DNA of 64,000 nucleotides from positions 1,874,586-1,938,585 of the forward strand of contig LJIE01000001.1 in NCBI GenBank assembly GCA_001281695.1, read 5' to 3'. Both the position numbers and the translations under genes were made by a program. Of this stretch, positions 1 through 64,000 are shown piece by piece; the first letter of the stretch is position 1; each line of letters starts with the position of its first letter. The notes under the pieces were generated by a model. The model was not told the DNA's origin, searched no databases, and saw nothing but the letters and a program-made list of their open reading frames with translations. The stretch comes from a bacterium 336/3. Lineage in GTDB: Bacteria > Bacteroidota > Bacteroidia > Cytophagales > Thermonemataceae.

Positions 1-3000
1 TTAAACCTACTATTCATTTTGTTGAGAACAAAAAACAGTGGTATAAAGATATTCAATATAGAGCTGAAATACCAGCAGGCTTTTTGGATGTACAAAATGG
101 CTCATTACAGTATTTTTTCTATGATGCACTTGCCATGCATAACAGACATGATCATGATGAAAAACACTCTCATATGCCTTTTGAAGATAAAGGCATACCT
201 TATCATAGTTTTAAAATCAATTTTGAAGGAGCAAACCCTATACAAGCCAAAGCCTCTGATGTAAATCCAACCAAATACAATTATTATTTAGGAGATGCAA
301 GTTCTTGGGCTGAAGGAGCAAATTCATATAGCAAAATTACTTTTGAAGAAATTTATCCTAAAACCAATTATTATTTATACAGCAAAGGTAAATCATTAAA
401 GTATGAGTTTCACTTGGCTGTGGGAGCAGACCCAAGCCTCATAAAAATGAATTACGATTATACCAGTGGTTTACAAATTTTGCCTGATGGAAAATTAGAG
501 ATTAAAACATCTGTAGGTAATATGTACGAAAAACGCCCTTATAGTTATCAGATTATTAGAGGTAAAATGGTAGAAGTACCTACTGAATTTGCGTTGAATG
601 GTACACAATTAGGTTTTGTATTTCCTAAAGGCTACAATAAGAGATATCCTTTGATTATAGATCCAGATTTGATATTTTCAACTTATTCAGGAGCGAGTTC
701 ACCTAATTATGGAAATACAGCTACTTTTGACGCAACAGGAAATTTATATTCAGGTTCTACTTCTTTTGGAACAGGAATCAGAGCAAATTCTCCGACACCT
801 ACCAATGTAGGAACTTTGGGAGGTAGTACAGATATTCGTTTGTATAAATATAATCCTACAGGAACCACACTCATGTATATCACTTTTGTAGGTGGAAGTG
901 CTAGCGAAGTACCTCACAGTTTGGTAACAGATGGAGATAAACTCCTTGCTTTCGGTGCAACGGGTTCCAATAATTTTCCTACAACATTTGGTCCAACATT
1001 TCAAGGTGGTACAAGTGCTTCTGTAACAGCTGTTTCGTACTCAAGTGGTACAGATTTATACGTTGTAAAACTCAATGCTGATGGTACGCTTGATCGTTCA
1101 AGGTTATTAGGTGGAGCAGGTAACGAAGCCATCAAGCCATCTCTTGGTTTTGCTTGGACAACAGATAATTATGGAGATGGTAGTAGAGGAGATATTTATG
1201 TAGATAACAATGGAGATATATTTTTAGCTACCAATACTACATCTGCTTCTATTTCAGGTGTCACAGGAACGCTACAAGGTGGACAAGATGCTCTGCTTGT
1301 AAAATTTGATAATAACTTAAATTTATTATTTGGTAGATACTTTGGTGGCAACAATCTTGATTTGGCTCTTTCTGTAAAAACAAATGCTACTGGTGAGATT
1401 TTTATTGGTGGCGGAACAAGGAGTACTAATTTACCTTCTACTACGGGAAGTTTAAATGCAACATCCTTTGGAAATGATGATGGTTTTGTTGCGAAATTTG
1501 ATGCAACAGGAACACTCATTAGAAGTACTTATTTGGGTACAACCAATGCTGATATGGTATTTTTCATTGATTTAGACCCACAAGGAGGTGTGTATTCGTA
1601 CGGACAAAGCAGAAACGGTGCTTATCCTATCTTTCCAACAACTACACCACCATACAGCAATGGCAATAGTGGGCAATTTATTCATAAAATAAACCAAAAT
1701 TTAGCTACTAACGAATGGAGTACAAGAGTAGGAAATAGCAATGGTTCTTATAATCTATCACCAACAGCTTTTCTAGTTGATAATTGTAGAAATATATTTA
1801 TCTCTGGTTATGGTGGATGGTCTTCTATTCCTGCTGTAACAGGCTCACCAGTTACGCCTAATGCTTTTAAAGGTACAACAGATGGTGGAGACTTTTACTT
1901 AGCAGTTTATAAGCCTGATATGACAGGCTTGTTGTATGGAACATTTATTGGAGGTTCTGGAAGTGAACATGTGGATGGAGGGACAAGTCGTTTCTCTAAA
2001 GAAGGGATAGTATATCATGCAGTATGTGCTCCCAGTGGTTTTTCAACAACATCAGGTTCGTGGGCTTCTACATCTTCATCTAGCTGGGACTGTGCCGTAT
2101 TTAAGTTTGAAACAAGTATCAATGCTGATTTTCAGATGCAAGACCCCACAGTTGGGACTCCTATCAGCAGTGGTGGTACATCTTGTTCACAAGCTGTAAG
2201 TTTTAAATTTCCTGCCAATGTAACAGAATTTGACTCTTTTCAATGGCAAATTTTGGATTTGGGAGGTAATTTGCTTTATACAGAAACAGTCAATAAAGAC
2301 TTTCAATTTACATTTACGGCTTCAGGCAATTATAAAATTCGTTTGGTTGTAACAAATTGTGCTAAAACTGCTCAAAAAATTCAAGATTTACTCATTTCTA
2401 TTCCAAACTTTATTGTTTCTGGAGATACACAAATTTGTAGATTTGGAACAGTACAACTCCTTGCAACAGGAGCAAAATCATATAAATGGACACCTACAAC
2501 AGGTTTGAATAATCCTAATATTGGAAACCCTGTAGCTTCTCCAAACCAAACTACTACTTACACAGTAGAAATGAAAGATGAGAGTTGTACCATTAAGAAA
2601 ACTGTGAAAGTAACTGTTTTACCTGCTGCTACCATAGATTTTAAATATGAATTTTTGAAAGATTGTAATACACCTTATCGTGTAAAACTTTCTTTGGTAA
2701 ATGTAGATACTACAAAGCTTTCTAATTTCAGATGGAATATGGGTGACTCAAGAACTTTACAAGGTTCAAATCCTGCTGAATTTATTTATTTAGAGAATAA
2801 TAAAGAGTTTACCATTACATTACTCGCTCAAAACGCTAATGGTTGCGACTCGAAAGTTGAAAAGAAAATATTTATTCCAGCTCCTCCAGTACTTCCTCCA
2901 AACGTAATTACACCCAACAATGATGGTAAAAACGATTTGTTTACCATTGCAGAGGCTGGTTCAAAAATAAAAATTTGGAACAGATGGGGAAAAATTATGT

Positions 3001-3119
3001 TCCAAAGTGATGATTATAAAAACGATTGGGGCAAAGACGTAGCATCAGGAACATACTATTATTTCTTGGAATCACCTTCAGGAGTAAATTGTAACGGATG
3101 GGTACAAGTCTTAAAGTAG
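1..3119 (+). CDS. SBBP-repeat giant surface protein with T9SS type B sorting domain (5' partial)
   Basis: The frame is open from base 3 to the stop at 3119, so at least 1038 residues are present and the true start lies left of the window. The TTG at 84 is therefore an internal codon. The visible N-terminal ~200 residues resemble the domain that precedes SBBP beta-propeller repeats in Bacteroidota, including a His/Asp-rich stretch (HDHDEKHSH). Residues ~200-690 carry propeller-like repeats with recurrent D.AG.LY and GG.G.. patterns. PKD/Ig-like segments follow to ~940. The last ~90 residues form a CHU_C type B sorting domain (PNVITPNNDGKNDLF, then WNRWGK and W.G....SGTYYY), which marks export by the type IX system and surface attachment. 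The role is inferred as adhesion or gliding; the family is clear, the ligand unknown. Confidence 0.85.
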   Translation, partial: KPTIHFVENKKQWYKDIQYRAEIPAGFLDVQNGSLQYFFYDALAMHNRHDHDEKHSHMPFEDKGIPYHSFKINFEGANPIQAKASDVNPTKYNYYLGDASSWAEGANSYSKITFEEIYPKTNYYLYSKGKSLKYEFHLAVGADPSLIKMNYDYTSGLQILPDGKLEIKTSVGNMYEKRPYSYQIIRGKMVEVPTEFALNGTQLGFVFPKGYNKRYPLIIDPDLIFSTYSGASSPNYGNTATFDATGNLYSGSTSFGTGIRANSPTPTNVGTLGGSTDIRLYKYNPTGTTLMYITFVGGSASEVPHSLVTDGDKLLAFGATGSNNFPTTFGPTFQGGTSASVTAVSYSSGTDLYVVKLNADGTLDRSRLLGGAGNEAIKPSLGFAWTTDNYGDGSRGDIYVDNNGDIFLATNTTSASISGVTGTLQGGQDALLVKFDNNLNLLFGRYFGGNNLDLALSVKTNATGEIFIGGGTRSTNLPSTTGSLNATSFGNDDGFVAKFDATGTLIRSTYLGTTNADMVFFIDLDPQGGVYSYGQSRNGAYPIFPTTTPPYSNGNSGQFIHKINQNLATNEWSTRVGNSNGSYNLSPTAFLVDNCRNIFISGYGGWSSIPAVTGSPVTPNAFKGTTDGGDFYLAVYKPDMTGLLYGTFIGGSGSEHVDGGTSRFSKEGIVYHAVCAPSGFSTTSGSWASTSSSSWDCAVFKFETSINADFQMQDPTVGTPISSGGTSCSQAVSFKFPANVTEFDSFQWQILDLGGNLLYTETVNKDFQFTFTASGNYKIRLVVTNCAKTAQKIQDLLISIPNFIVSGDTQICRFGTVQLLATGAKSYKWTPTTGLNNPNIGNPVASPNQTTTYTVEMKDESCTIKKTVKVTVLPAATIDFKYEFLKDCNTPYRVKLSLVNVDTTKLSNFRWNMGDSRTLQGSNPAEFIYLENNKEFTITLLAQNANGCDSKVEKKIFIPAPPVLPPNVITPNNDGKNDLFTIAEAGSKIKIWNRWGKIMFQSDDYKNDWGKDVASGTYYYFLESPSGVNCNGWVQVLK

Positions 3120-3135
3120 AAAATATATAAAAAAT

Positions 3136-3163
3136 AAAAAAGGCTCTGAAAAGAGCCTTTTTT
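3136..3163. terminator. bidirectional Rho-independent terminator
   Basis: A 7-bp stem (AGGCTCT, loop GAAA, AGAGCCT) is flanked by an A-tract and a T-tract, so it can work in both directions. It lies between two convergent genes and overlaps the stop codon of the minus-strand gene. Confidence 0.8.
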
Positions 3164-3524
3164 ATTCCATCACAAGCACATGTTGAGCTTTAGGGTCTGG
3201 AGGCTCTATATTACCATTGTAAGTGATTTTTGAAGCTTTTTTGATTTCTAGGCTTGTTTCTCCATAAATGGTAAAACCTCTTGGGGCTTCAATTTCCAAA
3301 GATAAATCAGTTCCATACAAATTGATAGTCATTTTGAGCACATCAGTAGTTGCATCATAAACTAAATTATTATCTCCCAATATAAAACTCCAATCACCAG
3401 GTTTAAAAATAAGCCTTCCATAAATACCTACAAGACTGATTTGAGCTTTTGAGATATTTTGTAAAGCCTTGAAATTTTCTTCTGTTTCAAGTTTTTCAAA
3501 AGTAATAATGTTTGATTTTTTCAT
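3162..3524 (-). CDS. hypothetical 120-aa protein downstream of the TPR-CHAT gene
   Basis: I do not recognise a family. The product is soluble-looking, with no signal peptide or membrane segment. An N-terminal helix-rich part (residues 1-30) is followed by beta-rich sequence and a Pro-rich tail (EPPDPKAQH). It begins 40 bp after the stop of the TPR-CHAT gene on the same strand, and I see no terminator between them, so the two may be cotranscribed. The C-terminal half alternates hydrophobic and polar residues in the manner of a small beta-barrel or adhesin head. Function is not assignable. Confidence 0.6.
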   Translation of the reverse strand: MKKSNIITFEKLETEENFKALQNISKAQISLVGIYGRLIFKPGDWSFILGDNNLVYDATTDVLKMTINLYGTDLSLEIEAPRGFTIYGETSLEIKKASKITYNGNIEPPDPKAQHVLVME

Positions 3525-3564
3525 AAAATAATGGAGTAATAGAAATGCTAAATTTACACAAATA

Positions 3565-6252
3565 TTATTCTCCTACCATTACAAAAGCTCCCCAATAATA
3601 AGGGTCTTTGTATTTCTTTTTGAGCTCATTTTGGGCATTAATGAAAGCCAAACGTTTATCTTGTTTTTTGATGAGCATATTTTCGTAAAACAAAACCATC
3701 ATTTCTTGGGTAGTGGTATCATCCACTTTCCAAAGGCTCATCAGAATAGATTTTGAACCAGCCTGTTTGAAAGCTCGTTGTAACCCATAAACACCTTCTC
3801 CATTTCTTATTTCTCCCAAGCCAGTTTCGCAAGCAGAAAGCACTACCAAATCTGTATTTTTCAAATCCAAATTCATGGCTTCTTGGGCAGTTAGTATGCC
3901 ATTTTCTTTATTTCCATTTTCTTGTTTTTTCAGGGTTAGCTCTGCTCCAGCAAATAATAACCCAGCCCTCAGAAGAGGATTATCAAAATGCTTGTTTTCT
4001 TGAGCGTTGTCTTGCTCTTCTATGAAAAAACCATGTGTGGCAATGTGTAAAATAGAAGGCTCAGAAACTTTTTTCAAATTTTCTTCATTGGCTTGGTCTG
4101 CTAAATAGCTTTGTGTTAAGATTTTAGCCTTTTTAGCCAAAAATTCTATGGTTTCAATTTCTTTTTTGGTGCCAGGCAAGTAACTTATACTGCCTGATAG
4201 AGCATCAAAAAAACGTTGTTTTTTATCTATTCGATTGATGAAAGTATTATCTGCAATGCCTCTATCTTCTGTTCTTTTCTTGGAAGATGTATCTCCAAAA
4301 TCAGGATAACCAAAAAGGTATAATCGATAAGTATTTGCTTGTTTTTTAAGCTCTTTTTTGTTCAAATCTAAGAAATCTCTTGCTGTACTAATGAGCTGAA
4401 TATTAAGTTTTTCGCTTAAATATTTTTTTGAGTTTGGATTGAAAAGTGTTGCTAAATTGAGTTGGTGATACACACCATCTCCACTGAAATATACTTTTTT
4501 GATACCCTTGATAGATTTTTGGAGAGGTTCAAAAAAGATTTTGTAAGAAGATACATCTTGTTTATGAGCTTTTATACTGTTACGATAATAATTGATATGG
4601 TCTGCTTCCATATCTTTACCATTATGTAACACAATCATTTCGGGAAGTTTACTATCTTTTTTGACTACAAAAGCCACATAAAAAACTGTATCTGTCCAGC
4701 GTTTATCATAATAACGAACACGAGTAATTTCTACAAGAGCTTCTTTTTTTACTAATTTATCTTTAATTTCAGTCCAAGAACGCTCACGAGGAGTAAGCTC
4801 TACTGAAATACCTTTTTGGGCAAGGCTTGAACTTAAAGTTTTTTCAAGTTCATTGGCTTCTTTTTCTAAGGCTTGTGGATAGATATTTTCTGCTTTTCGG
4901 TTTTCTTTACTCATTTCGTAGATTTTGGCTATTTCTTTGCGTTTGGCAAGCCATTGTTCGTAGATATCTTGTAGGTTTTTGTCAGTAGTTTTTTCTAAAT
5001 TCCTACGAAGTTGATTAGTAGAAAAGAACAACAAACCTTTAGTAATTAAGTTGTTTTCTAGGAGCCAAGTAGAAAGCTCAGGTTTTTGAGCTTTGAGAAT
5101 AAAAGAATAATAACGTTCAAAATAATCTTTAAAAGTAGTCAAATATTCATCTTTCTCCTTTTCAGATAGCCCTATAAAATCTCTTTTCATATTTGAAATC
5201 AGTTTTAAAGAAGCTTCCTTATACAATGGTTCAGCTTTTGTATATAAAGCTTGCTTTTCGTATAAATCAGCAAAATCATTATAAGTAAGAGCATATTCAG
5301 AGTGATTTTTTTCTGCTTTTTTGTCAAAAATATTTTTAGATTCTATGTATAAAACTTCAGCTTGAGCATAAGAGCCTTGCTCTTTATACAAATCTGCCAA
5401 ATCATTGCAAGAAAAAGCATAATCTATGCTTTCTTTACCCTTGAACTTTTCACAACTATTTTTGGCTTCTATGTATAAAGACTCAGCTTTGGTGTACAAA
5501 CCCTGTCTTTTATACAAGTCAGATAACTTATTCTGATAAGTGGCACAATGGTCATAATAAGTTTCATTATCTTTTCCATTAATCTTTTCACACATATTGT
5601 TGATTTCCATGTAAAGAGGCTCAGCTTTCGCATACAAACCCTGATTCATGTATAAAAATGCTAAGTTATCACAAGATCGAGCATAGTCTGGATGTTCTTT
5701 GCCTAAAACTTTAGCATAAATATTTCTGGATTCTATGTATAGAGGCTCAGCTTTCGCATACAACCCTTGATTATGATAAATTTTAGCCAATTTATTACAA
5801 TAAGAGGCATAACTAGGGTGTTCTTTGCCCAGAGCTTCTTCTATTTTTTTTTTCGCTTCTATACATACAAATTCTGCCTTTGCATACGAGAAGCAATCTT
5901 CTATGTAAAAAGAAATCAAATTATTTGAGTATTTAGCATATTTAGAATGTTTAGCACCTAAAACTTTTTCTATGATTCTTACACCTTCAATTATTAAAGA
6001 TTCTGCTTGGGGATATAAACCCCTCTCAGAATATACAGCACCTAAAAGCAAACAAGCTGTTGCATAATTTTCATGATTTTTTCCAAACTCTTTTTCGGCT
6101 TGTATTTTTGCTTTTTCAAATATTTCAGTGCTTTTAATATATTCATTTGTGAAAGTATAATAAATACCTTTTTCATTCAAGGTTTCCCAATTTTGAGCAA
6201 GACTTACCCAAGATATAAAGAAAAATACAAATGTGGAAATAAATGCTTTCAT
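3565..6252 (-). CDS. exported TPR-repeat CHAT-domain protein
   Basis: This 895-aa protein starts with a signal peptide (hydrophobic residues 4-18, cleavage near LAQN). About seven or eight 42-residue TPRs follow (roughly residues 25-350, repeating GLY.KAEPLY.E), then a helical linker. A CHAT peptidase-like domain occupies the last ~300 residues. The expected clan CD catalytic pair is present: His740 in IATHGFF and Cys808 in LSACETGLG. CHAT domains are separase/caspase-like cysteine peptidases, and TPRs are usual partners. The signal peptide implies periplasmic or surface action, unlike the cytoplasmic CRISPR-linked TPR-CHAT (Csx29); no type III CRISPR effector lies nearby. A good -7 element (CAAATCTA on the plus strand, 6274-6281) precedes the gene, with a weak -33. 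The substrate is unknown. Confidence 0.85.
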   Translation of the reverse strand: MKAFISTFVFFFISWVSLAQNWETLNEKGIYYTFTNEYIKSTEIFEKAKIQAEKEFGKNHENYATACLLLGAVYSERGLYPQAESLIIEGVRIIEKVLGAKHSKYAKYSNNLISFYIEDCFSYAKAEFVCIEAKKKIEEALGKEHPSYASYCNKLAKIYHNQGLYAKAEPLYIESRNIYAKVLGKEHPDYARSCDNLAFLYMNQGLYAKAEPLYMEINNMCEKINGKDNETYYDHCATYQNKLSDLYKRQGLYTKAESLYIEAKNSCEKFKGKESIDYAFSCNDLADLYKEQGSYAQAEVLYIESKNIFDKKAEKNHSEYALTYNDFADLYEKQALYTKAEPLYKEASLKLISNMKRDFIGLSEKEKDEYLTTFKDYFERYYSFILKAQKPELSTWLLENNLITKGLLFFSTNQLRRNLEKTTDKNLQDIYEQWLAKRKEIAKIYEMSKENRKAENIYPQALEKEANELEKTLSSSLAQKGISVELTPRERSWTEIKDKLVKKEALVEITRVRYYDKRWTDTVFYVAFVVKKDSKLPEMIVLHNGKDMEADHINYYRNSIKAHKQDVSSYKIFFEPLQKSIKGIKKVYFSGDGVYHQLNLATLFNPNSKKYLSEKLNIQLISTARDFLDLNKKELKKQANTYRLYLFGYPDFGDTSSKKRTEDRGIADNTFINRIDKKQRFFDALSGSISYLPGTKKEIETIEFLAKKAKILTQSYLADQANEENLKKVSEPSILHIATHGFFIEEQDNAQENKHFDNPLLRAGLLFAGAELTLKKQENGNKENGILTAQEAMNLDLKNTDLVVLSACETGLGEIRNGEGVYGLQRAFKQAGSKSILMSLWKVDDTTTQEMMVLFYENMLIKKQDKRLAFINAQNELKKKYKDPYYWGAFVMVGE

Positions 6253-6342
6253 TTGATTACGAGTTTGTTATATCAAATCTACACAAAAAAAGCTAAGAAA
6301 CTAAGGTTTTTGTATCTATATTTTTTGAGACATTTTGAGATA

Positions 6343-6379
6343 AAATAAAAGATAGAAGCCTCAAAAAGGAGCTTCTATC
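6343..6379 (-). terminator. terminator downstream of purL
   Basis: Read on the minus strand, GATAGAAGC and its complement form a 9-bp stem around a loop of about 11 nt, followed by TTTTATTTT. It follows the purL stop codon at 6411. Confidence 0.65.
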
Positions 6380-6410
6380 AAAGAACAAAATTTATATTTT
6401 TATTCCAAAT

Positions 6411-8651
6411 TTATTTACTCATTTGAGCTCCTAAACTGTTATTATAGATGTATTTAGCTTCTTGAACGTCCAACACTTTTTTACCATCAATCTCGTAATC
6501 GCCTTTGGTTACTTTGCCCAAGAAACGGAAAGGAATACCTTTGGCATTCATGAACTTCTCAAAATTGAGGGTTGCTTTAGCTTTACTACTCACAGAAACA
6601 ATTACTCGGCTTTGACTTTCTCCAAATAAATAAGCATCTTTTCTGTAAAGAGGGTCTGTGGCAATGCTAAAACCAAAATTACGAGACATAGCTGACTCAG
6701 AAAGGGCTACAAACAAGCCTCCATCTGATAAATCGTGTGCAGAACGAACAAGTTTAGATTGAATCAAGCCTTTTACTACTTGTTGTAGAGCATATTCATC
6801 TTCCAAATTGAAACGAGGAGAACCAGAAGCTTGAATTTGTAAGTAAGAATACAAATATTCAGAACTTGAAATACAGTTTTTAGGCTCACCAAGCAAATAA
6901 ATCCAATCTCCTTCATCTTTAAAATCAAGTGTCATTCTGTTTTCTTGGTTTTCTAAAATTCCAAGCATCCCAATAGTAGGAGTAGGGAAAACTGGTGTTT
7001 CTACACCATCAATTTTAGACTGGTTATAGAAACTCACATTTCCACCTGTAACAGGTGTTTCAAATTTCTTACAAGCTTTGCTCATCCCCTTGATAGCACC
7101 TACAAATTGCCAGTAAACTTCTGGATTATAAGGGTTTCCAAAATTTAAACAGTTGGTAATAGCAATGGGTTCACCACCACTACATACAATATTTCTAGAT
7201 GCTTCAGCTACTGCAATAGCACAACCTTCTTCAGGATTTGCATGTACGTATCTGGAATTACAATCTACAGTTATCACAATAGATTTATCTGTCCCTTTTA
7301 CAAAAACAACAGCTGCATCTGAAGGTTCGTTGGTACTTTGGTTGGCTGTACCCACCATCGAATCGTATTGTTCGTATATCCAACGTTTTGAACAGATATT
7401 AGGATGTGTAAGCAAGAACTTACCAATTTTAGAAATATCTTTATCCTTAATGTCAACTACCTGATTGATATCAAATTTTTGGTATTCTGCAAAATAAGCG
7501 GGTTCTTTATACTCTCTTTTATAGATAGGAGCACCACCACCTAACACTAAACTTTCTGCGGGTACTTTTGCAATGGCATCACCTAAAATCATGAATTTTA
7601 AAATGCCCGTATTGGTTACTTCTCCAATTTGGCTACAATTCAAATCCCATTTCTTAAAAATTTCTTCAATTTCTTTTTCTTTTCCTTTTTCTACTACTAA
7701 AAGCATTCTTTCTTGCGATTCTGAAATCAGAATTTCAAAAGGTTGCATATTCTCCTGACGCAAAGGCACTTTATCCAAATGAATATCCATTCCTACACCA
7801 CCTTTGGCACTCATTTCGGAAGTAGAACAAATAATACCTGCAGCTCCCATATCCTGAATACCCACAATAAAACCTGTATCAATCGCTTCTAAAGTAGCTT
7901 CTAATAATAATTTTTCTTGGAAAGGGTCACCTACTTGTACAGCAGGTAAATCTTTGATAGACTCACCAGTCAGGTCTTTGGATGCAAAAGCTGCTCCACC
8001 CACACCATCTTTGCCAGTAGCCGAACCCACAATATATACAGGATTTCCAACGCCCAAAGCAATGGCTCTTGCCACTTTATCAGTCTTTACAACACCAGCA
8101 GAAAAAGCATTGACCAAAGGATTGATTGTAAATGATTTATCGAAAAATACTTCACCACCTACAGTCGGGATACCAAAAGCATTTCCATAATCTCCAATAC
8201 CTTTTACAACGCCTTTAAGCAAATAACGGGTTTTTTCAAGAGACAAATCTCCAAAACGAAGCGAATTGAGCTGGGCAATAGGTCTTGCACCCATTGTAAA
8301 AATATCTCTATTGATACCACCCACACCTGTTGCAGCACCCTGATAAGGCTCTAAAGCAGAAGGGTGGTTGTGAGACTCAATTTTAAAACTAATTGCATAA
8401 CCATCGCCAATATCCACCAAACCTGCATTTTCTTCACCTGCTTTGGCAAGCATTTTAGGAGAATCTTTTGGAAGTGTTTTGAGCCAAACAATAGAGTTTT
8501 TGTATGAGCAGTGTTCAGACCACATAGCTGAATAGATACAAAGCTCTGTAAAATTTGGTTTTCTACCCAAAACCTCTACAATCTTATGATACTCCTCTTC
8601 TAAAAGTCCAAGTTTTTGGGCTGTTTCTAATAAATCGGGGCGAGTTGTCAT
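6411..8651 (-). CDS. purL: phosphoribosylformylglycinamidine synthase, large subunit PurL
   Basis: PurL makes FGAM from FGAR using ammonia and ATP in de novo purine synthesis. The 746-aa length fits the small-type PurL that works with separate PurQ and PurS proteins, rather than the ~1300-aa fused enzyme. The N-terminal region has the family sequence MWSEHCSYKNS, with the active-site His. The ATP/metal region has SFKIESHNHPSALEPYQGAA and the GVGGINRDIFTMGARP loop. Two AIRS-type halves follow, the second with the TGGNVSFYNQ motif. No purQ or purS is adjacent. The gene is followed by its own hairpin and preceded, 47 bp upstream, by the doc gene on the same strand. The assignment is secure. Confidence 0.96.
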   Translation of the reverse strand: MTTRPDLLETAQKLGLLEEEYHKIVEVLGRKPNFTELCIYSAMWSEHCSYKNSIVWLKTLPKDSPKMLAKAGEENAGLVDIGDGYAISFKIESHNHPSALEPYQGAATGVGGINRDIFTMGARPIAQLNSLRFGDLSLEKTRYLLKGVVKGIGDYGNAFGIPTVGGEVFFDKSFTINPLVNAFSAGVVKTDKVARAIALGVGNPVYIVGSATGKDGVGGAAFASKDLTGESIKDLPAVQVGDPFQEKLLLEATLEAIDTGFIVGIQDMGAAGIICSTSEMSAKGGVGMDIHLDKVPLRQENMQPFEILISESQERMLLVVEKGKEKEIEEIFKKWDLNCSQIGEVTNTGILKFMILGDAIAKVPAESLVLGGGAPIYKREYKEPAYFAEYQKFDINQVVDIKDKDISKIGKFLLTHPNICSKRWIYEQYDSMVGTANQSTNEPSDAAVVFVKGTDKSIVITVDCNSRYVHANPEEGCAIAVAEASRNIVCSGGEPIAITNCLNFGNPYNPEVYWQFVGAIKGMSKACKKFETPVTGGNVSFYNQSKIDGVETPVFPTPTIGMLGILENQENRMTLDFKDEGDWIYLLGEPKNCISSSEYLYSYLQIQASGSPRFNLEDEYALQQVVKGLIQSKLVRSAHDLSDGGLFVALSESAMSRNFGFSIATDPLYRKDAYLFGESQSRVIVSVSSKAKATLNFEKFMNAKGIPFRFLGKVTKGDYEIDGKKVLDVQEAKYIYNNSLGAQMSK

Positions 8652-8698
8652 TTTGCAATGAATTTATTTAAAAATGAAAAACTTTTAGCTATTAAAAT

Positions 8699-9103
8699 TT
8701 ATGATTTTCTTATAATATGTTCTTGAAACCAATTTTGTACTCCTTCCAAAGAAACTTCTCCAGATGCTACAGCAATGGTAAAATCTATCAATAAATCATC
8801 GTTTACACTTGTATTGAAGGTATAGTCATTTAACATTAAAAAAATCATGGATGCCTGTAAACCAGTACGTTTGTTGCCATCCTGAAAAATGTGATTACAA
8901 ACAATATTGTACATGTATAGTCCTGCTTTTTGATGCATTGCTGGATATAACGGCTCTCCAAACATCTCAGCATGAATTGCTTCTACCAAATAATCGAGGT
9001 TTTCTTCATTTAAAAAATTTCCTTCAGACACAAAATTTCCTCCAAATCTTGTAACTTGGATTTTATTAATTCTAACGATTTCTTTTTTAGTTAAGTATCG
9101 CAT
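8699..9103 (-). CDS. Doc-type Fic-fold toxin (death-on-curing family)
   Basis: A 134-aa Fic-fold protein with the Doc-type active-site motif HIFQDGNKR at residues 71-79, which fits HxFx(D/N)(A/G)NKR rather than the AMPylator motif HPFxxGNGR. Doc of phage P1 phosphorylates EF-Tu, and this motif predicts the same class of activity. I chose the ATG at 9103 (MRYLTKKEI) over an in-frame ATG at 9127, because the latter would overlap the upstream small gene, while 9103 leaves a 5-bp gap to its stop. The two genes form a typical toxin-antitoxin pair, antitoxin first. Catalytic residues look intact. Confidence 0.85.
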   Translation of the reverse strand: MRYLTKKEIVRINKIQVTRFGGNFVSEGNFLNEENLDYLVEAIHAEMFGEPLYPAMHQKAGLYMYNIVCNHIFQDGNKRTGLQASMIFLMLNDYTFNTSVNDDLLIDFTIAVASGEVSLEGVQNWFQEHIIRKS

Positions 9104-9108
9104 ATTTT

Positions 9109-9282
9109 TTATGCCAATGCCTGCCAAACATTGCTATAAGTTTCTGTAGTTCGCTTTAATAAATCTTCAAAACGCTTGTCATCATCTGCCATTTCTTTGA
9201 TGATAATTTTCAAAAACTCTTTATCTTCTAAAAGAATTTCTTTGATTAACTCTTTCAGTGTTTCTTTTTCTGGTAAATCCAT
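9109..9282 (-). CDS. putative antitoxin of the Doc pair (57 aa)
   Basis: A 57-aa ORF, starting MDLPEKETLKELIKEILLED and ending NVWQALA, lies directly upstream of doc with a 5-bp gap. It is highly charged and predicted mostly helical, with no clear DNA-binding fold, and it does not show an obvious Phd N-terminus. Its position and size are the argument for an antitoxin role: acidic, helical segments typically bind across the Fic-fold active site. On the plus strand a CAAAATTA element at 9324-9331 is a candidate minus-strand -7 box, overlapping the divergent sufC promoter. Confidence 0.65.
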   Translation of the reverse strand: MDLPEKETLKELIKEILLEDKEFLKIIIKEMADDDKRFEDLLKRTTETYSNVWQALA

Positions 9283-9318
9283 ATTACAAACAAGTATTTT
9301 GAGTTATAACAGCTTTTC

Positions 9319-9351
9319 TTGTCCAAAATTACAATAAAAGTCTTAACTTTG
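9319..9351 (+). promoter_or_regulatory. Bacteroidota-type promoter for sufC
   Basis: TTG at 9319-9321, a 22-nt spacer and TAACTTTG at 9344-9351 match the -33/-7 consensus of Bacteroidota primary sigma. Transcription should start near 9357, about 90 nt before the sufC ATG. Confidence 0.6.
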
Positions 9352-9444
9352 CAGACTTATTTTAATTTTTTGGAACAAATATACATTTCCATTAGTTTTG
9401 GAAGTAAAACTATCTATTTTTTTCACTAATAAATATTTTCAATA

Positions 9445-10197
9445 ATGCTTTCTATTAAGAACCTACAAGCAAGAATAGAGGAAAAGGAAATACTAAAAGG
9501 CATTAGCCTTGAAATACGCCCTGGCGAAGTACATGCCATTATGGGACCCAATGGTTCAGGGAAAAGTACACTTGCTTCAGTACTTGCAGGAAAAGACCAA
9601 TATGAAGTTACAGGTGGTGAAGTACAATTTTTGGATAAAGATTTACTCGAATTAGCTCCTGAAGAAAGGGCAGGTGAAGGAATGTTTTTGGCTTTTCAAC
9701 ACCCAGTAGAAATACCAGGGGTAACAACTACCAATTTCTTAAAAACTGCCATGAATGAAATTCGTAAATATCGTGGATTAGAGCCTTTGGATGCTGTTCA
9801 ATTCTTGAAACTTTTAAAAGAAAAAGCAAAAATCTTACAAATGGATGAAAGTCTTATGAAACGTTCATTGAATGAAGGCTTTTCGGGTGGTGAGAAAAAA
9901 CGCAATGAAATTTTCCAAATGGCAATGCTTGAGCCTCGTTTGGCTGTATTGGATGAAACAGATTCAGGCTTGGATATTGACGCTTTGCGTATCGTAGCAG
10001 AAGGCGTAAATAAACTGAAAAACAGCCAAAATTCATTCTTGATAATCACACACTTTCAACGTATTTTGGATTATATCCAACCTGATTTTGTACACGTGTT
10101 GTTTGATGGTAGAATTATCAAGTCTGGAGGTAAAGAACTGGCTTTAGAACTTGAAGAAAAAGGCTACGATTGGGTAAAAGCTGAAGCAGCAGTTTAG
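9445..10197 (+). CDS. sufC: Fe-S cluster assembly ATPase SufC
   Basis: SufC is the ABC-type ATPase of the SufBCD scaffold that builds iron-sulfur clusters in the cytoplasm. The 250-aa protein has Walker [10 protein letters not shown] (residues ~36-44), the ABC signature FSGGEKKR, Walker [13 protein letters not shown] and the switch His in ITHFQR. The E-K-K-R variant after the signature and the DETDSGLD loop are characteristic of SufC rather than transport ATPases. It is followed by sufD after 120 bp. In related genomes sufB normally sits directly upstream; here the upstream neighbour is the divergent doc pair. Confidence 0.95.
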
Positions 10198-10317
10198 ATT
10201 TGTAAATCTAAAAATGCAAAGTGCTAAATTTATAAATGCTAAATGTTTTAGATAGTAATAAAAAAACATTACTGAAATCTAATCATTTAAAATTAAACCA
10301 TTTACAATTTTGATATT

Positions 10318-11583
10318 ATGACGGATACAGACAAAGATTTCAAATATATATTTTCTAGCGTAGCACCTCATACCACCGAATATACAAAAAATGCAAGGCA
10401 AACAGCTCTTCAACACTTAGAAAGTTTGAGCCTGCCCACTACTAAACACGAAGAGTGGAAATATACCAATCTTAAAAACCTTCATAAAGAAGAATTTACA
10501 ACAAGTTTTTCTTTAGAAATAGATGAAAATGCTTTAAAAAGTATGTCTATTGATGGTTTAGAGGAGGCTTATAAAATTGTATGTGTAGATGGTGTTTTTT
10601 ATGCTAAATACTCGAATATACCTCAGAATATAGAAATTCTTTCTTTTTTGGAGGCAGAAAAAGCAGGCAAACTGGATAATTTGTTTTCAAGTGTTGCAAG
10701 CACCGAAAATGATTATTTCAATGCTCTGAATGCTACATACGCCCAAGAAGGAATTTACATTCGTATTCCTAAAAATACACAATTGGACAAACCAGTTGTA
10801 GTGTTTCATTTAACAGATAGTCAAACACATAATAAAGCCATTTTAGTAAGAAATATCATTGTTTCGGAGAGTGGAAGTGAGGCGAAAATTGCTCAGATTT
10901 ATCAAACAAAAGGTGATAAAACTTCTTTTGTGAGTGAAGTATCAGAGATTTTTGTAGCTCAAAATGCGTTTTTAGACTGTTATAAAATTCAGAATGAAGA
11001 AGCCCAAGTGTACAGAGTAGATACCACACAAGTACACCAAAGCACTTACAGCCGTTTTGCAATGACGACCATTTCACTGAAAGGTGCTTTGGTTCGTAAT
11101 AACCTAAATGTACAAATTGATGGTGAACATTGCGAAACGTACATGAATGGACTTTCGTACTTGGGCGAAAAAAGCCATTTTGACCACCATACCCTTGCTG
11201 ACCACAGAAAACCCAATTCGTACAGCAATGAGCTTTACAAAGGGCTTTTTGATGGAAATTCGACAGGCGTGTTCAATGGAAAAATTTATGTAAGGCAAGA
11301 CGCTCAAAAAACAAATGCTTATCAGCAAAACAGAAATGTACTTTTAAGTGAAAATGCAAGTATTTACACAAAGCCACAATTAGAAATTTGGGCTGATGAT
11401 GTAAAATGTTCTCATGGAGCTACTACGGGCAAACTCGATGAAACAGCTTTGTTTTATATGAGAGCCAGAGGTATTAGCGAAAAAGAAGCGAAAAAATTGC
11501 TTTTAAAAGCTTTCGCTGGTGAAATTTTGGAACGCATCCAAATTGAGCCACTCAAAGAATACGTAGAAACCCTAATTAGTTAA
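10318..11583 (+). CDS. sufD: Fe-S cluster assembly protein SufD
   Basis: SufD (421 aa) forms the SufBC2D complex with SufB and SufC. The N-terminal segment HEEWKYTNLK is the family's helical motif, and the C-terminal half is the right-handed beta-helix core with HFDHHTLADH and the conserved CSHGATTGKLD. The final helical domain (residues ~375-421, RARGISEKEAKKLL) is the SufC-binding region. It lies 120 bp after sufC with no terminator between and ends at a strong hairpin. sufS and sufE are absent immediately downstream. Confidence 0.94.
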   Translation: MTDTDKDFKYIFSSVAPHTTEYTKNARQTALQHLESLSLPTTKHEEWKYTNLKNLHKEEFTTSFSLEIDENALKSMSIDGLEEAYKIVCVDGVFYAKYSNIPQNIEILSFLEAEKAGKLDNLFSSVASTENDYFNALNATYAQEGIYIRIPKNTQLDKPVVVFHLTDSQTHNKAILVRNIIVSESGSEAKIAQIYQTKGDKTSFVSEVSEIFVAQNAFLDCYKIQNEEAQVYRVDTTQVHQSTYSRFAMTTISLKGALVRNNLNVQIDGEHCETYMNGLSYLGEKSHFDHHTLADHRKPNSYSNELYKGLFDGNSTGVFNGKIYVRQDAQKTNAYQQNRNVLLSENASIYTKPQLEIWADDVKCSHGATTGKLDETALFYMRARGISEKEAKKLLLKAFAGEILERIQIEPLKEYVETLIS

Positions 11584-11607
11584 AAAAGCCCTGAAAAGGG
11601 CTTTTTT
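11584..11607 (+). terminator. terminator after sufD
   Basis: The stem AGCCCT/AGGGCT with a GAAA loop is followed by six T. The same 25-bp hairpin recurs at 42090-42112. Confidence 0.8.
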
Positions 11608-11638
11608 GTTTGTAGGAAATGCTAAAAAATGTATAAAC

Positions 11639-12316
11639 ATGAAGTTCATAGTTGTTATTGTATTGTTATGTATTAGTTTAAAGATTCAAGGGCAAATTAC
11701 TACTGGATACACTATATCCATAAGTGAAAATAGTAGTATTCTATCTTATGAAACTATTAAATGTGTTATAATTTGGAATAATTTTAAAAGTATGAAATAT
11801 TTGTCTTATGTTCAAATATATGATAATAAAGTTAAATATGAGGCTTCCATAGAAAAATATAAAGATTTTGTTAAATTCTTAGAAAAATTAGATTATGCTA
11901 CTATTAAAAAATTAGGACAAAAATATCCATTTCCACCTAATACAAAAAGTGAAAAATGTTCGTCTTGTCCTTATTATAGTGGCAAAGGATTATTGATTAA
12001 AACGGAGGGTAAAATATTTCAAATAAAAGTTGATAATGAATCTCTAAAAGACCCAGTTGTTAAAAGGCTCTCTGAATTTTTTATTAATTATCGAAAAGAA
12101 TATGGATGTTATGAAGAAAGGTATCAAATTTATCAATTGAAAAAAGGAGAGGATTTAAAATCAATAGCTAAAAAATTGGATATTAGTTATGAGGCTCTTT
12201 ATAATATGAATTTTCAAAGTGAAACAGGAGTAAATATAAGTACCATTAACAATATAGAAAATTTAGAAATTATCAAGGAAGGTACTTATATTTTGATTCC
12301 TTGTTTTTTAAAATGA
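11639..12316 (+). CDS. exported protein with C-terminal LysM-like domain
   Basis: I use the ATG at 11639 because it opens a good signal peptide (residues 1-18, cleavage near IQGQ); an upstream in-frame ATG at 11606 would add 11 residues before it. The 225-aa product has an uncharacterised middle with a CSSC pair near residues 100-103. Its C-terminal ~55 residues resemble LysM: YQLKKGEDLKSIAKKL, then SYEALYNMN, ending KEGTYILIPC, so it may bind glycan or peptidoglycan. It stands alone, on the opposite strand to its downstream neighbour. The LysM call is by pattern only. Confidence 0.65.
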   Translation: MKFIVVIVLLCISLKIQGQITTGYTISISENSSILSYETIKCVIIWNNFKSMKYLSYVQIYDNKVKYEASIEKYKDFVKFLEKLDYATIKKLGQKYPFPPNTKSEKCSSCPYYSGKGLLIKTEGKIFQIKVDNESLKDPVVKRLSEFFINYRKEYGCYEERYQIYQLKKGEDLKSIAKKLDISYEALYNMNFQSETGVNISTINNIENLEIIKEGTYILIPCFLK

Positions 12317-12338
12317 AAAATTTGAATTATATTTTTCA

Positions 12339-12734
12339 TTATTCTCTTTTTTCTCGTACAAATATTATAGTAGAATCTAACCTTTTAATACTAGGGTCAG
12401 ATTCAAAAACAATAATATCATCATAATATCTGCTTCTTACCTGAACATAAATTTGTTTATGATCATCTTTATATTTAGCTACATGACGTAAATTGATTGG
12501 CTTTAGATAATCGTTTAAATCTGAAAAAACTTTAAATGTGTCTTTTTTTACTAATAAAGATTCATATAATAAAACTTTGCTATCAATTTTTACATACTCA
12601 ATGTAGTAGTTTAAATCATTAGTAAAAACAGACGTATCTTTAGGATTGTATAAAACTTTAAGATTTGGAGCTTTCTCTATCCATGCACAAGAAGAAATAT
12701 AACTCATAATCAATAGAAAAATATAAATTTTCAT
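12339..12734 (-). CDS. small predicted lipoprotein
   Basis: A 131-aa protein with a lipoprotein signal: hydrophobic residues 4-13, then the lipobox SSC, with the lipidated Cys at residue 16. The mature part is charged, with alternating hydrophobic stretches; no family is recognised. It is last in a minus-strand run, 32 bp after the papain-like exported gene, and so is probably cotranscribed and anchored in the outer or inner membrane. Confidence 0.6.
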   Translation of the reverse strand: MKIYIFLLIMSYISSCAWIEKAPNLKVLYNPKDTSVFTNDLNYYIEYVKIDSKVLLYESLLVKKDTFKVFSDLNDYLKPINLRHVAKYKDDHKQIYVQVRSRYYDDIIVFESDPSIKRLDSTIIFVREKRE

Positions 12735-12766
12735 AAACCCAATCTTTTACTTGTATACAATTTTCC

Positions 12767-13378
12767 TCAATCCATTTCCCATTTTCTCTCTTTTGTGCCT
12801 TCTTGTTTCTGTATTTGCCAGCCTTGTTTTTGAGCTTTTTTGAGAAGTTTTCTACGAACAATTTTGGGATAAAACACCTTAAAAATAGTGCCTCTGTACG
12901 AAAAATGTTTCAAAATGCCCAATTGTCCTAAAATATCGTGGGCAGCAGCTCCACAACGTATACCCAAGAAAGCATAATCGTAAGGAGTTTGGGTTAAATA
13001 ATTCTTTTGAATACACAAAAAATGCTCTTTTTGCTTCTGAGAAATAGGAATTTTGATGATAAGTTTTTTATTTTCTTGCCAATTTCCACCCATAATACTA
13101 TAAAAATCTTCAAAATTGTGGGTGGTATAAGTACTATGGCGATTTTTTTTGTGGGCGATGATATGAAATTTACCTTTTGGAATAAAATTCAAAATTTGAT
13201 TGCTATCTAGCTCAATGCCTACATGTCCACCAAGTTTGCCTCCAAACCATTTAGATTGTGTTTTTTTGTAAGCTTTTTGGGGTTTTGAGCCATACAAAAA
13301 ATGTACTTTTACGAAAAGACTATCTTGTGCTTGTAATTTTACACTGAGAACTAAAAAGACAACAAGATATTTGAACAT
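12767..13378 (-). CDS. exported protein, possible permuted papain-like (NlpC/P60-type) fold
   Basis: This 203-aa protein has a signal peptide (residues 1-17, cleavage after LQA). Two motifs stand out: GGHVGIELD, with a His followed by a beta-strand, and YDYAFLGIRCGAAAHD, with a Cys at the start of a helix. The His-before-Cys order matches circularly permuted NlpC/P60 families (YiiX/LRAT type), which hydrolyse or transfer amide and acyl groups in the envelope. That is inference from motif order only. The C-terminus is strongly basic (RRKLLKKAQK). It starts 5 bp after the AtpZ-like gene. Confidence 0.5.
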   Translation of the reverse strand: MFKYLVVFLVLSVKLQAQDSLFVKVHFLYGSKPQKAYKKTQSKWFGGKLGGHVGIELDSNQILNFIPKGKFHIIAHKKNRHSTYTTHNFEDFYSIMGGNWQENKKLIIKIPISQKQKEHFLCIQKNYLTQTPYDYAFLGIRCGAAAHDILGQLGILKHFSYRGTIFKVFYPKIVRRKLLKKAQKQGWQIQKQEGTKERKWEMD

Positions 13379-13383
13379 AGTTT

Positions 13384-13605
13384 TTACTTTTTAGGTAAAA
13401 AATCTTTAATAATTGAAATCATCACAGCAATGACAGTCATGGTGGTGAGTCCGAGCGTCCACCATGGTTGAGAAAGCTTCTGACGTTCATCCAGATACAT
13501 ACCAAGCCAAACAGCAAGCCCAATGCTTACAATCATCTGAAAGGCTATGCCAGAATATTTAGCATAGCCTTTTACATTTTCTTGATCTTTTTTCTTGAAA
13601 ATCAT
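13384..13605 (-). CDS. AtpZ/AtpI-family small membrane protein
   Basis: This 73-aa protein has two transmembrane helices (residues ~19-37 and ~47-66) linked by YLDERQ. That is the layout of the AtpZ/AtpI family, whose members usually lie at the head of F1Fo-ATPase operons and help with Mg2+ import or c-ring assembly. Here no atp genes are nearby. The gene overlaps the upstream M28 gene by 4 bp, implying translational coupling. The family call rests on size, topology and the GxYLDE loop. Confidence 0.65.
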   Translation of the reverse strand: MIFKKKDQENVKGYAKYSGIAFQMIVSIGLAVWLGMYLDERQKLSQPWWTLGLTTMTVIAVMISIIKDFLPKK

Positions 13606-14636
13606 TGTGCAGTTTGTTGATACAAAACTTGTAAGGCTGTTTGTCCTACGGCTTTAAGAACAGTTTTATCTATAACTTTGATATTATCGGCTTGTGTATG
13701 ATGATGAGCTCCAAAACCTGAACCATAATTGATAATGTCCACCATCGGAATTTTTGCATCTCTGTTTACATAAAAATGGTCATCCATGATGCCACCAGAA
13801 CCAATATTAGCTTTTCGGTTAATGAAAATATTTCCATAGCCTAATTGTCCTGCTGTTCTCCAAACTTCTTCTGTAACGCTTTGAGCGTATTCTAAAGAAA
13901 ATGGTTCGTGGTAAAAAGTAGCTCCTTTTGCACCTACCATATCAAAAAGTATCCCAAAATAAGCAGAGTAATTTGTTTTATGTTTGTTTTTAGACCAATA
14001 TTTAGAGCCATAACACCATGTACTGCTTTCATTATCTTGAGGTTCATAGCCTTCTGGTGTCCCGTCATCTTCCAGATCGAATAAAATAACATCCACGCCT
14101 ACTGTAGGTTTAGTGGGAGATGCTTGGATAGTTCTAAGTATCTCTAAAATTACGGCTACTCCACTTCCTCCATCATCAGCTCCATCTATAGGTTTTTTGT
14201 AAACTGTTGTATCTTTATCCTTATCAGAAAAGCGTCTGCTATCCCAATGTGCAGCCAACAAAATACGTTTGGTTGCTTGTGGATTAATACTTCCAATAAT
14301 GTTTTTTCCTTTCCATACTTTTTTATCAAAAGAAGTGGCATCAAAGTTTTGTACTTCTGTGGTAGCTCCTAATTTCTGAAGCGTTTGTACCAAATAATTG
14401 GCACAGTCTTCATGAGCTTTGGAGTTTGGAATACGAGGCCCAAAAGCTACTTGACGTTCAACAAACACAAAAGCTGAGTCAGCATTAAAATCTGGAGCTT
14501 TAACGGCAGGAGTGTTGGTTTGATTATTACTATTTGTTTTTAAAGTATCAGTTTTTTCTTCTGAGTCTTTGGGTTTTTCACAAGCAAAACAAGTACATAA
14601 TAATATCAGAATACTGCTAAAAAAAAGTTTTTTCAT
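13602..14636 (-). CDS. M28-family lipoprotein, glutaminyl-peptide cyclotransferase-like
   Basis: The ATG at 14636 gives a lipoprotein signal (MKKLFFSSILILL, then CFAC); a longer in-frame ORF reaches 14744 but would overlap the sirtuin gene. The mature ~325 residues form an M28 zinc-enzyme fold. Metal-site candidates are AAHWDSR (His/Asp), GADDGGSGV, FDLEDDG and the later DDHFYVN. The sequence between them (WCYGSKYWSKN, then LFDMVGAKGATF) matches the Bacteroidota glutaminyl cyclase-like branch better than true aminopeptidases. Such enzymes convert N-terminal Gln of exported proteins to pyroglutamate, common after type I signal cleavage here. Cyclase versus peptidase needs an assay. Confidence 0.8.
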   Translation of the reverse strand: MKKLFFSSILILLCTCFACEKPKDSEEKTDTLKTNSNNQTNTPAVKAPDFNADSAFVFVERQVAFGPRIPNSKAHEDCANYLVQTLQKLGATTEVQNFDATSFDKKVWKGKNIIGSINPQATKRILLAAHWDSRRFSDKDKDTTVYKKPIDGADDGGSGVAVILEILRTIQASPTKPTVGVDVILFDLEDDGTPEGYEPQDNESSTWCYGSKYWSKNKHKTNYSAYFGILFDMVGAKGATFYHEPFSLEYAQSVTEEVWRTAGQLGYGNIFINRKANIGSGGIMDDHFYVNRDAKIPMVDIINYGSGFGAHHHTQADNIKVIDKTVLKAVGQTALQVLYQQTAQ

Positions 14637-14676
14637 TTTATAAAAATCAGAAAATAGATAATTGATAGTAAGTTTT

Positions 14677-15390
14677 TTATAGAGCAAATTTCTCAATAAG
14701 TTCTTCAGAAAGACGTGTAAGTCCTGTACTGGCTTTGTCTTCAATGAGATTTAAGTTGTGGTATTTGTGTGTTTGAATTTGAGGGATTTTTACATCCACA
14801 ATATATTTAGGCACTTCTTTATTGATGTAATCTATCAAACCAGCAGCAGGATATACCACCATCGAAGTACCTACCACAATGAAAATATCAGCAGCAACAG
14901 CTTCATAAACAGCCGTTTCCATGAGAGGTACATCTTCGTAAAACCAAACGATATGTGGACGAAGTTGTGAGCCTTTCTCACATTTGTCTCCAAGATTAAG
15001 CTCCCAACTTTTCATATCATAAACAAGGTTCGGGTCAGTTGTACTCCGAGCCTTAAAAAGCTCACCATGTAAATGAATGATATTTGTTGAGCCTGCTTTT
15101 TCGTGCAGATTATCTACATTTTGTGTAATAATGGTAACATCAAAATGTTTTTCTAAATTAGCTAAGGCTTTGTGACCTTCATTAGGTTCTGCTGTAAGAG
15201 CTTGTTTTCTACGCTGATTGTAAAATTCTAAAACCAAAGAAGGATTTTTCTGCCAACCCATAGGGCTTGCCACTTCCATAACATCATGTCCTTCCCACAA
15301 ACCATTAGAATCTCTAAAGGTTGCAATCCCGCTTTCGGCACTAATGCCAGCTCCTGAAAGAACAACGACTTTTTTACGAGAATTATTCAT
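14677..15390 (-). CDS. NAD-dependent protein deacylase, sirtuin (class III-like)
   Basis: Sir2 family, 237 aa from the ATG at 15390; an upstream extension to 15441 lacks family similarity. Motifs are GAGISAESGI (NAD binding), TQNVDNLHEKAG, and the catalytic His in HLHGE. FYNQRR supplies the Tyr-x-x-Arg pair typical of class III (SIRT5/CobB-like) enzymes, which remove succinyl or malonyl as well as acetyl groups. The usual four zinc-binding Cys are not present; a single Cys remains in GDKCEKG, as in several bacterial class III proteins. It lies 66 bp after a nucleotidyltransferase-like gene. Confidence 0.9.
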   Translation of the reverse strand: MNNSRKKVVVLSGAGISAESGIATFRDSNGLWEGHDVMEVASPMGWQKNPSLVLEFYNQRRKQALTAEPNEGHKALANLEKHFDVTIITQNVDNLHEKAGSTNIIHLHGELFKARSTTDPNLVYDMKSWELNLGDKCEKGSQLRPHIVWFYEDVPLMETAVYEAVAADIFIVVGTSMVVYPAAGLIDYINKEVPKYIVDVKIPQIQTHKYHNLNLIEDKASTGLTRLSEELIEKFAL

Positions 15391-15456
15391 AAATTCAATG
15401 TTATTAAGGTTTTTTAAAGTTTTCAAAAGGTTAATAAGCATGTGTTTACTAATTTA

Positions 15457-16239
15457 TTAGTTTTTATAGACTTCTAAGCCGTCAATCAGATGAGCAACTT
15501 TGGTTACCACAGACAAATAATCATTGTACAAATCTATGATTTCTAATAGATCAGATGGAGCTTCGGAACCTTTTTTACTAATTTCATATACTTTTTTAAG
15601 TGTTGCATTTTGTATGCGAAACTCTTTATACACCTCTTTGAAAAGCTCTTCTGTAGAAGTAGCAAAGTGGCCTGCTTTCAAATATAAAACGGTATCTATT
15701 TGCATCAAAAATGCAGGTAAATCTTCTGTAAGATTCTCTATCAAAAGCTTGGGTTGTCTTAAATTGAGCACAAAAAAACGGCGTAAACTCAAAACTCTTC
15801 TTTTGAGCTCTAATTCGCAAGAACGGCGTAAGTCTTCCATTGAAATATACACATTCTTGAAAACATCTTCACCCATAATCAAAAACTTCTTGACTTTCAT
15901 ATCCGTAAACTCAATTGGAAAGACATCAGCAGAAGTTTTGGTTTCTTCTTTTGTAATAATATTACTATCTAAATTAAAATCTTTTTTTGCTTTGTATAAA
16001 ATGGGTGAAATATTTTCTATATCATCTACTTTGGCACTTTTCAACACCAATAAAATACTAATAGAGGCTTGTGGACTATTAAAAATTTTATGAGTAACAG
16101 AACCATAAAGATAAATAGCCATGAGATTATCTTTGGCAATGATACTGATATTGGTAGCAAAGTCTTCTAATTTACTCACAACACCTTTGGGCATTTGAGG
16201 GTTTAATTCTGCAATATTACGAATGGTTTTAGTGCTCAT
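15457..16239 (-). CDS. degenerate nucleotidyltransferase-like protein with helical C-terminus
   Basis: This 260-aa protein starts MSTKTIRNIAELN. Residues ~38-70 resemble the Pol-beta-type nucleotidyltransferase core (IYLYGSVTH, then SISILLVL), but the Asp pair normally found after the Gly-Ser is replaced (SPQASIS), so catalysis is doubtful. The C-terminal ~120 residues are helical, reminiscent of the HEPN-like partner domain often attached to such cores. It heads a minus-strand run leading to the sirtuin gene. The function is unknown; a role as a binding or regulatory protein is a guess. Confidence 0.55.
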   Translation of the reverse strand: MSTKTIRNIAELNPQMPKGVVSKLEDFATNISIIAKDNLMAIYLYGSVTHKIFNSPQASISILLVLKSAKVDDIENISPILYKAKKDFNLDSNIITKEETKTSADVFPIEFTDMKVKKFLIMGEDVFKNVYISMEDLRRSCELELKRRVLSLRRFFVLNLRQPKLLIENLTEDLPAFLMQIDTVLYLKAGHFATSTEELFKEVYKEFRIQNATLKKVYEISKKGSEAPSDLLEIIDLYNDYLSVVTKVAHLIDGLEVYKN

Positions 16240-16394
16240 ATTTTAGGCTGATTTTAATAAAAAACTGTTTAACAAAGTAGCATTTGTAAAGGTAAAACAT
16301 ATTTGGATAAATCAAAAATCTAAAAACAAATTCTATTAAAGGCATATCATGCAAAATAATTGCTATCAAGCTAAGTTTTATTCAATAAATTTAT

Positions 16395-16402
16395 TATATT
16401 TG
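16395..16402 (+). promoter_or_regulatory. candidate -7 element upstream of htrA-like gene
   Basis: TATATTTG fits TAnnTTTG and lies ~70 nt before the ATG. No TTG occurs at the right distance, so only half of the promoter is supported. Confidence 0.35.
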
Positions 16403-16473
16403 GCTAAAGTTTTATTTCTTGTACTTTTTATTGTATTAAAGTACAGTATTGAGGTGAAGTAAAGTGTACTTCC

Positions 16474-17940
16474 ATGATTCCTAAAAAACAATTCTTTATA
16501 GCCATTATATTGGCTGCAATATCAAGTTCTATACTCACTTTGTTGGGGTTTCGTTTATTTTTCCTGAAAAATAATATAGCTCCACCAAAGGTTTCATATC
16601 ATTATAAAGATACAGCCGTAGTTGTTCCAGAAGGGATGAATTTTATTTATTCTTCAGAGCAGGCTATTCCAACAGTGGTGCATATCAAAACTTCTTATAC
16701 CAAACGAACTACTTCTAGAAGTGGTGACCCTGTAGAAGATATGTTTAGGCAGTTTCATGGAAAAAGTTGGACACCACGCTCTTCTTCAGGCTCTGGTGTA
16801 ATCATCTCTGAAAATGGTTATATTGTAACCAATAACCATGTAATTGAAAATACTGAACTTATAGAAGTAACACTTTATGATAAAAGAAGCTATGAAGCCA
16901 AATTGGTAGGTACAGACCCTTCAACAGATTTAGCTTTACTCAAAATAGAAGAAAATCATCTACCATTTCTAAAATATGCCAATTCTGACAATGTCCGTGT
17001 AGGTGAGTGGGTTTTGGCAGTAGGTAATCCATTTGAACTCAATTCTACAGTTACAGCAGGTATTATTAGTGCAAAATCAAGAAATATTAATCTCATTCAA
17101 GATAAAGATAATCTACAGGTAGAAGCATTTTTACAAACAGATGCGTCTGTAAATCCAGGGAATAGCGGAGGGGCTTTGGTAAATCTAAAAGGTGAATTGA
17201 TAGGTATTAATACTGCTATTGCCAGCGAAACGGGTACATTTCAAGGGTATTCGTTTGCTGTACCATCCAATTTAGTAAAGAAAGTAATAGATGATTTAAA
17301 GTTATACGGAGAGGTTCAAAGAGCATTAATGGGTATTGAGATTGTAGATGTCAATGCAGAAGTAGCAAAAGAGAAAAAATTGGATGTTATTGAGGGCGTA
17401 TATATTGCAAAAGTGACCTCTAATGGTGGAGCAGCTGAAGCAGGTATCACAAAAGGTGATATAATCATTGAGATTGATGGCAAAAGAGTCAATTCTAAAT
17501 CAGAATTACAAGCTATTGTAGCTTCTAAACGCCCAGGGGATAAAGTAGATGTATTATATAAACGTGAAAATGTAGAAAAGAAAACCCAAATTTTACTCAA
17601 AAATCCGAAAGGAACACTCGAGATTATCCAAAAAGCAGATAATCAAAGTGTACAGGCAATGGGAGCCGAACTCAACAATGTATCTGATGAAGAAAAAGAA
17701 TATCTAAATTTGAAAGGTGGGGCTAAAGTTTTGAAGATTGGGAGAGGAAAGCTTGCAGAAATAGGTGTTCAAAAAGGTTTTATTATTACTCATATTTCTC
17801 AAAATGGTAAAAGAATAACTATTCAATCAGCTTCTCATGTACTTGCTATTACTCAAGAAGCTGATAAAAATAATGAAGGCTTATATTTGGAAGGAGTATA
17901 TGAAAACGGAGATAAAGCCTATTATCCGGTAGGATGGTAA
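16474..17940 (+). CDS. DegP/HtrA-type serine protease with PDZ domains
   Basis: This 488-aa S1C protease degrades or refolds misfolded envelope proteins. An N-terminal membrane anchor (residues ~7-30) is followed by a trypsin-like domain with His122 (TNNHVIE), Asp152 (TDLALLKI) and Ser231 (NPGNSGGAL), so the triad is complete. PDZ1 spans ~275-370 (ALMGIEIVDV, then GDIIIEIDGKRV). A second, more divergent PDZ-like segment runs to the C-terminus. It is monocistronic and located in the periplasm by topology. Which of the Bacteroidota HtrA paralogues it corresponds to cannot be said. Confidence 0.93.
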   Translation: MIPKKQFFIAIILAAISSSILTLLGFRLFFLKNNIAPPKVSYHYKDTAVVVPEGMNFIYSSEQAIPTVVHIKTSYTKRTTSRSGDPVEDMFRQFHGKSWTPRSSSGSGVIISENGYIVTNNHVIENTELIEVTLYDKRSYEAKLVGTDPSTDLALLKIEENHLPFLKYANSDNVRVGEWVLAVGNPFELNSTVTAGIISAKSRNINLIQDKDNLQVEAFLQTDASVNPGNSGGALVNLKGELIGINTAIASETGTFQGYSFAVPSNLVKKVIDDLKLYGEVQRALMGIEIVDVNAEVAKEKKLDVIEGVYIAKVTSNGGAAEAGITKGDIIIEIDGKRVNSKSELQAIVASKRPGDKVDVLYKRENVEKKTQILLKNPKGTLEIIQKADNQSVQAMGAELNNVSDEEKEYLNLKGGAKVLKIGRGKLAEIGVQKGFIITHISQNGKRITIQSASHVLAITQEADKNNEGLYLEGVYENGDKAYYPVGW

Positions 17941-17973
17941 TATAAAAAAGTGATAAATATTTTAATGTCTTAT

Positions 17974-18002
17974 TTGTTTTTTTCGTTTTTTTCTTATTTT
18001 TG
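17974..18002 (+). promoter_or_regulatory. Bacteroidota-type promoter for lipoprotein gene
   Basis: TTG at 17974-17976 (part of TTTG), an 18-nt spacer and TATTTTTG at 17995-18002; the expected start is near 18008, 24 nt before the ATG at 18032. Confidence 0.6.
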
Positions 18003-18031
18003 GAACACTAACAAACTACTCTCTATTAGTA

Positions 18032-18979
18032 ATGAAACATACATACATAGCTCTTGTACTTATAGGCTCTTTATTTGCTTGCGAATCGAATTCAGGCGAA
18101 GTAAAAACAGTAGACACTACTGCTAAAAAAGAAAACACCAAAAAAGATAGCTCTGATATAGTTTCTGATATTCAGAAAGTTACAGCAGATTTGCCTTCTC
18201 CTGTAGACTTTATCACACATATCAATCAAGCAAAGCTCGATTATAATGGGAAATTTTTAAATAGTCCTGATAACGCCAGTGCCTACTTGAGTACTTCCCA
18301 AAAAACAGCTCTCAATTTAGGGATTTATATGGTTGATTTAGGTTATAACTCACTGTATTTAAAATCTCAAGAAGGCTTAAATTACTTAAAAACTGTTAAA
18401 AAACTTTCAGACCAACTCAATATTCTTGACAACGAAACCAAATCTTTGGTAAGCAAATTTGAAGGTAATCTTGAAAACAGAGATTCTTTGCTTTCTATTG
18501 CTCGTGAAGGTTATTTTGCTATTGATAGTTATTTGAGTAAAAATGAAAGAAAAGATATTTCTAGTCAAATTTTGATTGGTAGTTGGGTAGAAGGCTTGTA
18601 TTTAGGAACAAATCTACTCAAAAACATTCCAAATTTTGATAAAGACGAAAAATATAAATTGGTTCTTTGGAGAATTGGTGGTCAAAAAATTTCATTAAAT
18701 AATTTGATAGGTGTAGTAGGTAAATTAGACCAAAACAAAGAAACTCAAGAATTAATGAAGAAACTCAAAGATTTACAAACAGCTTTTGAAGAGGTAAAAA
18801 TAGAAACAGGAGCTACTTCTGATGCTGATGTATTGGATATTGCCGAAGTACAAAGCTCTGATGAAATTAATGAAAAAATGATGATGAAAACTCTTAAAAA
18901 AGTTGAAATCTCTAAAGAAACCTTTGAAAAAATTCATGTTAAAATTTCTGAAATCAGAGGTTTAATTGTAGCCAAATAG
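18032..18979 (+). CDS. predicted lipoprotein of unknown function (315 aa)
   Basis: The signal MKHTYIALVLIGSLFAC ends in a lipobox Cys, followed by a Lys/Thr/Ser-rich linker (residues 18-45). The remaining ~270 residues are helical and charged, with a conserved-looking core (STSQKTALNLGIYMVDLGY, then LIGSWVEGLYLG). No enzymatic motif is visible. It has its own promoter and sits between htrA and hisA on the plus strand, with no shared operon structure evident. I do not recognise the family. Confidence 0.7.
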   Translation: MKHTYIALVLIGSLFACESNSGEVKTVDTTAKKENTKKDSSDIVSDIQKVTADLPSPVDFITHINQAKLDYNGKFLNSPDNASAYLSTSQKTALNLGIYMVDLGYNSLYLKSQEGLNYLKTVKKLSDQLNILDNETKSLVSKFEGNLENRDSLLSIAREGYFAIDSYLSKNERKDISSQILIGSWVEGLYLGTNLLKNIPNFDKDEKYKLVLWRIGGQKISLNNLIGVVGKLDQNKETQELMKKLKDLQTAFEEVKIETGATSDADVLDIAEVQSSDEINEKMMMKTLKKVEISKETFEKIHVKISEIRGLIVAK

Positions 18980-19062
18980 TATTTCTTTCAAAATAATTAG
19001 AGTGGTAAATTGAAGTATCAGTTTATCACTCTTAACCTTTTTTATACCAAATAATAAACATA

Positions 19063-19785
19063 GTGCGTTTTATACCAGCCATTGACATCATTGATGGGAA
19101 ATGTGTTCGTCTTACACAAGGCGATTATTCCCAAAAGAAAATTTATAATGAAAATCCTGTAGAAGTAGCCAAATCATTTGAAAATGCAGGTTTACAATAT
19201 CTTCATCTTGTAGATTTAGATGGAGCAAAACAAAAAAAAGTAGTAAATTATAAAGTTTTAGAGCAAATTGCTTCCCAAACTTCCCTCAAAATTGATTTTG
19301 GTGGAGGTGTACAGTCCAATGAAGACATCCAAAAAGTATTTGATGCTGGAGCAAAGCAAATTACTGGTGGAAGTATTGCAGTAAAAAATCCTGATTTATT
19401 TGAATCTTGGATTGAGCGTTATGGTTCTGAAAAAATTATTCTAGGAGCAGATGTTAAAAATGAAAAAATAGCTGTTGGAGGCTGGGAAGAAACTTCTGAG
19501 CTTCATATTTTCGATTTTTTAGAAAAATATCTAGCCAAAGGAATTAGGTATGTAATTTGTACAGATATTAGTAAAGATGGACTTTTACAAGGAACATCTT
19601 TAGAATTGTATCAGAAAATACTTAAAAAATTCCCTGATATACACTTAATTGCCAGTGGTGGAGTATCTTGTATGCAAGATCTTGATGATTTACAAAAAAA
19701 TGGCTTAGAAGGTGCAATTATTGGGAAAGCAATTTATGAAGAAAAAATTAGTTTAGAGGAACTCACTAAAGAGTACTCAAAATAA
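19063..19785 (+). CDS. hisA: phosphoribosylformimino-5-aminoimidazole carboxamide ribotide isomerase HisA
   Basis: HisA catalyses the Amadori rearrangement of ProFAR in histidine synthesis. The 240-aa (beta/alpha)8 protein begins with GTG ([20 protein letters not shown]), which carries the catalytic Asp8. The phosphate-binding loops are GGGVQSN and ASGGVSC, and the second acidic residue lies in [15 protein letters not shown] and [10 protein letters not shown] distinguish it from HisF. No other his gene lies within the window, so the pathway is scattered or split here. The GTG start is chosen because the family sequence begins exactly there. Confidence 0.93.
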
Positions 19786-19924
19786 AAAAGACAAAAAATT
19801 GGTTATGAGTTTTTTTCTTACTTTCTTTGCAGTTTTGAAACTTTGTAGATAAGGCTTTTGTTGTACAGAAGGTGATTATACCCTTTTGTATTTTTTTAAT
19901 ATACAATAAAAAACAAATTATAGC

Positions 19925-20788
19925 ATGAGACAGCTAAAAATTAGCAAGCAAATTACTAATCGCGAGAGCCAATCTTTGGATAAATACCTCCAAGAAATAG
20001 GTAAAGTAGATTTGCTCACACCTGATGAAGAAGTGGAACTTGCTAAACGCATACGTGAGGGAGACAAATATGCCTTAGAAAAACTAACGAAAGCAAACCT
20101 TCGTTTCGTGGTTTCTGTTGCTAAACAATACCAAAATCAAGGTCTTTCACTTGGCGACTTAATCAATGAAGGAAATTTGGGGTTGATTAAAGCTGCTCAA
20201 CGTTTTGATGAAACAAGAGGATTTAAGTTTATTTCCTATGCTGTTTGGTGGATTCGTCAGTCTATCTTACAGGCATTAGCTGAACAGTCTCGTATCGTTC
20301 GTTTACCACTCAACAGAGTAGGTTCTTTGAACAAAATCTCAAAAACTTTCTCTGAACTAGAGCAGAAATTTGAACGTGAGCCTTCTCCAGATGAATTAGC
20401 AGAAGTTTTGGAAGTTACAACTTCTGAGGTAGTGGATACACTCAAAATCTCTGGTCGTCATGTATCTATGGATGCTCCTTTTGTGCAAGGTGAAGAAAAT
20501 AGTCTATTGGATGTACTTGAAAATGATGGTGAAGAAAGCCCTGATACAGGACTTATCAGCGACTCATTGCGTAAAGAAATTCAAAGAGCTTTATCTACAC
20601 TCACACAAAGAGAAGCAGATGTGGTAACCCTTTATTTTGGTTTGAATGGTGAAAGTGCCTTGACACTTGAGGAAATTGGTGAGAAATTCAACCTGACTCG
20701 TGAAAGAGTAAGACAAATTAAAGAAAAAGCCATTCGAAGACTTAGACATACTTCTCGAAGCAAAGCTTTGAAACCTTATTTAGGATAA
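19925..20788 (+). CDS. rpoD: primary RNA polymerase sigma factor, RpoD/SigA type
   Basis: A 287-aa sigma-70. Region 1.2 is [20 protein letters not shown]; region 2 is [36 protein letters not shown] and the -10-reading [10 protein letters not shown]; region 3 follows; region 4.2 is [20 protein letters not shown]. Region 1.1 is absent, as is usual for the Bacteroidota housekeeping sigma, which reads TTTG/TAnnTTTG promoters rather than the E. coli boxes. It is monocistronic and ends at a hairpin; the promoter is not clear by inspection. The call is secure. Confidence 0.96.
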
Positions 20789-20791
20789 ATC

Positions 20792-20822
20792 AAAAGCCCC
20801 AATTTATTTGGGGCTTTTTTAT
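20792..20822. terminator. terminator after rpoD
   Basis: The stem AAAGCCCCAA/TTGGGGCTTT is followed by T6. It is nearly identical to the hairpin at 22260-22286 on the far side of the SUKH gene. Confidence 0.8.
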
Positions 20823-20827
20823 TTTAT
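20792..20827. repeat. left copy of near-direct repeat around the SUKH gene
   Basis: These 36 bp match 22260-22294 with one substitution and one small indel. The match continues past the hairpin through ATTTTAT. Confidence 0.6.
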
Positions 20828-20860
20828 TTCGATATTGAACAAAATAAAGTAAAATCAAAT

Positions 20861-22258
20861 ATGGATGCTTCATTTGTTTCACATCGTTCAGTTGGTGATG
20901 ATTATGGTTTTTTTGAAATAAAAATTTATCCACCAAATATTACAGAGATTGTTTTGGAATATAAAAATGACTTTTCAGGTGTATTGGAGAAGATTCAAGA
21001 CACAGAAAAGATAAAAAAACTATACTCAGGACTGAAAAAGTTAGAAAAATATACTGAAGATAAAACCCAATTTTATTACCATCTTAATAGATTGTTACAT
21101 CAAGAGCAAGCAATTATACAAGATTTGCTAAAAACTATTCATTTTGAAACAGAAGAACACTATCAAATCAACAACCTACTATCAGCTCTTAACAATGCAG
21201 AAGAAGCAGGTTTTTTAAAAGGATTACAATTCATTACTGAAGTAAAAAATAAAGATGCTTGGTCATCTTGGGAAATAAAAATCTCAAAAACAAATGATTA
21301 TTGCTTGAGTGGAATAATTGAAAAACCTGAATATGTAGATTTTACCTTCACAAATAAAAGTACAGATACAGTACATTCTTGGGATAACCCTCCATTTTTA
21401 TATCAAAATTTTTATCCAATTCTTAAAAAAGCATATTTTTATAAAAATCAAATCATAGAAACTACAAACGAAGAAATTCAATTGCCTCAAGAATTTTGGG
21501 ATAATTTGCCTGATTCTAAAAAACAAGTAACAGAAAATATTTTACAAAATATTCCTATTCAAGATTGGGCGTATATTTATGAAATGATTCTTGAAGCTCA
21601 AAAAATAGGTTTTTGGCAATTATATCTTGATAGAAATGTAACTCAAACACTTGAAAATCTAACAGAAATACACAAATTCTATAAAAACGAAACGCCTGAA
21701 TATTTTGAAGGCAACCAAATTGAAAAAGCTACAGATGTACAAATTATAGAAATCGAAACAATCTTAGAATATGAATTGGAACCAGCTTATAAAGCATTTC
21801 TAAAACAAAATACACTTTCTTTTGATTTTGATGGGAATTTTAAAGTGTTAAGCATTTTAGAGGTTATCAAACGTTGGCGAGGCATGAATAAACTTTTGGA
21901 TGAAGGCATTTTTGATGATGGGAGGGTAGAACACCATCTTGAACACGATTTTGGAAATTGGAATGGAAATTATATACAACAGGTATGGTGGAGCAAAAAA
22001 TGGCTTCCTTTTGCTGAAGATAGCTGTGGTAATATGAAATGTATAGATTTTAATCCTGCCGAAAATGGAAATATGTATCAAATAGTTTCTATGGAAATCC
22101 AAGATGGACAAGGACCATTTTTATTCAATGAATGTCAGGATTTTGCCGACTTTTTAGGCAAACATTTGCAATATCTACAAAGAAAACAATACAGACTCGT
22201 TGAGTACAATGTAGGCAACATGATAGAAGTGGATTCATACATTAAACCTATTTCATAA
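20861..22258 (+). CDS. SUKH (SMI1/KNR4) domain protein with unknown N-terminal region
   Basis: The C-terminal ~170 residues of this 465-aa protein match the SMI1/KNR4 (SUKH) fold: a helical entry (EPAYKAFLKQN), the LSILEVIKRWRGMNKLL helix, WLPFAEDSCGNMKCIDFNPA, and the terminal helix ADFLGKHL. SUKH proteins are common immunity proteins against polymorphic or contact-dependent toxins. The first ~280 residues are helical and charged and not recognised. It lies between convergent rpoD and a GT2 gene, flanked by near-identical hairpins. No cognate toxin is adjacent, so an orphan immunity or other binding role is inferred. Confidence 0.75.
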   Translation: MDASFVSHRSVGDDYGFFEIKIYPPNITEIVLEYKNDFSGVLEKIQDTEKIKKLYSGLKKLEKYTEDKTQFYYHLNRLLHQEQAIIQDLLKTIHFETEEHYQINNLLSALNNAEEAGFLKGLQFITEVKNKDAWSSWEIKISKTNDYCLSGIIEKPEYVDFTFTNKSTDTVHSWDNPPFLYQNFYPILKKAYFYKNQIIETTNEEIQLPQEFWDNLPDSKKQVTENILQNIPIQDWAYIYEMILEAQKIGFWQLYLDRNVTQTLENLTEIHKFYKNETPEYFEGNQIEKATDVQIIEIETILEYELEPAYKAFLKQNTLSFDFDGNFKVLSILEVIKRWRGMNKLLDEGIFDDGRVEHHLEHDFGNWNGNYIQQVWWSKKWLPFAEDSCGNMKCIDFNPAENGNMYQIVSMEIQDGQGPFLFNECQDFADFLGKHLQYLQRKQYRLVEYNVGNMIEVDSYIKPIS

Positions 22259-22259
22259 A

Positions 22260-22286
22260 AAAAGCCCCAATTTAATTGGGGCTTTT
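22260..22286. terminator. terminator between the SUKH gene and GT2 gene
   Basis: The AAAGCCCCAATT/AATTGGGGCTTT hairpin has a T-tract on the plus strand and an A-tract serving the minus strand, as expected for convergent genes. Confidence 0.75.
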
Positions 22287-22294
22287 GATTTTAT
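22260..22294. repeat. right copy of near-direct repeat around the SUKH gene
   Basis: It matches 20792-20827 and runs into the stop codon (22291-22293) of the convergent GT2 gene. Confidence 0.6.
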
Positions 22295-23244
22295 ATTCCA
22301 ATTTTCTTAGAAACGACATATTCGTGTGTTTTGGAGGAGTTTGTGATAATCATTTCTCCCAAAAAACCTGCCATGAAGAGTTGTACGCCCACTATAATGG
22401 CAACAAGAGCCAAATAAAATAAAGGTTGGTCGGTTATATTTCTAAAACGTTCATTTTGATACAGATGAATCATCTTTTCAATAATCACATACATTGTAAT
22501 CATTATACCCAAAAAGAAAGAAAGTACTCCTAAACCTCCAAAAAAGTGCATAGGGCGTTTTCTGAACTTGGTTACAAATGTAATGGAAAGCAAATCTAAG
22601 AAACCAAATAAGAACCGTTCCCAACCAAATTTGGTAACACCATATTTACGTGGGTGGTGTTTAACTTTTTTCTCACCAATTTTCTTAAAACCTACCGATT
22701 TAGCAATAACGGGAATATAACGGTGCATCTCACCATACACCTCCACACTTTTAACTACACGAAGTTTGTAAGCTTTCAAACCACAATTAAAATCGTGTAG
22801 CGGAATGCCTGAAAACCAACGAGTAACAGCATTATAAAGCTTTGTAGGAATGGTTTTAGAAATAGGGTCTTGACGTTTTTGCTTCCAACCCGAAACCAAA
22901 TCGAAATTTTCTTGTGTAATCATCTGATACAGAGCCGGAATTTCCTCAGGGTCATCTTGCAAATCTGCATCCATTGTAATGACTACATCTCCTTGAGCCT
23001 GTTGAAAACCTGTATGCAAAGCAGCAGATTTTCCATAATTTCTGTTAAATTGTAAACCTTTTACAGCAGGGTTTTTCTCTGAAATTTGCCCTAAAACTGT
23101 CCAAGTATCGTCTGTACTGCCATCATCTATTACAATTACTTCATACGAAAAATTATTTTGTTGCATTACTTGAGCTATCCAGTTGGTTAGCTCTGGTAAC
23201 GATTCAGCTTCGTTGTAAGCTGGAACGACCACAGATATTTGCAT
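22291..23244 (-). CDS. family 2 glycosyltransferase, GtrB/DPM1-like
   Basis: This 317-aa enzyme has an N-terminal GT-A domain (VVVPAYNEAESL; the DXD-type motif MDADLQDDPEEIP near residue 95). Two C-terminal membrane helices (residues ~236-258 and ~275-298) follow. The layout is that of polyprenyl-phosphate sugar transferases, which load a sugar from a nucleotide donor onto a lipid carrier at the cytoplasmic membrane for later transfer in the periplasm. It starts 2 bp after the cyclophilin gene on the same strand, so the two are cotranscribed. The sugar is unknown. Confidence 0.9.
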   Translation of the reverse strand: MQISVVVPAYNEAESLPELTNWIAQVMQQNNFSYEVIVIDDGSTDDTWTVLGQISEKNPAVKGLQFNRNYGKSAALHTGFQQAQGDVVITMDADLQDDPEEIPALYQMITQENFDLVSGWKQKRQDPISKTIPTKLYNAVTRWFSGIPLHDFNCGLKAYKLRVVKSVEVYGEMHRYIPVIAKSVGFKKIGEKKVKHHPRKYGVTKFGWERFLFGFLDLLSITFVTKFRKRPMHFFGGLGVLSFFLGIMITMYVIIEKMIHLYQNERFRNITDQPLFYLALVAIIVGVQLFMAGFLGEMIITNSSKTHEYVVSKKIGI

Positions 23245-23246
23245 AA

Positions 23247-23993
23247 TTATTTCTTTTTCTTAGTTTTTTTTGATTTTTCTATGGCAGTATATTGATAACC
23301 ATATTTTTTTATAATATCTTTTCTTTTCATAATAACAGTTTTAATCTTCATTTTCATGTCCTGAAGAGGTCTATTGTTACCATCAGTAGCTTCTGCTGCT
23401 ATTTTGTCCAAAACATCCATCCCAGAAAGCATTTCACCAAATACTGTATAGTTTTGGTCAAGGTGAGGAGTACCACCTTTAGTTTTATAAATGGTTCTGT
23501 GTTCTTCAGGATAGTCTATAATGGTTATATTTTTCTCAGGAAAGTTTGTGCGTTGAGAAAGAGCATTGAGTTCATCATCTGAAAAGACTCTGCCTTGTAC
23601 AATATAAAACTGACAACTACTAGAGGCTTTTTGAGGATTGTTATCTCTTGCAGCAGCCAAAGTACCTTTTTTATGAAATAAATTCGGCAAAAATTCAGCA
23701 TCTACTTTATAGTCTAAACCCCCAGAGCCAAGCATTTGTCCTGCTGGAGCGTTTTTCGATTTAGGGTCGCCACCTTGTATCATAAAATCTTTGATGACTC
23801 TGTGAAAAAGCAAATCATCATAGAATTTCTCTTTGATGAGTTTTAAGAAATTTGCTTTGTGTTTGGGTGTTTGGTCGTAGAGTACAAATACCATTTCGCC
23901 ATATTGTGTGGAAATCACCACTAATTCATCATTCTTCTGAGCAAATAAAAAACTTGGAAATAATAAAAACGCTGATAAAAAAAACTTGTTCAT
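23247..23993 (-). CDS. exported cyclophilin-type peptidyl-prolyl isomerase
   Basis: This 248-aa protein has a signal peptide (residues 1-18, LFAQ) and a cyclophilin domain: FHRVIKDFMIQGGDPKS carries the active-site Arg and Phe, and SSCQFYIVQG follows, with the hydrophobic pocket. An insertion near residues 140-175 and a Lys-rich tail (KKTKKKK) are family variations in this phylum. It accelerates prolyl isomerisation during folding of exported proteins. Its 2-bp junction to the GT2 gene indicates an operon. Confidence 0.92.
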   Translation of the reverse strand: MNKFFLSAFLLFPSFLFAQKNDELVVISTQYGEMVFVLYDQTPKHKANFLKLIKEKFYDDLLFHRVIKDFMIQGGDPKSKNAPAGQMLGSGGLDYKVDAEFLPNLFHKKGTLAAARDNNPQKASSSCQFYIVQGRVFSDDELNALSQRTNFPEKNITIIDYPEEHRTIYKTKGGTPHLDQNYTVFGEMLSGMDVLDKIAAEATDGNNRPLQDMKMKIKTVIMKRKDIIKKYGYQYTAIEKSKKTKKKK

Positions 23994-24054
23994 AAATATT
24001 AAATAAATGCTAAATTGTTAATGCTAAACTAAATATATTTTTCTTGTATTTATT

Positions 24055-24417
24055 CTAATACTGCCCTGTATTAAGCATTACAAGCGTACAAGCTTCTATG
24101 CATTCAATTCCTTCAGTTTGGGCTTTCTTGTATAGCTCAGGGTTTTCTGTGCCTGGATTAAAAATAATCCGTTTAGGTTTGGTTTGTAGAATATAATCGT
24201 ACCATTCTGCTTGATTTGCTACACCTACATACATGGTAATTGTATCAATATCTTCAAAAATTTTATTTTTGTCTTTTTCTATACTTTCTCCAAAGACTTC
24301 TCCGTTTTTAATACCCACAGGTACAATAGAATAGCCTTTTTGTGTAAGCAGACGAGCTGCTAAATAAGCATATCGATCGGTATTAGTGGTTGCTCCTAAA
24401 ATCAAGGTTTTTTTCAT
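24055..24417 (-). CDS. CoA-binding Rossmann-fold protein
   Basis: This 120-aa protein, starting MKKTLILGATTNTDRYAY, is chosen over the longer ORF to 24495 because the family begins at this beta-strand. It matches the CoA-binding domain family related to succinyl-CoA ligase alpha: GATTN loop, YSIVPVG, then DTITMYVG and IIFNPGTENPEL. The role is unknown; metabolite or CoA sensing is typical. A CAAAGGTA box (24447-24454) is a candidate minus-strand -7 element. Confidence 0.85.
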   Translation of the reverse strand: MKKTLILGATTNTDRYAYLAARLLTQKGYSIVPVGIKNGEVFGESIEKDKNKIFEDIDTITMYVGVANQAEWYDYILQTKPKRIIFNPGTENPELYKKAQTEGIECIEACTLVMLNTGQY

Positions 24418-24536
24418 AAAATGATAGCCAAAAGCAATAAAGTTCTCAAAGGTAAACAAAAAATCTATATTTTTGATTTTTATAAAAGTCAACATTTTTT
24501 ACAAAAACATCATAAAATACGTCAAACAATGCTTAT

Positions 24537-26636
24537 ATGAAAAAAATAGTAATCCCTTCAATTCTTTCACTTTTGATAAGTGGTGCGATGGCTCAAAATT
24601 TACAATACCCTCAAACTGCAAAAGTAAATCAAACAGATTCATATTATGGAACGCAAGTAGCAGACCCTTATCGCTGGCTTGAGGTTTCTGATTCTACAGC
24701 AGTAAAAAACTGGGTAACAGAACAGAATAAAGTTTCTTTTGGTTATTTAGAGAAAATCCCTTTCAGAGATAAAATCCGAAAACGTTTACAGGAAGTTTGG
24801 AACTACCCAAAAATGGGTACACCTGCGAAAGTAGGGGATTATTATATCATTCAGAAAAACAATGGATTACAAAATCAATATGTTTTTTATATCAAAAAAG
24901 GAAAAGATGGTAAAGAAGAAGTACTTTTAGACCCCAATACTCTTTCTACAGAAGGTATTGTTTCTGTAGGTAATTGGAGTATTTCTGAGGACAAACGTTA
25001 TTTTGCTTATTCACTCTCCAAAGGTGGCTCAGATTGGAGTACCATTTATGTGATGGACTTAAATACTCGTCAGAATATTTCAGATAAACTTGATTGGGTG
25101 AAGTTTTCTGGAATAGCATGGTATAAAGATGGCTTTTTCTACAGTAGATATGACGCTCCTCAAAAAGGAAAAGAATTAGAAGCTAAAAATCAATATCATA
25201 AGCTTTATTATCATAAAATAGGCACACCTCAAAGCCAAGACGAATTGATTTACACAGACAGAAAAAATCCACTTCAAAACGTTTCGGCTTCAGTAAGTGA
25301 AAAAAATAATTTATTGTATGTGTTTCTACCAAAAGGAACAGCAGGAACAGCAATTTATTACAAAAAATTAGGAGGTTTTGGTGATTTACGCCCTCTGATT
25401 GATAATCAAGAAAATGAAAATAGCTTAATCACTACTCTTGATAATCATGCTTATGTGCTTACAAACCACCAAGCACCCAAGTATAGATTAGTTGCCATTC
25501 CATTAGATAATCCCAAGGTAGAAAACTGGAAAACTGTAATAAGCGAATCTGAAAATGTATTAAATGGCATTCGTTACATAGGAGGCAAATTTATTGCTAC
25601 TTATATGAAAGATGCAAGCCACAGAGTGTATGTCTTGGATAAATCTGGAAAGCAACTGAATGAAGTAAAATTGCCTGCTTTGGGTACAGTAGGTGGTTTT
25701 GGAGGTAGAGAAGAGGATACAGAGACATACTATGCTTTTAATTCTTTTGTTTCTGGGGGAAATATTTATGAATATGACTTGAATACCAATCAATCTAAAC
25801 TATACTTTCAGCCTGCTGTAAAATTTAATGCCAGCGATTACGAAACCAAAGAAGTGTTTTATAAAAGCAAAGATGGTAAACAAGTTCATATGTTTCTTAC
25901 TCACAAAAAAGGTTTGAAACGCAATGGCGATAATCCTACTTATTTATATGGTTATGGAGGTTTTAATATCAGTGTAAACCCCAGTTTTGATATTCGTATG
26001 GTACCATTTTTGGAAGCAGGTGGTGTGTATGCTGTTGCCAATTTGCGTGGAGGTAGCGAATATGGCGAAGATTGGCACAAAGATGGTATGGGACTCAAAA
26101 AACAAAATGTATTTGACGATTTTATTTCGGCTGCTGAGTATTTAATCAAAGAAAAATACACATCTTCTAAGAAAATAGCAATTTCAGGGCGTAGCAATGG
26201 TGGTTTATTAGTAGGGGCTTGCCTTACACAACGCCCAGACTTGTTTGCAGTGGCTCTACCAGGGGTAGGGGTAATGGATATGCTCCGTTTTCATAAATTT
26301 ACAATCGGATGGGCTTGGGTGCCAGAATATGGTTCTTCAGAGCGTTCTAAAGAAGATTTTGAGAATTTACTTAAATTCTCTCCACTTCATAGTATCAAAC
26401 CTGCCAATTACCCTGCAACGCTGGTTTATACAGCAGACCACGATGACAGGGTGGTACCAGCACATTCTTATAAGTTTATTTCTAATCTGCAAGCCAACCA
26501 AAAAGGCACAGCCCCTACACTCATACGCATAGATGTGGATGCAGGACATGGTGCTGGAAAACCCATTGCCAAACAAATAGACGAATGGGCTGATATTTGG
26601 GCTTTTACCCTCTGGAATATGGGAATTAAAAAATAA
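24537..26636 (+). CDS. exported prolyl oligopeptidase (S9A)
   Basis: The 699-aa protein has a short signal peptide (MKKIVIPSILSLLISGAMAQ), then the family start YPQTAKVNQTDSYYGTQVADPYRW (split here by the usual Y-rich loop). A seven-bladed propeller (residues ~70-420) and an alpha/beta hydrolase domain follow. Catalytic residues are Ser553 (SGRSNGG), Asp636 (DDRVVP) and His671 (AGHGAGK). It cleaves short proline-containing peptides, presumably in the periplasm. It is monocistronic. Length and triad are intact. Confidence 0.94.
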   Translation: MKKIVIPSILSLLISGAMAQNLQYPQTAKVNQTDSYYGTQVADPYRWLEVSDSTAVKNWVTEQNKVSFGYLEKIPFRDKIRKRLQEVWNYPKMGTPAKVGDYYIIQKNNGLQNQYVFYIKKGKDGKEEVLLDPNTLSTEGIVSVGNWSISEDKRYFAYSLSKGGSDWSTIYVMDLNTRQNISDKLDWVKFSGIAWYKDGFFYSRYDAPQKGKELEAKNQYHKLYYHKIGTPQSQDELIYTDRKNPLQNVSASVSEKNNLLYVFLPKGTAGTAIYYKKLGGFGDLRPLIDNQENENSLITTLDNHAYVLTNHQAPKYRLVAIPLDNPKVENWKTVISESENVLNGIRYIGGKFIATYMKDASHRVYVLDKSGKQLNEVKLPALGTVGGFGGREEDTETYYAFNSFVSGGNIYEYDLNTNQSKLYFQPAVKFNASDYETKEVFYKSKDGKQVHMFLTHKKGLKRNGDNPTYLYGYGGFNISVNPSFDIRMVPFLEAGGVYAVANLRGGSEYGEDWHKDGMGLKKQNVFDDFISAAEYLIKEKYTSSKKIAISGRSNGGLLVGACLTQRPDLFAVALPGVGVMDMLRFHKFTIGWAWVPEYGSSERSKEDFENLLKFSPLHSIKPANYPATLVYTADHDDRVVPAHSYKFISNLQANQKGTAPTLIRIDVDAGHGAGKPIAKQIDEWADIWAFTLWNMGIKK

Positions 26637-26649
26637 GATTTTATACAGC

Positions 26650-26680
26650 AAATGCCTCCAATTTGGAGGCATTTATATTT
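26650..26680 (+). terminator. terminator after prolyl oligopeptidase gene
   Basis: The 12-bp stem AAATGCCTCCAA/TTGGAGGCATTT, with loop TT shared in the palindrome, is followed by TATATTTTT. It is identical to the hairpin at 27698. Confidence 0.75.
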
Positions 26681-26691
26681 TTGTAAAAGTA
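26650..26691. repeat. left 42-bp direct repeat flanking the AbiTii gene
   Basis: It matches 27698-27739 at 41 of 42 positions. The identity extends 17 bp beyond the hairpin, through TTTTTGTAAAAGTA, which in the right copy encodes the C-terminus of the nucleoside hydrolase. Confidence 0.85.
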
Positions 26692-26752
26692 ATATGATAT
26701 GGAATTTTATTTTTACATTTAGTGTTCTATCTAGAGTGTAAATTTTAATACG

Positions 26753-27673
26753 ATGGAGTTAATCAATACTATAATAAATGAGCTTGTTGATACAAATAAA
26801 TCAATAACTTCTCCTTTCTTAAAAGCTAAAGTCTTAGCAAGTCAAATACAAAATAGTGAATTATTAAAATGGGTTAATGATGAGATACAAGGTTATGAAC
26901 AGGAAAATCTGCCTGATTATAGAGTAAAATATGGATATTTGCAGGGTGATTATATAAATGGAAATTCACATCTTAAAAATCAACCAATACTCACAGGTTT
27001 GGGTAAAGATATTGAGGAAGAAATAAAAAGAATACGGTTTACCCAAAGTCTTCAAGAATTAGAATCCATGTTAAGTAAAGAAAGTGATACTATTATTAGA
27101 AATCTATTAGTCCCACAACTAGTTAAGTTAGTAGAGCAAAGTATAAAAAGAGTACCAGAAAATAGGGCTTTTAATTTGATTCATTTAGAGGTTATTACAT
27201 CCATAACTGTTGTGAATAATATACTTTCAGTAGTTAGAAACAAACTTTTAGATTTTATGTTGAAAATAACAGAAGAGTTTGGTCAAACAGTAGAAATTAA
27301 AGATTTAAAAGAAAATAAAGAGAAAGTAAATACAATTATGAATCATACAATTATTAATAATTCAGGCGATGGTGTGGTAGTAAACACTGGAAATGATGCA
27401 AATATCAATGCTTCTATTCAAATTAATAAAGGAAGTAAAGATGAATTGATACAAAAACTAAAGGAAGCAAATGTGCCAAAATCAGATGTTCAAGAATTAG
27501 TAGAAATAATAGATAATGATGAGCCAAATCACGAGACACAAACATTGGGGACAGGAGCTAAAACATGGGTTCAAAAAATGTTTGCTAAAGCACTTGACGG
27601 TTCTTGGAGTGTGGGTACAGGTGTTGCAGGAGGTGTATTAGTTGAATTAATAAAAAAATATTATGGATGGTAA
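26753..27673 (+). CDS. AbiTii-domain protein (abortive-infection type)
   Basis: The N-terminal ~90 residues of this 306-aa protein fit the AbiTii domain: FLKAKVLASQIQNSELLKWV, NDEIQGYEQENLPDYRVKY and a nearby NQPI segment. This domain occurs in phage abortive-infection proteins, often with NTPase or membrane modules. Here the middle is helical, residues ~200-225 are Asn/Gly-rich (NNSGDGVVVNTGNDANINA), and the C-terminal ~25 residues (WSVGTGVAGGVLVELIKK) could insert in a membrane. A bactericidal membrane mechanism is only inferred. The gene is alone between convergent genes and flanked by 42-bp direct repeats. Confidence 0.75.
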   Translation: MELINTIINELVDTNKSITSPFLKAKVLASQIQNSELLKWVNDEIQGYEQENLPDYRVKYGYLQGDYINGNSHLKNQPILTGLGKDIEEEIKRIRFTQSLQELESMLSKESDTIIRNLLVPQLVKLVEQSIKRVPENRAFNLIHLEVITSITVVNNILSVVRNKLLDFMLKITEEFGQTVEIKDLKENKEKVNTIMNHTIINNSGDGVVVNTGNDANINASIQINKGSKDELIQKLKEANVPKSDVQELVEIIDNDEPNHETQTLGTGAKTWVQKMFAKALDGSWSVGTGVAGGVLVELIKKYYGW

Positions 27674-27697
27674 AGTAAAAATATAAATAACAAACAT

Positions 27698-27739
27698 AAA
27701 TGCCTCCAATTTGGAGGCATTTATGTTTTTGTAAAAGTA
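27698..27739. repeat. right 42-bp direct repeat flanking the AbiTii gene
   Basis: It covers the shared bidirectional terminator (27698-27726) plus the stop codon and last six codons of the convergent nucleoside hydrolase gene. Confidence 0.85.
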
Positions 27740-28584
27740 TCTACAAACTTTTCATGGTCATAATCTGTGATGATCCATGTTCTGGTGTTTTCTTGGAGTT
27801 TGGCTCCCCATTCTCCTTTTTCTCTGAAAATCTCCACTTCTGCCCATGTTCCAATGCTCAAATCTAAGGCACAACAAGCTGCCAGTGGGTCGTGAAGCAT
27901 TTTACCCAATGGATTTTTCCTGAGATAATACTCCATTCCTTTATAAATGAGGCTCAAAGACATGGATAAATCCTTGAATTGAGAGATGACTTGATGGAAT
28001 GTAGCATCATACACTACTCCATGACAGACATTTTTTGATACGAAATATCGAATATCAATTTTAGCAGATTCAAGCGTTTTAAATGCAGCAGGAATATCTC
28101 CATTCAAATTGAAGGTAGGGCAGGTTTTTCTGCCTTTAAATTTTTCTAATTGTTTTTCAGCAGGAACAACACCTTCACCTGCAAAACCTCCCTGAGCCAC
28201 AAGTGTGCCTAATTTAAAATCAGGGTTATCAAGAGCTTTTCCTAAGTTTTTTAGTGGAGCCCCTGTAATAAGAGTGGTATTTTCATCACAGTATTTCATC
28301 AACACTTCAAATCCTTCTTGAGCATTGTTGGAAGGCATTATTTTACCATAAGCATTTTCATGCCAGTCCGAAACACAGGTTTTAGGATGTTCAATATTAA
28401 AAGCCCCAATAGGAATGTCTTTTTGGAATATTTGGAGCGTTCTTTCAACCAAACCCACCTGATAGGCTGAACCTGGAGTAATGGTAACAGCTTTTAAATT
28501 TACATCAGGATGCCCCAACAACAATAACAACGTAATATAGTCATCAGGGTCGTTAGTTTCCATGTCGAAAATAATGTTTTTCAT
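27721..28584 (-). CDS. nucleoside hydrolase (IUNH family)
   Basis: This 287-aa enzyme is predicted to cleave the N-glycosidic bond of ribonucleosides for base salvage. The N-terminal Ca2+-binding motif reads FDMETNDPDD, a variant of DTDxGxDxDD seen in a side branch of the family, with the second Asp replaced by Glu. TPGSAYQVGL and ITGAPLKNL follow. The late metal-binding Asp is in HDPLAACCALD. Substrate specificity is unclear. The gene follows malate synthase on the same strand after 63 bp and ends inside a bidirectional terminator. Confidence 0.85.
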   Translation of the reverse strand: MKNIIFDMETNDPDDYITLLLLLGHPDVNLKAVTITPGSAYQVGLVERTLQIFQKDIPIGAFNIEHPKTCVSDWHENAYGKIMPSNNAQEGFEVLMKYCDENTTLITGAPLKNLGKALDNPDFKLGTLVAQGGFAGEGVVPAEKQLEKFKGRKTCPTFNLNGDIPAAFKTLESAKIDIRYFVSKNVCHGVVYDATFHQVISQFKDLSMSLSLIYKGMEYYLRKNPLGKMLHDPLAACCALDLSIGTWAEVEIFREKGEWGAKLQENTRTWIITDYDHEKFVDTFTKT

Positions 28585-28647
28585 AGTTTTTATAATTTTG
28601 CCATTCCAAATAAAAAAATACTACTTGGAATGACAAAAATAGATTTT

Positions 28648-30225
28648 TTATAGCAATTCGTATGCTGGAATCGTCAAAAATTCCTCAAAATGCTCTTGTG
28701 TAGCTAAATTATTGAATATTTCAATGGCTTGAGTAAGTTTACCAGTTTGTACTCTTTCTGCACCTAAATAGACTTTGCATTTTTCTATTTCTTCTGCAAG
28801 AAGAGTTTCATAAAGAGTTTTATCAATAACTCTACCATCATCGAGTTTTGCAGCAGTTTTGAGCCATTGCCACACCTGAGCCCTCGAAATTTCGGCAGTG
28901 GCAGCATCTTCCATCAAATTATACAAAGCAGCAGCCCCAACACCCGAAAGCCACGACTCAATATACAAAATACCTACATGAATATTAGCTCTGAGTCCCT
29001 GTTCTGTGATTTTTCCACCTTCAATGGCAAAATTTCTTAAATCTTCAGCAGAAACATTTACATCTTTTCTCATCACATGCTTCTGATGAGGGGCTTGTCC
29101 TAAAACCTTATCAAAAGCTTCTTGGGCAATGGCTACCAAATCGGGGTGAGCAACCCATGTACCATCATAGCCATTTTGAGCTTCTAATTCTTTGTCAGAA
29201 CGAACTTTGGCATAAGCATTTTTATTTACTTCCTCATCCTTTCTGCTTGGAATAAAAGCAGACATTCCACCCATTGCATGAGCCCCTCTTTTATGACAAG
29301 TTTTTACAAGTTTTTGAGCATAAGCTCGCATAAAACCTACCTGCATAGTTATCTGACTTCTATCTGGAAAGTACGCTGTAGGCAAATGATGTAGCTTTTT
29401 AATTGTACTAAAGATATAATCCCAACGACCAGCATTAAGCCCTGCCAAATGTTCTCTCAATTCATAAATAATTTCCTCCATTTCATAGGCTGCCAAAATA
29501 GTTTCTATCAGAACTGTAGCCTTGATAGTTCCTGCTGGAATGTGTAAATAGTTTTGAGCTTCCACAAATACATCGTTCCACAGACGAGCTTCTAAATGGC
29601 TTTCCATTTTTGGAAGATAAAAGTAAGGAGCTGTACCTTTGGCAAGAAGTGTTTTGGCGTTATGGAAAAAGAAAAGTCCAAAATCGAATAAAGATGCTGA
29701 AATAGGTTCATTTTCTACTAAAAAATGCTTCTCTACCAAATGCCAGCCTCTTGGACGAACTTTTAAAACAGCTACTTTGTCTTTTAATTTATATTCTTTA
29801 CCATTTTCAGCTACGAAGTCAATTTTTCTTAAAATAGCATCTCTTAAATTAATCTGACCTTGCAAGCAGTTATCCCAAGTAGGAGAGTTCGCATCTTCAA
29901 AATCAGCCATAAAAACTTTAGCTCCAGAATTTAGGGCATTGATAACCATTTTTTTATCGACAGGACCAGTAATTTCAACTCTACGGTCTTGCAAATCTTG
30001 TGGAATAGAAGCTACTTGCCAATTTCCATTTCTAATGTCTTGTGTTTCTGCTAAAAAGTTTGGTAATTCTCCTTGAGTAATAGCCAAAGCTCTTTGTGTT
30101 CTTTTTTCTAAAAGGCTTTTTCGGGTTGAATTAAATTTTTTATGTAAATGAGCTAAAAATGCAATGGCTTCAGGGGTTAAAACTTCTTGATACACACCAC
30201 TTGCTTTAATTTCATAGGCTTGCAT
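28648..30225 (-). CDS. aceB: malate synthase A
   Basis: The 525-aa length and the motifs [45 protein letters not shown] and the later [16 protein letters not shown] identify isoform A. It condenses glyoxylate with acetyl-CoA to malate. The catalytic base region lies near [20 protein letters not shown] and the substrate Arg in VRPRGW. No isocitrate lyase is present here, so the shunt partner is elsewhere or absent. The start at [15 protein letters not shown] fits the family. Confidence 0.95.
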
Positions 30226-30495
30226 ATACGTACATATTTTATGGTTGAGGATGATTTGGAGGCTAAATTAAGATTTTTATTGAAAAAACAAAAGCGAAAA
30301 AATATTTTTTAGCGAAATTTCGCAAAAAATATTAAAAGGAATAAATAAAAATATTTTTTAAACTTTTTATTTAAGAAAAAGTTTACTATATTGATCAGAT
30401 TTATTTCCGCCACTTTTTGACTTATACCTATCTTCTTCAAGCTAAATAGCTTGTTACAATCATTTTAATAATTTTTTAACTTATTTTATTCATTT

Positions 30496-33400
30496 ATGAA
30501 CAAAAACTACACACACTACAAGTGGGCTAAGTTACGAACGGCTATGCTACTTGTTTGGATTACCATGCTGGGGGCATGGAATCGAGCAGAAGCTCAGGTA
30601 TCACTGACAGCTACAGGTGGTACACCCACTGGAACATTTACTACACTTGGAGCTGCTTTTACAGCCATCAATGCAGGTACACACACAGGAACTATTGTGA
30701 TTGATATTACAGCAAACACGACAGAAACAGGATCTTGTGTACTAAATAGTTCAGGTGCAGGTTCAGCATCATACACATCAGTACTTATAAGACCCACTGT
30801 TGATGGTGTCAGCATCAGTGGACCCTCTGTTACTGGTAGAGGTCTAATAGAACTTAATGGGGCTGATAATGTAACAATTGATGGAGATAATCCAAATACC
30901 AGTGGAATAAATCGAAATCTATCTATAATTAATACAGCAGTAAATACTGTTACTTTTACTATGGGGATTAGAATTGCTGTAGCTACCACAATTGTAACAA
31001 CTGCAAATAATAATATCATAAGAAACTTAATTGTCAATGGAAGTGCATCAGGTAGAAATATAGCTGCAGCTACCTCCACAACAGCAACAGAAAATAATAC
31101 GTATGGTATTTATGTTGGTGGTGGTGCTTCAACAGTAAGTCAAACAACAGCCCCTTCAGCTATAACTTCTGCAACAACAACTGCTGGCACTGGAGCAACT
31201 TTTAATGGGTTGATAATCAGTAATAATACAGTAAATTCATGTGCCAGAGGTATTGCCATTCAAGGCTCTGCTATATCAATTTGTGATAATCTTACTGTAA
31301 CTAATAATATTGTTGGACCAGCTACTTCTGGTGGCACAACGAGTGTTTACTCTATGGGTATGACCCTACAAGGTTTTACTCAAGCTACCATTACAGGAAA
31401 TACAATAAGAAATATGGAATCCTTTTTAGGAACATCTATAAGAGGGTTAGACTTGGGCTCAATCTCAGCGAATGGTACAAATGCTCTTGTTGCCAATAAT
31501 ACTATTAATAAAATGAATTTGCAAAATACTGGTACTTTTGGTGTATATGGTATTAATATAGCTGTAGGTAACGGAATAACACTTCAAAACAATACAGTAA
31601 CAGATTTGCAAAGTAATATGACAGGTGGTGCAGCGTTTTCTACCACTTTTGGTATATTTGGAATTAGAGTAACATCTGGTCTAAATCACAAAATTTATCA
31701 TAACTCAGTGAATTTATATGGCTTAAGAGCAGGAACAGCAACTTCATCGCTCTTATCAGCAGGGCTTTGTATAGTTGGTACAGGATTAACAGGTTGTGAT
31801 GTAAGAAATAACATATTTTCCAATACAATCACTGGTGGTACAACTTCCATAGCCAATGTTAGTATTTATTTGCCTTCTGGTGGAACATCTGCCATGAATT
31901 TAACATTGAATAATAATGCTTACTACTCAGGAACTGATGCAACTACACAAGGCATAGCTCAAGTAGGAACAACTGCTGGTACAGGATTTTATTTAGCAAG
32001 TAACTTCTCTGCATCAACTACATCTCCTGCTACTAACTTGAGAGCATATACAAGCACTCTAAGTACATCTGGATTGAATGATAATGGTTCTTTTGGATTT
32101 TCTTCTGTTGTTCCCTTTGTGTCAAATACAGACTTACATATCAATACTGGATTAACACCTACAAACCTAGAATCTTCAGGTGCAGGTGTAGCTATAACTA
32201 ATGTTACTACTGACATAGATGGACAAAGTAGACCAGGACCTGCAGGTTCTGTAAATGGAGGAGCAACAGCTCCAGATATTGGAGCAGACGAATTTGATGG
32301 TGTGCCTCTTGATAATACCCCACCCGCTATTTCATATACACCTATTTTGAGTGATTGTTCAGTTGGTGCAAAAACTTTAACAGCCACCATTACAGATATA
32401 AATGGAGTGCCTACCAGTGGTGCAGGATTACCTGTTTTATATTGGAGAATCAATGCTGGAGCTTATCAGGCAGCAACAGGTGTATCTTTAGGAGGTAATC
32501 AATATCAGTTTACTTTAGGAACAGGTTCTGTATCTGGGGATGTAATTTCTTATTATATAGTTGCTCAGGATAATGCAGGAACACCAAATATTGGTTCTAA
32601 TCCTTCAGGGGGAGCATCTGGTTTTACAATAAATCCTCCAGCAGCAAGCACACCTCCTACAACTCCAAGTTCTTATACCAATTTGCCCACTTTGAGTGCA
32701 GGTACATATACTGTGGGGGTAACAGGTACTTATCCAACTCTCACAGCAGCTATCAATGCCTATAATAATTCTTGTATTGGAGGGGCAATTGTGTTTAGTT
32801 TGATAGATGCAACATACCCTTCAGAAACATTTCCTATTGTTATCAATGCTAATGCTGGAGCAAGTTCGACCAATACACTTACCATCAAACCTGCAGTAGG
32901 CATCAGCCCTACCATTACAGGTAGTAGTACAAATGCTATCATTCGTTTGAATGGAGCAGACTATGTTACAATAGATGGTAGCAATGTAGTGAGTGGAACA
33001 ACTAGAGATTTGACAATTATTAATACAAATGTAGGAACATCAAGTTTTGTGATTTGGAATGGTAGTGCAAGTGCTTCAGATGGAGCTACAAACAACACTT
33101 TTAAAAACCTAAATATTCTTGGAAATGCAGGAACTACCACTTTTGGGGGTATATTTAGTGGTAGTGGTGTAACGGCTGGTGGTACTGCTGAATCGCCCAA
33201 TAACAATGTTGTCATTCAAAATAACAGTGTAGCAAAAGCTCAATATGGTATTGCTATTGCTGGTGCTGCAACAGGAAATACAGGAAATGTTGTTACTCAA
33301 AATAGTGTGGGTTCATCTGTTGTAGCTGATAGAATAGGATTTATAGGAATGTTCTTTTCCAATAATAATGGATTGCAAGTTTCTAATAATACAATTTTTG

Positions 33401-36400
33401 ATATTATTACTACAGCAAACAATCCTATGGGAATTAACATTGTTGCCAATGTGATTAATTCAACATTTAATGCCAATATCATACGTAATATTCATTATAC
33501 AGGAACAGGTGGTTATGGTGGAAAAGGTATAAGTATCAATACTGCGAATGCTACTAGTAATCTCACAATTTCTAATAACTCCATTAGTGATATAAGAGGT
33601 GATGGTTGGAATGATTTTACCACTGATGTTGTAGTGGGTATTCGTCTATTGGGTACTACTGGTGGAGTTAATCTATACTATAATTCTGTAAATTTAGGTA
33701 GTGGTACATTTACGGGCAATACTAGTGGTACACTATCAGGAGCTTTTTATGTGGGATCAACAGTTACTAACTTGGATGTGCGTAACAATATATTTCATAC
33801 AAACCTTATTAATAGTGCAGCAGGTACAGCTAAAACATATGCTATCTACTCTGCAGCAGCTAATACAGCTTTCACAAACGTTAATTACAATGATTACTTT
33901 GTAAGTGGTACTCAAGGAGTTTTAGGATTTATAGGGAGTGACAGAGTAGATTTAACAGGAATTCAAACAGGATTTGGGCAAAACGCTAACTCTGTAAGCA
34001 TAGACCCTACATTTACATCTGCAACAAATCTGTTGCCTACGAATCCCCTTTTGGATGCAAGGGGTACACCTATTGTAGGCATTACAACTGATATTACGGG
34101 TGCAACCAGAGATGTTACTACTCCAGATGTGGGAGCTTATGAATTCAACGGCTGCCCTACTATTACAATCACTCCAGTGGCAGGAGCCCTTACAGCAGGA
34201 ACTATTGGTTCAGCTTATAGTGTAACTATCTCTCAAACAAGTTTAGTAGGTACCCCAACATGGTCAATTAGTGCTGGAGCATTACCTGGTGGGCTTTCTA
34301 TCAATGGAACAACAGGAGAAATATCAGGAACACCAACTGCAACTGGAGCATTTAATTTCACAGTTCAGGTGACAGATGGAACCTGTCCAGCAACTCAAGC
34401 CTATAGTATTGTAGTGAGTTGCCCTACAATTACTTTTGTCAATACCACAGCGAGCAATGCAACAATAGGTTCTGCTTACAGTTTAAATGCTTCTGTTACG
34501 GGTAATACAGCAACGATTACTTATTCAGTAAGTCCTGCTTTACCTGCTGGTCTTTCTTTAAATACTTCTACTGGAGCTATTACAGGAACCCCAACTGCTA
34601 TCACAGCTTCTGCTACTTATACAGTAACAGCAAGCCAAAGTAGTGGAGTGTGTACAGCAACTCAAGCTTATACTTTTGCAGTTGTTTGCCCTACGATTAC
34701 TTTAAGCCCAGTAGCAGGAGCCCTTACAGCAGGAACTATTGGTTCAGCTTATAGTGTAACTATCTCTCAAACAGGTTTAGCTGGCACCCCAACATGGTCA
34801 ATTAGTGCGGGAGCATTACCAGGTGGGCTTTCTATCAATGGAACAACAGGAGAAATATCAGGCACCCCAACTGCAACTGGAGCATTTAATTTTACAGTTC
34901 AAGTAACAGATGGAACTTGTCCTCAAACACAGGCTTATAGTATTGTAGTAAATTGTCCAACTATTACATTTACGAATACTGTTGCCCCTAATGCAACAGT
35001 GGGAGTAGCTTATAACTTTGACGCTTCAGTAACTGGTAATACAGCAACGATTACTTATTCAGTAGCACCTGCTTTACCTGCTGGATTGACTCTCAATACC
35101 TCAACAGGACAAATTACGGGAACGCCTACAGCTCAAGTAGCAGCAACTGCTTATACAGTAACAGCTTCTCAGAGTAGTGGAGTGTGTACAGCAACTCAAA
35201 TTTATACATTCTCTGTCAATTGTGCTGGTATCACCATTACACCAGTAACAGGAACGCTTACAGCAGGAACAATCGGTTCTGCTTATAGTGTTACCATTAG
35301 TCAAACAGGTTTATCTGGTACACCAGCATGGTCAATCAGTGCAGGGACATTACCTGGTGGGCTTTCTATCAATGGAACAAGTGGAGCCATTACAGGAACA
35401 CCTTCTGCAATTGGAACTTTTAATTTTACAGTTCAGGTAACAGATGGAACTTGTACAGCAAGCCAAGCTTATAGTATTGTAGTGAGTTGTCCTACCATAG
35501 TATTTGTGAACGCATCTGCAAGCAATGCGACAATAGGTTCTGCTTACAGTTTAAATGCATCTGTAACAGGTAACACGGCAACGATTACTTATTCAGTAAG
35601 CCCTGCATTACCTGCTGGATTGACTTTAGATACTTCAACAGGACAAATTACGGGAACTCCCACAACTACAACAGCTTCTGCTACTTATACAGTAACAGCT
35701 TCTCAGAGTAGTGGAGTGTGTACAGTTACTCAAAACTATACTTTTGCAGTAAATTGTCCAACGATTACTTTTGTCAATACCACAGCAAATAATGCAACAA
35801 TAGGAACAGCTTATAGTTTAGATGCATCAGTAACAGGTAATACAGCCACAATTACTTATTCTGTAGCTCCCGCTTTACCTACTGGTCTTTCTCTAAACAC
35901 CTCAACAGGTCAAATCACAGGAACACCTTCTGTACAAGTAGCAGCAACAACTTACACAGTAACAGCTTCTCAGAGTAGTGGAGTGTGTAGTGCAACTCAA
36001 GCTTATACTTTTGCTGTGAATTGTGCTGGTGTGAGTATCAGCCCTACAACTTTACCTAATGGTTTCTTGAGTACAGCCTATAGCCAAACACTTACTCAAA
36101 CAGGTTTATCAGGTACACCTGCTTGGTCTGTGAGTGTAGGTACATTACCCACAGGTTTATCTTTGAATGGTACAAGTGGAGCCATTACAGGAACACCTTC
36201 TGCTCTTGGAACTTTTAATTTTACAGTTCAGGTAACAGATGGAACTTGTTCAACCTCACAAGCTTATACAGTGGTAATTAGTTGTACAGGAGTAAGTGTG
36301 AATCCAGCGACATTGCCCAATGCAACACAGTTGGTAGCTTACAGTCAAACGCTTACCCAAACAGGTTTAACAGGAGCAGTTACATGGTCTGTAAGTGTAG

Positions 36401-37122
36401 GTACATTACCAACAGGTTTGACGTTGAATACTTCTACAGGAGTAATTTCAGGAGCACCTTCCACTCTTGGAACATTTAATTTTACAGTACAAGCTACCAA
36501 TGGAACTTGTAGTGCTACAAGAGCTTACACAGTAGTAGTTGCTGCAAGTGGACCCATCATCCAAATCTCTGTAACAGATATTGATTTTGGAGATGTATTA
36601 ATTCTTCAATCCTCAAGAAAAACGATTACTGTAAGAAATATTGGAGTAGCACCACTTTCACTATCATCTATGAGTATGCCTAATGTGGTATTCAATTATG
36701 GTTTCATAGGAACAGTTGCTATTGCTCCTAATGAAAGTAGAGAATTTGAGGTTTCATTTACTCCTATTGCGGTAGCTAGTTACAGTGGAACAGTAACAGT
36801 AAACAGCAATGCAGCAGGAGGGATTAATACCTTCACAGTAAGAGGAAATGGAGTGAATCCAACAGCCTTGAATAGCAACAAAGAAGTTGTGTTGAAAGCT
36901 TATCCTAACCCAACAGCAGATAAAGTAAACATTTCTGTTGAGAATGCTTGGATAGGTGAGTACAACATAAGTGTTAAAGATTTATTAGGAAAAGAAGTGA
37001 TGAGTCAAAAATTAAATACTTCTGAATTCCAAGTAGATTTAACAAGTTTGCCTTCAGGATTGTATTTGGTTCAGGTTTCGCATAAGAATGGAACAAAAAC
37101 TATTCAGATAGCGAAAAAGTAG
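30496..37122 (+). CDS. 2208-aa T9SS cargo with beta-helix and nine Ig-like repeats
   Basis: Residues 1-33 are a signal peptide (cleaved near AEAQ). Residues ~35-590 and ~745-1215 are parallel beta-helix-like, with Asn/Ile ladders (NNTI, NNIF) of the kind seen in polysaccharide-binding adhesins. Residues ~610-740 form a fibronectin-like spacer. Nine Ig-like repeats (residues ~1218-2015) follow, in two alternating types: GLSINGTTGEISGTPT and TASQSSGVCTATQAY. An ASPM/SPD-2/Hydin-like module (IDFGDVLILQSSRKTITVRN) and a type A sorting domain (AYPNPTADKVNI, ending LVQVSHKNG) close the protein. It is secreted and surface-attached; adhesion or matrix roles are inferred. Antisense ORFs in this gene are coding shadows. 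Confidence 0.9.
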   Translation: MNKNYTHYKWAKLRTAMLLVWITMLGAWNRAEAQVSLTATGGTPTGTFTTLGAAFTAINAGTHTGTIVIDITANTTETGSCVLNSSGAGSASYTSVLIRPTVDGVSISGPSVTGRGLIELNGADNVTIDGDNPNTSGINRNLSIINTAVNTVTFTMGIRIAVATTIVTTANNNIIRNLIVNGSASGRNIAAATSTTATENNTYGIYVGGGASTVSQTTAPSAITSATTTAGTGATFNGLIISNNTVNSCARGIAIQGSAISICDNLTVTNNIVGPATSGGTTSVYSMGMTLQGFTQATITGNTIRNMESFLGTSIRGLDLGSISANGTNALVANNTINKMNLQNTGTFGVYGINIAVGNGITLQNNTVTDLQSNMTGGAAFSTTFGIFGIRVTSGLNHKIYHNSVNLYGLRAGTATSSLLSAGLCIVGTGLTGCDVRNNIFSNTITGGTTSIANVSIYLPSGGTSAMNLTLNNNAYYSGTDATTQGIAQVGTTAGTGFYLASNFSASTTSPATNLRAYTSTLSTSGLNDNGSFGFSSVVPFVSNTDLHINTGLTPTNLESSGAGVAITNVTTDIDGQSRPGPAGSVNGGATAPDIGADEFDGVPLDNTPPAISYTPILSDCSVGAKTLTATITDINGVPTSGAGLPVLYWRINAGAYQAATGVSLGGNQYQFTLGTGSVSGDVISYYIVAQDNAGTPNIGSNPSGGASGFTINPPAASTPPTTPSSYTNLPTLSAGTYTVGVTGTYPTLTAAINAYNNSCIGGAIVFSLIDATYPSETFPIVINANAGASSTNTLTIKPAVGISPTITGSSTNAIIRLNGADYVTIDGSNVVSGTTRDLTIINTNVGTSSFVIWNGSASASDGATNNTFKNLNILGNAGTTTFGGIFSGSGVTAGGTAESPNNNVVIQNNSVAKAQYGIAIAGAATGNTGNVVTQNSVGSSVVADRIGFIGMFFSNNNGLQVSNNTIFDIITTANNPMGINIVANVINSTFNANIIRNIHYTGTGGYGGKGISINTANATSNLTISNNSISDIRGDGWNDFTTDVVVGIRLLGTTGGVNLYYNSVNLGSGTFTGNTSGTLSGAFYVGSTVTNLDVRNNIFHTNLINSAAGTAKTYAIYSAAANTAFTNVNYNDYFVSGTQGVLGFIGSDRVDLTGIQTGFGQNANSVSIDPTFTSATNLLPTNPLLDARGTPIVGITTDITGATRDVTTPDVGAYEFNGCPTITITPVAGALTAGTIGSAYSVTISQTSLVGTPTWSISAGALPGGLSINGTTGEISGTPTATGAFNFTVQVTDGTCPATQAYSIVVSCPTITFVNTTASNATIGSAYSLNASVTGNTATITYSVSPALPAGLSLNTSTGAITGTPTAITASATYTVTASQSSGVCTATQAYTFAVVCPTITLSPVAGALTAGTIGSAYSVTISQTGLAGTPTWSISAGALPGGLSINGTTGEISGTPTATGAFNFTVQVTDGTCPQTQAYSIVVNCPTITFTNTVAPNATVGVAYNFDASVTGNTATITYSVAPALPAGLTLNTSTGQITGTPTAQVAATAYTVTASQSSGVCTATQIYTFSVNCAGITITPVTGTLTAGTIGSAYSVTISQTGLSGTPAWSISAGTLPGGLSINGTSGAITGTPSAIGTFNFTVQVTDGTCTASQAYSIVVSCPTIVFVNASASNATIGSAYSLNASVTGNTATITYSVSPALPAGLTLDTSTGQITGTPTTTTASATYTVTASQSSGVCTVTQNYTFAVNCPTITFVNTTANNATIGTAYSLDASVTGNTATITYSVAPALPTGLSLNTSTGQITGTPSVQVAATTYTVTASQSSGVCSATQAYTFAVNCAGVSISPTTLPNGFLSTAYSQTLTQTGLSGTPAWSVSVGTLPTGLSLNGTSGAITGTPSALGTFNFTVQVTDGTCSTSQAYTVVISCTGVSVNPATLPNATQLVAYSQTLTQTGLTGAVTWSVSVGTLPTGLTLNTSTGVISGAPSTLGTFNFTVQATNGTCSATRAYTVVVAASGPIIQISVTDIDFGDVLILQSSRKTITVRNIGVAPLSLSSMSMPNVVFNYGFIGTVAIAPNESREFEVSFTPIAVASYSGTVTVNSNAAGGINTFTVRGNGVNPTALNSNKEVVLKAYPNPTADKVNISVENAWIGEYNISVKDLLGKEVMSQKLNTSEFQVDLTSLPSGLYLVQVSHKNGTKTIQIAKK
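34151..36540 (+). repeat. tandem ~267-bp Ig-like repeats (A/B alternating)
   Basis: Units begin near 34151, 34420, 34687, 34954, 35221, 35488, 35755, 36021 and 36282. The spacing is 260-269 bp. The order is A-B-A-B-A-B-B-A'-A', the last two being more divergent. Adjacent like units share long exact stretches, e.g. GCAACGATTACTTATTCAGT in several B units. Confidence 0.85.
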
Positions 37123-37143
37123 AATCTTATTCTTTTATTAAAT

Positions 37144-37180
37144 AAAAAAGCCTCTCTAAATATCTTAGAGAGGCTTTTTT
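37144..37180 (+). terminator. terminator after the 2208-aa cargo gene
   Basis: The AAGCCTCTCTAA/TTAGAGAGGCTT stem (12 bp) with a short loop is followed by T6. Confidence 0.8.
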
Positions 37181-37245
37181 CTGATTAGGGAAAATTGTCC
37201 ATCTCAAAGCGTTTATTGTCCATTTTATAAAAGTGCTGGAGGCTA

Positions 37246-37253
37246 TACATTTG
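37246..37253 (+). promoter_or_regulatory. candidate -7 element for the first AhpD-like gene
   Basis: TACATTTG matches TAnnTTTG. The nearest TTG (37216) is 27 nt away, too far for a standard spacer. Transcription would start just downstream of an in-frame ATG at 37256, supporting the later ATG at 37286 as the start. Confidence 0.4.
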
Positions 37254-37285
37254 TAATGTTAATTCACACTAAAAAAATTATAACA

Positions 37286-37840
37286 ATGGCACAATTCACA
37301 GTTCCCCAAAGAGAAGAAGTTTCTGAAAACAATCAAGCTATTTTTGATAATCTCAAAAGTGCTTTGGGTATGGTACCTAATTTGTATGCAACCATGGCAT
37401 ACAGCAACACAGGTTTAGAAAATTATCTTAATTTCCAAAATGGAAAAACATCTTTAAGCAAAAAAGAAAAGGAAGTAGTAAACTTGGTTGTAAGCCAAGT
37501 CAATGAATGTTTGTATTGTCAATCTGCTCATACGCTTTTGGGTAAAATGAATGGTTTTACAGAAGAGCAAATCATCGAAATACGTCAAGGAAAAGCTTCT
37601 TTTGATAGTAAATTAGATGTTTTAGCAAAGTTTACGAAAGCTGTTACTTTAAACAAGGGAAAAGTAGATGATTTGACACTCCAAACATTTTTGAATGCTG
37701 GTTATACCAAAGGTAGTATTGTAGATGTAATTATTGCTGTGGCAGATAAGGTAGTAATGAATTATCTTCATAATCTTACCCAAATTCCAATTGATTTTCC
37801 TGTGGCAGTAGAATTGGAAGCAGTTGCAAACAAAAATTAA
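37286..37840 (+). CDS. AhpD-like carboxymuconolactone decarboxylase family protein (copy 1)
   Basis: The 184-aa protein starting MAQFTVPQREEV carries the AhpD-type redox motif CLYCQSAH (CxxC followed by His), typical of alkylhydroperoxidase-like and decarboxylase-like proteins that act in peroxide or electrophile detoxification. The helical family core (VNLVVSQVNE, then GFTEEQIIEIR) is intact. A close paralogue lies at 61286. It is followed, after a perfect inverted repeat, by an AraC-type regulator on the same strand. The substrate is unknown. Confidence 0.85.
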   Translation: MAQFTVPQREEVSENNQAIFDNLKSALGMVPNLYATMAYSNTGLENYLNFQNGKTSLSKKEKEVVNLVVSQVNECLYCQSAHTLLGKMNGFTEEQIIEIRQGKASFDSKLDVLAKFTKAVTLNKGKVDDLTLQTFLNAGYTKGSIVDVIIAVADKVVMNYLHNLTQIPIDFPVAVELEAVANKN

Positions 37841-37850
37841 ATTTTTAAAA

Positions 37851-37884
37851 TAAACGGAACATGGTTATCTTCATGTTCCGTTTA
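37851..37884. other. perfect 13-bp inverted repeat between AhpD-like and AraC-like genes
   Basis: TAAACGGAACATG and CATGTTCCGTTTA are separated by 8 nt. The T-run is short and broken (TTTACAATG), so it may be a weak terminator or a regulator-binding site. Confidence 0.6.
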
Positions 37885-37899
37885 CAATGATAATGCTTT

Positions 37900-38766
37900 A
37901 TGAGTTATACCTTGATAAACCCTCAAAATGGACATTTGGCTTTCAAAATTTTGCCTTTTGAAAATAATAATCATTTTGACCATGTTCAACGTTTGGGATA
38001 TTATAGCTTGATTTTAATTTTGGAGGGGAATGGTAAGCTGAAGGCTGATTTTTCTGATTATCAATTTCATAAGAATACTATGATGTGTTTTTCGCCTTAT
38101 CAGCCTTTCATGATTGATAGCAGTGTTTTACAAGGAATATGTTTGCATTTTCATCCTGACTTTTTTTGTATTCATAAACACCAGCAAGAAGTGGCTTGTA
38201 ATGGGGTACTTTTTAATAATATTTATAATCCACCTTTTATAGAAATTGACCCACAACAAACAACATATTTTCTTTCTTTGATTGAACAAATGAAAGAGGA
38301 AATGCAAAATGTTAGTTTGGCTCAATATGAACTTTTAGTTTCTCATCTGAAAATCTTTTTAATCAAGGCTTCACGTATCAAGATAGAGCAAAATCCAGAA
38401 GCTCAAAATGCTTATGGAGAAAATGAACAGCCTTTTATTTTACAAAACTTAAAAGAAGCTATTGAATCCAACTTTAAAATCAAACATTCTGCAAGTGAAT
38501 ATGCTGATTTACTAAATATCTCATCAAAATCTTTGGCTAAAATTTGTAAAAATTATTTTAATAAAACACTAACAGACTTAATTTCAGAACGAATAATTAT
38601 TGAAGCAAAAAGAGAGTTGTATATGACTTCTAAAACTGTAAAAGAAATTGCTTATGAGTTAGGCTATCAGGACGAATACTATTTTAGTCGTTTTTTTAAA
38701 ACAAATGCAGATGTTTCTCCTCAAATTTATCGTGAAACTGTTGGTTTTGCAAAAGCCGAAGCATAA
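37900..38766 (+). CDS. AraC-family transcriptional regulator
   Basis: This 288-aa protein has an N-terminal cupin-like sensor (residues 1-150; GYYSLILILEGNGKL) and a C-terminal AraC DNA-binding domain (HTH1 SASEYADLLNISSKSLAK, HTH2 TVKEIAYELGYQDEYYFSR). The typical core FSRFFKTNADVSP is complete. It lies 59 bp after the AhpD-like gene and probably controls it or itself; RclR of E. coli, which senses hypochlorite, is an AraC regulator beside comparable genes. The effector is unknown here. Confidence 0.9.
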   Translation: MSYTLINPQNGHLAFKILPFENNNHFDHVQRLGYYSLILILEGNGKLKADFSDYQFHKNTMMCFSPYQPFMIDSSVLQGICLHFHPDFFCIHKHQQEVACNGVLFNNIYNPPFIEIDPQQTTYFLSLIEQMKEEMQNVSLAQYELLVSHLKIFLIKASRIKIEQNPEAQNAYGENEQPFILQNLKEAIESNFKIKHSASEYADLLNISSKSLAKICKNYFNKTLTDLISERIIIEAKRELYMTSKTVKEIAYELGYQDEYYFSRFFKTNADVSPQIYRETVGFAKAEA

Positions 38767-38847
38767 ATTAATATTTTAATAGTTTTTTAAACTTATTTTA
38801 TAGAAAATTGCGTTTATAAATAAGTGAAGTTCTATTTTATCAATCCC

Positions 38848-40986
38848 ATGAAAAAAATATTTATAATACTCTTATTTTTCAACATACTTACTCTAAAAGC
38901 ACAAACTGGAAAAGATAAATGCTCAGATTGGGAAGTGAAAGCATCAAAGTCTGAAGCCAAAGTAGGAGATGAGGTAATCATCAGTTTTTTTGTTACCCCC
39001 AAACCCAATTGGTATACTTATGCCAATGGTTTTGAAGAAGGGGGACCTAAAATTACAGAATTTAATTTTAAGAAAAATGCGTCTTATCAATTGATTGGTA
39101 AAGTAGAATCGCCTGGAGCAGAAAGTTTTCAAGACCCTATTTTTGAGATGACTATCAGGAAATTCAAGAAAAGAGGAGAATTCAAACAAAAAATAAAGAT
39201 TTTATCAGATAATTTTAAAATAGAAGGTACAATAGATTATCAAACTTGTTCTGATAAAGATAATCAGTGTATTCCTTGTGAATATGATTTTAGTTTTAGC
39301 CAGATAGCTGTAAAAGCAGATGGTAAAACAGACCAGAAAGAACCTGAAGATACAAAAGCTCTCAATAAAAAAGACAGTTCTGAGGCAAAAAATACCACTC
39401 AAATTACACCTGTAGATACAACCTCTAAAAAGTCTAATGAAACGGTAAAAAATAAACCTGTAAATTTTGAAGGTGCAGAAAAAGAAGAAGAAAATCTTTT
39501 CTTGTTTGCTTTAGGAGCATTTTTAGCAGGTTTGCTAGCATTGCTTACACCATGTGTATATCCTATGATACCCATGACTGTAACCCTTTTTATGAAAGGA
39601 GATAGACCTATTAGTCCTCAGGCTAGTGCAGAGGAACAAATACAACAGCAAGCAGCAAACAGACGCAGAGGAATTGTAAAAGCTCTGATTTATGGTGGCT
39701 CAATCATTGGAATTTATGGTTTATTGGGTTTATTGGCTTCATTAGCGTTTGGAATAGAATTTAACAATGATTTTAGCACTCATTGGGCTTCCAATCTGTT
39801 GTTTTTCAGTATATTTATTGTGTTTGGACTTTCGTTTCTGGGAATGTTTGACATTGTATTACCCAGCAGTTTTGTCAATAAAATAGACCGTAAAGCTGAC
39901 GGTGGAGGCTATGGAGCTGTATTTTTTATGGCTTTTACATTGGTTTTGGTTTCATTTTCTTGTACAGCTCCCATCGCAGGTAGTATTATTATGCTTGCAA
40001 CACAAGGAGAAGTAATAAAACCTCTCATAGGTATGATAGCCTATGCTTCGGCTTTTGCGATTCCTTTTACATTTTTTGCTTTGTTTCCAACAGCCATGAA
40101 AAGCCTTCCAAAATCAGGAGGGTGGCTCAATACAGTCAAAGTGTTTTTAGGATTTTTAGAGTTAGCATTGGCATTTAAGTTCTTAAGTACAGCTGATTTG
40201 GCTTATCACTGGGGAATTTTGAACAGAGATGTATTTTTATCCCTTTGGATAGCTGTTTTTGGAGCAATGGCAATGTATTTATTTGGAAAAATTCAATTAC
40301 CTCACGATACCAAATTGGATAAAATATCTGTACCAAGAGCTGTAACGGCTATTTTTATTACAGCTTTTACAGTTTATATGATACCAGGGCTTTGGGGAGC
40401 AGATTTAAAACTGTTAAGCGGAATAATTCCTCCAAAAACTACACAGGAGTTTATTGTAGCACAAGGAAATAATCAATCTACAAATACTGATAATGGAGAT
40501 TTTCCAAGTACTGTTAAGTATGGTGATTTCTTAAAATTGCCACATGGTTTAAAAGGCTTTTTTGATTATGAGGAAGGAGTAGCCTATGCCAAGAAAGTGA
40601 AAAAACCTATATTTTTAGATTTTACAGGACATGGTTGTGCCAATTGTCGTAAGATGGAAGAATACATTTGGGTAAAGCCTGAAATTTTAAATATTCTAAA
40701 AAATGACTATGTGATAATTTCTCTCTATACAGATGATAAAACAGAATTACCAGAAAAGGATTGGGTTACATCGAAAGTAGATGGTAAAGTAAAGAAATCT
40801 ATGGGTAAAATAAACTTGCATTTTGAAGCAGATAAATTTAGTAATATTGCTCAACCCTATTATGCTCTGTTAGATTCTGAGGGTAATTTATTAGTAAGTC
40901 CACCTGTAGGCTACGAACCAGATGTGAAAATCTTCGAAAAATACTTAAAAGCTGGTTTGGAAGCATTTAAGAAAGTGAGGGCTTAA
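38848..40986 (+). CDS. dsbD: thiol:disulfide interchange protein DsbD
   Basis: DsbD moves electrons from cytoplasmic thioredoxin to periplasmic thiols. The ATG at 38848 opens a signal peptide (MKKIFIILLFFNILTLKAQ); an upstream GTG at 38824 would add 8 residues. The order is a periplasmic alpha-domain (residues ~20-125), a Lys/Thr-rich linker, an eight-helix beta-domain with the paired cysteines in LTPCVYPMIP and FSCTAPIAG, then a C-terminal thioredoxin domain with CANC (GHGCANCRK). All redox Cys pairs of beta and gamma domains are present. 712 aa. Confidence 0.93.
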   Translation: MKKIFIILLFFNILTLKAQTGKDKCSDWEVKASKSEAKVGDEVIISFFVTPKPNWYTYANGFEEGGPKITEFNFKKNASYQLIGKVESPGAESFQDPIFEMTIRKFKKRGEFKQKIKILSDNFKIEGTIDYQTCSDKDNQCIPCEYDFSFSQIAVKADGKTDQKEPEDTKALNKKDSSEAKNTTQITPVDTTSKKSNETVKNKPVNFEGAEKEEENLFLFALGAFLAGLLALLTPCVYPMIPMTVTLFMKGDRPISPQASAEEQIQQQAANRRRGIVKALIYGGSIIGIYGLLGLLASLAFGIEFNNDFSTHWASNLLFFSIFIVFGLSFLGMFDIVLPSSFVNKIDRKADGGGYGAVFFMAFTLVLVSFSCTAPIAGSIIMLATQGEVIKPLIGMIAYASAFAIPFTFFALFPTAMKSLPKSGGWLNTVKVFLGFLELALAFKFLSTADLAYHWGILNRDVFLSLWIAVFGAMAMYLFGKIQLPHDTKLDKISVPRAVTAIFITAFTVYMIPGLWGADLKLLSGIIPPKTTQEFIVAQGNNQSTNTDNGDFPSTVKYGDFLKLPHGLKGFFDYEEGVAYAKKVKKPIFLDFTGHGCANCRKMEEYIWVKPEILNILKNDYVIISLYTDDKTELPEKDWVTSKVDGKVKKSMGKINLHFEADKFSNIAQPYYALLDSEGNLLVSPPVGYEPDVKIFEKYLKAGLEAFKKVRA

Positions 40987-41075
40987 AAATATACATTATT
41001 GAAAGGTTGGCAACATGCCAACCTTTTCTATTTTATAAATATGTTTTTAATTTCTAATGAAATTTATATTTGCTT

Positions 41076-42083
41076 ATGAAAAACCTAAGTCTTAAGAAAC
41101 CTCAAAAACATTATTTAGCTTTTATAGCATTATTTCTTGTAATTGTTTTTTTAGAACAATGGATAGTTTCTACATCTCATTTTTATCAGAATAGACTTCT
41201 GCCTTTAGCTGTAAGCATTGATTTGATAATTATTCTACCTGTTTTATACTTTTTTGTGATTGTAAAGCCTTTAAAAGTAAATAAACTTTCTCTATTGGGG
41301 GTAATCATGGCATGTATGGGTGTGGGATATGGGGTGATACCAAAAGGGTATCAAGAATATCTTTATTATGCAGAAATAGGCTTGATTATCTTAGAACTTG
41401 GGGTGCTGGTTTGGGTACTTACTAAAATCCATAAAATTATAAAAGAGTATCAAAAACTAGAAAAAGAAACATCAGACTTTATAAAAAACGTTCATCAGGC
41501 TTTTGAAACGCACTTGGGGAATAGTTTTTTTATACACTTTTTTGTTTCGGAACTTATCATGCTTCGTTATGGATTATTTTTCTGGATTTATAAAAAAAGA
41601 GATACTCAAGAAAATGAATTCACAATCCATAAAGAATCTGCTTTTGTACCTACTTTTTCGGTTTTAATTTTTGTATCATTGATAGAATTAGTTGTGGTTC
41701 ATATTTTATTAATGGACTCTAAACCGATACTTACATGGATATTAACAGCTCTTAGTGTTTATTCTTTGGTATTTTTAATGGCTTATATAGTATCTATTGT
41801 ACGTAGAAAAATTTCTATTGAACAGAATACAGTTTTTATAAGAGTAGGTAAGGTTTGGAATTTTGAAATAGATAAATCCAATATCTCAGAAATTATCCCA
41901 ATCAAAGATGTAGAAAAAGATAAAAATATCTTGAATGTAGCCTCTTTACTCATGACACAGCCTAATGTACTTATTAAGTTACACAAAAAGATAAGTATTA
42001 GAGGACTTTATGGTATTAAGAAAGAAATAAATCAGGTAGCTTTGGTATTGGATAAACCTCAAGATTTTATCAAACTCTCATAA
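41076..42083 (+). CDS. polytopic membrane protein of unknown function
   Basis: The 335-aa product from the ATG at 41076 (MKNLSLKKPQKHYLAF) is preceded by an in-frame TTG at 41070 that is unlikely to be used. It has about six hydrophobic helices: four in residues ~12-120, and two near ~195-250. A cytoplasmic C-terminal ~90 residues (basic, PH-like pattern RRKISIEQNTVFIRVGKVW) follow. I do not recognise the family. It sits between dsbD and a convergent nitroreductase, with a strong terminator after it. Confidence 0.7.
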   Translation: MKNLSLKKPQKHYLAFIALFLVIVFLEQWIVSTSHFYQNRLLPLAVSIDLIIILPVLYFFVIVKPLKVNKLSLLGVIMACMGVGYGVIPKGYQEYLYYAEIGLIILELGVLVWVLTKIHKIIKEYQKLEKETSDFIKNVHQAFETHLGNSFFIHFFVSELIMLRYGLFFWIYKKRDTQENEFTIHKESAFVPTFSVLIFVSLIELVVVHILLMDSKPILTWILTALSVYSLVFLMAYIVSIVRRKISIEQNTVFIRVGKVWNFEIDKSNISEIIPIKDVEKDKNILNVASLLMTQPNVLIKLHKKISIRGLYGIKKEINQVALVLDKPQDFIKLS

Positions 42084-42089
42084 ACAATA

Positions 42090-42112
42090 AAAAGCCCTGA
42101 AAAGGGCTTTTT
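42090..42112. terminator. bidirectional terminator
   Basis: AAAAGCCCT/AGGGCTTTT with a GAA(A) loop and T7; the same hairpin follows sufD at 11584. Confidence 0.8.
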
Positions 42113-42691
42113 TTATTCTATCCATGTTACTTTTTCTTGAACAGGTTTTCTTTGCGATTCAGGTGATTCTTTGGCAATATGCCCCAGATAGAAAAAACCA
42201 AGTAGTTTATCCTCTTCGCCCAAACCGAAAAACGACTTGGCTTCAGGATAGTAAGTTACACCACCACTACCCCAATAACCACCTATTTCATAGGCTGTTA
42301 TGGATAAATAAATATTCTGAACAGCACAAGCCACAGCTTCAATTTCTTCTACTTCAGGAACTCCTTCGTGGCGTTTCATGCCAATAGCTATGATATGAGA
42401 GGCTTTGAGTGGGTTGGTAAGTAGTTTTTGATATGTACTTTCACTAAACTTATCACCAGTATTTTTTTCTTTGTATAAATCAGCTTGAAATTGAGCTAAT
42501 TTTTTTAAACCCTCTCCTTTAAACACTACAAAACGCCAAGGCTCTGTTTTTTTGTGAGTAGGAGCATAATTAGCATTTTCTAAAATTTGCCAAATAATAG
42601 TATCATCTATTATTTTAGAGTTGTCGAATTGAGCAGGATAAGTAGAACGACGGCTTTTGATAAGCTCGTTGATAGTTTCTTGTAAAGACAT
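42113..42691 (-). CDS. nitroreductase-family flavoprotein
   Basis: The 192-aa size and motifs RRSTYPAQF (FMN phosphate), NYAPTHKKTEPWRF, and GGYWGSGGVTYYPEAKSFFGLGEE match the YdjA-type small nitroreductases. They use FMN and NAD(P)H to reduce nitro or other electrophilic compounds in the cytoplasm. It is a single-gene unit; a candidate -7 box (CAAAGGTA, 42729-42736) lies upstream on the minus strand. Confidence 0.92.
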   Translation of the reverse strand: MSLQETINELIKSRRSTYPAQFDNSKIIDDTIIWQILENANYAPTHKKTEPWRFVVFKGEGLKKLAQFQADLYKEKNTGDKFSESTYQKLLTNPLKASHIIAIGMKRHEGVPEVEEIEAVACAVQNIYLSITAYEIGGYWGSGGVTYYPEAKSFFGLGEEDKLLGFFYLGHIAKESPESQRKPVQEKVTWIE

Positions 42692-42782
42692 ATTTTATTG
42701 CTTTAAAACTGTTAAACTAAATTTAATACAAAGGTAACTATCTTATTTTGAAGGAAACTTTCTTATTCTCAAATATTTTTTC

Positions 42783-42790
42783 TATTTTTG
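42783..42790 (+). promoter_or_regulatory. candidate -7 element for typA
   Basis: TATTTTTG fits the consensus and lies 26 nt before the ATG; no TTG occurs at the normal -33 distance. Confidence 0.4.
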
Positions 42791-42815
42791 CACCTTCAAA
42801 ATAAGCCCTTGATTT

Positions 42816-44612
42816 ATGAATATTCGCAACATTGCTATTATTGCTCACGTTGACCATGGAAAAACCACTTTGGTAGATAAGATAATTCATTCTGCCAAAC
42901 TATTCAGAGAAAACCAACAATTTGATGACCTTATCCTTGATAACAACGAGTTAGAAAGAGAAAGAGGTATTACTATCGTTTCTAAAAATGTATCTATTCG
43001 TTATAAAGGTACTAAAATTAATATTATTGATACTCCTGGTCACGCCGATTTTGGTGGAGAAGTAGAGCGTGTACTTAAAATGGCAGATGGAGTTCTTTTG
43101 CTTGTAGATGCTTTTGAGGGTCCTATGCCTCAAACTCGTTTTGTATTGACAAAAGCTATTCAGTTAGGCTTAAAACCAGTCGTGATTATCAATAAAGTAG
43201 ATAAACCCAACTGTCGCCCTGATGAAGTACATGAGCATGTTTTTGATTTGATGTTCAACTTGGGAGCAACAGAAGACCAATTAGATTTTGTAACTATTTA
43301 TGGTTCAGCAAAACAAGGTTGGATGGGTTATGACTGGAAACAGCCAACAGATAATATTACAGCTCTTTTAGATACTATTATTAATGTAATTCCTGCACCT
43401 AAAATAGCTGAGGGTGCTTTACAAATGCAAGTTACATCTTTAGATTATTCAAGCTTTGTAGGTAGAATAGCCATTGGTCGTGTATATAGAGGAACTGTGA
43501 AACCCAATGCTCAAATTGCACTTTGTAAGGCAGATGGTTCTATTAAGAAAATGCGTATCAAAGAAGTACAAACTTTTGAAGGTTTGGGAAAAGCCAATGC
43601 TGAAGAAGTGAAAGCAGGTGATATTTGTGCAATTACAGGTTTAGAAGAATTTGAAATTGGTGATACAATTGCAGACATAGAGAATCCTGAACCTATGCCT
43701 CGTATCTCAATTGATGAGCCTACGATGAGTATGCTTTTTACCATCAATAACTCGCCATTTTTTGGTAAAGAAGGTAAATTTGTTACTTCAAGACATTTGA
43801 GAGAAAGATTATTAAAGGAAACTGAAAAAAATCTAGCTCTAAGAGTAGAATTTACAGATAGAGAGGATTCATTTATAGTGTATGGACGTGGTATTTTGCA
43901 CTTGTCTATCCTTATCGAAACTATGCGTAGAGAAGGTTATGAGTTGCAAGTGGGACAGCCCAGAGTGTTATTCAAAGAAATAGATGGACAACGTCATGAG
44001 CCTATCGAAACATTGGTAGTAGATGTTCCTGAAGAATTTGCAGGTAAAGTAATAGAACTTTCTACACAACGTAAAGGGGAACTCCAAATCATGGAGCCAA
44101 AAGGCGATTTACAACATTTAGAGTTTAAAATACCTTCTCGTGGCTTGATTGGACTTAGAAATTTAGTGCTTACCTCTACACAAGGTGAAGCTGTTATGAC
44201 ACACCGTTTCACAGCCTATGAGCCTTTCAAAGGAAACATTCCTGAACGTATCAGTGGTTCAATTATTTCTAAAGATTCAGGTCCTGCTACAGCATACTCT
44301 ATTGATAAATTACAAGATAGAGGATATTTCTTCATCGATCCAGGAGAGGAAATTTATGGTGGTCAGATTATAGGCGAACACACAAGAGGTTCTGACTTAG
44401 TTGTGAATGTACAGACAGGTAAAAAACTTACCAACGTAAGAGCTTCAGGTACAGACGATAGTGTAAAAATTGCTCCAAAAGTTCAATTCTCTTTAGAAGA
44501 AGCTATGGAATATATACAAAAGGATGAATACGTAGAAATTACACCTACGGCTATTCGTATGCGTAAAATATACCTCGATGAGAATGAGCGTAAGAGAATG
44601 GAAAAACAATAA
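42816..44612 (+). CDS. typA: ribosome-associated GTPase TypA/BipA
   Basis: This 598-aa translational GTPase has G1 AHVDHGKTT (residues ~10-18), the switch I region RERGITI, G3 DTPGHADF and G4 NKVD. EF-G-like domains II, III and V follow, with the BipA-specific C-terminal region (RVLFKEIDGQRHEPIETLVV, and later EYVEITPTAIRMRK). It binds the 70S ribosome and supports 50S assembly and stress adaptation. Complete and monocistronic, followed by a long palindromic terminator. Confidence 0.97.
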   Translation: MNIRNIAIIAHVDHGKTTLVDKIIHSAKLFRENQQFDDLILDNNELERERGITIVSKNVSIRYKGTKINIIDTPGHADFGGEVERVLKMADGVLLLVDAFEGPMPQTRFVLTKAIQLGLKPVVIINKVDKPNCRPDEVHEHVFDLMFNLGATEDQLDFVTIYGSAKQGWMGYDWKQPTDNITALLDTIINVIPAPKIAEGALQMQVTSLDYSSFVGRIAIGRVYRGTVKPNAQIALCKADGSIKKMRIKEVQTFEGLGKANAEEVKAGDICAITGLEEFEIGDTIADIENPEPMPRISIDEPTMSMLFTINNSPFFGKEGKFVTSRHLRERLLKETEKNLALRVEFTDREDSFIVYGRGILHLSILIETMRREGYELQVGQPRVLFKEIDGQRHEPIETLVVDVPEEFAGKVIELSTQRKGELQIMEPKGDLQHLEFKIPSRGLIGLRNLVLTSTQGEAVMTHRFTAYEPFKGNIPERISGSIISKDSGPATAYSIDKLQDRGYFFIDPGEEIYGGQIIGEHTRGSDLVVNVQTGKKLTNVRASGTDDSVKIAPKVQFSLEEAMEYIQKDEYVEITPTAIRMRKIYLDENERKRMEKQ

Positions 44613-44629
44613 AAATTAACTATTTTTTT

Positions 44630-44670
44630 AAAGGCTTTCTTGTTTAAACAAGAAAGCCTTTTGATTTTTT
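44630..44670 (+). terminator. terminator after typA
   Basis: A nearly perfect 32-bp palindrome (AAAGGCTTTCTTGTTT and its complement) is followed by TTTTGATTTTTT. Confidence 0.8.
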
Positions 44671-44740
44671 AGTAAAAATTAACCATATTTGAACGATTTT
44701 TGAAGTAGATGTGGAAACAATCCATGAAAATATAAAAATT

Positions 44741-45166
44741 ATGAAACAATTATTTTTAATCATTTTATTTATAGGGGTTTATACAGTTGGCTTTGCTCAA
44801 GATACCCTCCAAGTTAAAAAAGATACGATTCCTGTAATTCCCACACCCAACGAACCTTATATTTATTTTCAGTCAAAAGAATATAATTTTGGTAACATCA
44901 AGATGGGAAAGGCTATTTCACAAGTATATGAATTTACCAATACAGGCAAAAAACCACTTAAAATAAAAGCAGTACAAACAGGTTGTGATTGTACAACAGT
45001 TATTTGGGAGAAAACAGTAATAGAGCCAGAGCAAAAAGGGAAAATAACAGTAGTCTATTTACCCAAACCCAACCAAACTGGAGAACAAAAAAAAGTCATT
45101 TTAGTTATATCTAATGGTGTTAATAAAGAAGAACTTTTATACTTTAAAGGCACAGTAGAACCATAA
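44741..45166 (+). CDS. exported DUF1573 protein
   Basis: From the ATG at 44741 (MKQLFLIILFIGVY) the product is 141 aa, with a signal peptide cleaved near GFAQD. The mature part is one DUF1573 Ig-like domain: FGNIKMGKAISQVYEFTNTG, the CDCTT pair, and IEPEQKGKITV with PKPNQTGEQKK. The domain is widespread in Bacteroidota as exported proteins of unclear role; the CDC motif may bind a metal or another protein. An upstream in-frame ATG (44711) adds 10 residues that would spoil the signal peptide. Confidence 0.85.
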   Translation: MKQLFLIILFIGVYTVGFAQDTLQVKKDTIPVIPTPNEPYIYFQSKEYNFGNIKMGKAISQVYEFTNTGKKPLKIKAVQTGCDCTTVIWEKTVIEPEQKGKITVVYLPKPNQTGEQKKVILVISNGVNKEELLYFKGTVEP

Positions 45167-45198
45167 AATATTCGTACAATTAGAACAACTTAATTTTT

Positions 45199-46131
45199 AT
45201 GTTTGCAGTTATTAGAAATACTTTAGATGCTATATTCAATACTCGACCCAATTACATAAAATCTATTTTTGGTGAGCCTGATTCGTGGGCTGATACTGAT
45301 AAATTTTCAGAATTTAATTTGGCTTCTGCTGATTTACTTAAATTTGTAAAATATAGCTCAGAAGTGGCTTTGCCACCTTTTTTTGGAGATAGCCAATTCT
45401 TAAAACCTTTTATACCAAGTTTTCTACAATCTATTCTTTTTATGGAGCGTGCTTCTATTTTTGATGTAAGCATGGTAAGTAAAAATGATCAAATAGAAGA
45501 TGAAAAGTGGTTTTTTATCAATGGAATTGTTACCAATGAAGATTTGGCAATGTCTAATGGAAAATATATTTCCTTATTATTTCAAAGACCTATTACGATT
45601 CTTCATAATCCTACTAATGGTATAGGACTTGATATGATACAATCTGCTATGGGTAAATTTGGACATACCAACGTAGAGTTCGCAAAATTTGTCTTACCAC
45701 AAATCAGAAAAGCTTTGAGCGAAAAGGAAAAAGTAGTTTTAATGAGTCACTCACAAGGAACGCTGATTACTTCTACAATTTTGGATATGCTCATACAAGA
45801 AAGAAACCCTTATATAGGAAAATTAGAAATATACGCTTTTGCAAATTGTGCTGAAGAAATGAGTCATAAACCTATTGCTGATAAAAACAATAAACCTTTG
45901 ATAGAAAGTTTCTCCAATGAGCATGATGTAGTGGCTAAATTGGGGGTTTTACATCCTTATAGAGAAGAAAGAGGTATTCAGATAGATGGGGAGCATTTTA
46001 TTAAAAAGGATGGTTGGGGACATTTCTTAAATATTCATTACCTCAAAGGCTTTGTAAAAGGTGAATATATCCACGATTCAGGTAAAAAAGTAACTTCAAA
46101 ACTCTTTACTTATCTTAATGGTAAAAAATAA
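45199..46131 (+). CDS. alpha/beta-hydrolase-like protein with GHSQG-type nucleophile
   Basis: This 310-aa cytoplasmic protein has the nucleophile elbow VVLMSHSQGTLI (Ser at the G/S-x-S-x-G centre) after a typical beta-strand, a later acidic residue in NEHDVVAKLG, and a His in WGHFLNIHYL. These give a plausible Ser-Asp-His set. The first ~120 residues have no hydrolase similarity and may form a lid. It may act on lipids or esters. It follows the DUF1573 gene by 32 bp, perhaps cotranscribed. Confidence 0.7.
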   Translation: MFAVIRNTLDAIFNTRPNYIKSIFGEPDSWADTDKFSEFNLASADLLKFVKYSSEVALPPFFGDSQFLKPFIPSFLQSILFMERASIFDVSMVSKNDQIEDEKWFFINGIVTNEDLAMSNGKYISLLFQRPITILHNPTNGIGLDMIQSAMGKFGHTNVEFAKFVLPQIRKALSEKEKVVLMSHSQGTLITSTILDMLIQERNPYIGKLEIYAFANCAEEMSHKPIADKNNKPLIESFSNEHDVVAKLGVLHPYREERGIQIDGEHFIKKDGWGHFLNIHYLKGFVKGEYIHDSGKKVTSKLFTYLNGKK

Positions 46132-46133
46132 TC

Positions 46134-46160
46134 AAAACCACCTTTTAAGGTGGTTTTTTT
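46134..46160 (+). terminator. terminator after alpha/beta hydrolase gene
   Basis: AAAACCACCTT/AAGGTGGTTTT stem, then T3. Confidence 0.75.
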
Positions 46161-46237
46161 ATGGATAAAACTGAGGAGTTCATAAAACAAATGACTTGTT
46201 TGATAAAGAAAGCAATGGTTTTGATAAAATGGGAGGC

Positions 46238-46266
46238 TTGAACCTTGATTTCTTGATATAGTTTTG
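46238..46266 (+). promoter_or_regulatory. Bacteroidota-type promoter for T9SS cargo gene
   Basis: TTG at 46238-46240, an 18-nt spacer and TAGTTTTG at 46259-46266; the start is expected near 46273, 24 nt before the ATG at 46297. Confidence 0.55.
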
Positions 46267-46296
46267 AGGCATCAAATCACCAAACTAAAACTCAAA

Positions 46297-47976
46297 ATGA
46301 AAAGAACACTCAAACAAATCCGTAATGTATTAACAGCTCTTCTATGCTCTGCTAGCATAGGTTATGCTCAAAATCTTGTTCAAAATCCAAGTTTCGAACA
46401 AGGAACAATACCCACAGGACAAAGTCAATTACATCTAGCAACAAACTGGACACATTATAAAGGAGATTGTATTGCTAATAATCCTAATATCCCAAGTACA
46501 TGGCCAAGCTCTGATTTATTTGATAAAAATGCGACAAGCTCTTCTGTAGGTGTTCCTTCTAATGTATGGACAACATCAGCAGGACTTGATGAAAGAACAG
46601 GACAAAGACGTTATGCAGGTATTTGGAATCAGGTAGATCAAACTTTTGTTAATGATGAACGTATCAGAGGAACTTTGACAACAACCCTACAAGCAGGTAG
46701 TTATGATTTGTCTCTTTATTTGGCAAGGGGTAAAAACCATCTTACACCTTCAACTTTAGACCCTGTTACAAAATATCAAGTTGAGGTGGTACTAAGAAAA
46801 GGAACAGATTGTTCATTACAAAAACTTATTTATATAAGCCCAAGTCTAACCAATTATCAATGGCAACAATATGCGACCACTTTTTCCATTATTGATTCAG
46901 AAGCAAATATTTATAACAGAGTAGAAATACGTATTAAACATTTTACTTTTTCTCAATTTGAAAGCAGACCTAATGTTAGAACTGTGTTTATAGATGATGT
47001 TTCTATTACGCCCATAGTATGTACTTTAAACCCTGCTTATTCATATTCTATAGGTTGTGATAAACAAGCAAACCAAGCAGTGATAGATGTAATAGGCAAT
47101 GTTGTAAATCAGAATAGTCAGTGGAATTTGTATGAAATGAATGGAAATAGTATCGCTGACCAAGATATTATCAGTGGACCTAATCCTATTCAAGTTTTGT
47201 CAGGACACCAAGTACAGTTTAGAGTACCCAACGTTGCAGGCAAATATTATATGATAAAACATGGTGTTTGGACAAATATGTGTTCTTGGGTAGAACAAAG
47301 AAGAGTATTTCAAATACCTACATTTAATAATTATGTAAATTCAGATTTTACAATGGAATTTCAGTCACCAGTTGCTGGAGGAGCACCTTCTATAGAAGTA
47401 ACATCAGCCGATTTTACGAATCCCGTCAGCAATTGGATGTTGTTTTATAGCTACTCTGATTTACCTATTACATCTTTGAATGGTTGGACTTATGCAGGTG
47501 TTGTTACATCTACTAACACACATACATTTTCTAATCTTCAGTATGGTGTATACTACATGGTTCGTCATATTTCGAAGCATAATTGCTCTACCTATGGTTA
47601 TACTCATAAAAAAGTTTATGGTTATGCTCAGAGAATGGCAAATAATACAACATTAGAAGCATTAGATATTTATGCTGGTAAAATGACAGAAGAAGAATAT
47701 GTAGCTTTTGAAAAAATGATACAGCAAGAACAGAACAATATTCAAAACCCTATTAAATTGTATCCAAATCCTGCAACAAGTGTGGTAAATATTGCTAAAA
47801 ACACTTCTGTTGGAGAGCATAAAGTAACAATTACAAACCAATTTGGAAAACAAATGTACGAAGGTATTTTATCTAATGAAATGAACATAAATGTAAGTAG
47901 CTGGAGAAAAGGCTTGTATTTTGTAAATGTACATACAGCAAATGGAATAAAAGTTGAAAAACTCTTGGTAGAATAA
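46297..47976 (+). CDS. T9SS type A cargo, exported protein of unknown function
   Basis: The ATG at 46297 gives the signal MKRTLKQIRNVLTALLCSAS, cleaved near GYAQN; a TTG at 46264 is unlikely. Mature residues ~25-240 form a carbohydrate-binding-like jelly roll (NPSFEQGTIP at the start, VFIDDVSITPI at the end), as in many secreted binding proteins. The middle has two Ig-like stretches. The C-terminal ~80 residues are a type A sorting domain (YPNPATSVVNI, then GLYFVNVHTANG). The 559-aa protein is secreted through the type IX system; a carbohydrate-binding role is inferred. Confidence 0.82.
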   Translation: MKRTLKQIRNVLTALLCSASIGYAQNLVQNPSFEQGTIPTGQSQLHLATNWTHYKGDCIANNPNIPSTWPSSDLFDKNATSSSVGVPSNVWTTSAGLDERTGQRRYAGIWNQVDQTFVNDERIRGTLTTTLQAGSYDLSLYLARGKNHLTPSTLDPVTKYQVEVVLRKGTDCSLQKLIYISPSLTNYQWQQYATTFSIIDSEANIYNRVEIRIKHFTFSQFESRPNVRTVFIDDVSITPIVCTLNPAYSYSIGCDKQANQAVIDVIGNVVNQNSQWNLYEMNGNSIADQDIISGPNPIQVLSGHQVQFRVPNVAGKYYMIKHGVWTNMCSWVEQRRVFQIPTFNNYVNSDFTMEFQSPVAGGAPSIEVTSADFTNPVSNWMLFYSYSDLPITSLNGWTYAGVVTSTNTHTFSNLQYGVYYMVRHISKHNCSTYGYTHKKVYGYAQRMANNTTLEALDIYAGKMTEEEYVAFEKMIQQEQNNIQNPIKLYPNPATSVVNIAKNTSVGEHKVTITNQFGKQMYEGILSNEMNINVSSWRKGLYFVNVHTANGIKVEKLLVE

Positions 47977-47994
47977 AAAGACATAAAAACACGT

Positions 47995-48175
47995 AAAAAA
48001 TAGGGTTACTGGAGAGTAACTCTATTTTTTTATCCCAAATACAGCCAATCAGCATACCAAAAATGCTCATCAAAAAACCTCCTAAGCTATCAGGAATGAT
48101 AGCATGAGGAAAATGAAGCAAGTAAATCCATGTGCAAAAACCCAATAACACAGATAAAACAGCCAATCTCTAAAC
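47995..48175 (-). pseudogene. possible remnant of a membrane-transporter C-terminus
   Basis: On the minus strand this region reads as two hydrophobic helices (LSVLLGFCTWIYLLHF; then SLGGFLMSIFGMLIGCIWDKK). They look like the end of a sodium/solute symporter-type protein. The frame is closed by stops directly upstream and runs on through a strong hairpin into the antisense of the T9SS gene, so it is not an intact gene. The similarity is by eye only. Confidence 0.3.
48000..48031. terminator. terminator between T9SS cargo and membrane-protein genes
   Basis: An 11-bp stem (ATAGGGTTACT, loop GGAG, AGTAACTCTAT) followed by T7 on the plus strand. Confidence 0.85.
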
Positions 48176-49510
48176 TTAATACCAAAACGTAATCAGAGCT
48201 TCATAAGGGCGTGTGTCTGGTTTATAATGTTTTCGTGCTATAATTTTAATTTGATTTTTACCTTTTTTACAAATTTTAGAAGGAATATGCATTACAACGC
48301 CTTTTTCAGCATCATCAAATTCATAATACATAAACTCATTTTTGGCGAATGTACTATCATTGAGTTGTATTTTATAGGCACTTTGTAAACATTGAAGCTT
48401 TTGCTCATCTTCAGCAATACGATTGAGATACTTATCTTTTATCTTTTTGGATGAAGTTTTTGTGCATAAACTATCTAAAAACTCGTCATTTTTTTTGTGA
48501 TAAGCAATAAAAAGGCGTACATAAGGCTCTGTAATGATGTCAGATTGAATCGTAAATGTTCGGGGTACATCTAAAGAACGTTGATTCTCATAATAATTAT
48601 TTAATAAAAAAGTTTCACGAGTGTAAGAAGTGTAAAAATGATGTAAGTTTAAAGGAGATACACCTCGTAAAGAAAACAAATTAAATGCCATCATAAACAT
48701 AAAACAAATACCCACAAAAAGATTAATCATATTAATTCTTCTTTGTGATACAGTAGAATTGAATGTGAGCAATAAAGATTGAATGTGATCACCAAAAAAA
48801 GGTAAGAATATTTTTTGAAAATTTGTTGCAAAGTGATAATGCCATTTACCATACTTAGGATGATTTTTAAATCGTTTTTGTCCTAAAATAATAACACTAG
48901 TGGTAGGAATCATAACAAAAGTAAGAAACGCAAATAATAACAGATTTTCGTACTTTTCGTAAAGTGCTTTGCCCAAAAGATTTTGAAAAATATTATATAG
49001 TATAATAAACAAAGAATACATCAGGCATATACCTATGAGTTGCAAAATAATCATGATTGCCAAAGCAAAAACAATACTTGCTGCTTTATCAAGTTTTTCT
49101 GCCAATACATCTAAATTTTGCATTTTGGCTTTTAATTTCTCTTTTCCATAATCTCCATAAACAGTAATTCTATTGAAATCGATTCCTTTGGGATACACAG
49201 ATATTACCCCTAAAAACCCTACCCAAAAACCTCTGAGAATAAAATGAACAATAAAAGCAATGGAAAGAATCTGACTTGCAGATATAAGAATAGCCGAAAT
49301 AAGAGCTGGCATCATGGCATTGCCCATGCCTTCATTGATTTGATAATTAACTGTGTATGTATTGAAAGCCTCTTGAATAATTTTAGGCAAACTAAAAGTA
49401 GCATAAATAGCAAAACCCGAAATAATAAGTTCGGGATTCCAACTTTGTTCACTGACTTCTTCAAGCCATTTTTTATTTCTATAATCTTCTTGATTTATGT
49501 TTTCTTCCAT
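48176..49510 (-). CDS. polytopic membrane protein of unknown function (444 aa)
   Basis: About six membrane helices are visible: residues ~28-50, ~68-95, ~140-180 (two), ~188-207 and ~268-290. A soluble, charged C-terminal ~150 residues ends IKIIARKHYKPDTRPYEALI. The N-terminus is acidic and cytoplasmic (MEENINQEDYRNKKWLEE). No known family is recognised. A candidate -7 box (CAAAGATA, 49530-49537) lies upstream. It may interact with an envelope system, but nothing in the neighbourhood says which. Confidence 0.7.
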   Translation of the reverse strand: MEENINQEDYRNKKWLEEVSEQSWNPELIISGFAIYATFSLPKIIQEAFNTYTVNYQINEGMGNAMMPALISAILISASQILSIAFIVHFILRGFWVGFLGVISVYPKGIDFNRITVYGDYGKEKLKAKMQNLDVLAEKLDKAASIVFALAIMIILQLIGICLMYSLFIILYNIFQNLLGKALYEKYENLLLFAFLTFVMIPTTSVIILGQKRFKNHPKYGKWHYHFATNFQKIFLPFFGDHIQSLLLTFNSTVSQRRINMINLFVGICFMFMMAFNLFSLRGVSPLNLHHFYTSYTRETFLLNNYYENQRSLDVPRTFTIQSDIITEPYVRLFIAYHKKNDEFLDSLCTKTSSKKIKDKYLNRIAEDEQKLQCLQSAYKIQLNDSTFAKNEFMYYEFDDAEKGVVMHIPSKICKKGKNQIKIIARKHYKPDTRPYEALITFWY

Positions 49511-49726
49511 AATACAATTAAAGTGAATACAAAGATATTGTTTTTAAGAAAAATAGGAAATAATGTTAAATTTTTAAATCTTGATAAATGGTTGTTGAAG
49601 AAAAGAAGAAAAACTCATAATCAATAATCTTATAAGTTTTTTGTACTTTTCACTTTTAAAAACTTCTGACGATGACTATGGTCAAATATAAAGAAAAAGA
49701 ATAATCATATTTTAAAATAAAAAAAG

Positions 49727-50119
49727 ATGGTAAAGTTTGCTTATACAATATTGTATGTTCAAGATGTAACAAAAGCTATTGAGTTTTATGAAAAAGCGTT
49801 TGGTTTTACACGGAAATTTATAACACCAGAGAATGATTATGGAGAACTTTTAGTAGGTGAAACAACACTTTCATTTACTTCAGTTGAATTGGCAAAACTA
49901 AATTTAGCAGATGGGTTTATAGAGAGCAATGTAATCAATAAACCTTTTGGAATTGAAATAGGTTTTACAACGGATAATGTGGAGAAAACGGTCATAACAG
50001 CAACTAATGCAGGTGCAATAATTGTTGAAGATCCAAAAATTAAACCTTGGGGGCAAACAGTTGCATATTTAAGAGATCTTGATGGTTTTTTAATTGAGAT
50101 CTGTACACCAATGAGTTAA
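49727..50119 (+). CDS. VOC-family (glyoxalase/bleomycin-resistance-like) protein
   Basis: This 130-aa protein is a paired beta-alpha-beta-beta-beta domain: AYTILYVQDVTKAIEFYEKAF, then FGIEIGFTTDNVEKTV and PWGQTVAYLRDLDGFLIEIC. VOC members bind a metal through residues in this order and either rearrange thiol adducts or bind antibiotics; the actual activity cannot be told. It is the first gene of a plus-strand accessory cluster extending to 54864. Confidence 0.88.
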   Translation: MVKFAYTILYVQDVTKAIEFYEKAFGFTRKFITPENDYGELLVGETTLSFTSVELAKLNLADGFIESNVINKPFGIEIGFTTDNVEKTVITATNAGAIIVEDPKIKPWGQTVAYLRDLDGFLIEICTPMS

Positions 50120-50140
50120 TTGTAAAATAAACAATCAGAA

Positions 50141-51676
50141 ATGGTAAATGATATTCAGATTAAATCCAATAAAGAGGAACACTCTATATTTTATTTGGGG
50201 CAATTAGTAATTTTTTTTGTGTATGTAGGCATACTTTTATTTTCTGTTTCTAAACATGAGTTGTGGGGGGATGAAATTCATAGTTGGAATATTGCAAAAT
50301 CGAGTAATAGTCTAATAGATTTGTTTCAAAATATTCGATATGAAGGTCATCCTCCATTATGGTATATTTTCCTTTTTTTTATTTCTAAAATATCTCACAA
50401 CCCTGAATCGTTTCAATGGGTACATGCTGTAATTTCAATTTTAGTTATATTCTTGATTTTACATGCCTCCCCATTTCCATTTCTCTTCAAAGTATTGATT
50501 CCTTTAGGATATTATTTTGCTTTTGAGTATTCTGTTTTGTCTAGAAATTATGCCATAGGCATCCTGATTGCATTTTATATATGTTTAATTTTAAATAAAA
50601 CATATAAATATAAGTTGTTGGTCTTTTATCTTCTTATTTTTCTACTTTCAAATACTCATTTATTGGGTTTAGTTTTGAGCGTATCTTTTTGTGTGTATGT
50701 AGCTTACGATGGTTTTGAAAAAAATAGAAGTTATTATCAAGCAATTGGGAAACTTTTTGTTGGAGCAATCATTGTTTTACCTTCTTTGTATTTGATCATG
50801 CCTCCATCAGATAGCGAATTGAATTTTTCTTTTTGGATTGATAGGTGGAATTTACAGCAATTACTTATCATTTTGCAAATTCCTGTAAAATCGTTTTTTA
50901 CCATTCCTGCTTGGTGGAATCATCATTTTTGGAACTCTAATTTCTTGCTTGAGTGGAATACCAATAACTGGGTTATTAGAATAGTAAGTATATGTTCTTT
51001 TATAGGTATAATGGGAGCTATTTACTATTTACTCAAAAAAAACAAAGGAATTTTGATTTTCTTTGGGTGTAATTTTTTGCTTACCTGTCTTGTTGGATTT
51101 ATTTTTCCTTTGACAAGTACTCGTTATGTAGGCTTTGTGTTTATTGCATTTATCATTTCAATGTGGTTTTATTTAGGAAAAGATAAGTTTGACATACGTC
51201 AAAGAGCTATTATTTTAGGGTTTTTAGTTTTACAAATATTTGGTGCTTCGATAGCTTTATATAGGGATTGGAAACAACCTTTCTCTAATTCTTTAAAAGT
51301 GAAAGATTTGTATGAGATTATTCCTAAAAATGAAACAATTGTAACGGATTACTGGTGTCTCAATTACCTTTCTGCTTTTGTAGATAAGCCATTTTATTGC
51401 TTAGGATTTAAGAGAGAAATGAGCTTTCTTTTATGGGATAGAGAAATGGCAAATATTTTGACCCAAACTAATCTATACTCTTCTGGTGTGAAAGAATTGA
51501 TGGAAAAGAAATCAGTAGAACAAATTTATTTGATTTCAACAAATGACATGAATAAATTACAATCCATAGATATTCATTTGATAAGTACTTTTGAGATATT
51601 GAATCTTGCCAAATGGGAGGGAGCTATTGAGAGTAATAGCAATCTGTATTTGTACCTGATAAAGGTTAAAAAATGA
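50141..51676 (+). CDS. GT-C-type membrane glycosyltransferase-like protein
   Basis: This 511-aa polytopic protein (roughly ten membrane helices) has the first-loop acidic motif ELWGDEIHSW, with Asp-Glu following the first helix, and EGHPPLWY later. This is the pattern of GT39/ArnT-type transferases that use polyprenyl-phosphate sugars at the periplasmic face. A soluble C-terminal ~150 residues with IVTDYWCLNYLS follows. It lies 21 bp after the VOC gene. The acceptor (lipid, protein or glycan) is unknown. Confidence 0.78.
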   Translation: MVNDIQIKSNKEEHSIFYLGQLVIFFVYVGILLFSVSKHELWGDEIHSWNIAKSSNSLIDLFQNIRYEGHPPLWYIFLFFISKISHNPESFQWVHAVISILVIFLILHASPFPFLFKVLIPLGYYFAFEYSVLSRNYAIGILIAFYICLILNKTYKYKLLVFYLLIFLLSNTHLLGLVLSVSFCVYVAYDGFEKNRSYYQAIGKLFVGAIIVLPSLYLIMPPSDSELNFSFWIDRWNLQQLLIILQIPVKSFFTIPAWWNHHFWNSNFLLEWNTNNWVIRIVSICSFIGIMGAIYYLLKKNKGILIFFGCNFLLTCLVGFIFPLTSTRYVGFVFIAFIISMWFYLGKDKFDIRQRAIILGFLVLQIFGASIALYRDWKQPFSNSLKVKDLYEIIPKNETIVTDYWCLNYLSAFVDKPFYCLGFKREMSFLLWDREMANILTQTNLYSSGVKELMEKKSVEQIYLISTNDMNKLQSIDIHLISTFEILNLAKWEGAIESNSNLYLYLIKVKK

Positions 51677-51725
51677 CTTTTATGGTTAAAGAATAGAAAC
51701 AAAAAAGTCAACAAACCCATAAAAA

Positions 51726-52349
51726 ATGGATAACACAAATAGAAAAAATCATTGGGAAACAGTTTATGAAACAAAAAACCCAAACCAAGTAAGTTGGACA
51801 CAAGAAATACCCAAAACTTCATTAGAGTTTATCCATTCTTTTGGTCTAACAAAAGATGCTAAAATCATAGATATTGGTGGTGGTGATAGCAAACTTGTAG
51901 ATTATTTGCTTGATGAAGGATTTGAAAATATAACTGTTTTAGACATTTCGGCAAAAGCACTTGAAAAAGTAAAAAATCGCTTAGGCGAAAAGGCAAATAA
52001 AGTAAACTGGATAGTGAGTGATGTAACAACATTTGAACCAAATACAACTTTTGATGTTTGGCATGATAGAGCAGCTTTTCACTTTCTGACTACGACTGAA
52101 CAAATTGCAAAATACATAGATACAGCAAGAAAATTTGTGAAAGGTTATTTAATCATTGGAACTTTTTCAGAGAACGGACCAACCAAATGCAGTGGATTGG
52201 AAATCAAGCAATATTCAGAACAAACACTAACAGAGGAACTTAAAAATGGTTTTGATAAAATTCATTGTGTAACAGAAAATCATACAACACCTTTCAATAC
52301 AATTCAAAACTTTGTATTTTGTAGTTTTAAACGACAAGAAAATCAATAA
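51726..52349 (+). CDS. class I SAM-dependent methyltransferase
   Basis: This 207-aa protein carries the SAM motifs I IIDIGGGDSKLVD (residues ~46-58), II ITVLDISAKAL, and WIVSDVTTF. The C-terminal part contains a His/Arg region (VWHDRAAFHFL) and SFKRQ at the end. The type occurs in thiol or small-molecule methyltransferases and in resistance loci. It is the first of three closely packed genes (14-bp gap to the nucleotidyltransferase gene). The substrate is not deducible. Confidence 0.88.
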   Translation: MDNTNRKNHWETVYETKNPNQVSWTQEIPKTSLEFIHSFGLTKDAKIIDIGGGDSKLVDYLLDEGFENITVLDISAKALEKVKNRLGEKANKVNWIVSDVTTFEPNTTFDVWHDRAAFHFLTTTEQIAKYIDTARKFVKGYLIIGTFSENGPTKCSGLEIKQYSEQTLTEELKNGFDKIHCVTENHTTPFNTIQNFVFCSFKRQENQ

Positions 52350-52362
52350 AATTTAATAAGAA

Positions 52363-53145
52363 ATGATACAAGTAGAGTTTGCAAATAAAGTAGTTGAAAT
52401 TCTCAAAACGAACAAAAATGTTATAGGTCTGGCAGTAGCGGGTTCTTGGCTTACAAGCGAACTCGATGAGTTTTCAGACCTTGACCTCATTCTTGTAACA
52501 AAAGAAAAGATTTCAGATGATAAAAGCAAAATGCTTCAATATGCCAATCACTTAGGAAAACTATTATCAGGTTTCACAGGTGAGCATGTAGGAGAGCCAA
52601 GAGTTTTAATTTGTTTATATGACGAACCGCTATTGCATGTTGATATCAAGTTTTTGACACTGGATGAATTTAAGCATAGAATAGAGCAACCTACTATTTT
52701 GTTGGACACAGACAACCAGCTACAGCAAATTCTTGAGCAGACAGCCTATAAATTTCCTTACCCAGACTATCAATGGATTGAAGACCGTTTTTGGATTTGG
52801 ATACATTATGCACTTTTGAAAATTGGACGTGGTGAATTTTTAGAAGCATTTGACTTTTTAGGATTTTTAAGAATGGTAGTTTTAGGTCCTTTGTTACATA
52901 TCAAAAACAATAATTTGCCAAGAGGTGTAAGAAAAATAGAAACTCAAATCCCAAAAACAGACTTTGAAGATATAAAAGCAACGATTCCAAAGTACACGAA
53001 AACATCCCTTTTAGAAAGTTTAAAAAATGCAGTTCTTTTATATCAACAACTCAGAACGCATCTTTTTACGCCTAATATTCACTTGCAGACTGATACAGAA
53101 AAAAGAGTTATGGAGTATTTTGAGGAAATAAACAATAAAAAATGA
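52363..53145 (+). CDS. nucleotidyltransferase-domain protein (aminoglycoside-adenylyltransferase-like)
   Basis: Residues ~26-46 carry an intact Pol-beta-type catalytic motif, AGSWLTSELDEFSDLDLIL (Gly-Ser and the Asp-x-Asp), followed by a third carboxylate in LLHVDIKFL. A helical C-terminal half with an H.LL-rich region follows. Size and architecture (260 aa) resemble streptomycin/aminoglycoside adenylyltransferases, but specificity cannot be read out. It overlaps the downstream VOC-like gene by 4 bp, implying coupled translation. Confidence 0.8.
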   Translation: MIQVEFANKVVEILKTNKNVIGLAVAGSWLTSELDEFSDLDLILVTKEKISDDKSKMLQYANHLGKLLSGFTGEHVGEPRVLICLYDEPLLHVDIKFLTLDEFKHRIEQPTILLDTDNQLQQILEQTAYKFPYPDYQWIEDRFWIWIHYALLKIGRGEFLEAFDFLGFLRMVVLGPLLHIKNNNLPRGVRKIETQIPKTDFEDIKATIPKYTKTSLLESLKNAVLLYQQLRTHLFTPNIHLQTDTEKRVMEYFEEINNKK

Positions 53146-53786
53146 ATATAGACCACATATTTATCTTTACGGATGATAAAGGAGAAATCGCAGACGAACT
53201 GGTGACGTTTGGGCTAACAGAAGGCAGTAATCGTATTCATGTTGGACAAGGAACAACCAATCGAAAATTTTATTTTGAGAATTTCTTTTTAGAAATACTT
53301 TGGGTACATGATGAAGCAGAAATAAAAAGTGAACTAACGAAACCAACAGGACTGTGGCAAAGGGCAAATTTTAAATCTAATCATTTTGCACCTTTTGGAC
53401 TTTGTATTATCAATACAGACGAAACAGAACAATTTTTCGAGAGGGCTTTCAAGTATCAACCCAACTACTTCCCACAAGGATTAATCATAGATATTTTAAA
53501 AAATGAGCATCAGCCAGATTTGCCTTGGACTTTCAGGCTCCCATTTAAAGGGCAAAATAAACATGAAAAAGAACCCAAAAGCCATAAGAATGGAATAAAA
53601 AGTCTAACAAAAGCCATTTTTGAATATCAAAATAGTAGTAACGATAAATTTCTTGATTATTTCAGAAATGACAACAATATTGAATTTGAACAATCTTCAA
53701 GAAATTGGTTAAACTTGATTTTTGATAATCATAAACAACACCAAAAGAAAGATTTTGAAGGGCTTCAATTAACAATAGAATACTAG
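53142..53786 (+). CDS. VOC/glyoxalase-like protein (214 aa)
   Basis: The N-terminal pattern MNIDHIFIFTDDKGEIADEL, then GLTEGSNRIHVGQGTTNRKF, with ENFFLEILWV, matches the glyoxalase-like VOC fold. A less conserved C-terminal half follows. Its ATG overlaps the stop of the nucleotidyltransferase gene, so the methyltransferase, nucleotidyltransferase and VOC genes form an operon. Probably small-molecule binding or modification. Confidence 0.68.
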   Translation: MNIDHIFIFTDDKGEIADELVTFGLTEGSNRIHVGQGTTNRKFYFENFFLEILWVHDEAEIKSELTKPTGLWQRANFKSNHFAPFGLCIINTDETEQFFERAFKYQPNYFPQGLIIDILKNEHQPDLPWTFRLPFKGQNKHEKEPKSHKNGIKSLTKAIFEYQNSSNDKFLDYFRNDNNIEFEQSSRNWLNLIFDNHKQHQKKDFEGLQLTIEY

Positions 53787-53847
53787 ATTTTTTTGAATTT
53801 TTACAAAGAAGTTAGATCAAACAAAATAAAGTAGAAATAAAACACCA

Positions 53848-54423
53848 ATGATGAATGATTTAAGAAATGTATTAGAAAGTATTGCTAAACTAACTGACCA
53901 AGAATGGGATGATTTTTGGGCTATCACACAAATCAAGCAACTCAAGAAAGGTGATTATTTTCTAACCAACGATAAAGTTTGTCAGCACTCAGCGTATGTG
54001 CAAAAAGGTATTCTTCGACACTTTTTGATTGATACAAAAGGAAATGAGAAAATCACACAATTTTCGATGAAAGGAGAATTTGTTTCAGATTGTGAAAGCT
54101 ATATTCATCAAAAATCTTCTGCTTACAATATTCAGGCAATCGAGCCTTGTGAACTCATAATTTTTAAAAACGCTTCTTTACAAGAATTAAGCAATACGAA
54201 TCCTACATTTGAAAAAATTGGTAGACAAGTAACACATCAAATACTATCAAACTACAAAGAGCATTTGATGCTTCTTTTAAATTATAATCCAGAAGAAAAA
54301 TATCAATACATACTCAAAAACAAACCAGAATTTATTTTAAATATTTCTGTTACACACCTTTCACAATTCTTAGGATTGACAAGAGAAACATTGAGCAGAC
54401 TTAGGCGTAAAGTTATTATGTGA
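53848..54423 (+). CDS. Crp/Fnr-family transcriptional regulator (copy A)
   Basis: The 191-aa protein contains a cyclic-nucleotide-type jelly roll (KKGDYFLTNDKVCQH, FSMKGEFVSDCESY) and a C-terminal helix-turn-helix (LSQFLGLTRETLSRLRRK). The ligand-binding Arg/Glu set typical of cAMP is not evident, as in many Bacteroidota members. It stands between the methyltransferase operon and a DoxX-like gene and may regulate either. It resembles copy B at 60567 in architecture. Confidence 0.87.
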   Translation: MMNDLRNVLESIAKLTDQEWDDFWAITQIKQLKKGDYFLTNDKVCQHSAYVQKGILRHFLIDTKGNEKITQFSMKGEFVSDCESYIHQKSSAYNIQAIEPCELIIFKNASLQELSNTNPTFEKIGRQVTHQILSNYKEHLMLLLNYNPEEKYQYILKNKPEFILNISVTHLSQFLGLTRETLSRLRRKVIM

Positions 54424-54486
54424 TTTGAATCACACTTTTTTTCTTACCCTTTTCGGTTATTTACATAATCATTAAACGAAAAGAAA

Positions 54487-54864
54487 ATGGAAAAGAAAGT
54501 TTTTTACACATTGCTCATATTATTGAGCATTCAAATGTCAATAGTAGGCATTTTGAAATTAGTGGGTTTTGAACCACTCTATCAACAATTAGCAGAATTA
54601 AACATTTCAAAATCCTTTGGTTTATTCATAGGTTTTTCGGAAGTGGTTGCAGTTGTAGGTATTTGGGTAAAGCGGACAAGAGGAATAGCTTTGTTGGGGC
54701 TTCTATTTTTAGTAACAGGTGCAGTTGCTGTACATTTTGGTGCAGGAGTGGAGCTTACTAAGGCAGTACCAGCAGTAATTTCATGGGTTATGGTAGGCTC
54801 TCTTTTGTATCTGAATAACAAAATAGCCATTCAGAATATTCTTAGACAAACTGAGCATATTTAA
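54487..54864 (+). CDS. DoxX-like four-helix membrane protein
   Basis: This 125-aa membrane protein has four hydrophobic helices (residues ~5-25, ~43-60, ~68-85, ~93-112) and the DoxX-type features ILKLVGFEPLYQQL and GFSEVVAVVGIW. DoxX relatives take part in thiol or electrophile stress and quinone-linked processes. It follows the Crp-like gene by 63 bp. Confidence 0.75.
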   Translation: MEKKVFYTLLILLSIQMSIVGILKLVGFEPLYQQLAELNISKSFGLFIGFSEVVAVVGIWVKRTRGIALLGLLFLVTGAVAVHFGAGVELTKAVPAVISWVMVGSLLYLNNKIAIQNILRQTEHI

Positions 54865-54874
54865 CAAAGAAACC

Positions 54875-54904
54875 TATAAGGTCAGTTTACGAACTGACCT
54901 TATA
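54875..54904. other. perfect 13-bp inverted repeat after the DoxX-like gene
   Basis: TATAAGGTCAGTT and AACTGACCTTATA with loop TACG. No T-run follows on either strand; it is a weak terminator, an mRNA-stability hairpin, or an operator. Confidence 0.6.
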
Positions 54905-54913
54905 GAATGTCAT

Positions 54914-56002
54914 TTAAAGTTGAAGTTGATAAGCTATTTTTCTGGCAATACTCCTTACAAGCATTTCGTCTGTATCCAACAGAAATCGAATTTTCTTGCC
55001 ACTTGAAAGTTCAGCAACTATTTCATAGTTGCCTTTGTATTTACTCTCTTTAGAAAAAATTTTTACAATTTTATCGGAAGAGGGTATTGGTGCTGAGGTA
55101 TTGCCCAAAAAAGGCAAAGGTGTACTAATAGACTCTATTTTTGTAGTTGTAATCGTGACTTTTTGACGATTAATTGTTTGAACCAAAACAAAATATAAAA
55201 TCAAGGAAATAAAGGCTATCAAAAATACTCCCCAAAGAAATTTGTAGTTAAAACGTTTGTAACCAGAAGCTCCAATACCAATAAAAACAACCAAAAATAA
55301 AATGATAAAAACAGCCCATTCCCAAGAAAAATTTTTCGGTTTGAGAGTAATATAGATACCATCATTTCTTTTTTCAAAAACTACTCTATCCGAGAAAATT
55401 TCGTTGGTAGGGTTTGTATTAGGCTTTAGCCTACTCTTGATGCTATTCAATTTTTTATCAACTTGCTCTTTTGGAATATCAGGCAAAAGAGTATAACTGC
55501 CTGTTTCATTTTTTATTAGGATACTATAATAAGAATTTTTGATGCGTTTGTTTTGCTTTATATGATAATCAAGTTTGTAATTGATGTCATAAATAGTATT
55601 GAGCAAAATACTCTTGGAAGAAGCTAAAAAGGAAGGTGAATAATGAAGTGTAATTTTATCGTTTTCAACAATGGTAGTTTGTTTCAGGTACAGACTGGCA
55701 AAAATATTGACAGAAAAATACAATAGTCCTGATACACTTAAAGCTAAAAATATGTATTTTTTGAACAGAGATATAGATTTGTTCATGCCTACAATCCCAA
55801 CAATAATAGATAAAATAATAAAACCTGCTAAATATTTGACAAAAGATAAAATGTTGAAGTAAAAAAATGAAATGATGAGCTTATCTTCAGACTCTTGCCA
55901 TGCTTCGGGAGTGTCTAAAAAGATAAAACGATATAAAATGGTTGTAATTAGTGCCAACCAAATAAAAATGAGAAAACGAGAAACAATTTTCTCTATGAGC
56001 AT
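54914..56002 (-). CDS. membrane protein of unknown function (362 aa)
   Basis: Membrane helices are predicted near residues ~10-28, ~48-68, ~83-110, ~230-245 and ~255-275. A charged domain (residues ~110-220) lies between, and an IDGxx-less soluble tail follows, ending VRSIARKIAYQLQL. The central soluble region (IKNETGSYTLLPDIPKEQ) is beta-rich. No family is recognised. It starts 15 bp after the stop of the downstream-strand di-haem peroxidase gene, so cotranscription with that gene is plausible. Confidence 0.65.
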   Translation of the reverse strand: MLIEKIVSRFLIFIWLALITTILYRFIFLDTPEAWQESEDKLIISFFYFNILSFVKYLAGFIILSIIVGIVGMNKSISLFKKYIFLALSVSGLLYFSVNIFASLYLKQTTIVENDKITLHYSPSFLASSKSILLNTIYDINYKLDYHIKQNKRIKNSYYSILIKNETGSYTLLPDIPKEQVDKKLNSIKSRLKPNTNPTNEIFSDRVVFEKRNDGIYITLKPKNFSWEWAVFIILFLVVFIGIGASGYKRFNYKFLWGVFLIAFISLILYFVLVQTINRQKVTITTTKIESISTPLPFLGNTSAPIPSSDKIVKIFSKESKYKGNYEIVAELSSGKKIRFLLDTDEMLVRSIARKIAYQLQL

Positions 56003-56016
56003 AGTGTGTTATTTTT

Positions 56017-57069
56017 TTACTTTACTGTATTGTTAAACTCCGAAAAACGTTCATCTTTTAAGAACGTTTCATCTGTAAGAGTTTTCAAGAATGCAATAAT
56101 ATTGATTTTTTCTTCTTCTGTTAAGTCTATACCAAATGTACCATTAGGTTTTTTGAGTAGAGGGTCAAGATTAGGATTGTTCTTGACACCTGTTTGATAA
56201 TGATTCAAAACTTGTTCGAGTGTTGAAAATCTACCATCATGCATATAAGGTCTTGAAAACTCAATATTTCTAAGACTTGGAACTTTAAATTTGTACTTGT
56301 CTGTTGTTAAAAGGGTTATTTTTTCTCTGCCTACATCTTGACGAGCCGTAGGAGAAAGTCCATTATCTCTAAAACTCAAATCTGTAAACAAAACACCCTG
56401 ATGACAGGAAGAACATTTGTTTTCAAAAAGTTGTAAACCTTTCATTTCAGAATCTGAAAGAGTCGCTTTTCCTGCTAAATATTTATCGTATCGGCTGTTG
56501 TTAGAAACCATCATAAGCATAAACTGCGAAAGAGCCTTGAGAAATCTATCTGTAGTTATTTCTTCATCACCAAAAGCATCTTTGAACAGTTTGGGATAAG
56601 TAGCATGATTTCGGAGTTTTTCTAAAACATTGGAAAGCTTTTCGTCCATTTCCACAGGATTTTGCACAGGTTGTACAGAAAAGAAATCTAAATGATTTAC
56701 ACCACCATCCCAACCAAAAGTATTGTACCAAGCCAAATTCTGAAGAGCTGGAGCATTTCGTTGTCCAAGTTTATCATCAATCCCATGGCTTACATCATGC
56801 TCATGATGAGTAAAAGCAAAACTTTGTTGGTGGCATGTTCCACAGCTAATAGAGCCATCTCTTGAAAGAATTCCATCATAAAACAAGGCTTTTCCAAGCT
56901 TAAAACCTGCTGGAGTGGGAGAGTTATCAGCAATATTGTACTTGGTATCAGGAAAGTTTGTAGGCTTCTCAAATTTGATAGAAGCATAAATATCTGGTTT
57001 TTGTTCTTCTTTCTTTTTACAAGATGAGAAAATTAAGACAAAAGTAAGGATTGATGATAAGCATTTCAT
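56017..57069 (-). CDS. di-haem cytochrome c peroxidase (MauG-type) lipoprotein
   Basis: This 350-aa protein begins with a lipoprotein signal (MKCLSSILTFVLIFSSC). Two c-type haem motifs are present: CGTCHQQSF (residue ~79) and CSSCHQGVLF (residue ~215), each with later potential axial ligands. Conserved FYDGILSRDGSISC and RNIEFSRPYMHDGRF match the CCP/MauG family, which reduces peroxide or oxidises protein sites in the periplasm. A fully functional peroxidase is the default reading. Confidence 0.92.
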   Translation of the reverse strand: MKCLSSILTFVLIFSSCKKKEEQKPDIYASIKFEKPTNFPDTKYNIADNSPTPAGFKLGKALFYDGILSRDGSISCGTCHQQSFAFTHHEHDVSHGIDDKLGQRNAPALQNLAWYNTFGWDGGVNHLDFFSVQPVQNPVEMDEKLSNVLEKLRNHATYPKLFKDAFGDEEITTDRFLKALSQFMLMMVSNNSRYDKYLAGKATLSDSEMKGLQLFENKCSSCHQGVLFTDLSFRDNGLSPTARQDVGREKITLLTTDKYKFKVPSLRNIEFSRPYMHDGRFSTLEQVLNHYQTGVKNNPNLDPLLKKPNGTFGIDLTEEEKINIIAFLKTLTDETFLKDERFSEFNNTVK

Positions 57070-57200
57070 AGTTTGTAGTATTTTAAGTATTTCAGCAAAA
57101 AAGTTGCCACAATTAGCAAAAGAATTGTTTTTTAATCTGTAATTTTACAAAAAAATATTTAAGAACACAATTTTTAAAAATAGCTGATTTTTGTTGATTT

Positions 57201-58610
57201 ATGGTTTTTGCAAGTCTGGTTTTTTTGTGCTTTTTTCTTCCCCTCAATTTATTAATTTACTACGCTTCTAATAACAATACATACAGGAATATTGTTTTAA
57301 CAGCCTTCTCTTTGGTATTTTATGCTTGGGGTGAACCTATTTGGGTGGGTTTGCTTGTTTTTACTTGTTTTGTAGATTATCTCAATGGTTTATGGATTGA
57401 AAAGGCAAGAGGTACTCGGTGGGCTAAGGGAGGTGTCATTGTCTCAGTGATAGTCAATTTATCAGCACTGATAGGTTTTAAATACAGTGGTTTTATTTAC
57501 GAAAATATTAATGCTGTTTTTGGGACAAACTTCGATATTCCTAAAATAGCCTTGCCTGTTGGGATTTCGTTTTATGTATTTCAAACACTTTCGTACATTA
57601 TTGATGTGTATAGAGATGGCGTGAAGGCTCAACGTTCATTTACGAAGTTTTTGTTGTTTGTGAGTTTGTATCATCAACTTGTAGCAGGTCCCATTGTTCG
57701 TTATGTACACATAGCTCACGAGATAGACAATAGACGCTTCAATTGGATTGATATGAGTGCTGGTATTCATAGATTTTGTATTGGACTATTTAAAAAAGTA
57801 GCCATTGCCAACGTTGCAGGCGAATTTGTAAAAAAATACTTGGATGGGAATTTAGCAGATATTTCGGTAGGTGAGGGCTGGTTTGGGATTATTATGTTTT
57901 CTATTCAAATCTATTTCGATTTTTCGGGTTATTCGGATATGGCAATTGGTTTGGGTAGAATGTTTGGCTTTCATTATCACGAAAATTTCAACTATCCTTA
58001 TATTGCTAAGTCAGCTACGGAGTTTTGGCGTAGATGGCATATTTCGTTGGGTACGTTTTTTAGAGATTATGTATATATTCCGTTGGGTGGAAATAAGAAA
58101 AATGCTTATTTAAACTTGTTTATTGTTTGGGGACTTACAGGCATGTGGCATGGGGCAAGCTGGAATTTTATTCTGTGGGGTTTGTATTTTGGGGTTCTTA
58201 TTTTTATAGAAAAGATATTTTTACTCAAAATTATAGAGAAAATACCTGCATTTTTTGGACACATTTATCTGCTTTTTGCAGCCATCTTGGGTTGGGCTTT
58301 GTTTTATTTTACAGACTTAAATAAACTAATTCAGTTTTTCAAGCTATTATTTGGAGCTAGCAACGCTCCACTTTGGAACTATGAATTATCTTTTGTTTTG
58401 CAAGAAAATATGTTTTGGATACTTGTAGCGTTTATATTGTGTATGCCTGTGTATATGTGGGTAGGCAGATGGGTAGCAAGAGAAATGAAATATAGTCAAA
58501 AACTTTATCCTTGGGTACTTTCTATGGCATTTCAGTTTGTACTCTTAATACTTTCTATTGCGATGCTTGTGGGTAATACTTACAATCCGTTTATTTATTA
58601 TAGATTTTAA
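57201..58610 (+). CDS. MBOAT-family O-acyltransferase, AlgI-like
   Basis: This 469-aa polytopic protein contains the MBOAT signature WRRWHISLGTFFRDYVYIPL and the catalytic His in TGMWHGASWNF. It acetylates or acylates extracellular polysaccharide, acyl groups passing through the membrane. Partners such as AlgJ/AlgX-type proteins are missing here. The next gene starts 3 bp after its stop (alpha/beta hydrolase), implying an operon, and the hydrolase could act on the same chemistry. Confidence 0.92.
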   Translation: MVFASLVFLCFFLPLNLLIYYASNNNTYRNIVLTAFSLVFYAWGEPIWVGLLVFTCFVDYLNGLWIEKARGTRWAKGGVIVSVIVNLSALIGFKYSGFIYENINAVFGTNFDIPKIALPVGISFYVFQTLSYIIDVYRDGVKAQRSFTKFLLFVSLYHQLVAGPIVRYVHIAHEIDNRRFNWIDMSAGIHRFCIGLFKKVAIANVAGEFVKKYLDGNLADISVGEGWFGIIMFSIQIYFDFSGYSDMAIGLGRMFGFHYHENFNYPYIAKSATEFWRRWHISLGTFFRDYVYIPLGGNKKNAYLNLFIVWGLTGMWHGASWNFILWGLYFGVLIFIEKIFLLKIIEKIPAFFGHIYLLFAAILGWALFYFTDLNKLIQFFKLLFGASNAPLWNYELSFVLQENMFWILVAFILCMPVYMWVGRWVAREMKYSQKLYPWVLSMAFQFVLLILSIAMLVGNTYNPFIYYRF

Positions 58611-58613
58611 GCT

Positions 58614-59453
58614 ATGCAAATACTCTCAATACCTGCAACAGACGGCTATTTATTGGCTTCTACACTTTTTGAAACGAAAGAAGCTGTTCAAGGTATTGTG
58701 TGTATCAATTCGGCAGGAGGTGTAAACCAAAAGTTTTACCATAAATATGCCACTTATTTAGCTGAAAATGGATTTACTGCTCTTACTTGGGATGTAAGAG
58801 GTATTGCTGGTTCTCGTCCTAAAAAATTAAGAGGCTTTCAAGCTGATTTTGAAGATTGGGCAGAAAAAGATTTTAAAGGTATTTTGAATTGGTTATCAGA
58901 AAAATACGAGCAAAAAATACATGTCATAGGGCATAGTATAGGAGGAGCTTATGCAGGCATGATGGAAGAACACGAAAATATCGCTTCTCTCATGACAGTA
59001 GCCACACAAGGAGCCTATTATAAAGATTGGGACAAATCTATCAGAAGAAAGCTATATTTTCAATGGCATATCTTGATGCCTCTGATTACTAAAATTTGGG
59101 GATATTTCCCTGGGAAGAAATTGGGAATGTTGGAAGATATACCTGCTGGAGTGATACAAGATTGGCACAACAGAAGAAAATACCCAAATCTAGTTGACCA
59201 GCACAAAGCCAAAGGTAAAAAGTGGGGATATCATTTGCTCAAAGTGCCTATTAAAATGATAGGGATATCAGATGACCCAATTGGAACGCCTCAAGGCATA
59301 GAACGTTTTGCAAATTTATTTGAGAATCCAAAAGTTCAAATTATTAATCCAAAAGATGTACAAACAGATAAAATTGGGCATTTTGATTTTTTCAGAAGTA
59401 GATTTAAACCAACACTTTGGAATATGACATTAGAATGGTTCAAAAATATATAA
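58614..59453 (+). CDS. alpha/beta hydrolase
   Basis: This 279-aa protein has a nucleophile elbow VIGHSIGGAYAG (Ser in GHSIGG) and an oxyanion-type region GGVNQKFYHKYA near the N-terminus. A late acidic (SDDPIGTP) and a His region (KIGHFDFF) complete the expected triad. It is related to the YheT/serine hydrolase group that includes lipases and peptidases. It is cotranscribed with the MBOAT acyltransferase upstream. Confidence 0.85.
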   Translation: MQILSIPATDGYLLASTLFETKEAVQGIVCINSAGGVNQKFYHKYATYLAENGFTALTWDVRGIAGSRPKKLRGFQADFEDWAEKDFKGILNWLSEKYEQKIHVIGHSIGGAYAGMMEEHENIASLMTVATQGAYYKDWDKSIRRKLYFQWHILMPLITKIWGYFPGKKLGMLEDIPAGVIQDWHNRRKYPNLVDQHKAKGKKWGYHLLKVPIKMIGISDDPIGTPQGIERFANLFENPKVQIINPKDVQTDKIGHFDFFRSRFKPTLWNMTLEWFKNI

Positions 59454-59455
59454 AA

Positions 59456-59481
59456 AAAGAGTAGCTTTTAGGCTACTCTTT
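59456..59481. terminator. bidirectional terminator
   Basis: AAAGAGTAGC/GCTACTCTTT with loop TTTTAG between convergent genes; it overlaps the stop codon of the minus-strand gene. Confidence 0.7.
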
Positions 59482-59962
59482 AAAAATCTCTTTTTCCTGT
59501 AAAATTCTCGAATTTTCTGACTAGAATGCTGTTTTCTATATATCTCAAGGCTTTATATTTGCCTTTAGGAATCAGAACAACTAATGGAGTAGCATTTTTC
59601 CAAACCAACCCTTCATCTGTTTTTTGAGAAACATACTCAAATGATAACTCTCCCTCATCTAACTCTACTCTTTTCGCCTGCATTGCCCAAGCATGATTAC
59701 CATACTTGATAATACCTACTGCAATATACTTATTCCAATCTATATTAGTCACTTCTTTTACATAATGCCCAGGATAAGGTTTAAAGAAGTTTCTCCATTC
59801 TTTTTCATTGTGTATTATAAGAAATATATCACTTTTTTCAGATTCTTCTCCTATGAAATGATAACCTTTAACATGATGGTAATTGATATCTCCTTGTGGC
59901 TTTACAGTAAAAGCAAGAAATAGCAATGATAATAATAAAATTGTTTTAAAATGTGTTCTCAT
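59480..59962 (-). CDS. exported protein of unknown function (PrcB-like domain suspected)
   Basis: This 160-aa protein has a signal peptide (MRTHFKTILLLSLLFLAFTV). The remainder includes VTNIDWNKYIAVGIIKYGNH and a late PLVVLIPKGKYKALRYIE, which loosely resembles the PrcB C-terminal domain that partners with proteases. The similarity is slight, and no protease gene is adjacent. A two-element promoter precedes it. No other assignment can be made. Confidence 0.55.
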   Translation of the reverse strand: MRTHFKTILLLSLLFLAFTVKPQGDINYHHVKGYHFIGEESEKSDIFLIIHNEKEWRNFFKPYPGHYVKEVTNIDWNKYIAVGIIKYGNHAWAMQAKRVELDEGELSFEYVSQKTDEGLVWKNATPLVVLIPKGKYKALRYIENSILVRKFENFTGKRDF

Positions 59963-59985
59963 CTTATGATAGCAAAACTATAATA

Positions 59986-60015
59986 CAAAAGTACTACAAA
60001 ATAGTACAATATCAA
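59986..60015 (-). promoter_or_regulatory. promoter for the minus-strand exported protein gene
   Basis: On the minus strand TTG (60013-60015) and TACTTTTG (59986-59993) are separated by 19 nt. The expected start near 59979 lies 17 nt before the ATG. Confidence 0.6.
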
Positions 60016-60301
60016 AATAATTAATGTTTTTTTTGAAAAAAAGTTACTAACAATAATACGATAAAAATAATAACAAGGTTTCAATTTTTTTCTAAAAAGT
60101 ATGTTTGCAGAATAAATTTTGTTAAAAAATGGTGAAAATATTACATGCTTTTTAGAGAAAATTATGAAAAAATATAATTCTGGTTTATAGATTTGATTTG
60201 AAATTAAATATATGCAATTGATATAAATTTAGAATATTATTTTAGATGAAATAGATTTTACAATCGGTGAAATATTTGAATTAAACGTTGAAATTTTGGG
60301 C

Positions 60302-60358
60302 AAAAAAAAAGACCTGCCACAAATTGCGACAGGTCTTTTATCCTTCAACCAGCTATGA
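60302..60358 (-). ncRNA. predicted ~55-nt small RNA
   Basis: A full promoter (60365-60395, minus strand) directs transcription into a strong hairpin: AAAAGACCTG and its complement (60307-60316, 60331-60340), then nine T. The RNA would be about 55 nt and contains no convincing ORF. The nearest downstream minus-strand gene is ~340 bp away, so it is unlikely to be a leader of that gene. I cannot assign a target or a known family. Confidence 0.5.
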
Positions 60359-60364
60359 TTAAAT

Positions 60365-60395
60365 CAAAAGTAATACAATATTATGAATATTCCAA
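60365..60395 (-). promoter_or_regulatory. promoter for predicted small RNA
   Basis: TTG (60393-60395) and TACTTTTG (60365-60372), 20 nt apart on the minus strand. This promoter has the same -7 box as the neighbouring one at 59986. Confidence 0.55.
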
Positions 60396-60566
60396 TATTA
60401 TTATGTATTTTTTTTATTTTTAACAATAAAATGAGATAAATAAGAGTTCTTAAACTTAAGTAAAAACTTGTTATTCAGTATTCAATAGAACTGGGTAGAA
60501 AAAAATATTATGCTTTAGAATCAAGAAAACTTATTTTGCAAGTCTATCTTTTTAATCAGTAATAAA

Positions 60567-61157
60567 ATGATTGATTTTACAAACTTGAAAAGCCATATTT
60601 GCAAACGTGTTGAACTCTCAGAAGAGGAATTAAATCTCTTTTGCTCTTTCTTTAAATTGTCGAAAATCAAGAAAAGACAATTTATTATTCAACCTGAATT
60701 TGTAGCAAAATATCGAAATTATATTGTTCAAGGAGCTTTTCGGGCATATGTAGTAGCAGATGAGGGGCAAGACCATACCATACAATTTGCTATTGAAGAT
60801 TGGTGGATTTCAGATTATAATAGCTACATTTATCAACAACCTGCAACTATGTTTGTTATAGCATTGGAAGATAGCTTAATTTTACAAATTTCTTATGAAG
60901 ATGAACAGAAGTTAAAGTCTCTTAATCACAAATTTGAAACCTTTTTTAGAATTATAGCAGAACGTTCTACAGCATTTATGCAAAAACGAATTATTATGAA
61001 TCTGACTAAAACAGCTGAAGAACGTTTCAATGAATTTGAAGAAAAATACCCTTTAGTAGCTCAAAGAGTGCCTCAGTATGCGTTGGCTTCATTTCTAGGC
61101 ATGACAACAGAATATCTATCCAAACTCAGAAATAAAAGAATTACCAAAAAAAGTTGA
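60567..61157 (+). CDS. Crp/Fnr-family transcriptional regulator (copy B)
   Basis: This 196-aa protein has the Crp jelly-roll core (IKKRQFIIQPEFVAKY, IQFAIEDWWISDYNSY) and a C-terminal helix-turn-helix (ALASFLGMTTEYLSKLRNK). As in copy A, the canonical cAMP-contact pattern is not apparent, so another ligand or none may be used. It stands immediately upstream of an AhpD-like gene (129 bp), which it probably controls. Confidence 0.88.
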   Translation: MIDFTNLKSHICKRVELSEEELNLFCSFFKLSKIKKRQFIIQPEFVAKYRNYIVQGAFRAYVVADEGQDHTIQFAIEDWWISDYNSYIYQQPATMFVIALEDSLILQISYEDEQKLKSLNHKFETFFRIIAERSTAFMQKRIIMNLTKTAEERFNEFEEKYPLVAQRVPQYALASFLGMTTEYLSKLRNKRITKKS

Positions 61158-61285
61158 ACTAGTTCAACTTTTTTTATTGAATTAGTTTACCCTTATTTCC
61201 TAATCTACTTCATTTTTATTGGGGCAAGTTTGATGCAATTTTGTAATGTCAATCAAGATAAATTAAACCCTTAAAAATAAAAGTC

Positions 61286-61831
61286 ATGGAAACATTATCT
61301 CAAGCATTCTCAGTTCCCACCAGAGCAGAAGTTTCAGTAAACAACCAAGCAATTTTTGATAATCTTCAAAAAGGTTTAGGATTCGTTCCGAATCTGTATG
61401 CTTATTATGCCAAAAACGAAACAGCTTTAGCAGATTATCTAACACTTCAAAATAGAAAAAGTACTTTGAGACCTAAAGAAAGAGAGATAATCAATTTAGT
61501 TACTAGTCAAATCAATGGTTGCAGATACTGCCAGTCAGCTCATACAGTTTTAGGTAAAATGCATGGTTTTACTGAAGAACAAATTCTCGAAATCAGAAAA
61601 GGAACAGCCTCCTTTGATAGTAAACTTGATGCTTTGGCTCAATTTACAGCCAGTATGGTAGAAAACAGAGGTAAAGTTAGCCAAACAGCAAAAAATACAT
61701 TTTTCGAGGCAGGCTATACAGAAGCCAATATGATAGATGTAATCATTGTGGTAGGAGATAAAATCATTAGCAACTATATTCACAATATCACTCAATTAGA
61801 AATAGATTTCCCTGTAGCTGAAGAGCTTTAA
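61286..61831 (+). CDS. AhpD-like carboxymuconolactone decarboxylase family protein (copy 2)
   Basis: This 181-aa paralogue of the gene at 37286 has the same CRYCQSAH redox centre (CxxC and His) and matching flanks (IFDNLQKGLGFVPNLYA, HGFTEEQILEIRKG). Copies 1 and 2 share nearly all core positions and even the MVPN/FVPN segment. It heads a likely two-gene unit with a DUF417 protein 38 bp downstream. A role in peroxide or reactive chlorine/electrophile removal is the family expectation. Confidence 0.86.
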   Translation: METLSQAFSVPTRAEVSVNNQAIFDNLQKGLGFVPNLYAYYAKNETALADYLTLQNRKSTLRPKEREIINLVTSQINGCRYCQSAHTVLGKMHGFTEEQILEIRKGTASFDSKLDALAQFTASMVENRGKVSQTAKNTFFEAGYTEANMIDVIIVVGDKIISNYIHNITQLEIDFPVAEEL

Positions 61832-61869
61832 CAATCATTATAATATTTCACCATAAAAAACGTAAAATC

Positions 61870-62343
61870 ATGAAAAAATTAGATAAAATAGGCTTTTATA
61901 CAGCCTTGTATGGAGTAGTCATTGTTTTGGTATGGATTGGAGCTTTTAAATTCACGCCTACAGAAGCCAAAGCTATTAAACCATTAGTTATGAGTAGCCC
62001 TCTGATGAGTTGGATGTATAATGTTCTTTCGGAAATGGGCGTAAGCAAACTGATAGGTATTACAGAAATAGGAACAGGGATTTTATTAGGATCATATACT
62101 TGGTTTAAAAAGGCTAGTTTTGTAGGGGGGATATTGACTTCTATAACATTTTTAGTCACCCTTTCTTTTATTTTTACAACGCCTAACCTAATAACACAAA
62201 TAGATGGGTTTTGGGTAGTAGATGCTTTTATTTTAAAAGATATAATGGGTTTGGGAATAGGTTTATGGATAACTGCTAAATCGTGGGAAACTATACAAAC
62301 TAAATCATCGGAGTACCCTTTTATAAGCAAGCTAGTAGCATAA
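61870..62343 (+). CDS. DUF417 (YkgB/RclC-like) membrane protein
   Basis: This 157-aa membrane protein with four helices fits the DUF417 family: WIGAFKFTPTEAKAIKPLV, then SPLMSWMYN and a later GFWVVDAFILKDIMGLG. In E. coli the family member RclC belongs to the reactive-chlorine resistance operon. Cotranscription with an AhpD-like gene supports an oxidative or electrophile stress function. A strong terminator follows. Confidence 0.88.
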   Translation: MKKLDKIGFYTALYGVVIVLVWIGAFKFTPTEAKAIKPLVMSSPLMSWMYNVLSEMGVSKLIGITEIGTGILLGSYTWFKKASFVGGILTSITFLVTLSFIFTTPNLITQIDGFWVVDAFILKDIMGLGIGLWITAKSWETIQTKSSEYPFISKLVA

Positions 62344-62370
62344 AAAAAGCCCATTTAAAATGGGCTTTTT
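62342..62370. terminator. bidirectional terminator
   Basis: AAAAAGCCCATTT/AAATGGGCTTTTT stem between convergent genes; T5 on the plus strand, A7 on the other side. Confidence 0.8.
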
Positions 62371-62373
62371 ACT

Positions 62374-63474
62374 TTATACATTAAATCTAAAGTGCATAAT
62401 ATCACCATCTTCTACTACATAATCTTTGCCCTGCATAGCCATTTTACCAACCTCTTTACAGGCTGTTTCAGATTTGTAAGTGAGATAATCAGTTAGTTTT
62501 ATTACTTCAGCCTTGATGAAACCTCTCTCAAAATCGGAGTGAATGACTCCAGCAGCTTGTGGAGCCTTCCAACCTCTTTCTATAGTCCAAGCTCTTACTT
62601 CTTTTTCACCTGCTGTAAAATAGGTAATCAAATTTAATAACGAATAAGCACCTCTAATCAATAAATCTAAACCTGATTCATGTAAGCCATACTCTTGTAA
62701 AAACATTTTTCTCTCATCTTTATCACTAATTTCAGCAATTTGAGATTCCAAAGCTGCACAAATACGAATAATGCCAGCGTTTTCTGCTTTTACAGCTTCT
62801 CTTAAAGCAATTACATGTTGGTTATCTTCATGGAGATTCGTTTCATCTACATTGGCAATATAAAGCATGGGCTTCATAGTAAGTAAAAACAAGTCAGCTA
62901 CAGCCTCTTTATCATCTTCTGTTGCATCTGGAAGGGTACGAGCATTTTTACCCTGCTCCAAATGAGCTTTATAACGTTGTAAAGCGTCTAACTCTACCTT
63001 AGCTTTGGCATCACCAGCTTTGGCGGTTCTTTCTACTTTACTGATTTTTTTCTCTACTGAATCCAAATCTTTAAACTGTAATTCCATTTCAATGACCTCT
63101 TTATCCGAAACAGGATTAACAGGACCAATAGAACGCACCACATTTGGGTCATCAAAACAACGTACTACATGGATAATAGCATCTACATCACGAATATTGG
63201 AAAGAAAAGCATTCCCTCTTCCTCCTCCTTTACTTGCTCCTTTAACAAGTCCTGCAATATCTACAAATTCAACAGTTGTATGAACAATGCGTTGAGGATT
63301 TATAATATCAGAAATTGCATACAAGCGAGGATCTGGTACATCTACGATACCTATATTAGGGTCTATGGTTGCAAATTCATAATTAGCAGCCACATTTTGG
63401 ATGCTGGTAAGGGCAGAGAATAAAGTAGATTTACCTACATTGGGCAAACCTACAATTCCACATCTTAATGACAT
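62374..63474 (-). CDS. ychF: redox-regulated ATPase YchF (OBG-family)
   Basis: This 366-aa Obg-type P-loop protein carries GLPNVGKSTLF (residues ~8-18), FATIDPNIGIVDVPDPRL, and DIAGLVKGASKGGGRGNAF. The NxxE-type base-recognition motif is NVDE, giving ATP rather than GTP specificity. The C-terminal TGS domain is GEKEVRAWTI, ending VEDGDIMHFRFNV. It acts in translation quality control and oxidative stress response and is present in nearly all bacteria. A candidate -7 box (CAAAGATA, 63506-63513) lies upstream. Confidence 0.97.
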   Translation of the reverse strand: MSLRCGIVGLPNVGKSTLFSALTSIQNVAANYEFATIDPNIGIVDVPDPRLYAISDIINPQRIVHTTVEFVDIAGLVKGASKGGGRGNAFLSNIRDVDAIIHVVRCFDDPNVVRSIGPVNPVSDKEVIEMELQFKDLDSVEKKISKVERTAKAGDAKAKVELDALQRYKAHLEQGKNARTLPDATEDDKEAVADLFLLTMKPMLYIANVDETNLHEDNQHVIALREAVKAENAGIIRICAALESQIAEISDKDERKMFLQEYGLHESGLDLLIRGAYSLLNLITYFTAGEKEVRAWTIERGWKAPQAAGVIHSDFERGFIKAEVIKLTDYLTYKSETACKEVGKMAMQGKDYVVEDGDIMHFRFNV

Positions 63475-63608
63475 AGGATTTTGAAGTTTTTTAGAAATTT
63501 TTTCGCAAAGATATATATTTTGGTAGTTAAAAAAAACTCAAATACAATCTTGTTTGTTAAATCAAAACAAATATATTGGATTAAGCGTTATTGAAATAAA
63601 AAAAGGTT

Positions 63609-64000
63609 ATGGAAGACAATAAGGAGTTTATAAACCCCATTGATAAAGACAAAATAACAGAAAATCCACATAATCTGCCTTATGCTCATACCAGAGGTGG
63701 AGTAGTTATCTTGCCCGAAGATATGGGTAAAACTAAAGGTAAAGCTATTTCTGCAATGTATCAGCAAACAGACAGGCAGATGGGGCAACTTTACCAACAA
63801 ATGAACTTACTTGTAGAACAAGCTAAAAAGCTACAAGAACGTAAGGTCATTTCTGAAAAAATTTATACAGCCCAAATGGGTTTTGAGCCTATTATTGGAA
63901 AAGATTATTATTTATATCAGAAAAAAGATCTAAGTTATATACTTTCCATGATCTCTCCAGAAGAATGGGGGGCAAGGCTTCCTTTTGAGAAGTTCTCAGC
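63609..64000 (+). CDS. DUF2452 family protein (3' partial)
   Basis: The frame starts at the ATG at 63609 (MEDNKEFINPIDKDKI) and is open to the window end, so the gene continues to the right. NPHNLPYAHTRGGVVILPED is the conserved start of the DUF2452 family. Then follow a Gln/Lys-rich helix (MYQQTDRQMGQLYQQMNLL) and a Tyr-rich part (DYYLYQKKDLSYILS). The family is cytoplasmic, common in Bacteroidota and Proteobacteria, and of unknown function. Confidence 0.8.
   Translation, partial: MEDNKEFINPIDKDKITENPHNLPYAHTRGGVVILPEDMGKTKGKAISAMYQQTDRQMGQLYQQMNLLVEQAKKLQERKVISEKIYTAQMGFEPIIGKDYYLYQKKDLSYILSMISPEEWGARLPFEKFS

Follow-up and report, generated by a model that had tools for sequence, protein, structure and literature searches.

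Integron gene cassettes consist of a single gene and a hairpin site, and group IIC introns use terminators as insertion points. AbiTii, the family of PF18864, is the second protein of Lactococcus AbiT. The AbiTii domain is an alpha+beta domain that is fused with a HEPN RNase in some proteins, while the Lactococcus original is without HEPN (PMC3710099). CIMEs are elements lacking a recombinase that reside at the 3′ ends of protein genes, and those described with cargo measure 1.2-13 kb (PMC7563491).

Here we describe a gene for an AbiTii-domain protein located between two copies of a 42-bp direct repeat in a 64,000-nucleotide stretch of a bacterial chromosome (the window). As in CIMEs, direct repeats enclose cargo that includes no recombinase, and one of the repeats restores the 3′ end of the gene used as target (PMC7563491); the repeats are situated at the ends of the unit, and no recombination or transfer genes are found within it. 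In contrast to CIMEs, the AbiTii unit consists of one gene and is about 1.05 kb in size, no related full element or integrase is known for the site, and a bracket of the same type is found at two unrelated target genes. The combination of a single gene and a hairpin, with a terminator as the candidate insertion point, also resembles integron cassettes and group IIC introns, whereas the surroundings of the unit show neither an attC array nor an integron integrase nor an intron, and the repeat includes codons of the host gene. Like AbiTii of Lactococcus AbiT, the protein has an N-terminal AbiTii domain, which matches the entire Pfam model, but the gene here stands alone. Unlike in the HEPN-fused homologues, no second Pfam domain is matched in the C-terminal part (PMC3710099).

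Results

Gene content of the bracketed unit

The AbiTii-domain protein (306 aa) is encoded at 26753-27673 on the forward strand and is composed of the AbiTii domain at residues 2-198 and a conserved C-terminal region. The domain was assigned by PF18864 (E 1.4e-42; 146.4 bits versus the curated cut-off of 27.6; residues 2-198) and by PADLOC (AbiTii, E 9.4e-41). Full-length homologues, including the C-terminal region, are found in this order and on enterobacterial plasmids with 27-39% identity. Related AbiTii proteins were not found in phage and viral collections, and distant homologues sit on plasmids. The protein is presumed to cause abortive infection as a single-gene system, a role in phage defense being suggested by the family only.

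The left neighbor is a prolyl oligopeptidase gene (24537-26636, forward strand; PF02897 and PF00326). On the right, a nucleoside hydrolase-like gene (27721-28584, reverse strand; IU_nuc_hydro, PF01156, E 8e-15) is convergent with AbiTii, and its 3′ end is the duplicated one. The AbiTii gene is the sole ORF of at least 80 aa between the repeat copies, and neither a recombinase nor a transfer gene is present inside the unit. The lack of a transposase, an integrase, and a terminal inverted repeat, as stated in the first-pass annotation of this DNA, is borne out by the ORF list and the repeat comparison of the unit. The unit does not have the makeup of an insertion sequence or a transposon, since there is no transposase ORF and nothing apart from the palindromic terminator matches in inverted orientation. 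Farther to the right, the window encodes a surface-type protein of 2208 aa that contains internal repeats of 534 bp (30496-37122).

Two copies of the hydrolase gene end

The repeat copies at 26650-26691 and 27698-27739 are identical at 41 of 42 positions with a spacing of 1048 bp, and re-comparison reproduced the length, match, and distance first reported for them. The hairpin stem AATGCCTCCAANTTGGAGGCATT occurs at just these two sites in the 4.71-Mb genome, even when three mismatches are allowed. The tail of the repeat, TATRTTTTTGTAAAAGTA, has exact matches at these two sites only, and two further genome sites are found at one mismatch. The right copy contains the shared bidirectional terminator and takes in 19 nt of the hydrolase reading frame, namely one base, the last five codons (TFTKT), and the stop codon. 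The first-pass annotation had correctly placed the terminator, the hydrolase stop, and end codons in this copy, but it counted six codons instead of five. It had also described the left copy as the same bases with no coding role, which holds: this copy comprises the terminator of the oligopeptidase gene and a non-coding remnant of a hydrolase 3′ end (TFTKI and a stop).

Relatives of the hydrolase were found at L033 (63% identity) and L034 (50%), along with a short fragment in G021. All of them, as well as the hydrolase in the window, have at their C-terminus the family motif F-x-x-T-F and a short variable tail (FVDTF-TKT in the window, FVKTF-LGNE in L033, FLQTF-NYI in L034, and FVQTF-AYES in the G021 fragment). 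Since the Thr-Phe codons in the right copy belong to this conserved C-terminus, it is the right copy that represents the native end of the hydrolase gene. The left copy, in which these bases have no coding function, therefore carries a dead piece of a hydrolase 3′ end. A search for degraded hydrolase sequence past the left copy gave none, and the similarity halts at the repeat edge.

In another possible origin, a tandem duplication from the hydrolase end across AbiTii was followed by loss of the second AbiTii copy. Such a course yields an identical end state, and decayed tandem duplications do occur in this genome, for example as paralogous pairs. However, the breakpoints of two separate events would have to coincide with the repeat edges, twice over when the second bracketed gene described below is taken into account, and residual homology past the repeat is absent. 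We regard this origin as improbable.

A perfect palindrome at the right copy

The sequence around the right copy should be noted. A perfect palindrome with 18-bp arms spans 27692-27728, and its six outer bases, on the side facing AbiTii, extend beyond the repeat. The palindrome folds with -25.1 and -24.8 kcal/mol (one value per strand) and takes in one base at which the left copy differs. The chance of the six outer bases, calculated post hoc, is 8e-4 to 1.2e-3. Against Rfam, the region yielded chance matches below threshold and nothing else. The extended palindrome is a complication for insertion of the AbiTii gene, since a plain target-site duplication does not predict such bases. Perfection of the palindrome at a later time by template switching would also explain them.

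The main rival to insertion is local copying of the terminator. The block of AbiTii, terminator, and hydrolase would be older, and the left copy would have arisen later, either as a local copy produced by template switching or by repair at the palindrome, or when the block joined the oligopeptidase gene. This order of events is consistent with the right copy and the adjoining bases toward AbiTii forming a single palindrome longer than insertion predicts, with synteny beside the oligopeptidase gene being broken throughout the family, and with the tendency of near terminators in this genome to resemble each other more than distant ones. By itself, however, it leaves unexplained why each of the two clean cases has one orphan gene enclosed by the copies, and we consider it conceivable but rather unlikely.

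Terminator pairs in the chromosome

The survey sample comprised 2.06 Mb of the own chromosome, taken in stretches, and 0.4 Mb of one relative. All of the 432 terminator-like hairpins in the 2.06 Mb were compared pairwise using an ungapped score. Three of the 175 pairs located 150-2500 bp apart score at least 24, while 0.01 is expected from the 91,364 pairs separated by more than 20 kb. The pair bracketing AbiTii scores 39. Among the 91,364 distant pairs, those scoring at least 28 all come from one dispersed hairpin family with three copies. The excess in score over the distant pairs indicates that the near pairs are local duplicates and not convergent terminators. A resemblance by convergence, or as one genome-wide terminator type, could be considered in view of GAAA-loop terminators elsewhere in the window that agree at 29 of 32 bases. 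However, the stem has no other copy in the genome, the match extends well beyond the stem and into codons, and distant pairs never score this high, with the exception of the one dispersed family. This explanation is effectively refuted.

Several other arrangements were observed. A dispersed hairpin, CCACGCATCAGGGAATCCCTGATTTTGCATTGGTGTAATAAAAT, is present in at least three copies (G000 C1:1211182, 1345081, and 2274701). Inverted palindromic terminators with a score of 24 (G000 C1:1174900 and 1176176) enclose a 287-aa ORF and a 71-aa ORF. A 41-nt piece from the 3′ portion of a gene for 140 aa recurs in non-coding DNA 1289 bp away, beyond two other genes (G000 C1:2645805 and 2647094). Tandem units of about 105 bp with GGAGGG/CCCTCC hairpins are located at G000 C1:1987848-1988900 (L053). 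A strong match in G006 with the sites 517 bp apart (C1:280846 and 281363, L168) reflects the duplication of a tRNA gene together with its terminator and was dismissed as ordinary.

A second bracketed gene

With minisatellite and paralogue repeats excluded from the case list, the 2.06-Mb sample contains two clean cases only, AbiTii and a bracket outside the window at a hisC-like gene, so named from its sequence. The repeat copies of the latter (G000 C1:2246381-2246425 and 2247145-2247189, L066) match at 44 of 45 nt with a spacing of 764, and they contain the last five codons (KYSKH), the stop codon, and the overlapping terminator of the hisC-like gene. The portion of the host ORF that is copied is exactly 19 nt in both cases. 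The second bracket encloses a single orphan lipoprotein gene (207 aa), which is absent from all seven other genomes of the family. The two cargo genes are low in GC, with values of 0.293 and 0.298 (percentiles 12 and 16), compared with 0.327 in the sampled genome. The search for other defense genes between duplicated terminators, suggested at first annotation, yielded one more clean bracket in the 2.06-Mb sample, with a lipoprotein gene as its cargo.

In a third pair (20792-20818 and 22260-22286 of the window, 26 of 27 positions identical), the repeats enclose a 465-aa SUKH/SMI1-type gene (PADLOC PDC-M40A), with a sigma factor gene of the RpoD type on one side and a glycosyltransferase gene on the other. 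This pair was not counted as a clean case, since its inverted score (28) exceeds the direct one (24).

Comparison with relatives and other AbiTii loci

Neither AbiTii nor the nucleoside hydrolase occurs in any of the seven other family genomes. Family members share the oligopeptidase, with 63-77% identity among the best matches, and in the six family loci examined, its neighbors and downstream sequence differ from those in the window. An empty site was sought via the oligopeptidase, hydrolase, hisC-like, RpoD-like, and glycosyltransferase genes, but synteny had broken down too far, or the relatives were too remote, for such a site to show. None of the relatives examined carries the neighbors of the AbiTii unit together.

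Twelve AbiTii loci of the order have no comparable flanking repeat; the best one is 20 nt long with a score of 17, versus 39 here. Mobility linked to AbiTii was rejected, as these 12 loci are unbracketed and the phage and viral collections gave no related AbiTii. Because these 12 AbiTii loci are unbracketed while an unrelated lipoprotein gene is bracketed, bracketing is not a property of AbiTii. The phenomenon concerns gene addition at gene 3′ ends rather than AbiTii. The genome has 10 matches to PF00589, and the repeat search around two sampled integrase loci (1617 kb and 1726 kb) found no att pair of the AbiTii-repeat kind.

Discussion

We tentatively favor, with a probability of roughly 0.45, the insertion of an approximately 1-kb piece holding AbiTii alone at the hydrolase 3′ end with target-site duplication, the unit being a CIME-like decayed element. 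The first-pass annotation had already proposed an insertion of about 1048 bp with duplication of the site. The native right copy, the left remnant, the lack of a recombinase, and the absence of AbiTii from relatives stand in its favor, but plain duplication does not predict the palindrome. Insertion is further suggested by the sharp repeat edges without further similarity into the hydrolase, by the same anatomy in the second, unrelated case at the hisC-like gene, and by the two cargo genes being both low in GC and missing from the seven other family genomes. It is weakened by the palindrome extension, by the number of clean cases (two only), by the lack of an empty site in the relatives examined, and by the failure to find an integrase with this site, including around the two sampled integrase loci.

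In the proposed mechanism, DNA of about 1 kb carrying AbiTii alone would enter at the hydrolase 3′ end, and the target site, consisting of the last five codons, the stop codon, and the terminator hairpin, would end up at both edges of the insert. The hydrolase would keep an intact end, and both flanking genes would keep a terminator. The join would most likely be made by recombination at a 3′-end attachment-like site. An integrase acting in trans might catalyze it, leaving a decayed element with cargo only, or a small circle sharing the site might be integrated by a single crossover. From the arrangement of the locus we infer the insertion event, its direction, and the enzyme, as we do the defense role from the protein family. 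It is doubtful, though conceivable, that a process in this lineage adds genes of foreign origin one at a time to gene 3′ ends and copies about 45 bp of gene end and terminator to the far side, with no mobility gene inside.

The AbiTii bracket, which may be the scar of a single-gene insertion, derives its value from the second case and from a signature that can be searched for. If the insertion is true, the scar would leave both neighbors expressed and terminated. The locus bears on how single defense genes enter chromosomes without a visible mobile element, and if duplicated gene ends and terminators mark such additions, they would provide a simple signature searchable in any genome.

Follow-up and report, generated by a model that had tools for sequence, protein, structure and literature searches.

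The window (the whole stretch of 64,000 nucleotides that was analysed) contains an intergenic gap of 604 bp at 59963-60566, the size given in the original prediction, and a predicted small RNA lies in this gap on the minus strand. The protein encoded at 60567 has a cyclic-nucleotide-binding domain, which at 26.8 bits narrowly misses the Pfam cut-off of 27.5, and the one encoded at 61286 has a carboxymuconolactone decarboxylase (CMD) domain of the AhpD-like kind. On the other side of the gap is a minus-strand ORF of 160 aa (59480-59962), with no match in a Pfam search at E≤0.001. It sits 340 nt downstream of the small RNA on the same strand; the earlier remark that no minus-strand gene is nearby is thus incorrect. 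This ORF has a separate promoter, TTTG/TACTTTTG, at 60016-59986, and a terminator-like site is seen at 59481-59456. The elements of the small RNA unit are as follows.

60365-60395, minus strand: Bacteroidota-type promoter TTG-N20-TACTTTTG (TTG at 60395-60393, 20-nt spacer, TACTTTTG at 60372-60365), score 9/10
60302-60358, minus strand: predicted small RNA of ~56 nt, matched by the covariance models R2 and R3, its exact start being inferred
60339-60357, minus strand: conserved 5′ sequence CATAGCTGGTTGAAGGATA (19 nt) with the core CATAGCTGGTTGA
60307-60339, minus strand: terminator hairpin of 15 pairs, based on the fold, on conservation in the genus and on compensatory changes in other lineages
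60302-60310, minus strand: run of nine T, four of which are able to pair in the stem

Promoter and nine T were both found where they had been predicted. The stem is longer than the 10 bp first given; 6 of its 15 pairs are G-C. A stretch of 59 nt has a folding energy of -23 kcal/mol, where shuffled sequences average -11.2 (z -4.8). An inverted repeat, AATATTCCAATATT, at 60386-60399 overlaps the -33 element, and its GAATATTCATAA part is kept in the genus; from its position it is perhaps an operator. A small protein encoded by the unit was considered and set aside as improbable, the 5′ sequence being without ATG.

Promoter-like matches of the form TTG-N17-22-TANNTTTG are common, with 31 in the 64 kb window, so that a promoter and a terminator alone are weak evidence for a transcription unit. 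The unit is taken to be more than chance because promoter, 5′ sequence and hairpin are conserved in three genomes of the window's genus (G001-G003) and because the 5′ 19-mer recurs. The conservation of stem and promoter in near relatives, whose absence was to have counted against the prediction, was therefore found, and it supports a small RNA that has a promoter and a terminator of its own.

Distribution of the family

In the window's own genome the 19-mer CATAGCTGGTTGAAGGATA occurs exactly three times; two of these are RNA copies and the third runs antisense to nth. When up to one mismatch is allowed, 31 of the 390 genomes searched in the order contain it, a count that includes probable chance matches (genome G345 holds only one doubtful site, L180), and the reversed control pattern was found in none. 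Model R2 was trained on 14 sequences from 11 genomes of the order, none from the window's genus and one (G004) from its family. It recovers the window copy at 60303-60357 with 31.4 bits. At E≤0.01 it matches 96 of the 390 genomes, which belong to 60 of the 129 genera, and at E≤1e-4 it matches 74; the 11 training genomes match by construction. For the genome counts with R2 and R3 at most 13 candidates per genome were scored, so that 13 means at least 13 and absences are soft. R3 matches the window at 60302-60357 with 38.0 bits; its alignment, A5, includes L420, probably a chance match. The RNA, described earlier as an orphan, thus belongs to a widespread and often multicopy family.

Weak R2 matches need care, since a viral coding site (26.4 bits) and the doubtful sites L180 and L218 (19.3 bits) also score. 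All but one (L420) of 50 inspected model matches start with CATAGCTGG, and the model search favours such matches. Outside the order, the wider model R3 gave 17 of 380 phylum genomes at E≤0.01 (best 2.0e-4, none at 1e-4); in 11 of these 17, inspected by eye, no clear promoter-terminator unit was seen. An 18-mer searched across 395 phylum genomes matched five, the window's own genome and four outside the order, against three for the reversed pattern.

Copies per genome range from one, in many genomes, up to at least 13; G140 holds 13 with at most one mismatch. Tandem copies are present in G103, G140 and G023, as groups of three (L203 1935-2694), two (L195 1982-2188) and three (L419 4853-5684). 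Carriage by phage was rejected: the single exact core match in viral contigs lies antisense inside a 902-aa ORF, with no hairpin-terminator unit by eye, and the hairpin pattern had no match in viral contigs. Plasmids searched with three of the copies yielded a single genuine carrier with a name. In Bernardetia sp. Wsw4-3y2 (Cytophagales), a named carrier, the RNA is flanked by NifU-family and geranylgeranyltransferase genes and is closely similar to the copy that G057, itself from the window's order, has. This likeness makes Cytophagales the probable identity of the order.

Architecture and structure of the copies

From 65 distinct sites 62 were kept, the nth antisense site, L180 and L218 being omitted. 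A downstream hairpin with z<-2 is present in 62/62 and a TTTT run in 53/62. Promoter scores (TTTG/TANNTTTG) of at least 9/10 were obtained for 26 of the 61 copies with enough upstream sequence, as against 1.5% of shuffles. Among the high-scoring copies listed, the -7 box ends 5 or 7 nt before the motif in 24 of 25, and from this position the RNA start in the short forms, to which the window copy belongs, is inferred to be at or just before CAUAGC. In long forms extra sequence stands ahead of the motif, often a hairpin and UUUCUUUC. In a set of 114 copies, chosen by a pattern fixing positions 1-11 and 13, 37 of the 88 without a near box have TANNTTTG 25-100 nt upstream (6.8% of shuffles). A second GCTGGTT, mostly as TTTAGGGCTGGTT, was noticed 31-57 nt before the motif in L159, L160, L171, L174, L175, L179 and L181. 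Copies L202, L203 and L209 (G103) and L210 (G052) have no clear TTTG/TANNTTTG promoter; they share a different upstream sequence ending in TATAG(T/A)ATTG or TATAAATTTG.

The 5′ core is fixed across copies and the stem varies by compensation. The covariation search in relatives that had been suggested gave compensatory changes in two subsets: 13 of 19 stem pairs in one, where shuffles average 5.2, and 10 of 19 in the other, where they average 6.3. Both counts exceed the shuffled and the slid controls. They were measured on the better-aligning subsets A2 and A4, a choice that favours structure; RNAalifold found no pairs in the mixed alignment A1. Further pair types were no more numerous than in shuffles (93 and 214 of 500). 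The sequence thus shows a separate promoter, the near-invariant CAUAGCUGGUUGA as 5′ core, and a terminator hairpin maintained through compensation. The existence of a small RNA family is considered nearly certain.

The genes next to 61 compared loci varied, the largest shared neighbour group having four members. A role in cis is therefore unlikely, and the link to a Crp/AhpD module drawn earlier finds no support. One neighbour group unites the window's Crp-like protein with relatives near copies L205 and L214, which speaks for such a link; this is likely due to chance, since the Crp-like protein has 30 matches in its own genome alone.

Candidate targets

The third 19-mer of the own genome (L187 1854-1872, which is G000:C1:4077953-4077971) is the complement of the start region of nth, the gene for an HhH-GPD protein. 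The perfect 19-nt complement of the small RNA ends in the start codon, and the predicted pairing extends over 20 pairs across the AUG (-34.4 kcal/mol). The nth start codon lies in the loop of a predicted hairpin of -22.3 kcal/mol whose stem spans the first codons, this loop being a perfect complement of the small RNA. By this complementarity the nth mRNA is the strongest target candidate in the own genome. The gene was found in 28 of 30 motif-bearing genomes, and none of the other genomes listed has the complement in its nth start region (L297 is cut at a contig end and the start in L306 is unclear).

When 1,088 start regions were sampled without choosing nth, the best one paired at -24.4 kcal/mol, with a seed two nt shorter; it lies upstream of a TolC-like gene, named by eye. 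At -18 kcal/mol or below there were five start regions, against two antisense regions, three mid-gene regions and an average of 0.9 for shuffled seeds (at most 5). A TonB-receptor-like gene, also named by eye, has a two-mismatch site 25 nt before its start. Nine-mer complements of the seed near starts numbered 9 in the unbiased sample as compared to 2.1, a value reached by 32 of 3000 shuffles. A larger set of start regions gave 17 versus 2.2, a count inflated by nth, which was included on purpose and supplies 8 of the 17; mid-gene regions were raised as well, with 10 versus 4.1. Across wider targets the enrichment of seed complements near starts is weak. The start-codon context was set aside as too weak for use (AGCT before ATG, 24 versus 10.7 expected, rank 6 of 256).

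Partner proteins and relation to known RNAs

Hfq was found in none of 47 genomes by a search that found it in 5 of 14 control genomes. RRM_1 (RbpB-like) proteins occur in 25 of the 47, among them 15 of the 25 that bear the motif; the 22 comparison genomes without the exact motif are not clean negatives, as R2 finds the family in several of them. The seven genomes from the window's family yielded no RRM_1 protein, and a partner of the RbpB type thus appears not to be needed in this lineage.

The statement that the RNA matches no known family holds at Rfam gathering thresholds. Rfam 15 gave no match at these cut-offs in the whole window. Eight copy-bearing loci gave five matches at E≤5, none of which reached its cut-off; SSRC34_2, with 25.9 bits where 48 are required and E 2.1, overlaps the L182 copy. 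In literature text, with figures, supplements and subscription journals outside its scope, no paper with AGCUGGUUGAAGGAU, GCTGGTTGAAGGAT or CAUAGCUGGUUGA was found, and a search by topic, judged on titles, gave no such RNA in Cytophagales. Within Rfam and the literature text covered, the family is apparently uncatalogued.

The nearest known system is FopS/GibS of Bacteroides (PMC11697453, PMC7366714), which appears to work alike; membership is not claimed. FopS of Bacteroides thetaiotaomicron is multicopy and promoter-driven, has its seed single-stranded at the 5′ end ahead of a terminator hairpin, pairs at mRNA start regions, those of susC-like mRNAs included, and is bound by the RRM protein RbpB (PMC11697453). 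The present family is likewise multicopy, with two copies in the own genome, and has a 5′ single-stranded stretch followed by a terminator. It differs from RbpB-bound FopS in that no RRM_1 protein was seen in the seven genomes of the window's family, and it extends across an order, whereas FopS is described within Bacteroidaceae (PMC11697453); the likeness is one of architecture. LhrC, Qrr and the Cia-dependent sRNAs, cited there as multicopy sRNA families (PMC11697453), belong to other phyla; compared by description, they resemble the present RNAs in having several copies with a common function.

Discussion

Judged from sequence, the small RNA likely acts in trans, and its pairing with targets is plausible. 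The 5′ core would serve as a fixed seed for mRNAs near their start codons, the 5′ CAU of the RNA pairing with the AUG of the target, and targets would bear UCAACCAGC near the start codon. Such pairing would block translation, as with FopS and GibS in Bacteroides. Copies with a common seed and differing promoters and terminators would allow a single regulator to be dosed additively or at different times. That the family is a multicopy trans-acting sRNA of the FopS type, with a fixed 5′ seed pairing near start codons, is given about an even chance.

The copies could instead be a decoy or cofactor for a protein in the manner of CsrB or 6S, AUAGCUGGUU being the binding site and the copies titrating the protein. 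In short forms the site would then lie open at the 5′ end, and in long forms it would be held in a hairpin loop. The core indeed varies much less than would be required of a seed whose targets change, the loop can be closed by five pairs in 41 of the 88 copies without a near box (12% of shuffles), and the second GCTGGTT stands in the 5′ part of seven copies. Yet the loop-closing stem is absent in the window's genus, and no protein candidate was found; a CsrA site is unlikely, the GGA varying among copies. The decoy is accordingly held to be possible but rather doubtful. AUAGCUGGUU is also identical to a stretch of E. coli 23S rRNA at position 803 (1.6% of shuffled cores match at least 10); mimicry of this rRNA loop was dropped, as the corresponding stretch in a Hymenobacter (Cytophagales) 23S carried on a plasmid is ATAGCTCGTA.

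The remaining explanations fare worse. Numbers of up to at least 13 copies per genome, some in tandem, could be attributed to a dispersed repeat or mobile element rather than a functional RNA, but all that the copies have in common is the core and a stem with compensatory changes, their promoters are separate and many genomes hold a single copy, which makes this reading very improbable. A leader or attenuator of the gene at 59480-59962 would fit its strand and distance; that gene has its own promoter, however, and other copies lie before, after or against unrelated genes, so that this reading is given slightly less credit still. A chance promoter adjoining a chance terminator, conceivable given how frequent promoter-like matches are in the window, is practically discounted in view of conservation and covariation.

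A bolder and distinctly tentative proposal is an order-wide RNA regulon that needs no Hfq and, in part of the lineages, no RRM protein either. In it the near-invariant 13-nt seed CAUAGCUGGUUGA would pair across the AUGs of many mRNAs and be carried on one to at least 12 separately promoted RNAs, and in the long forms the loop-borne seed would compete with the terminator stem.

RNA-based control in Bacteroidota has been covered mainly for gut Bacteroides in the literature as far as it was surveyed. The present results describe an sRNA family conserved across a further large order; its core is fixed, its boundaries are predicted and one candidate target can be named. The covariance models can be used to annotate this family in dozens of genera, and the family allows tests of sRNA action in organisms where Hfq was not found.
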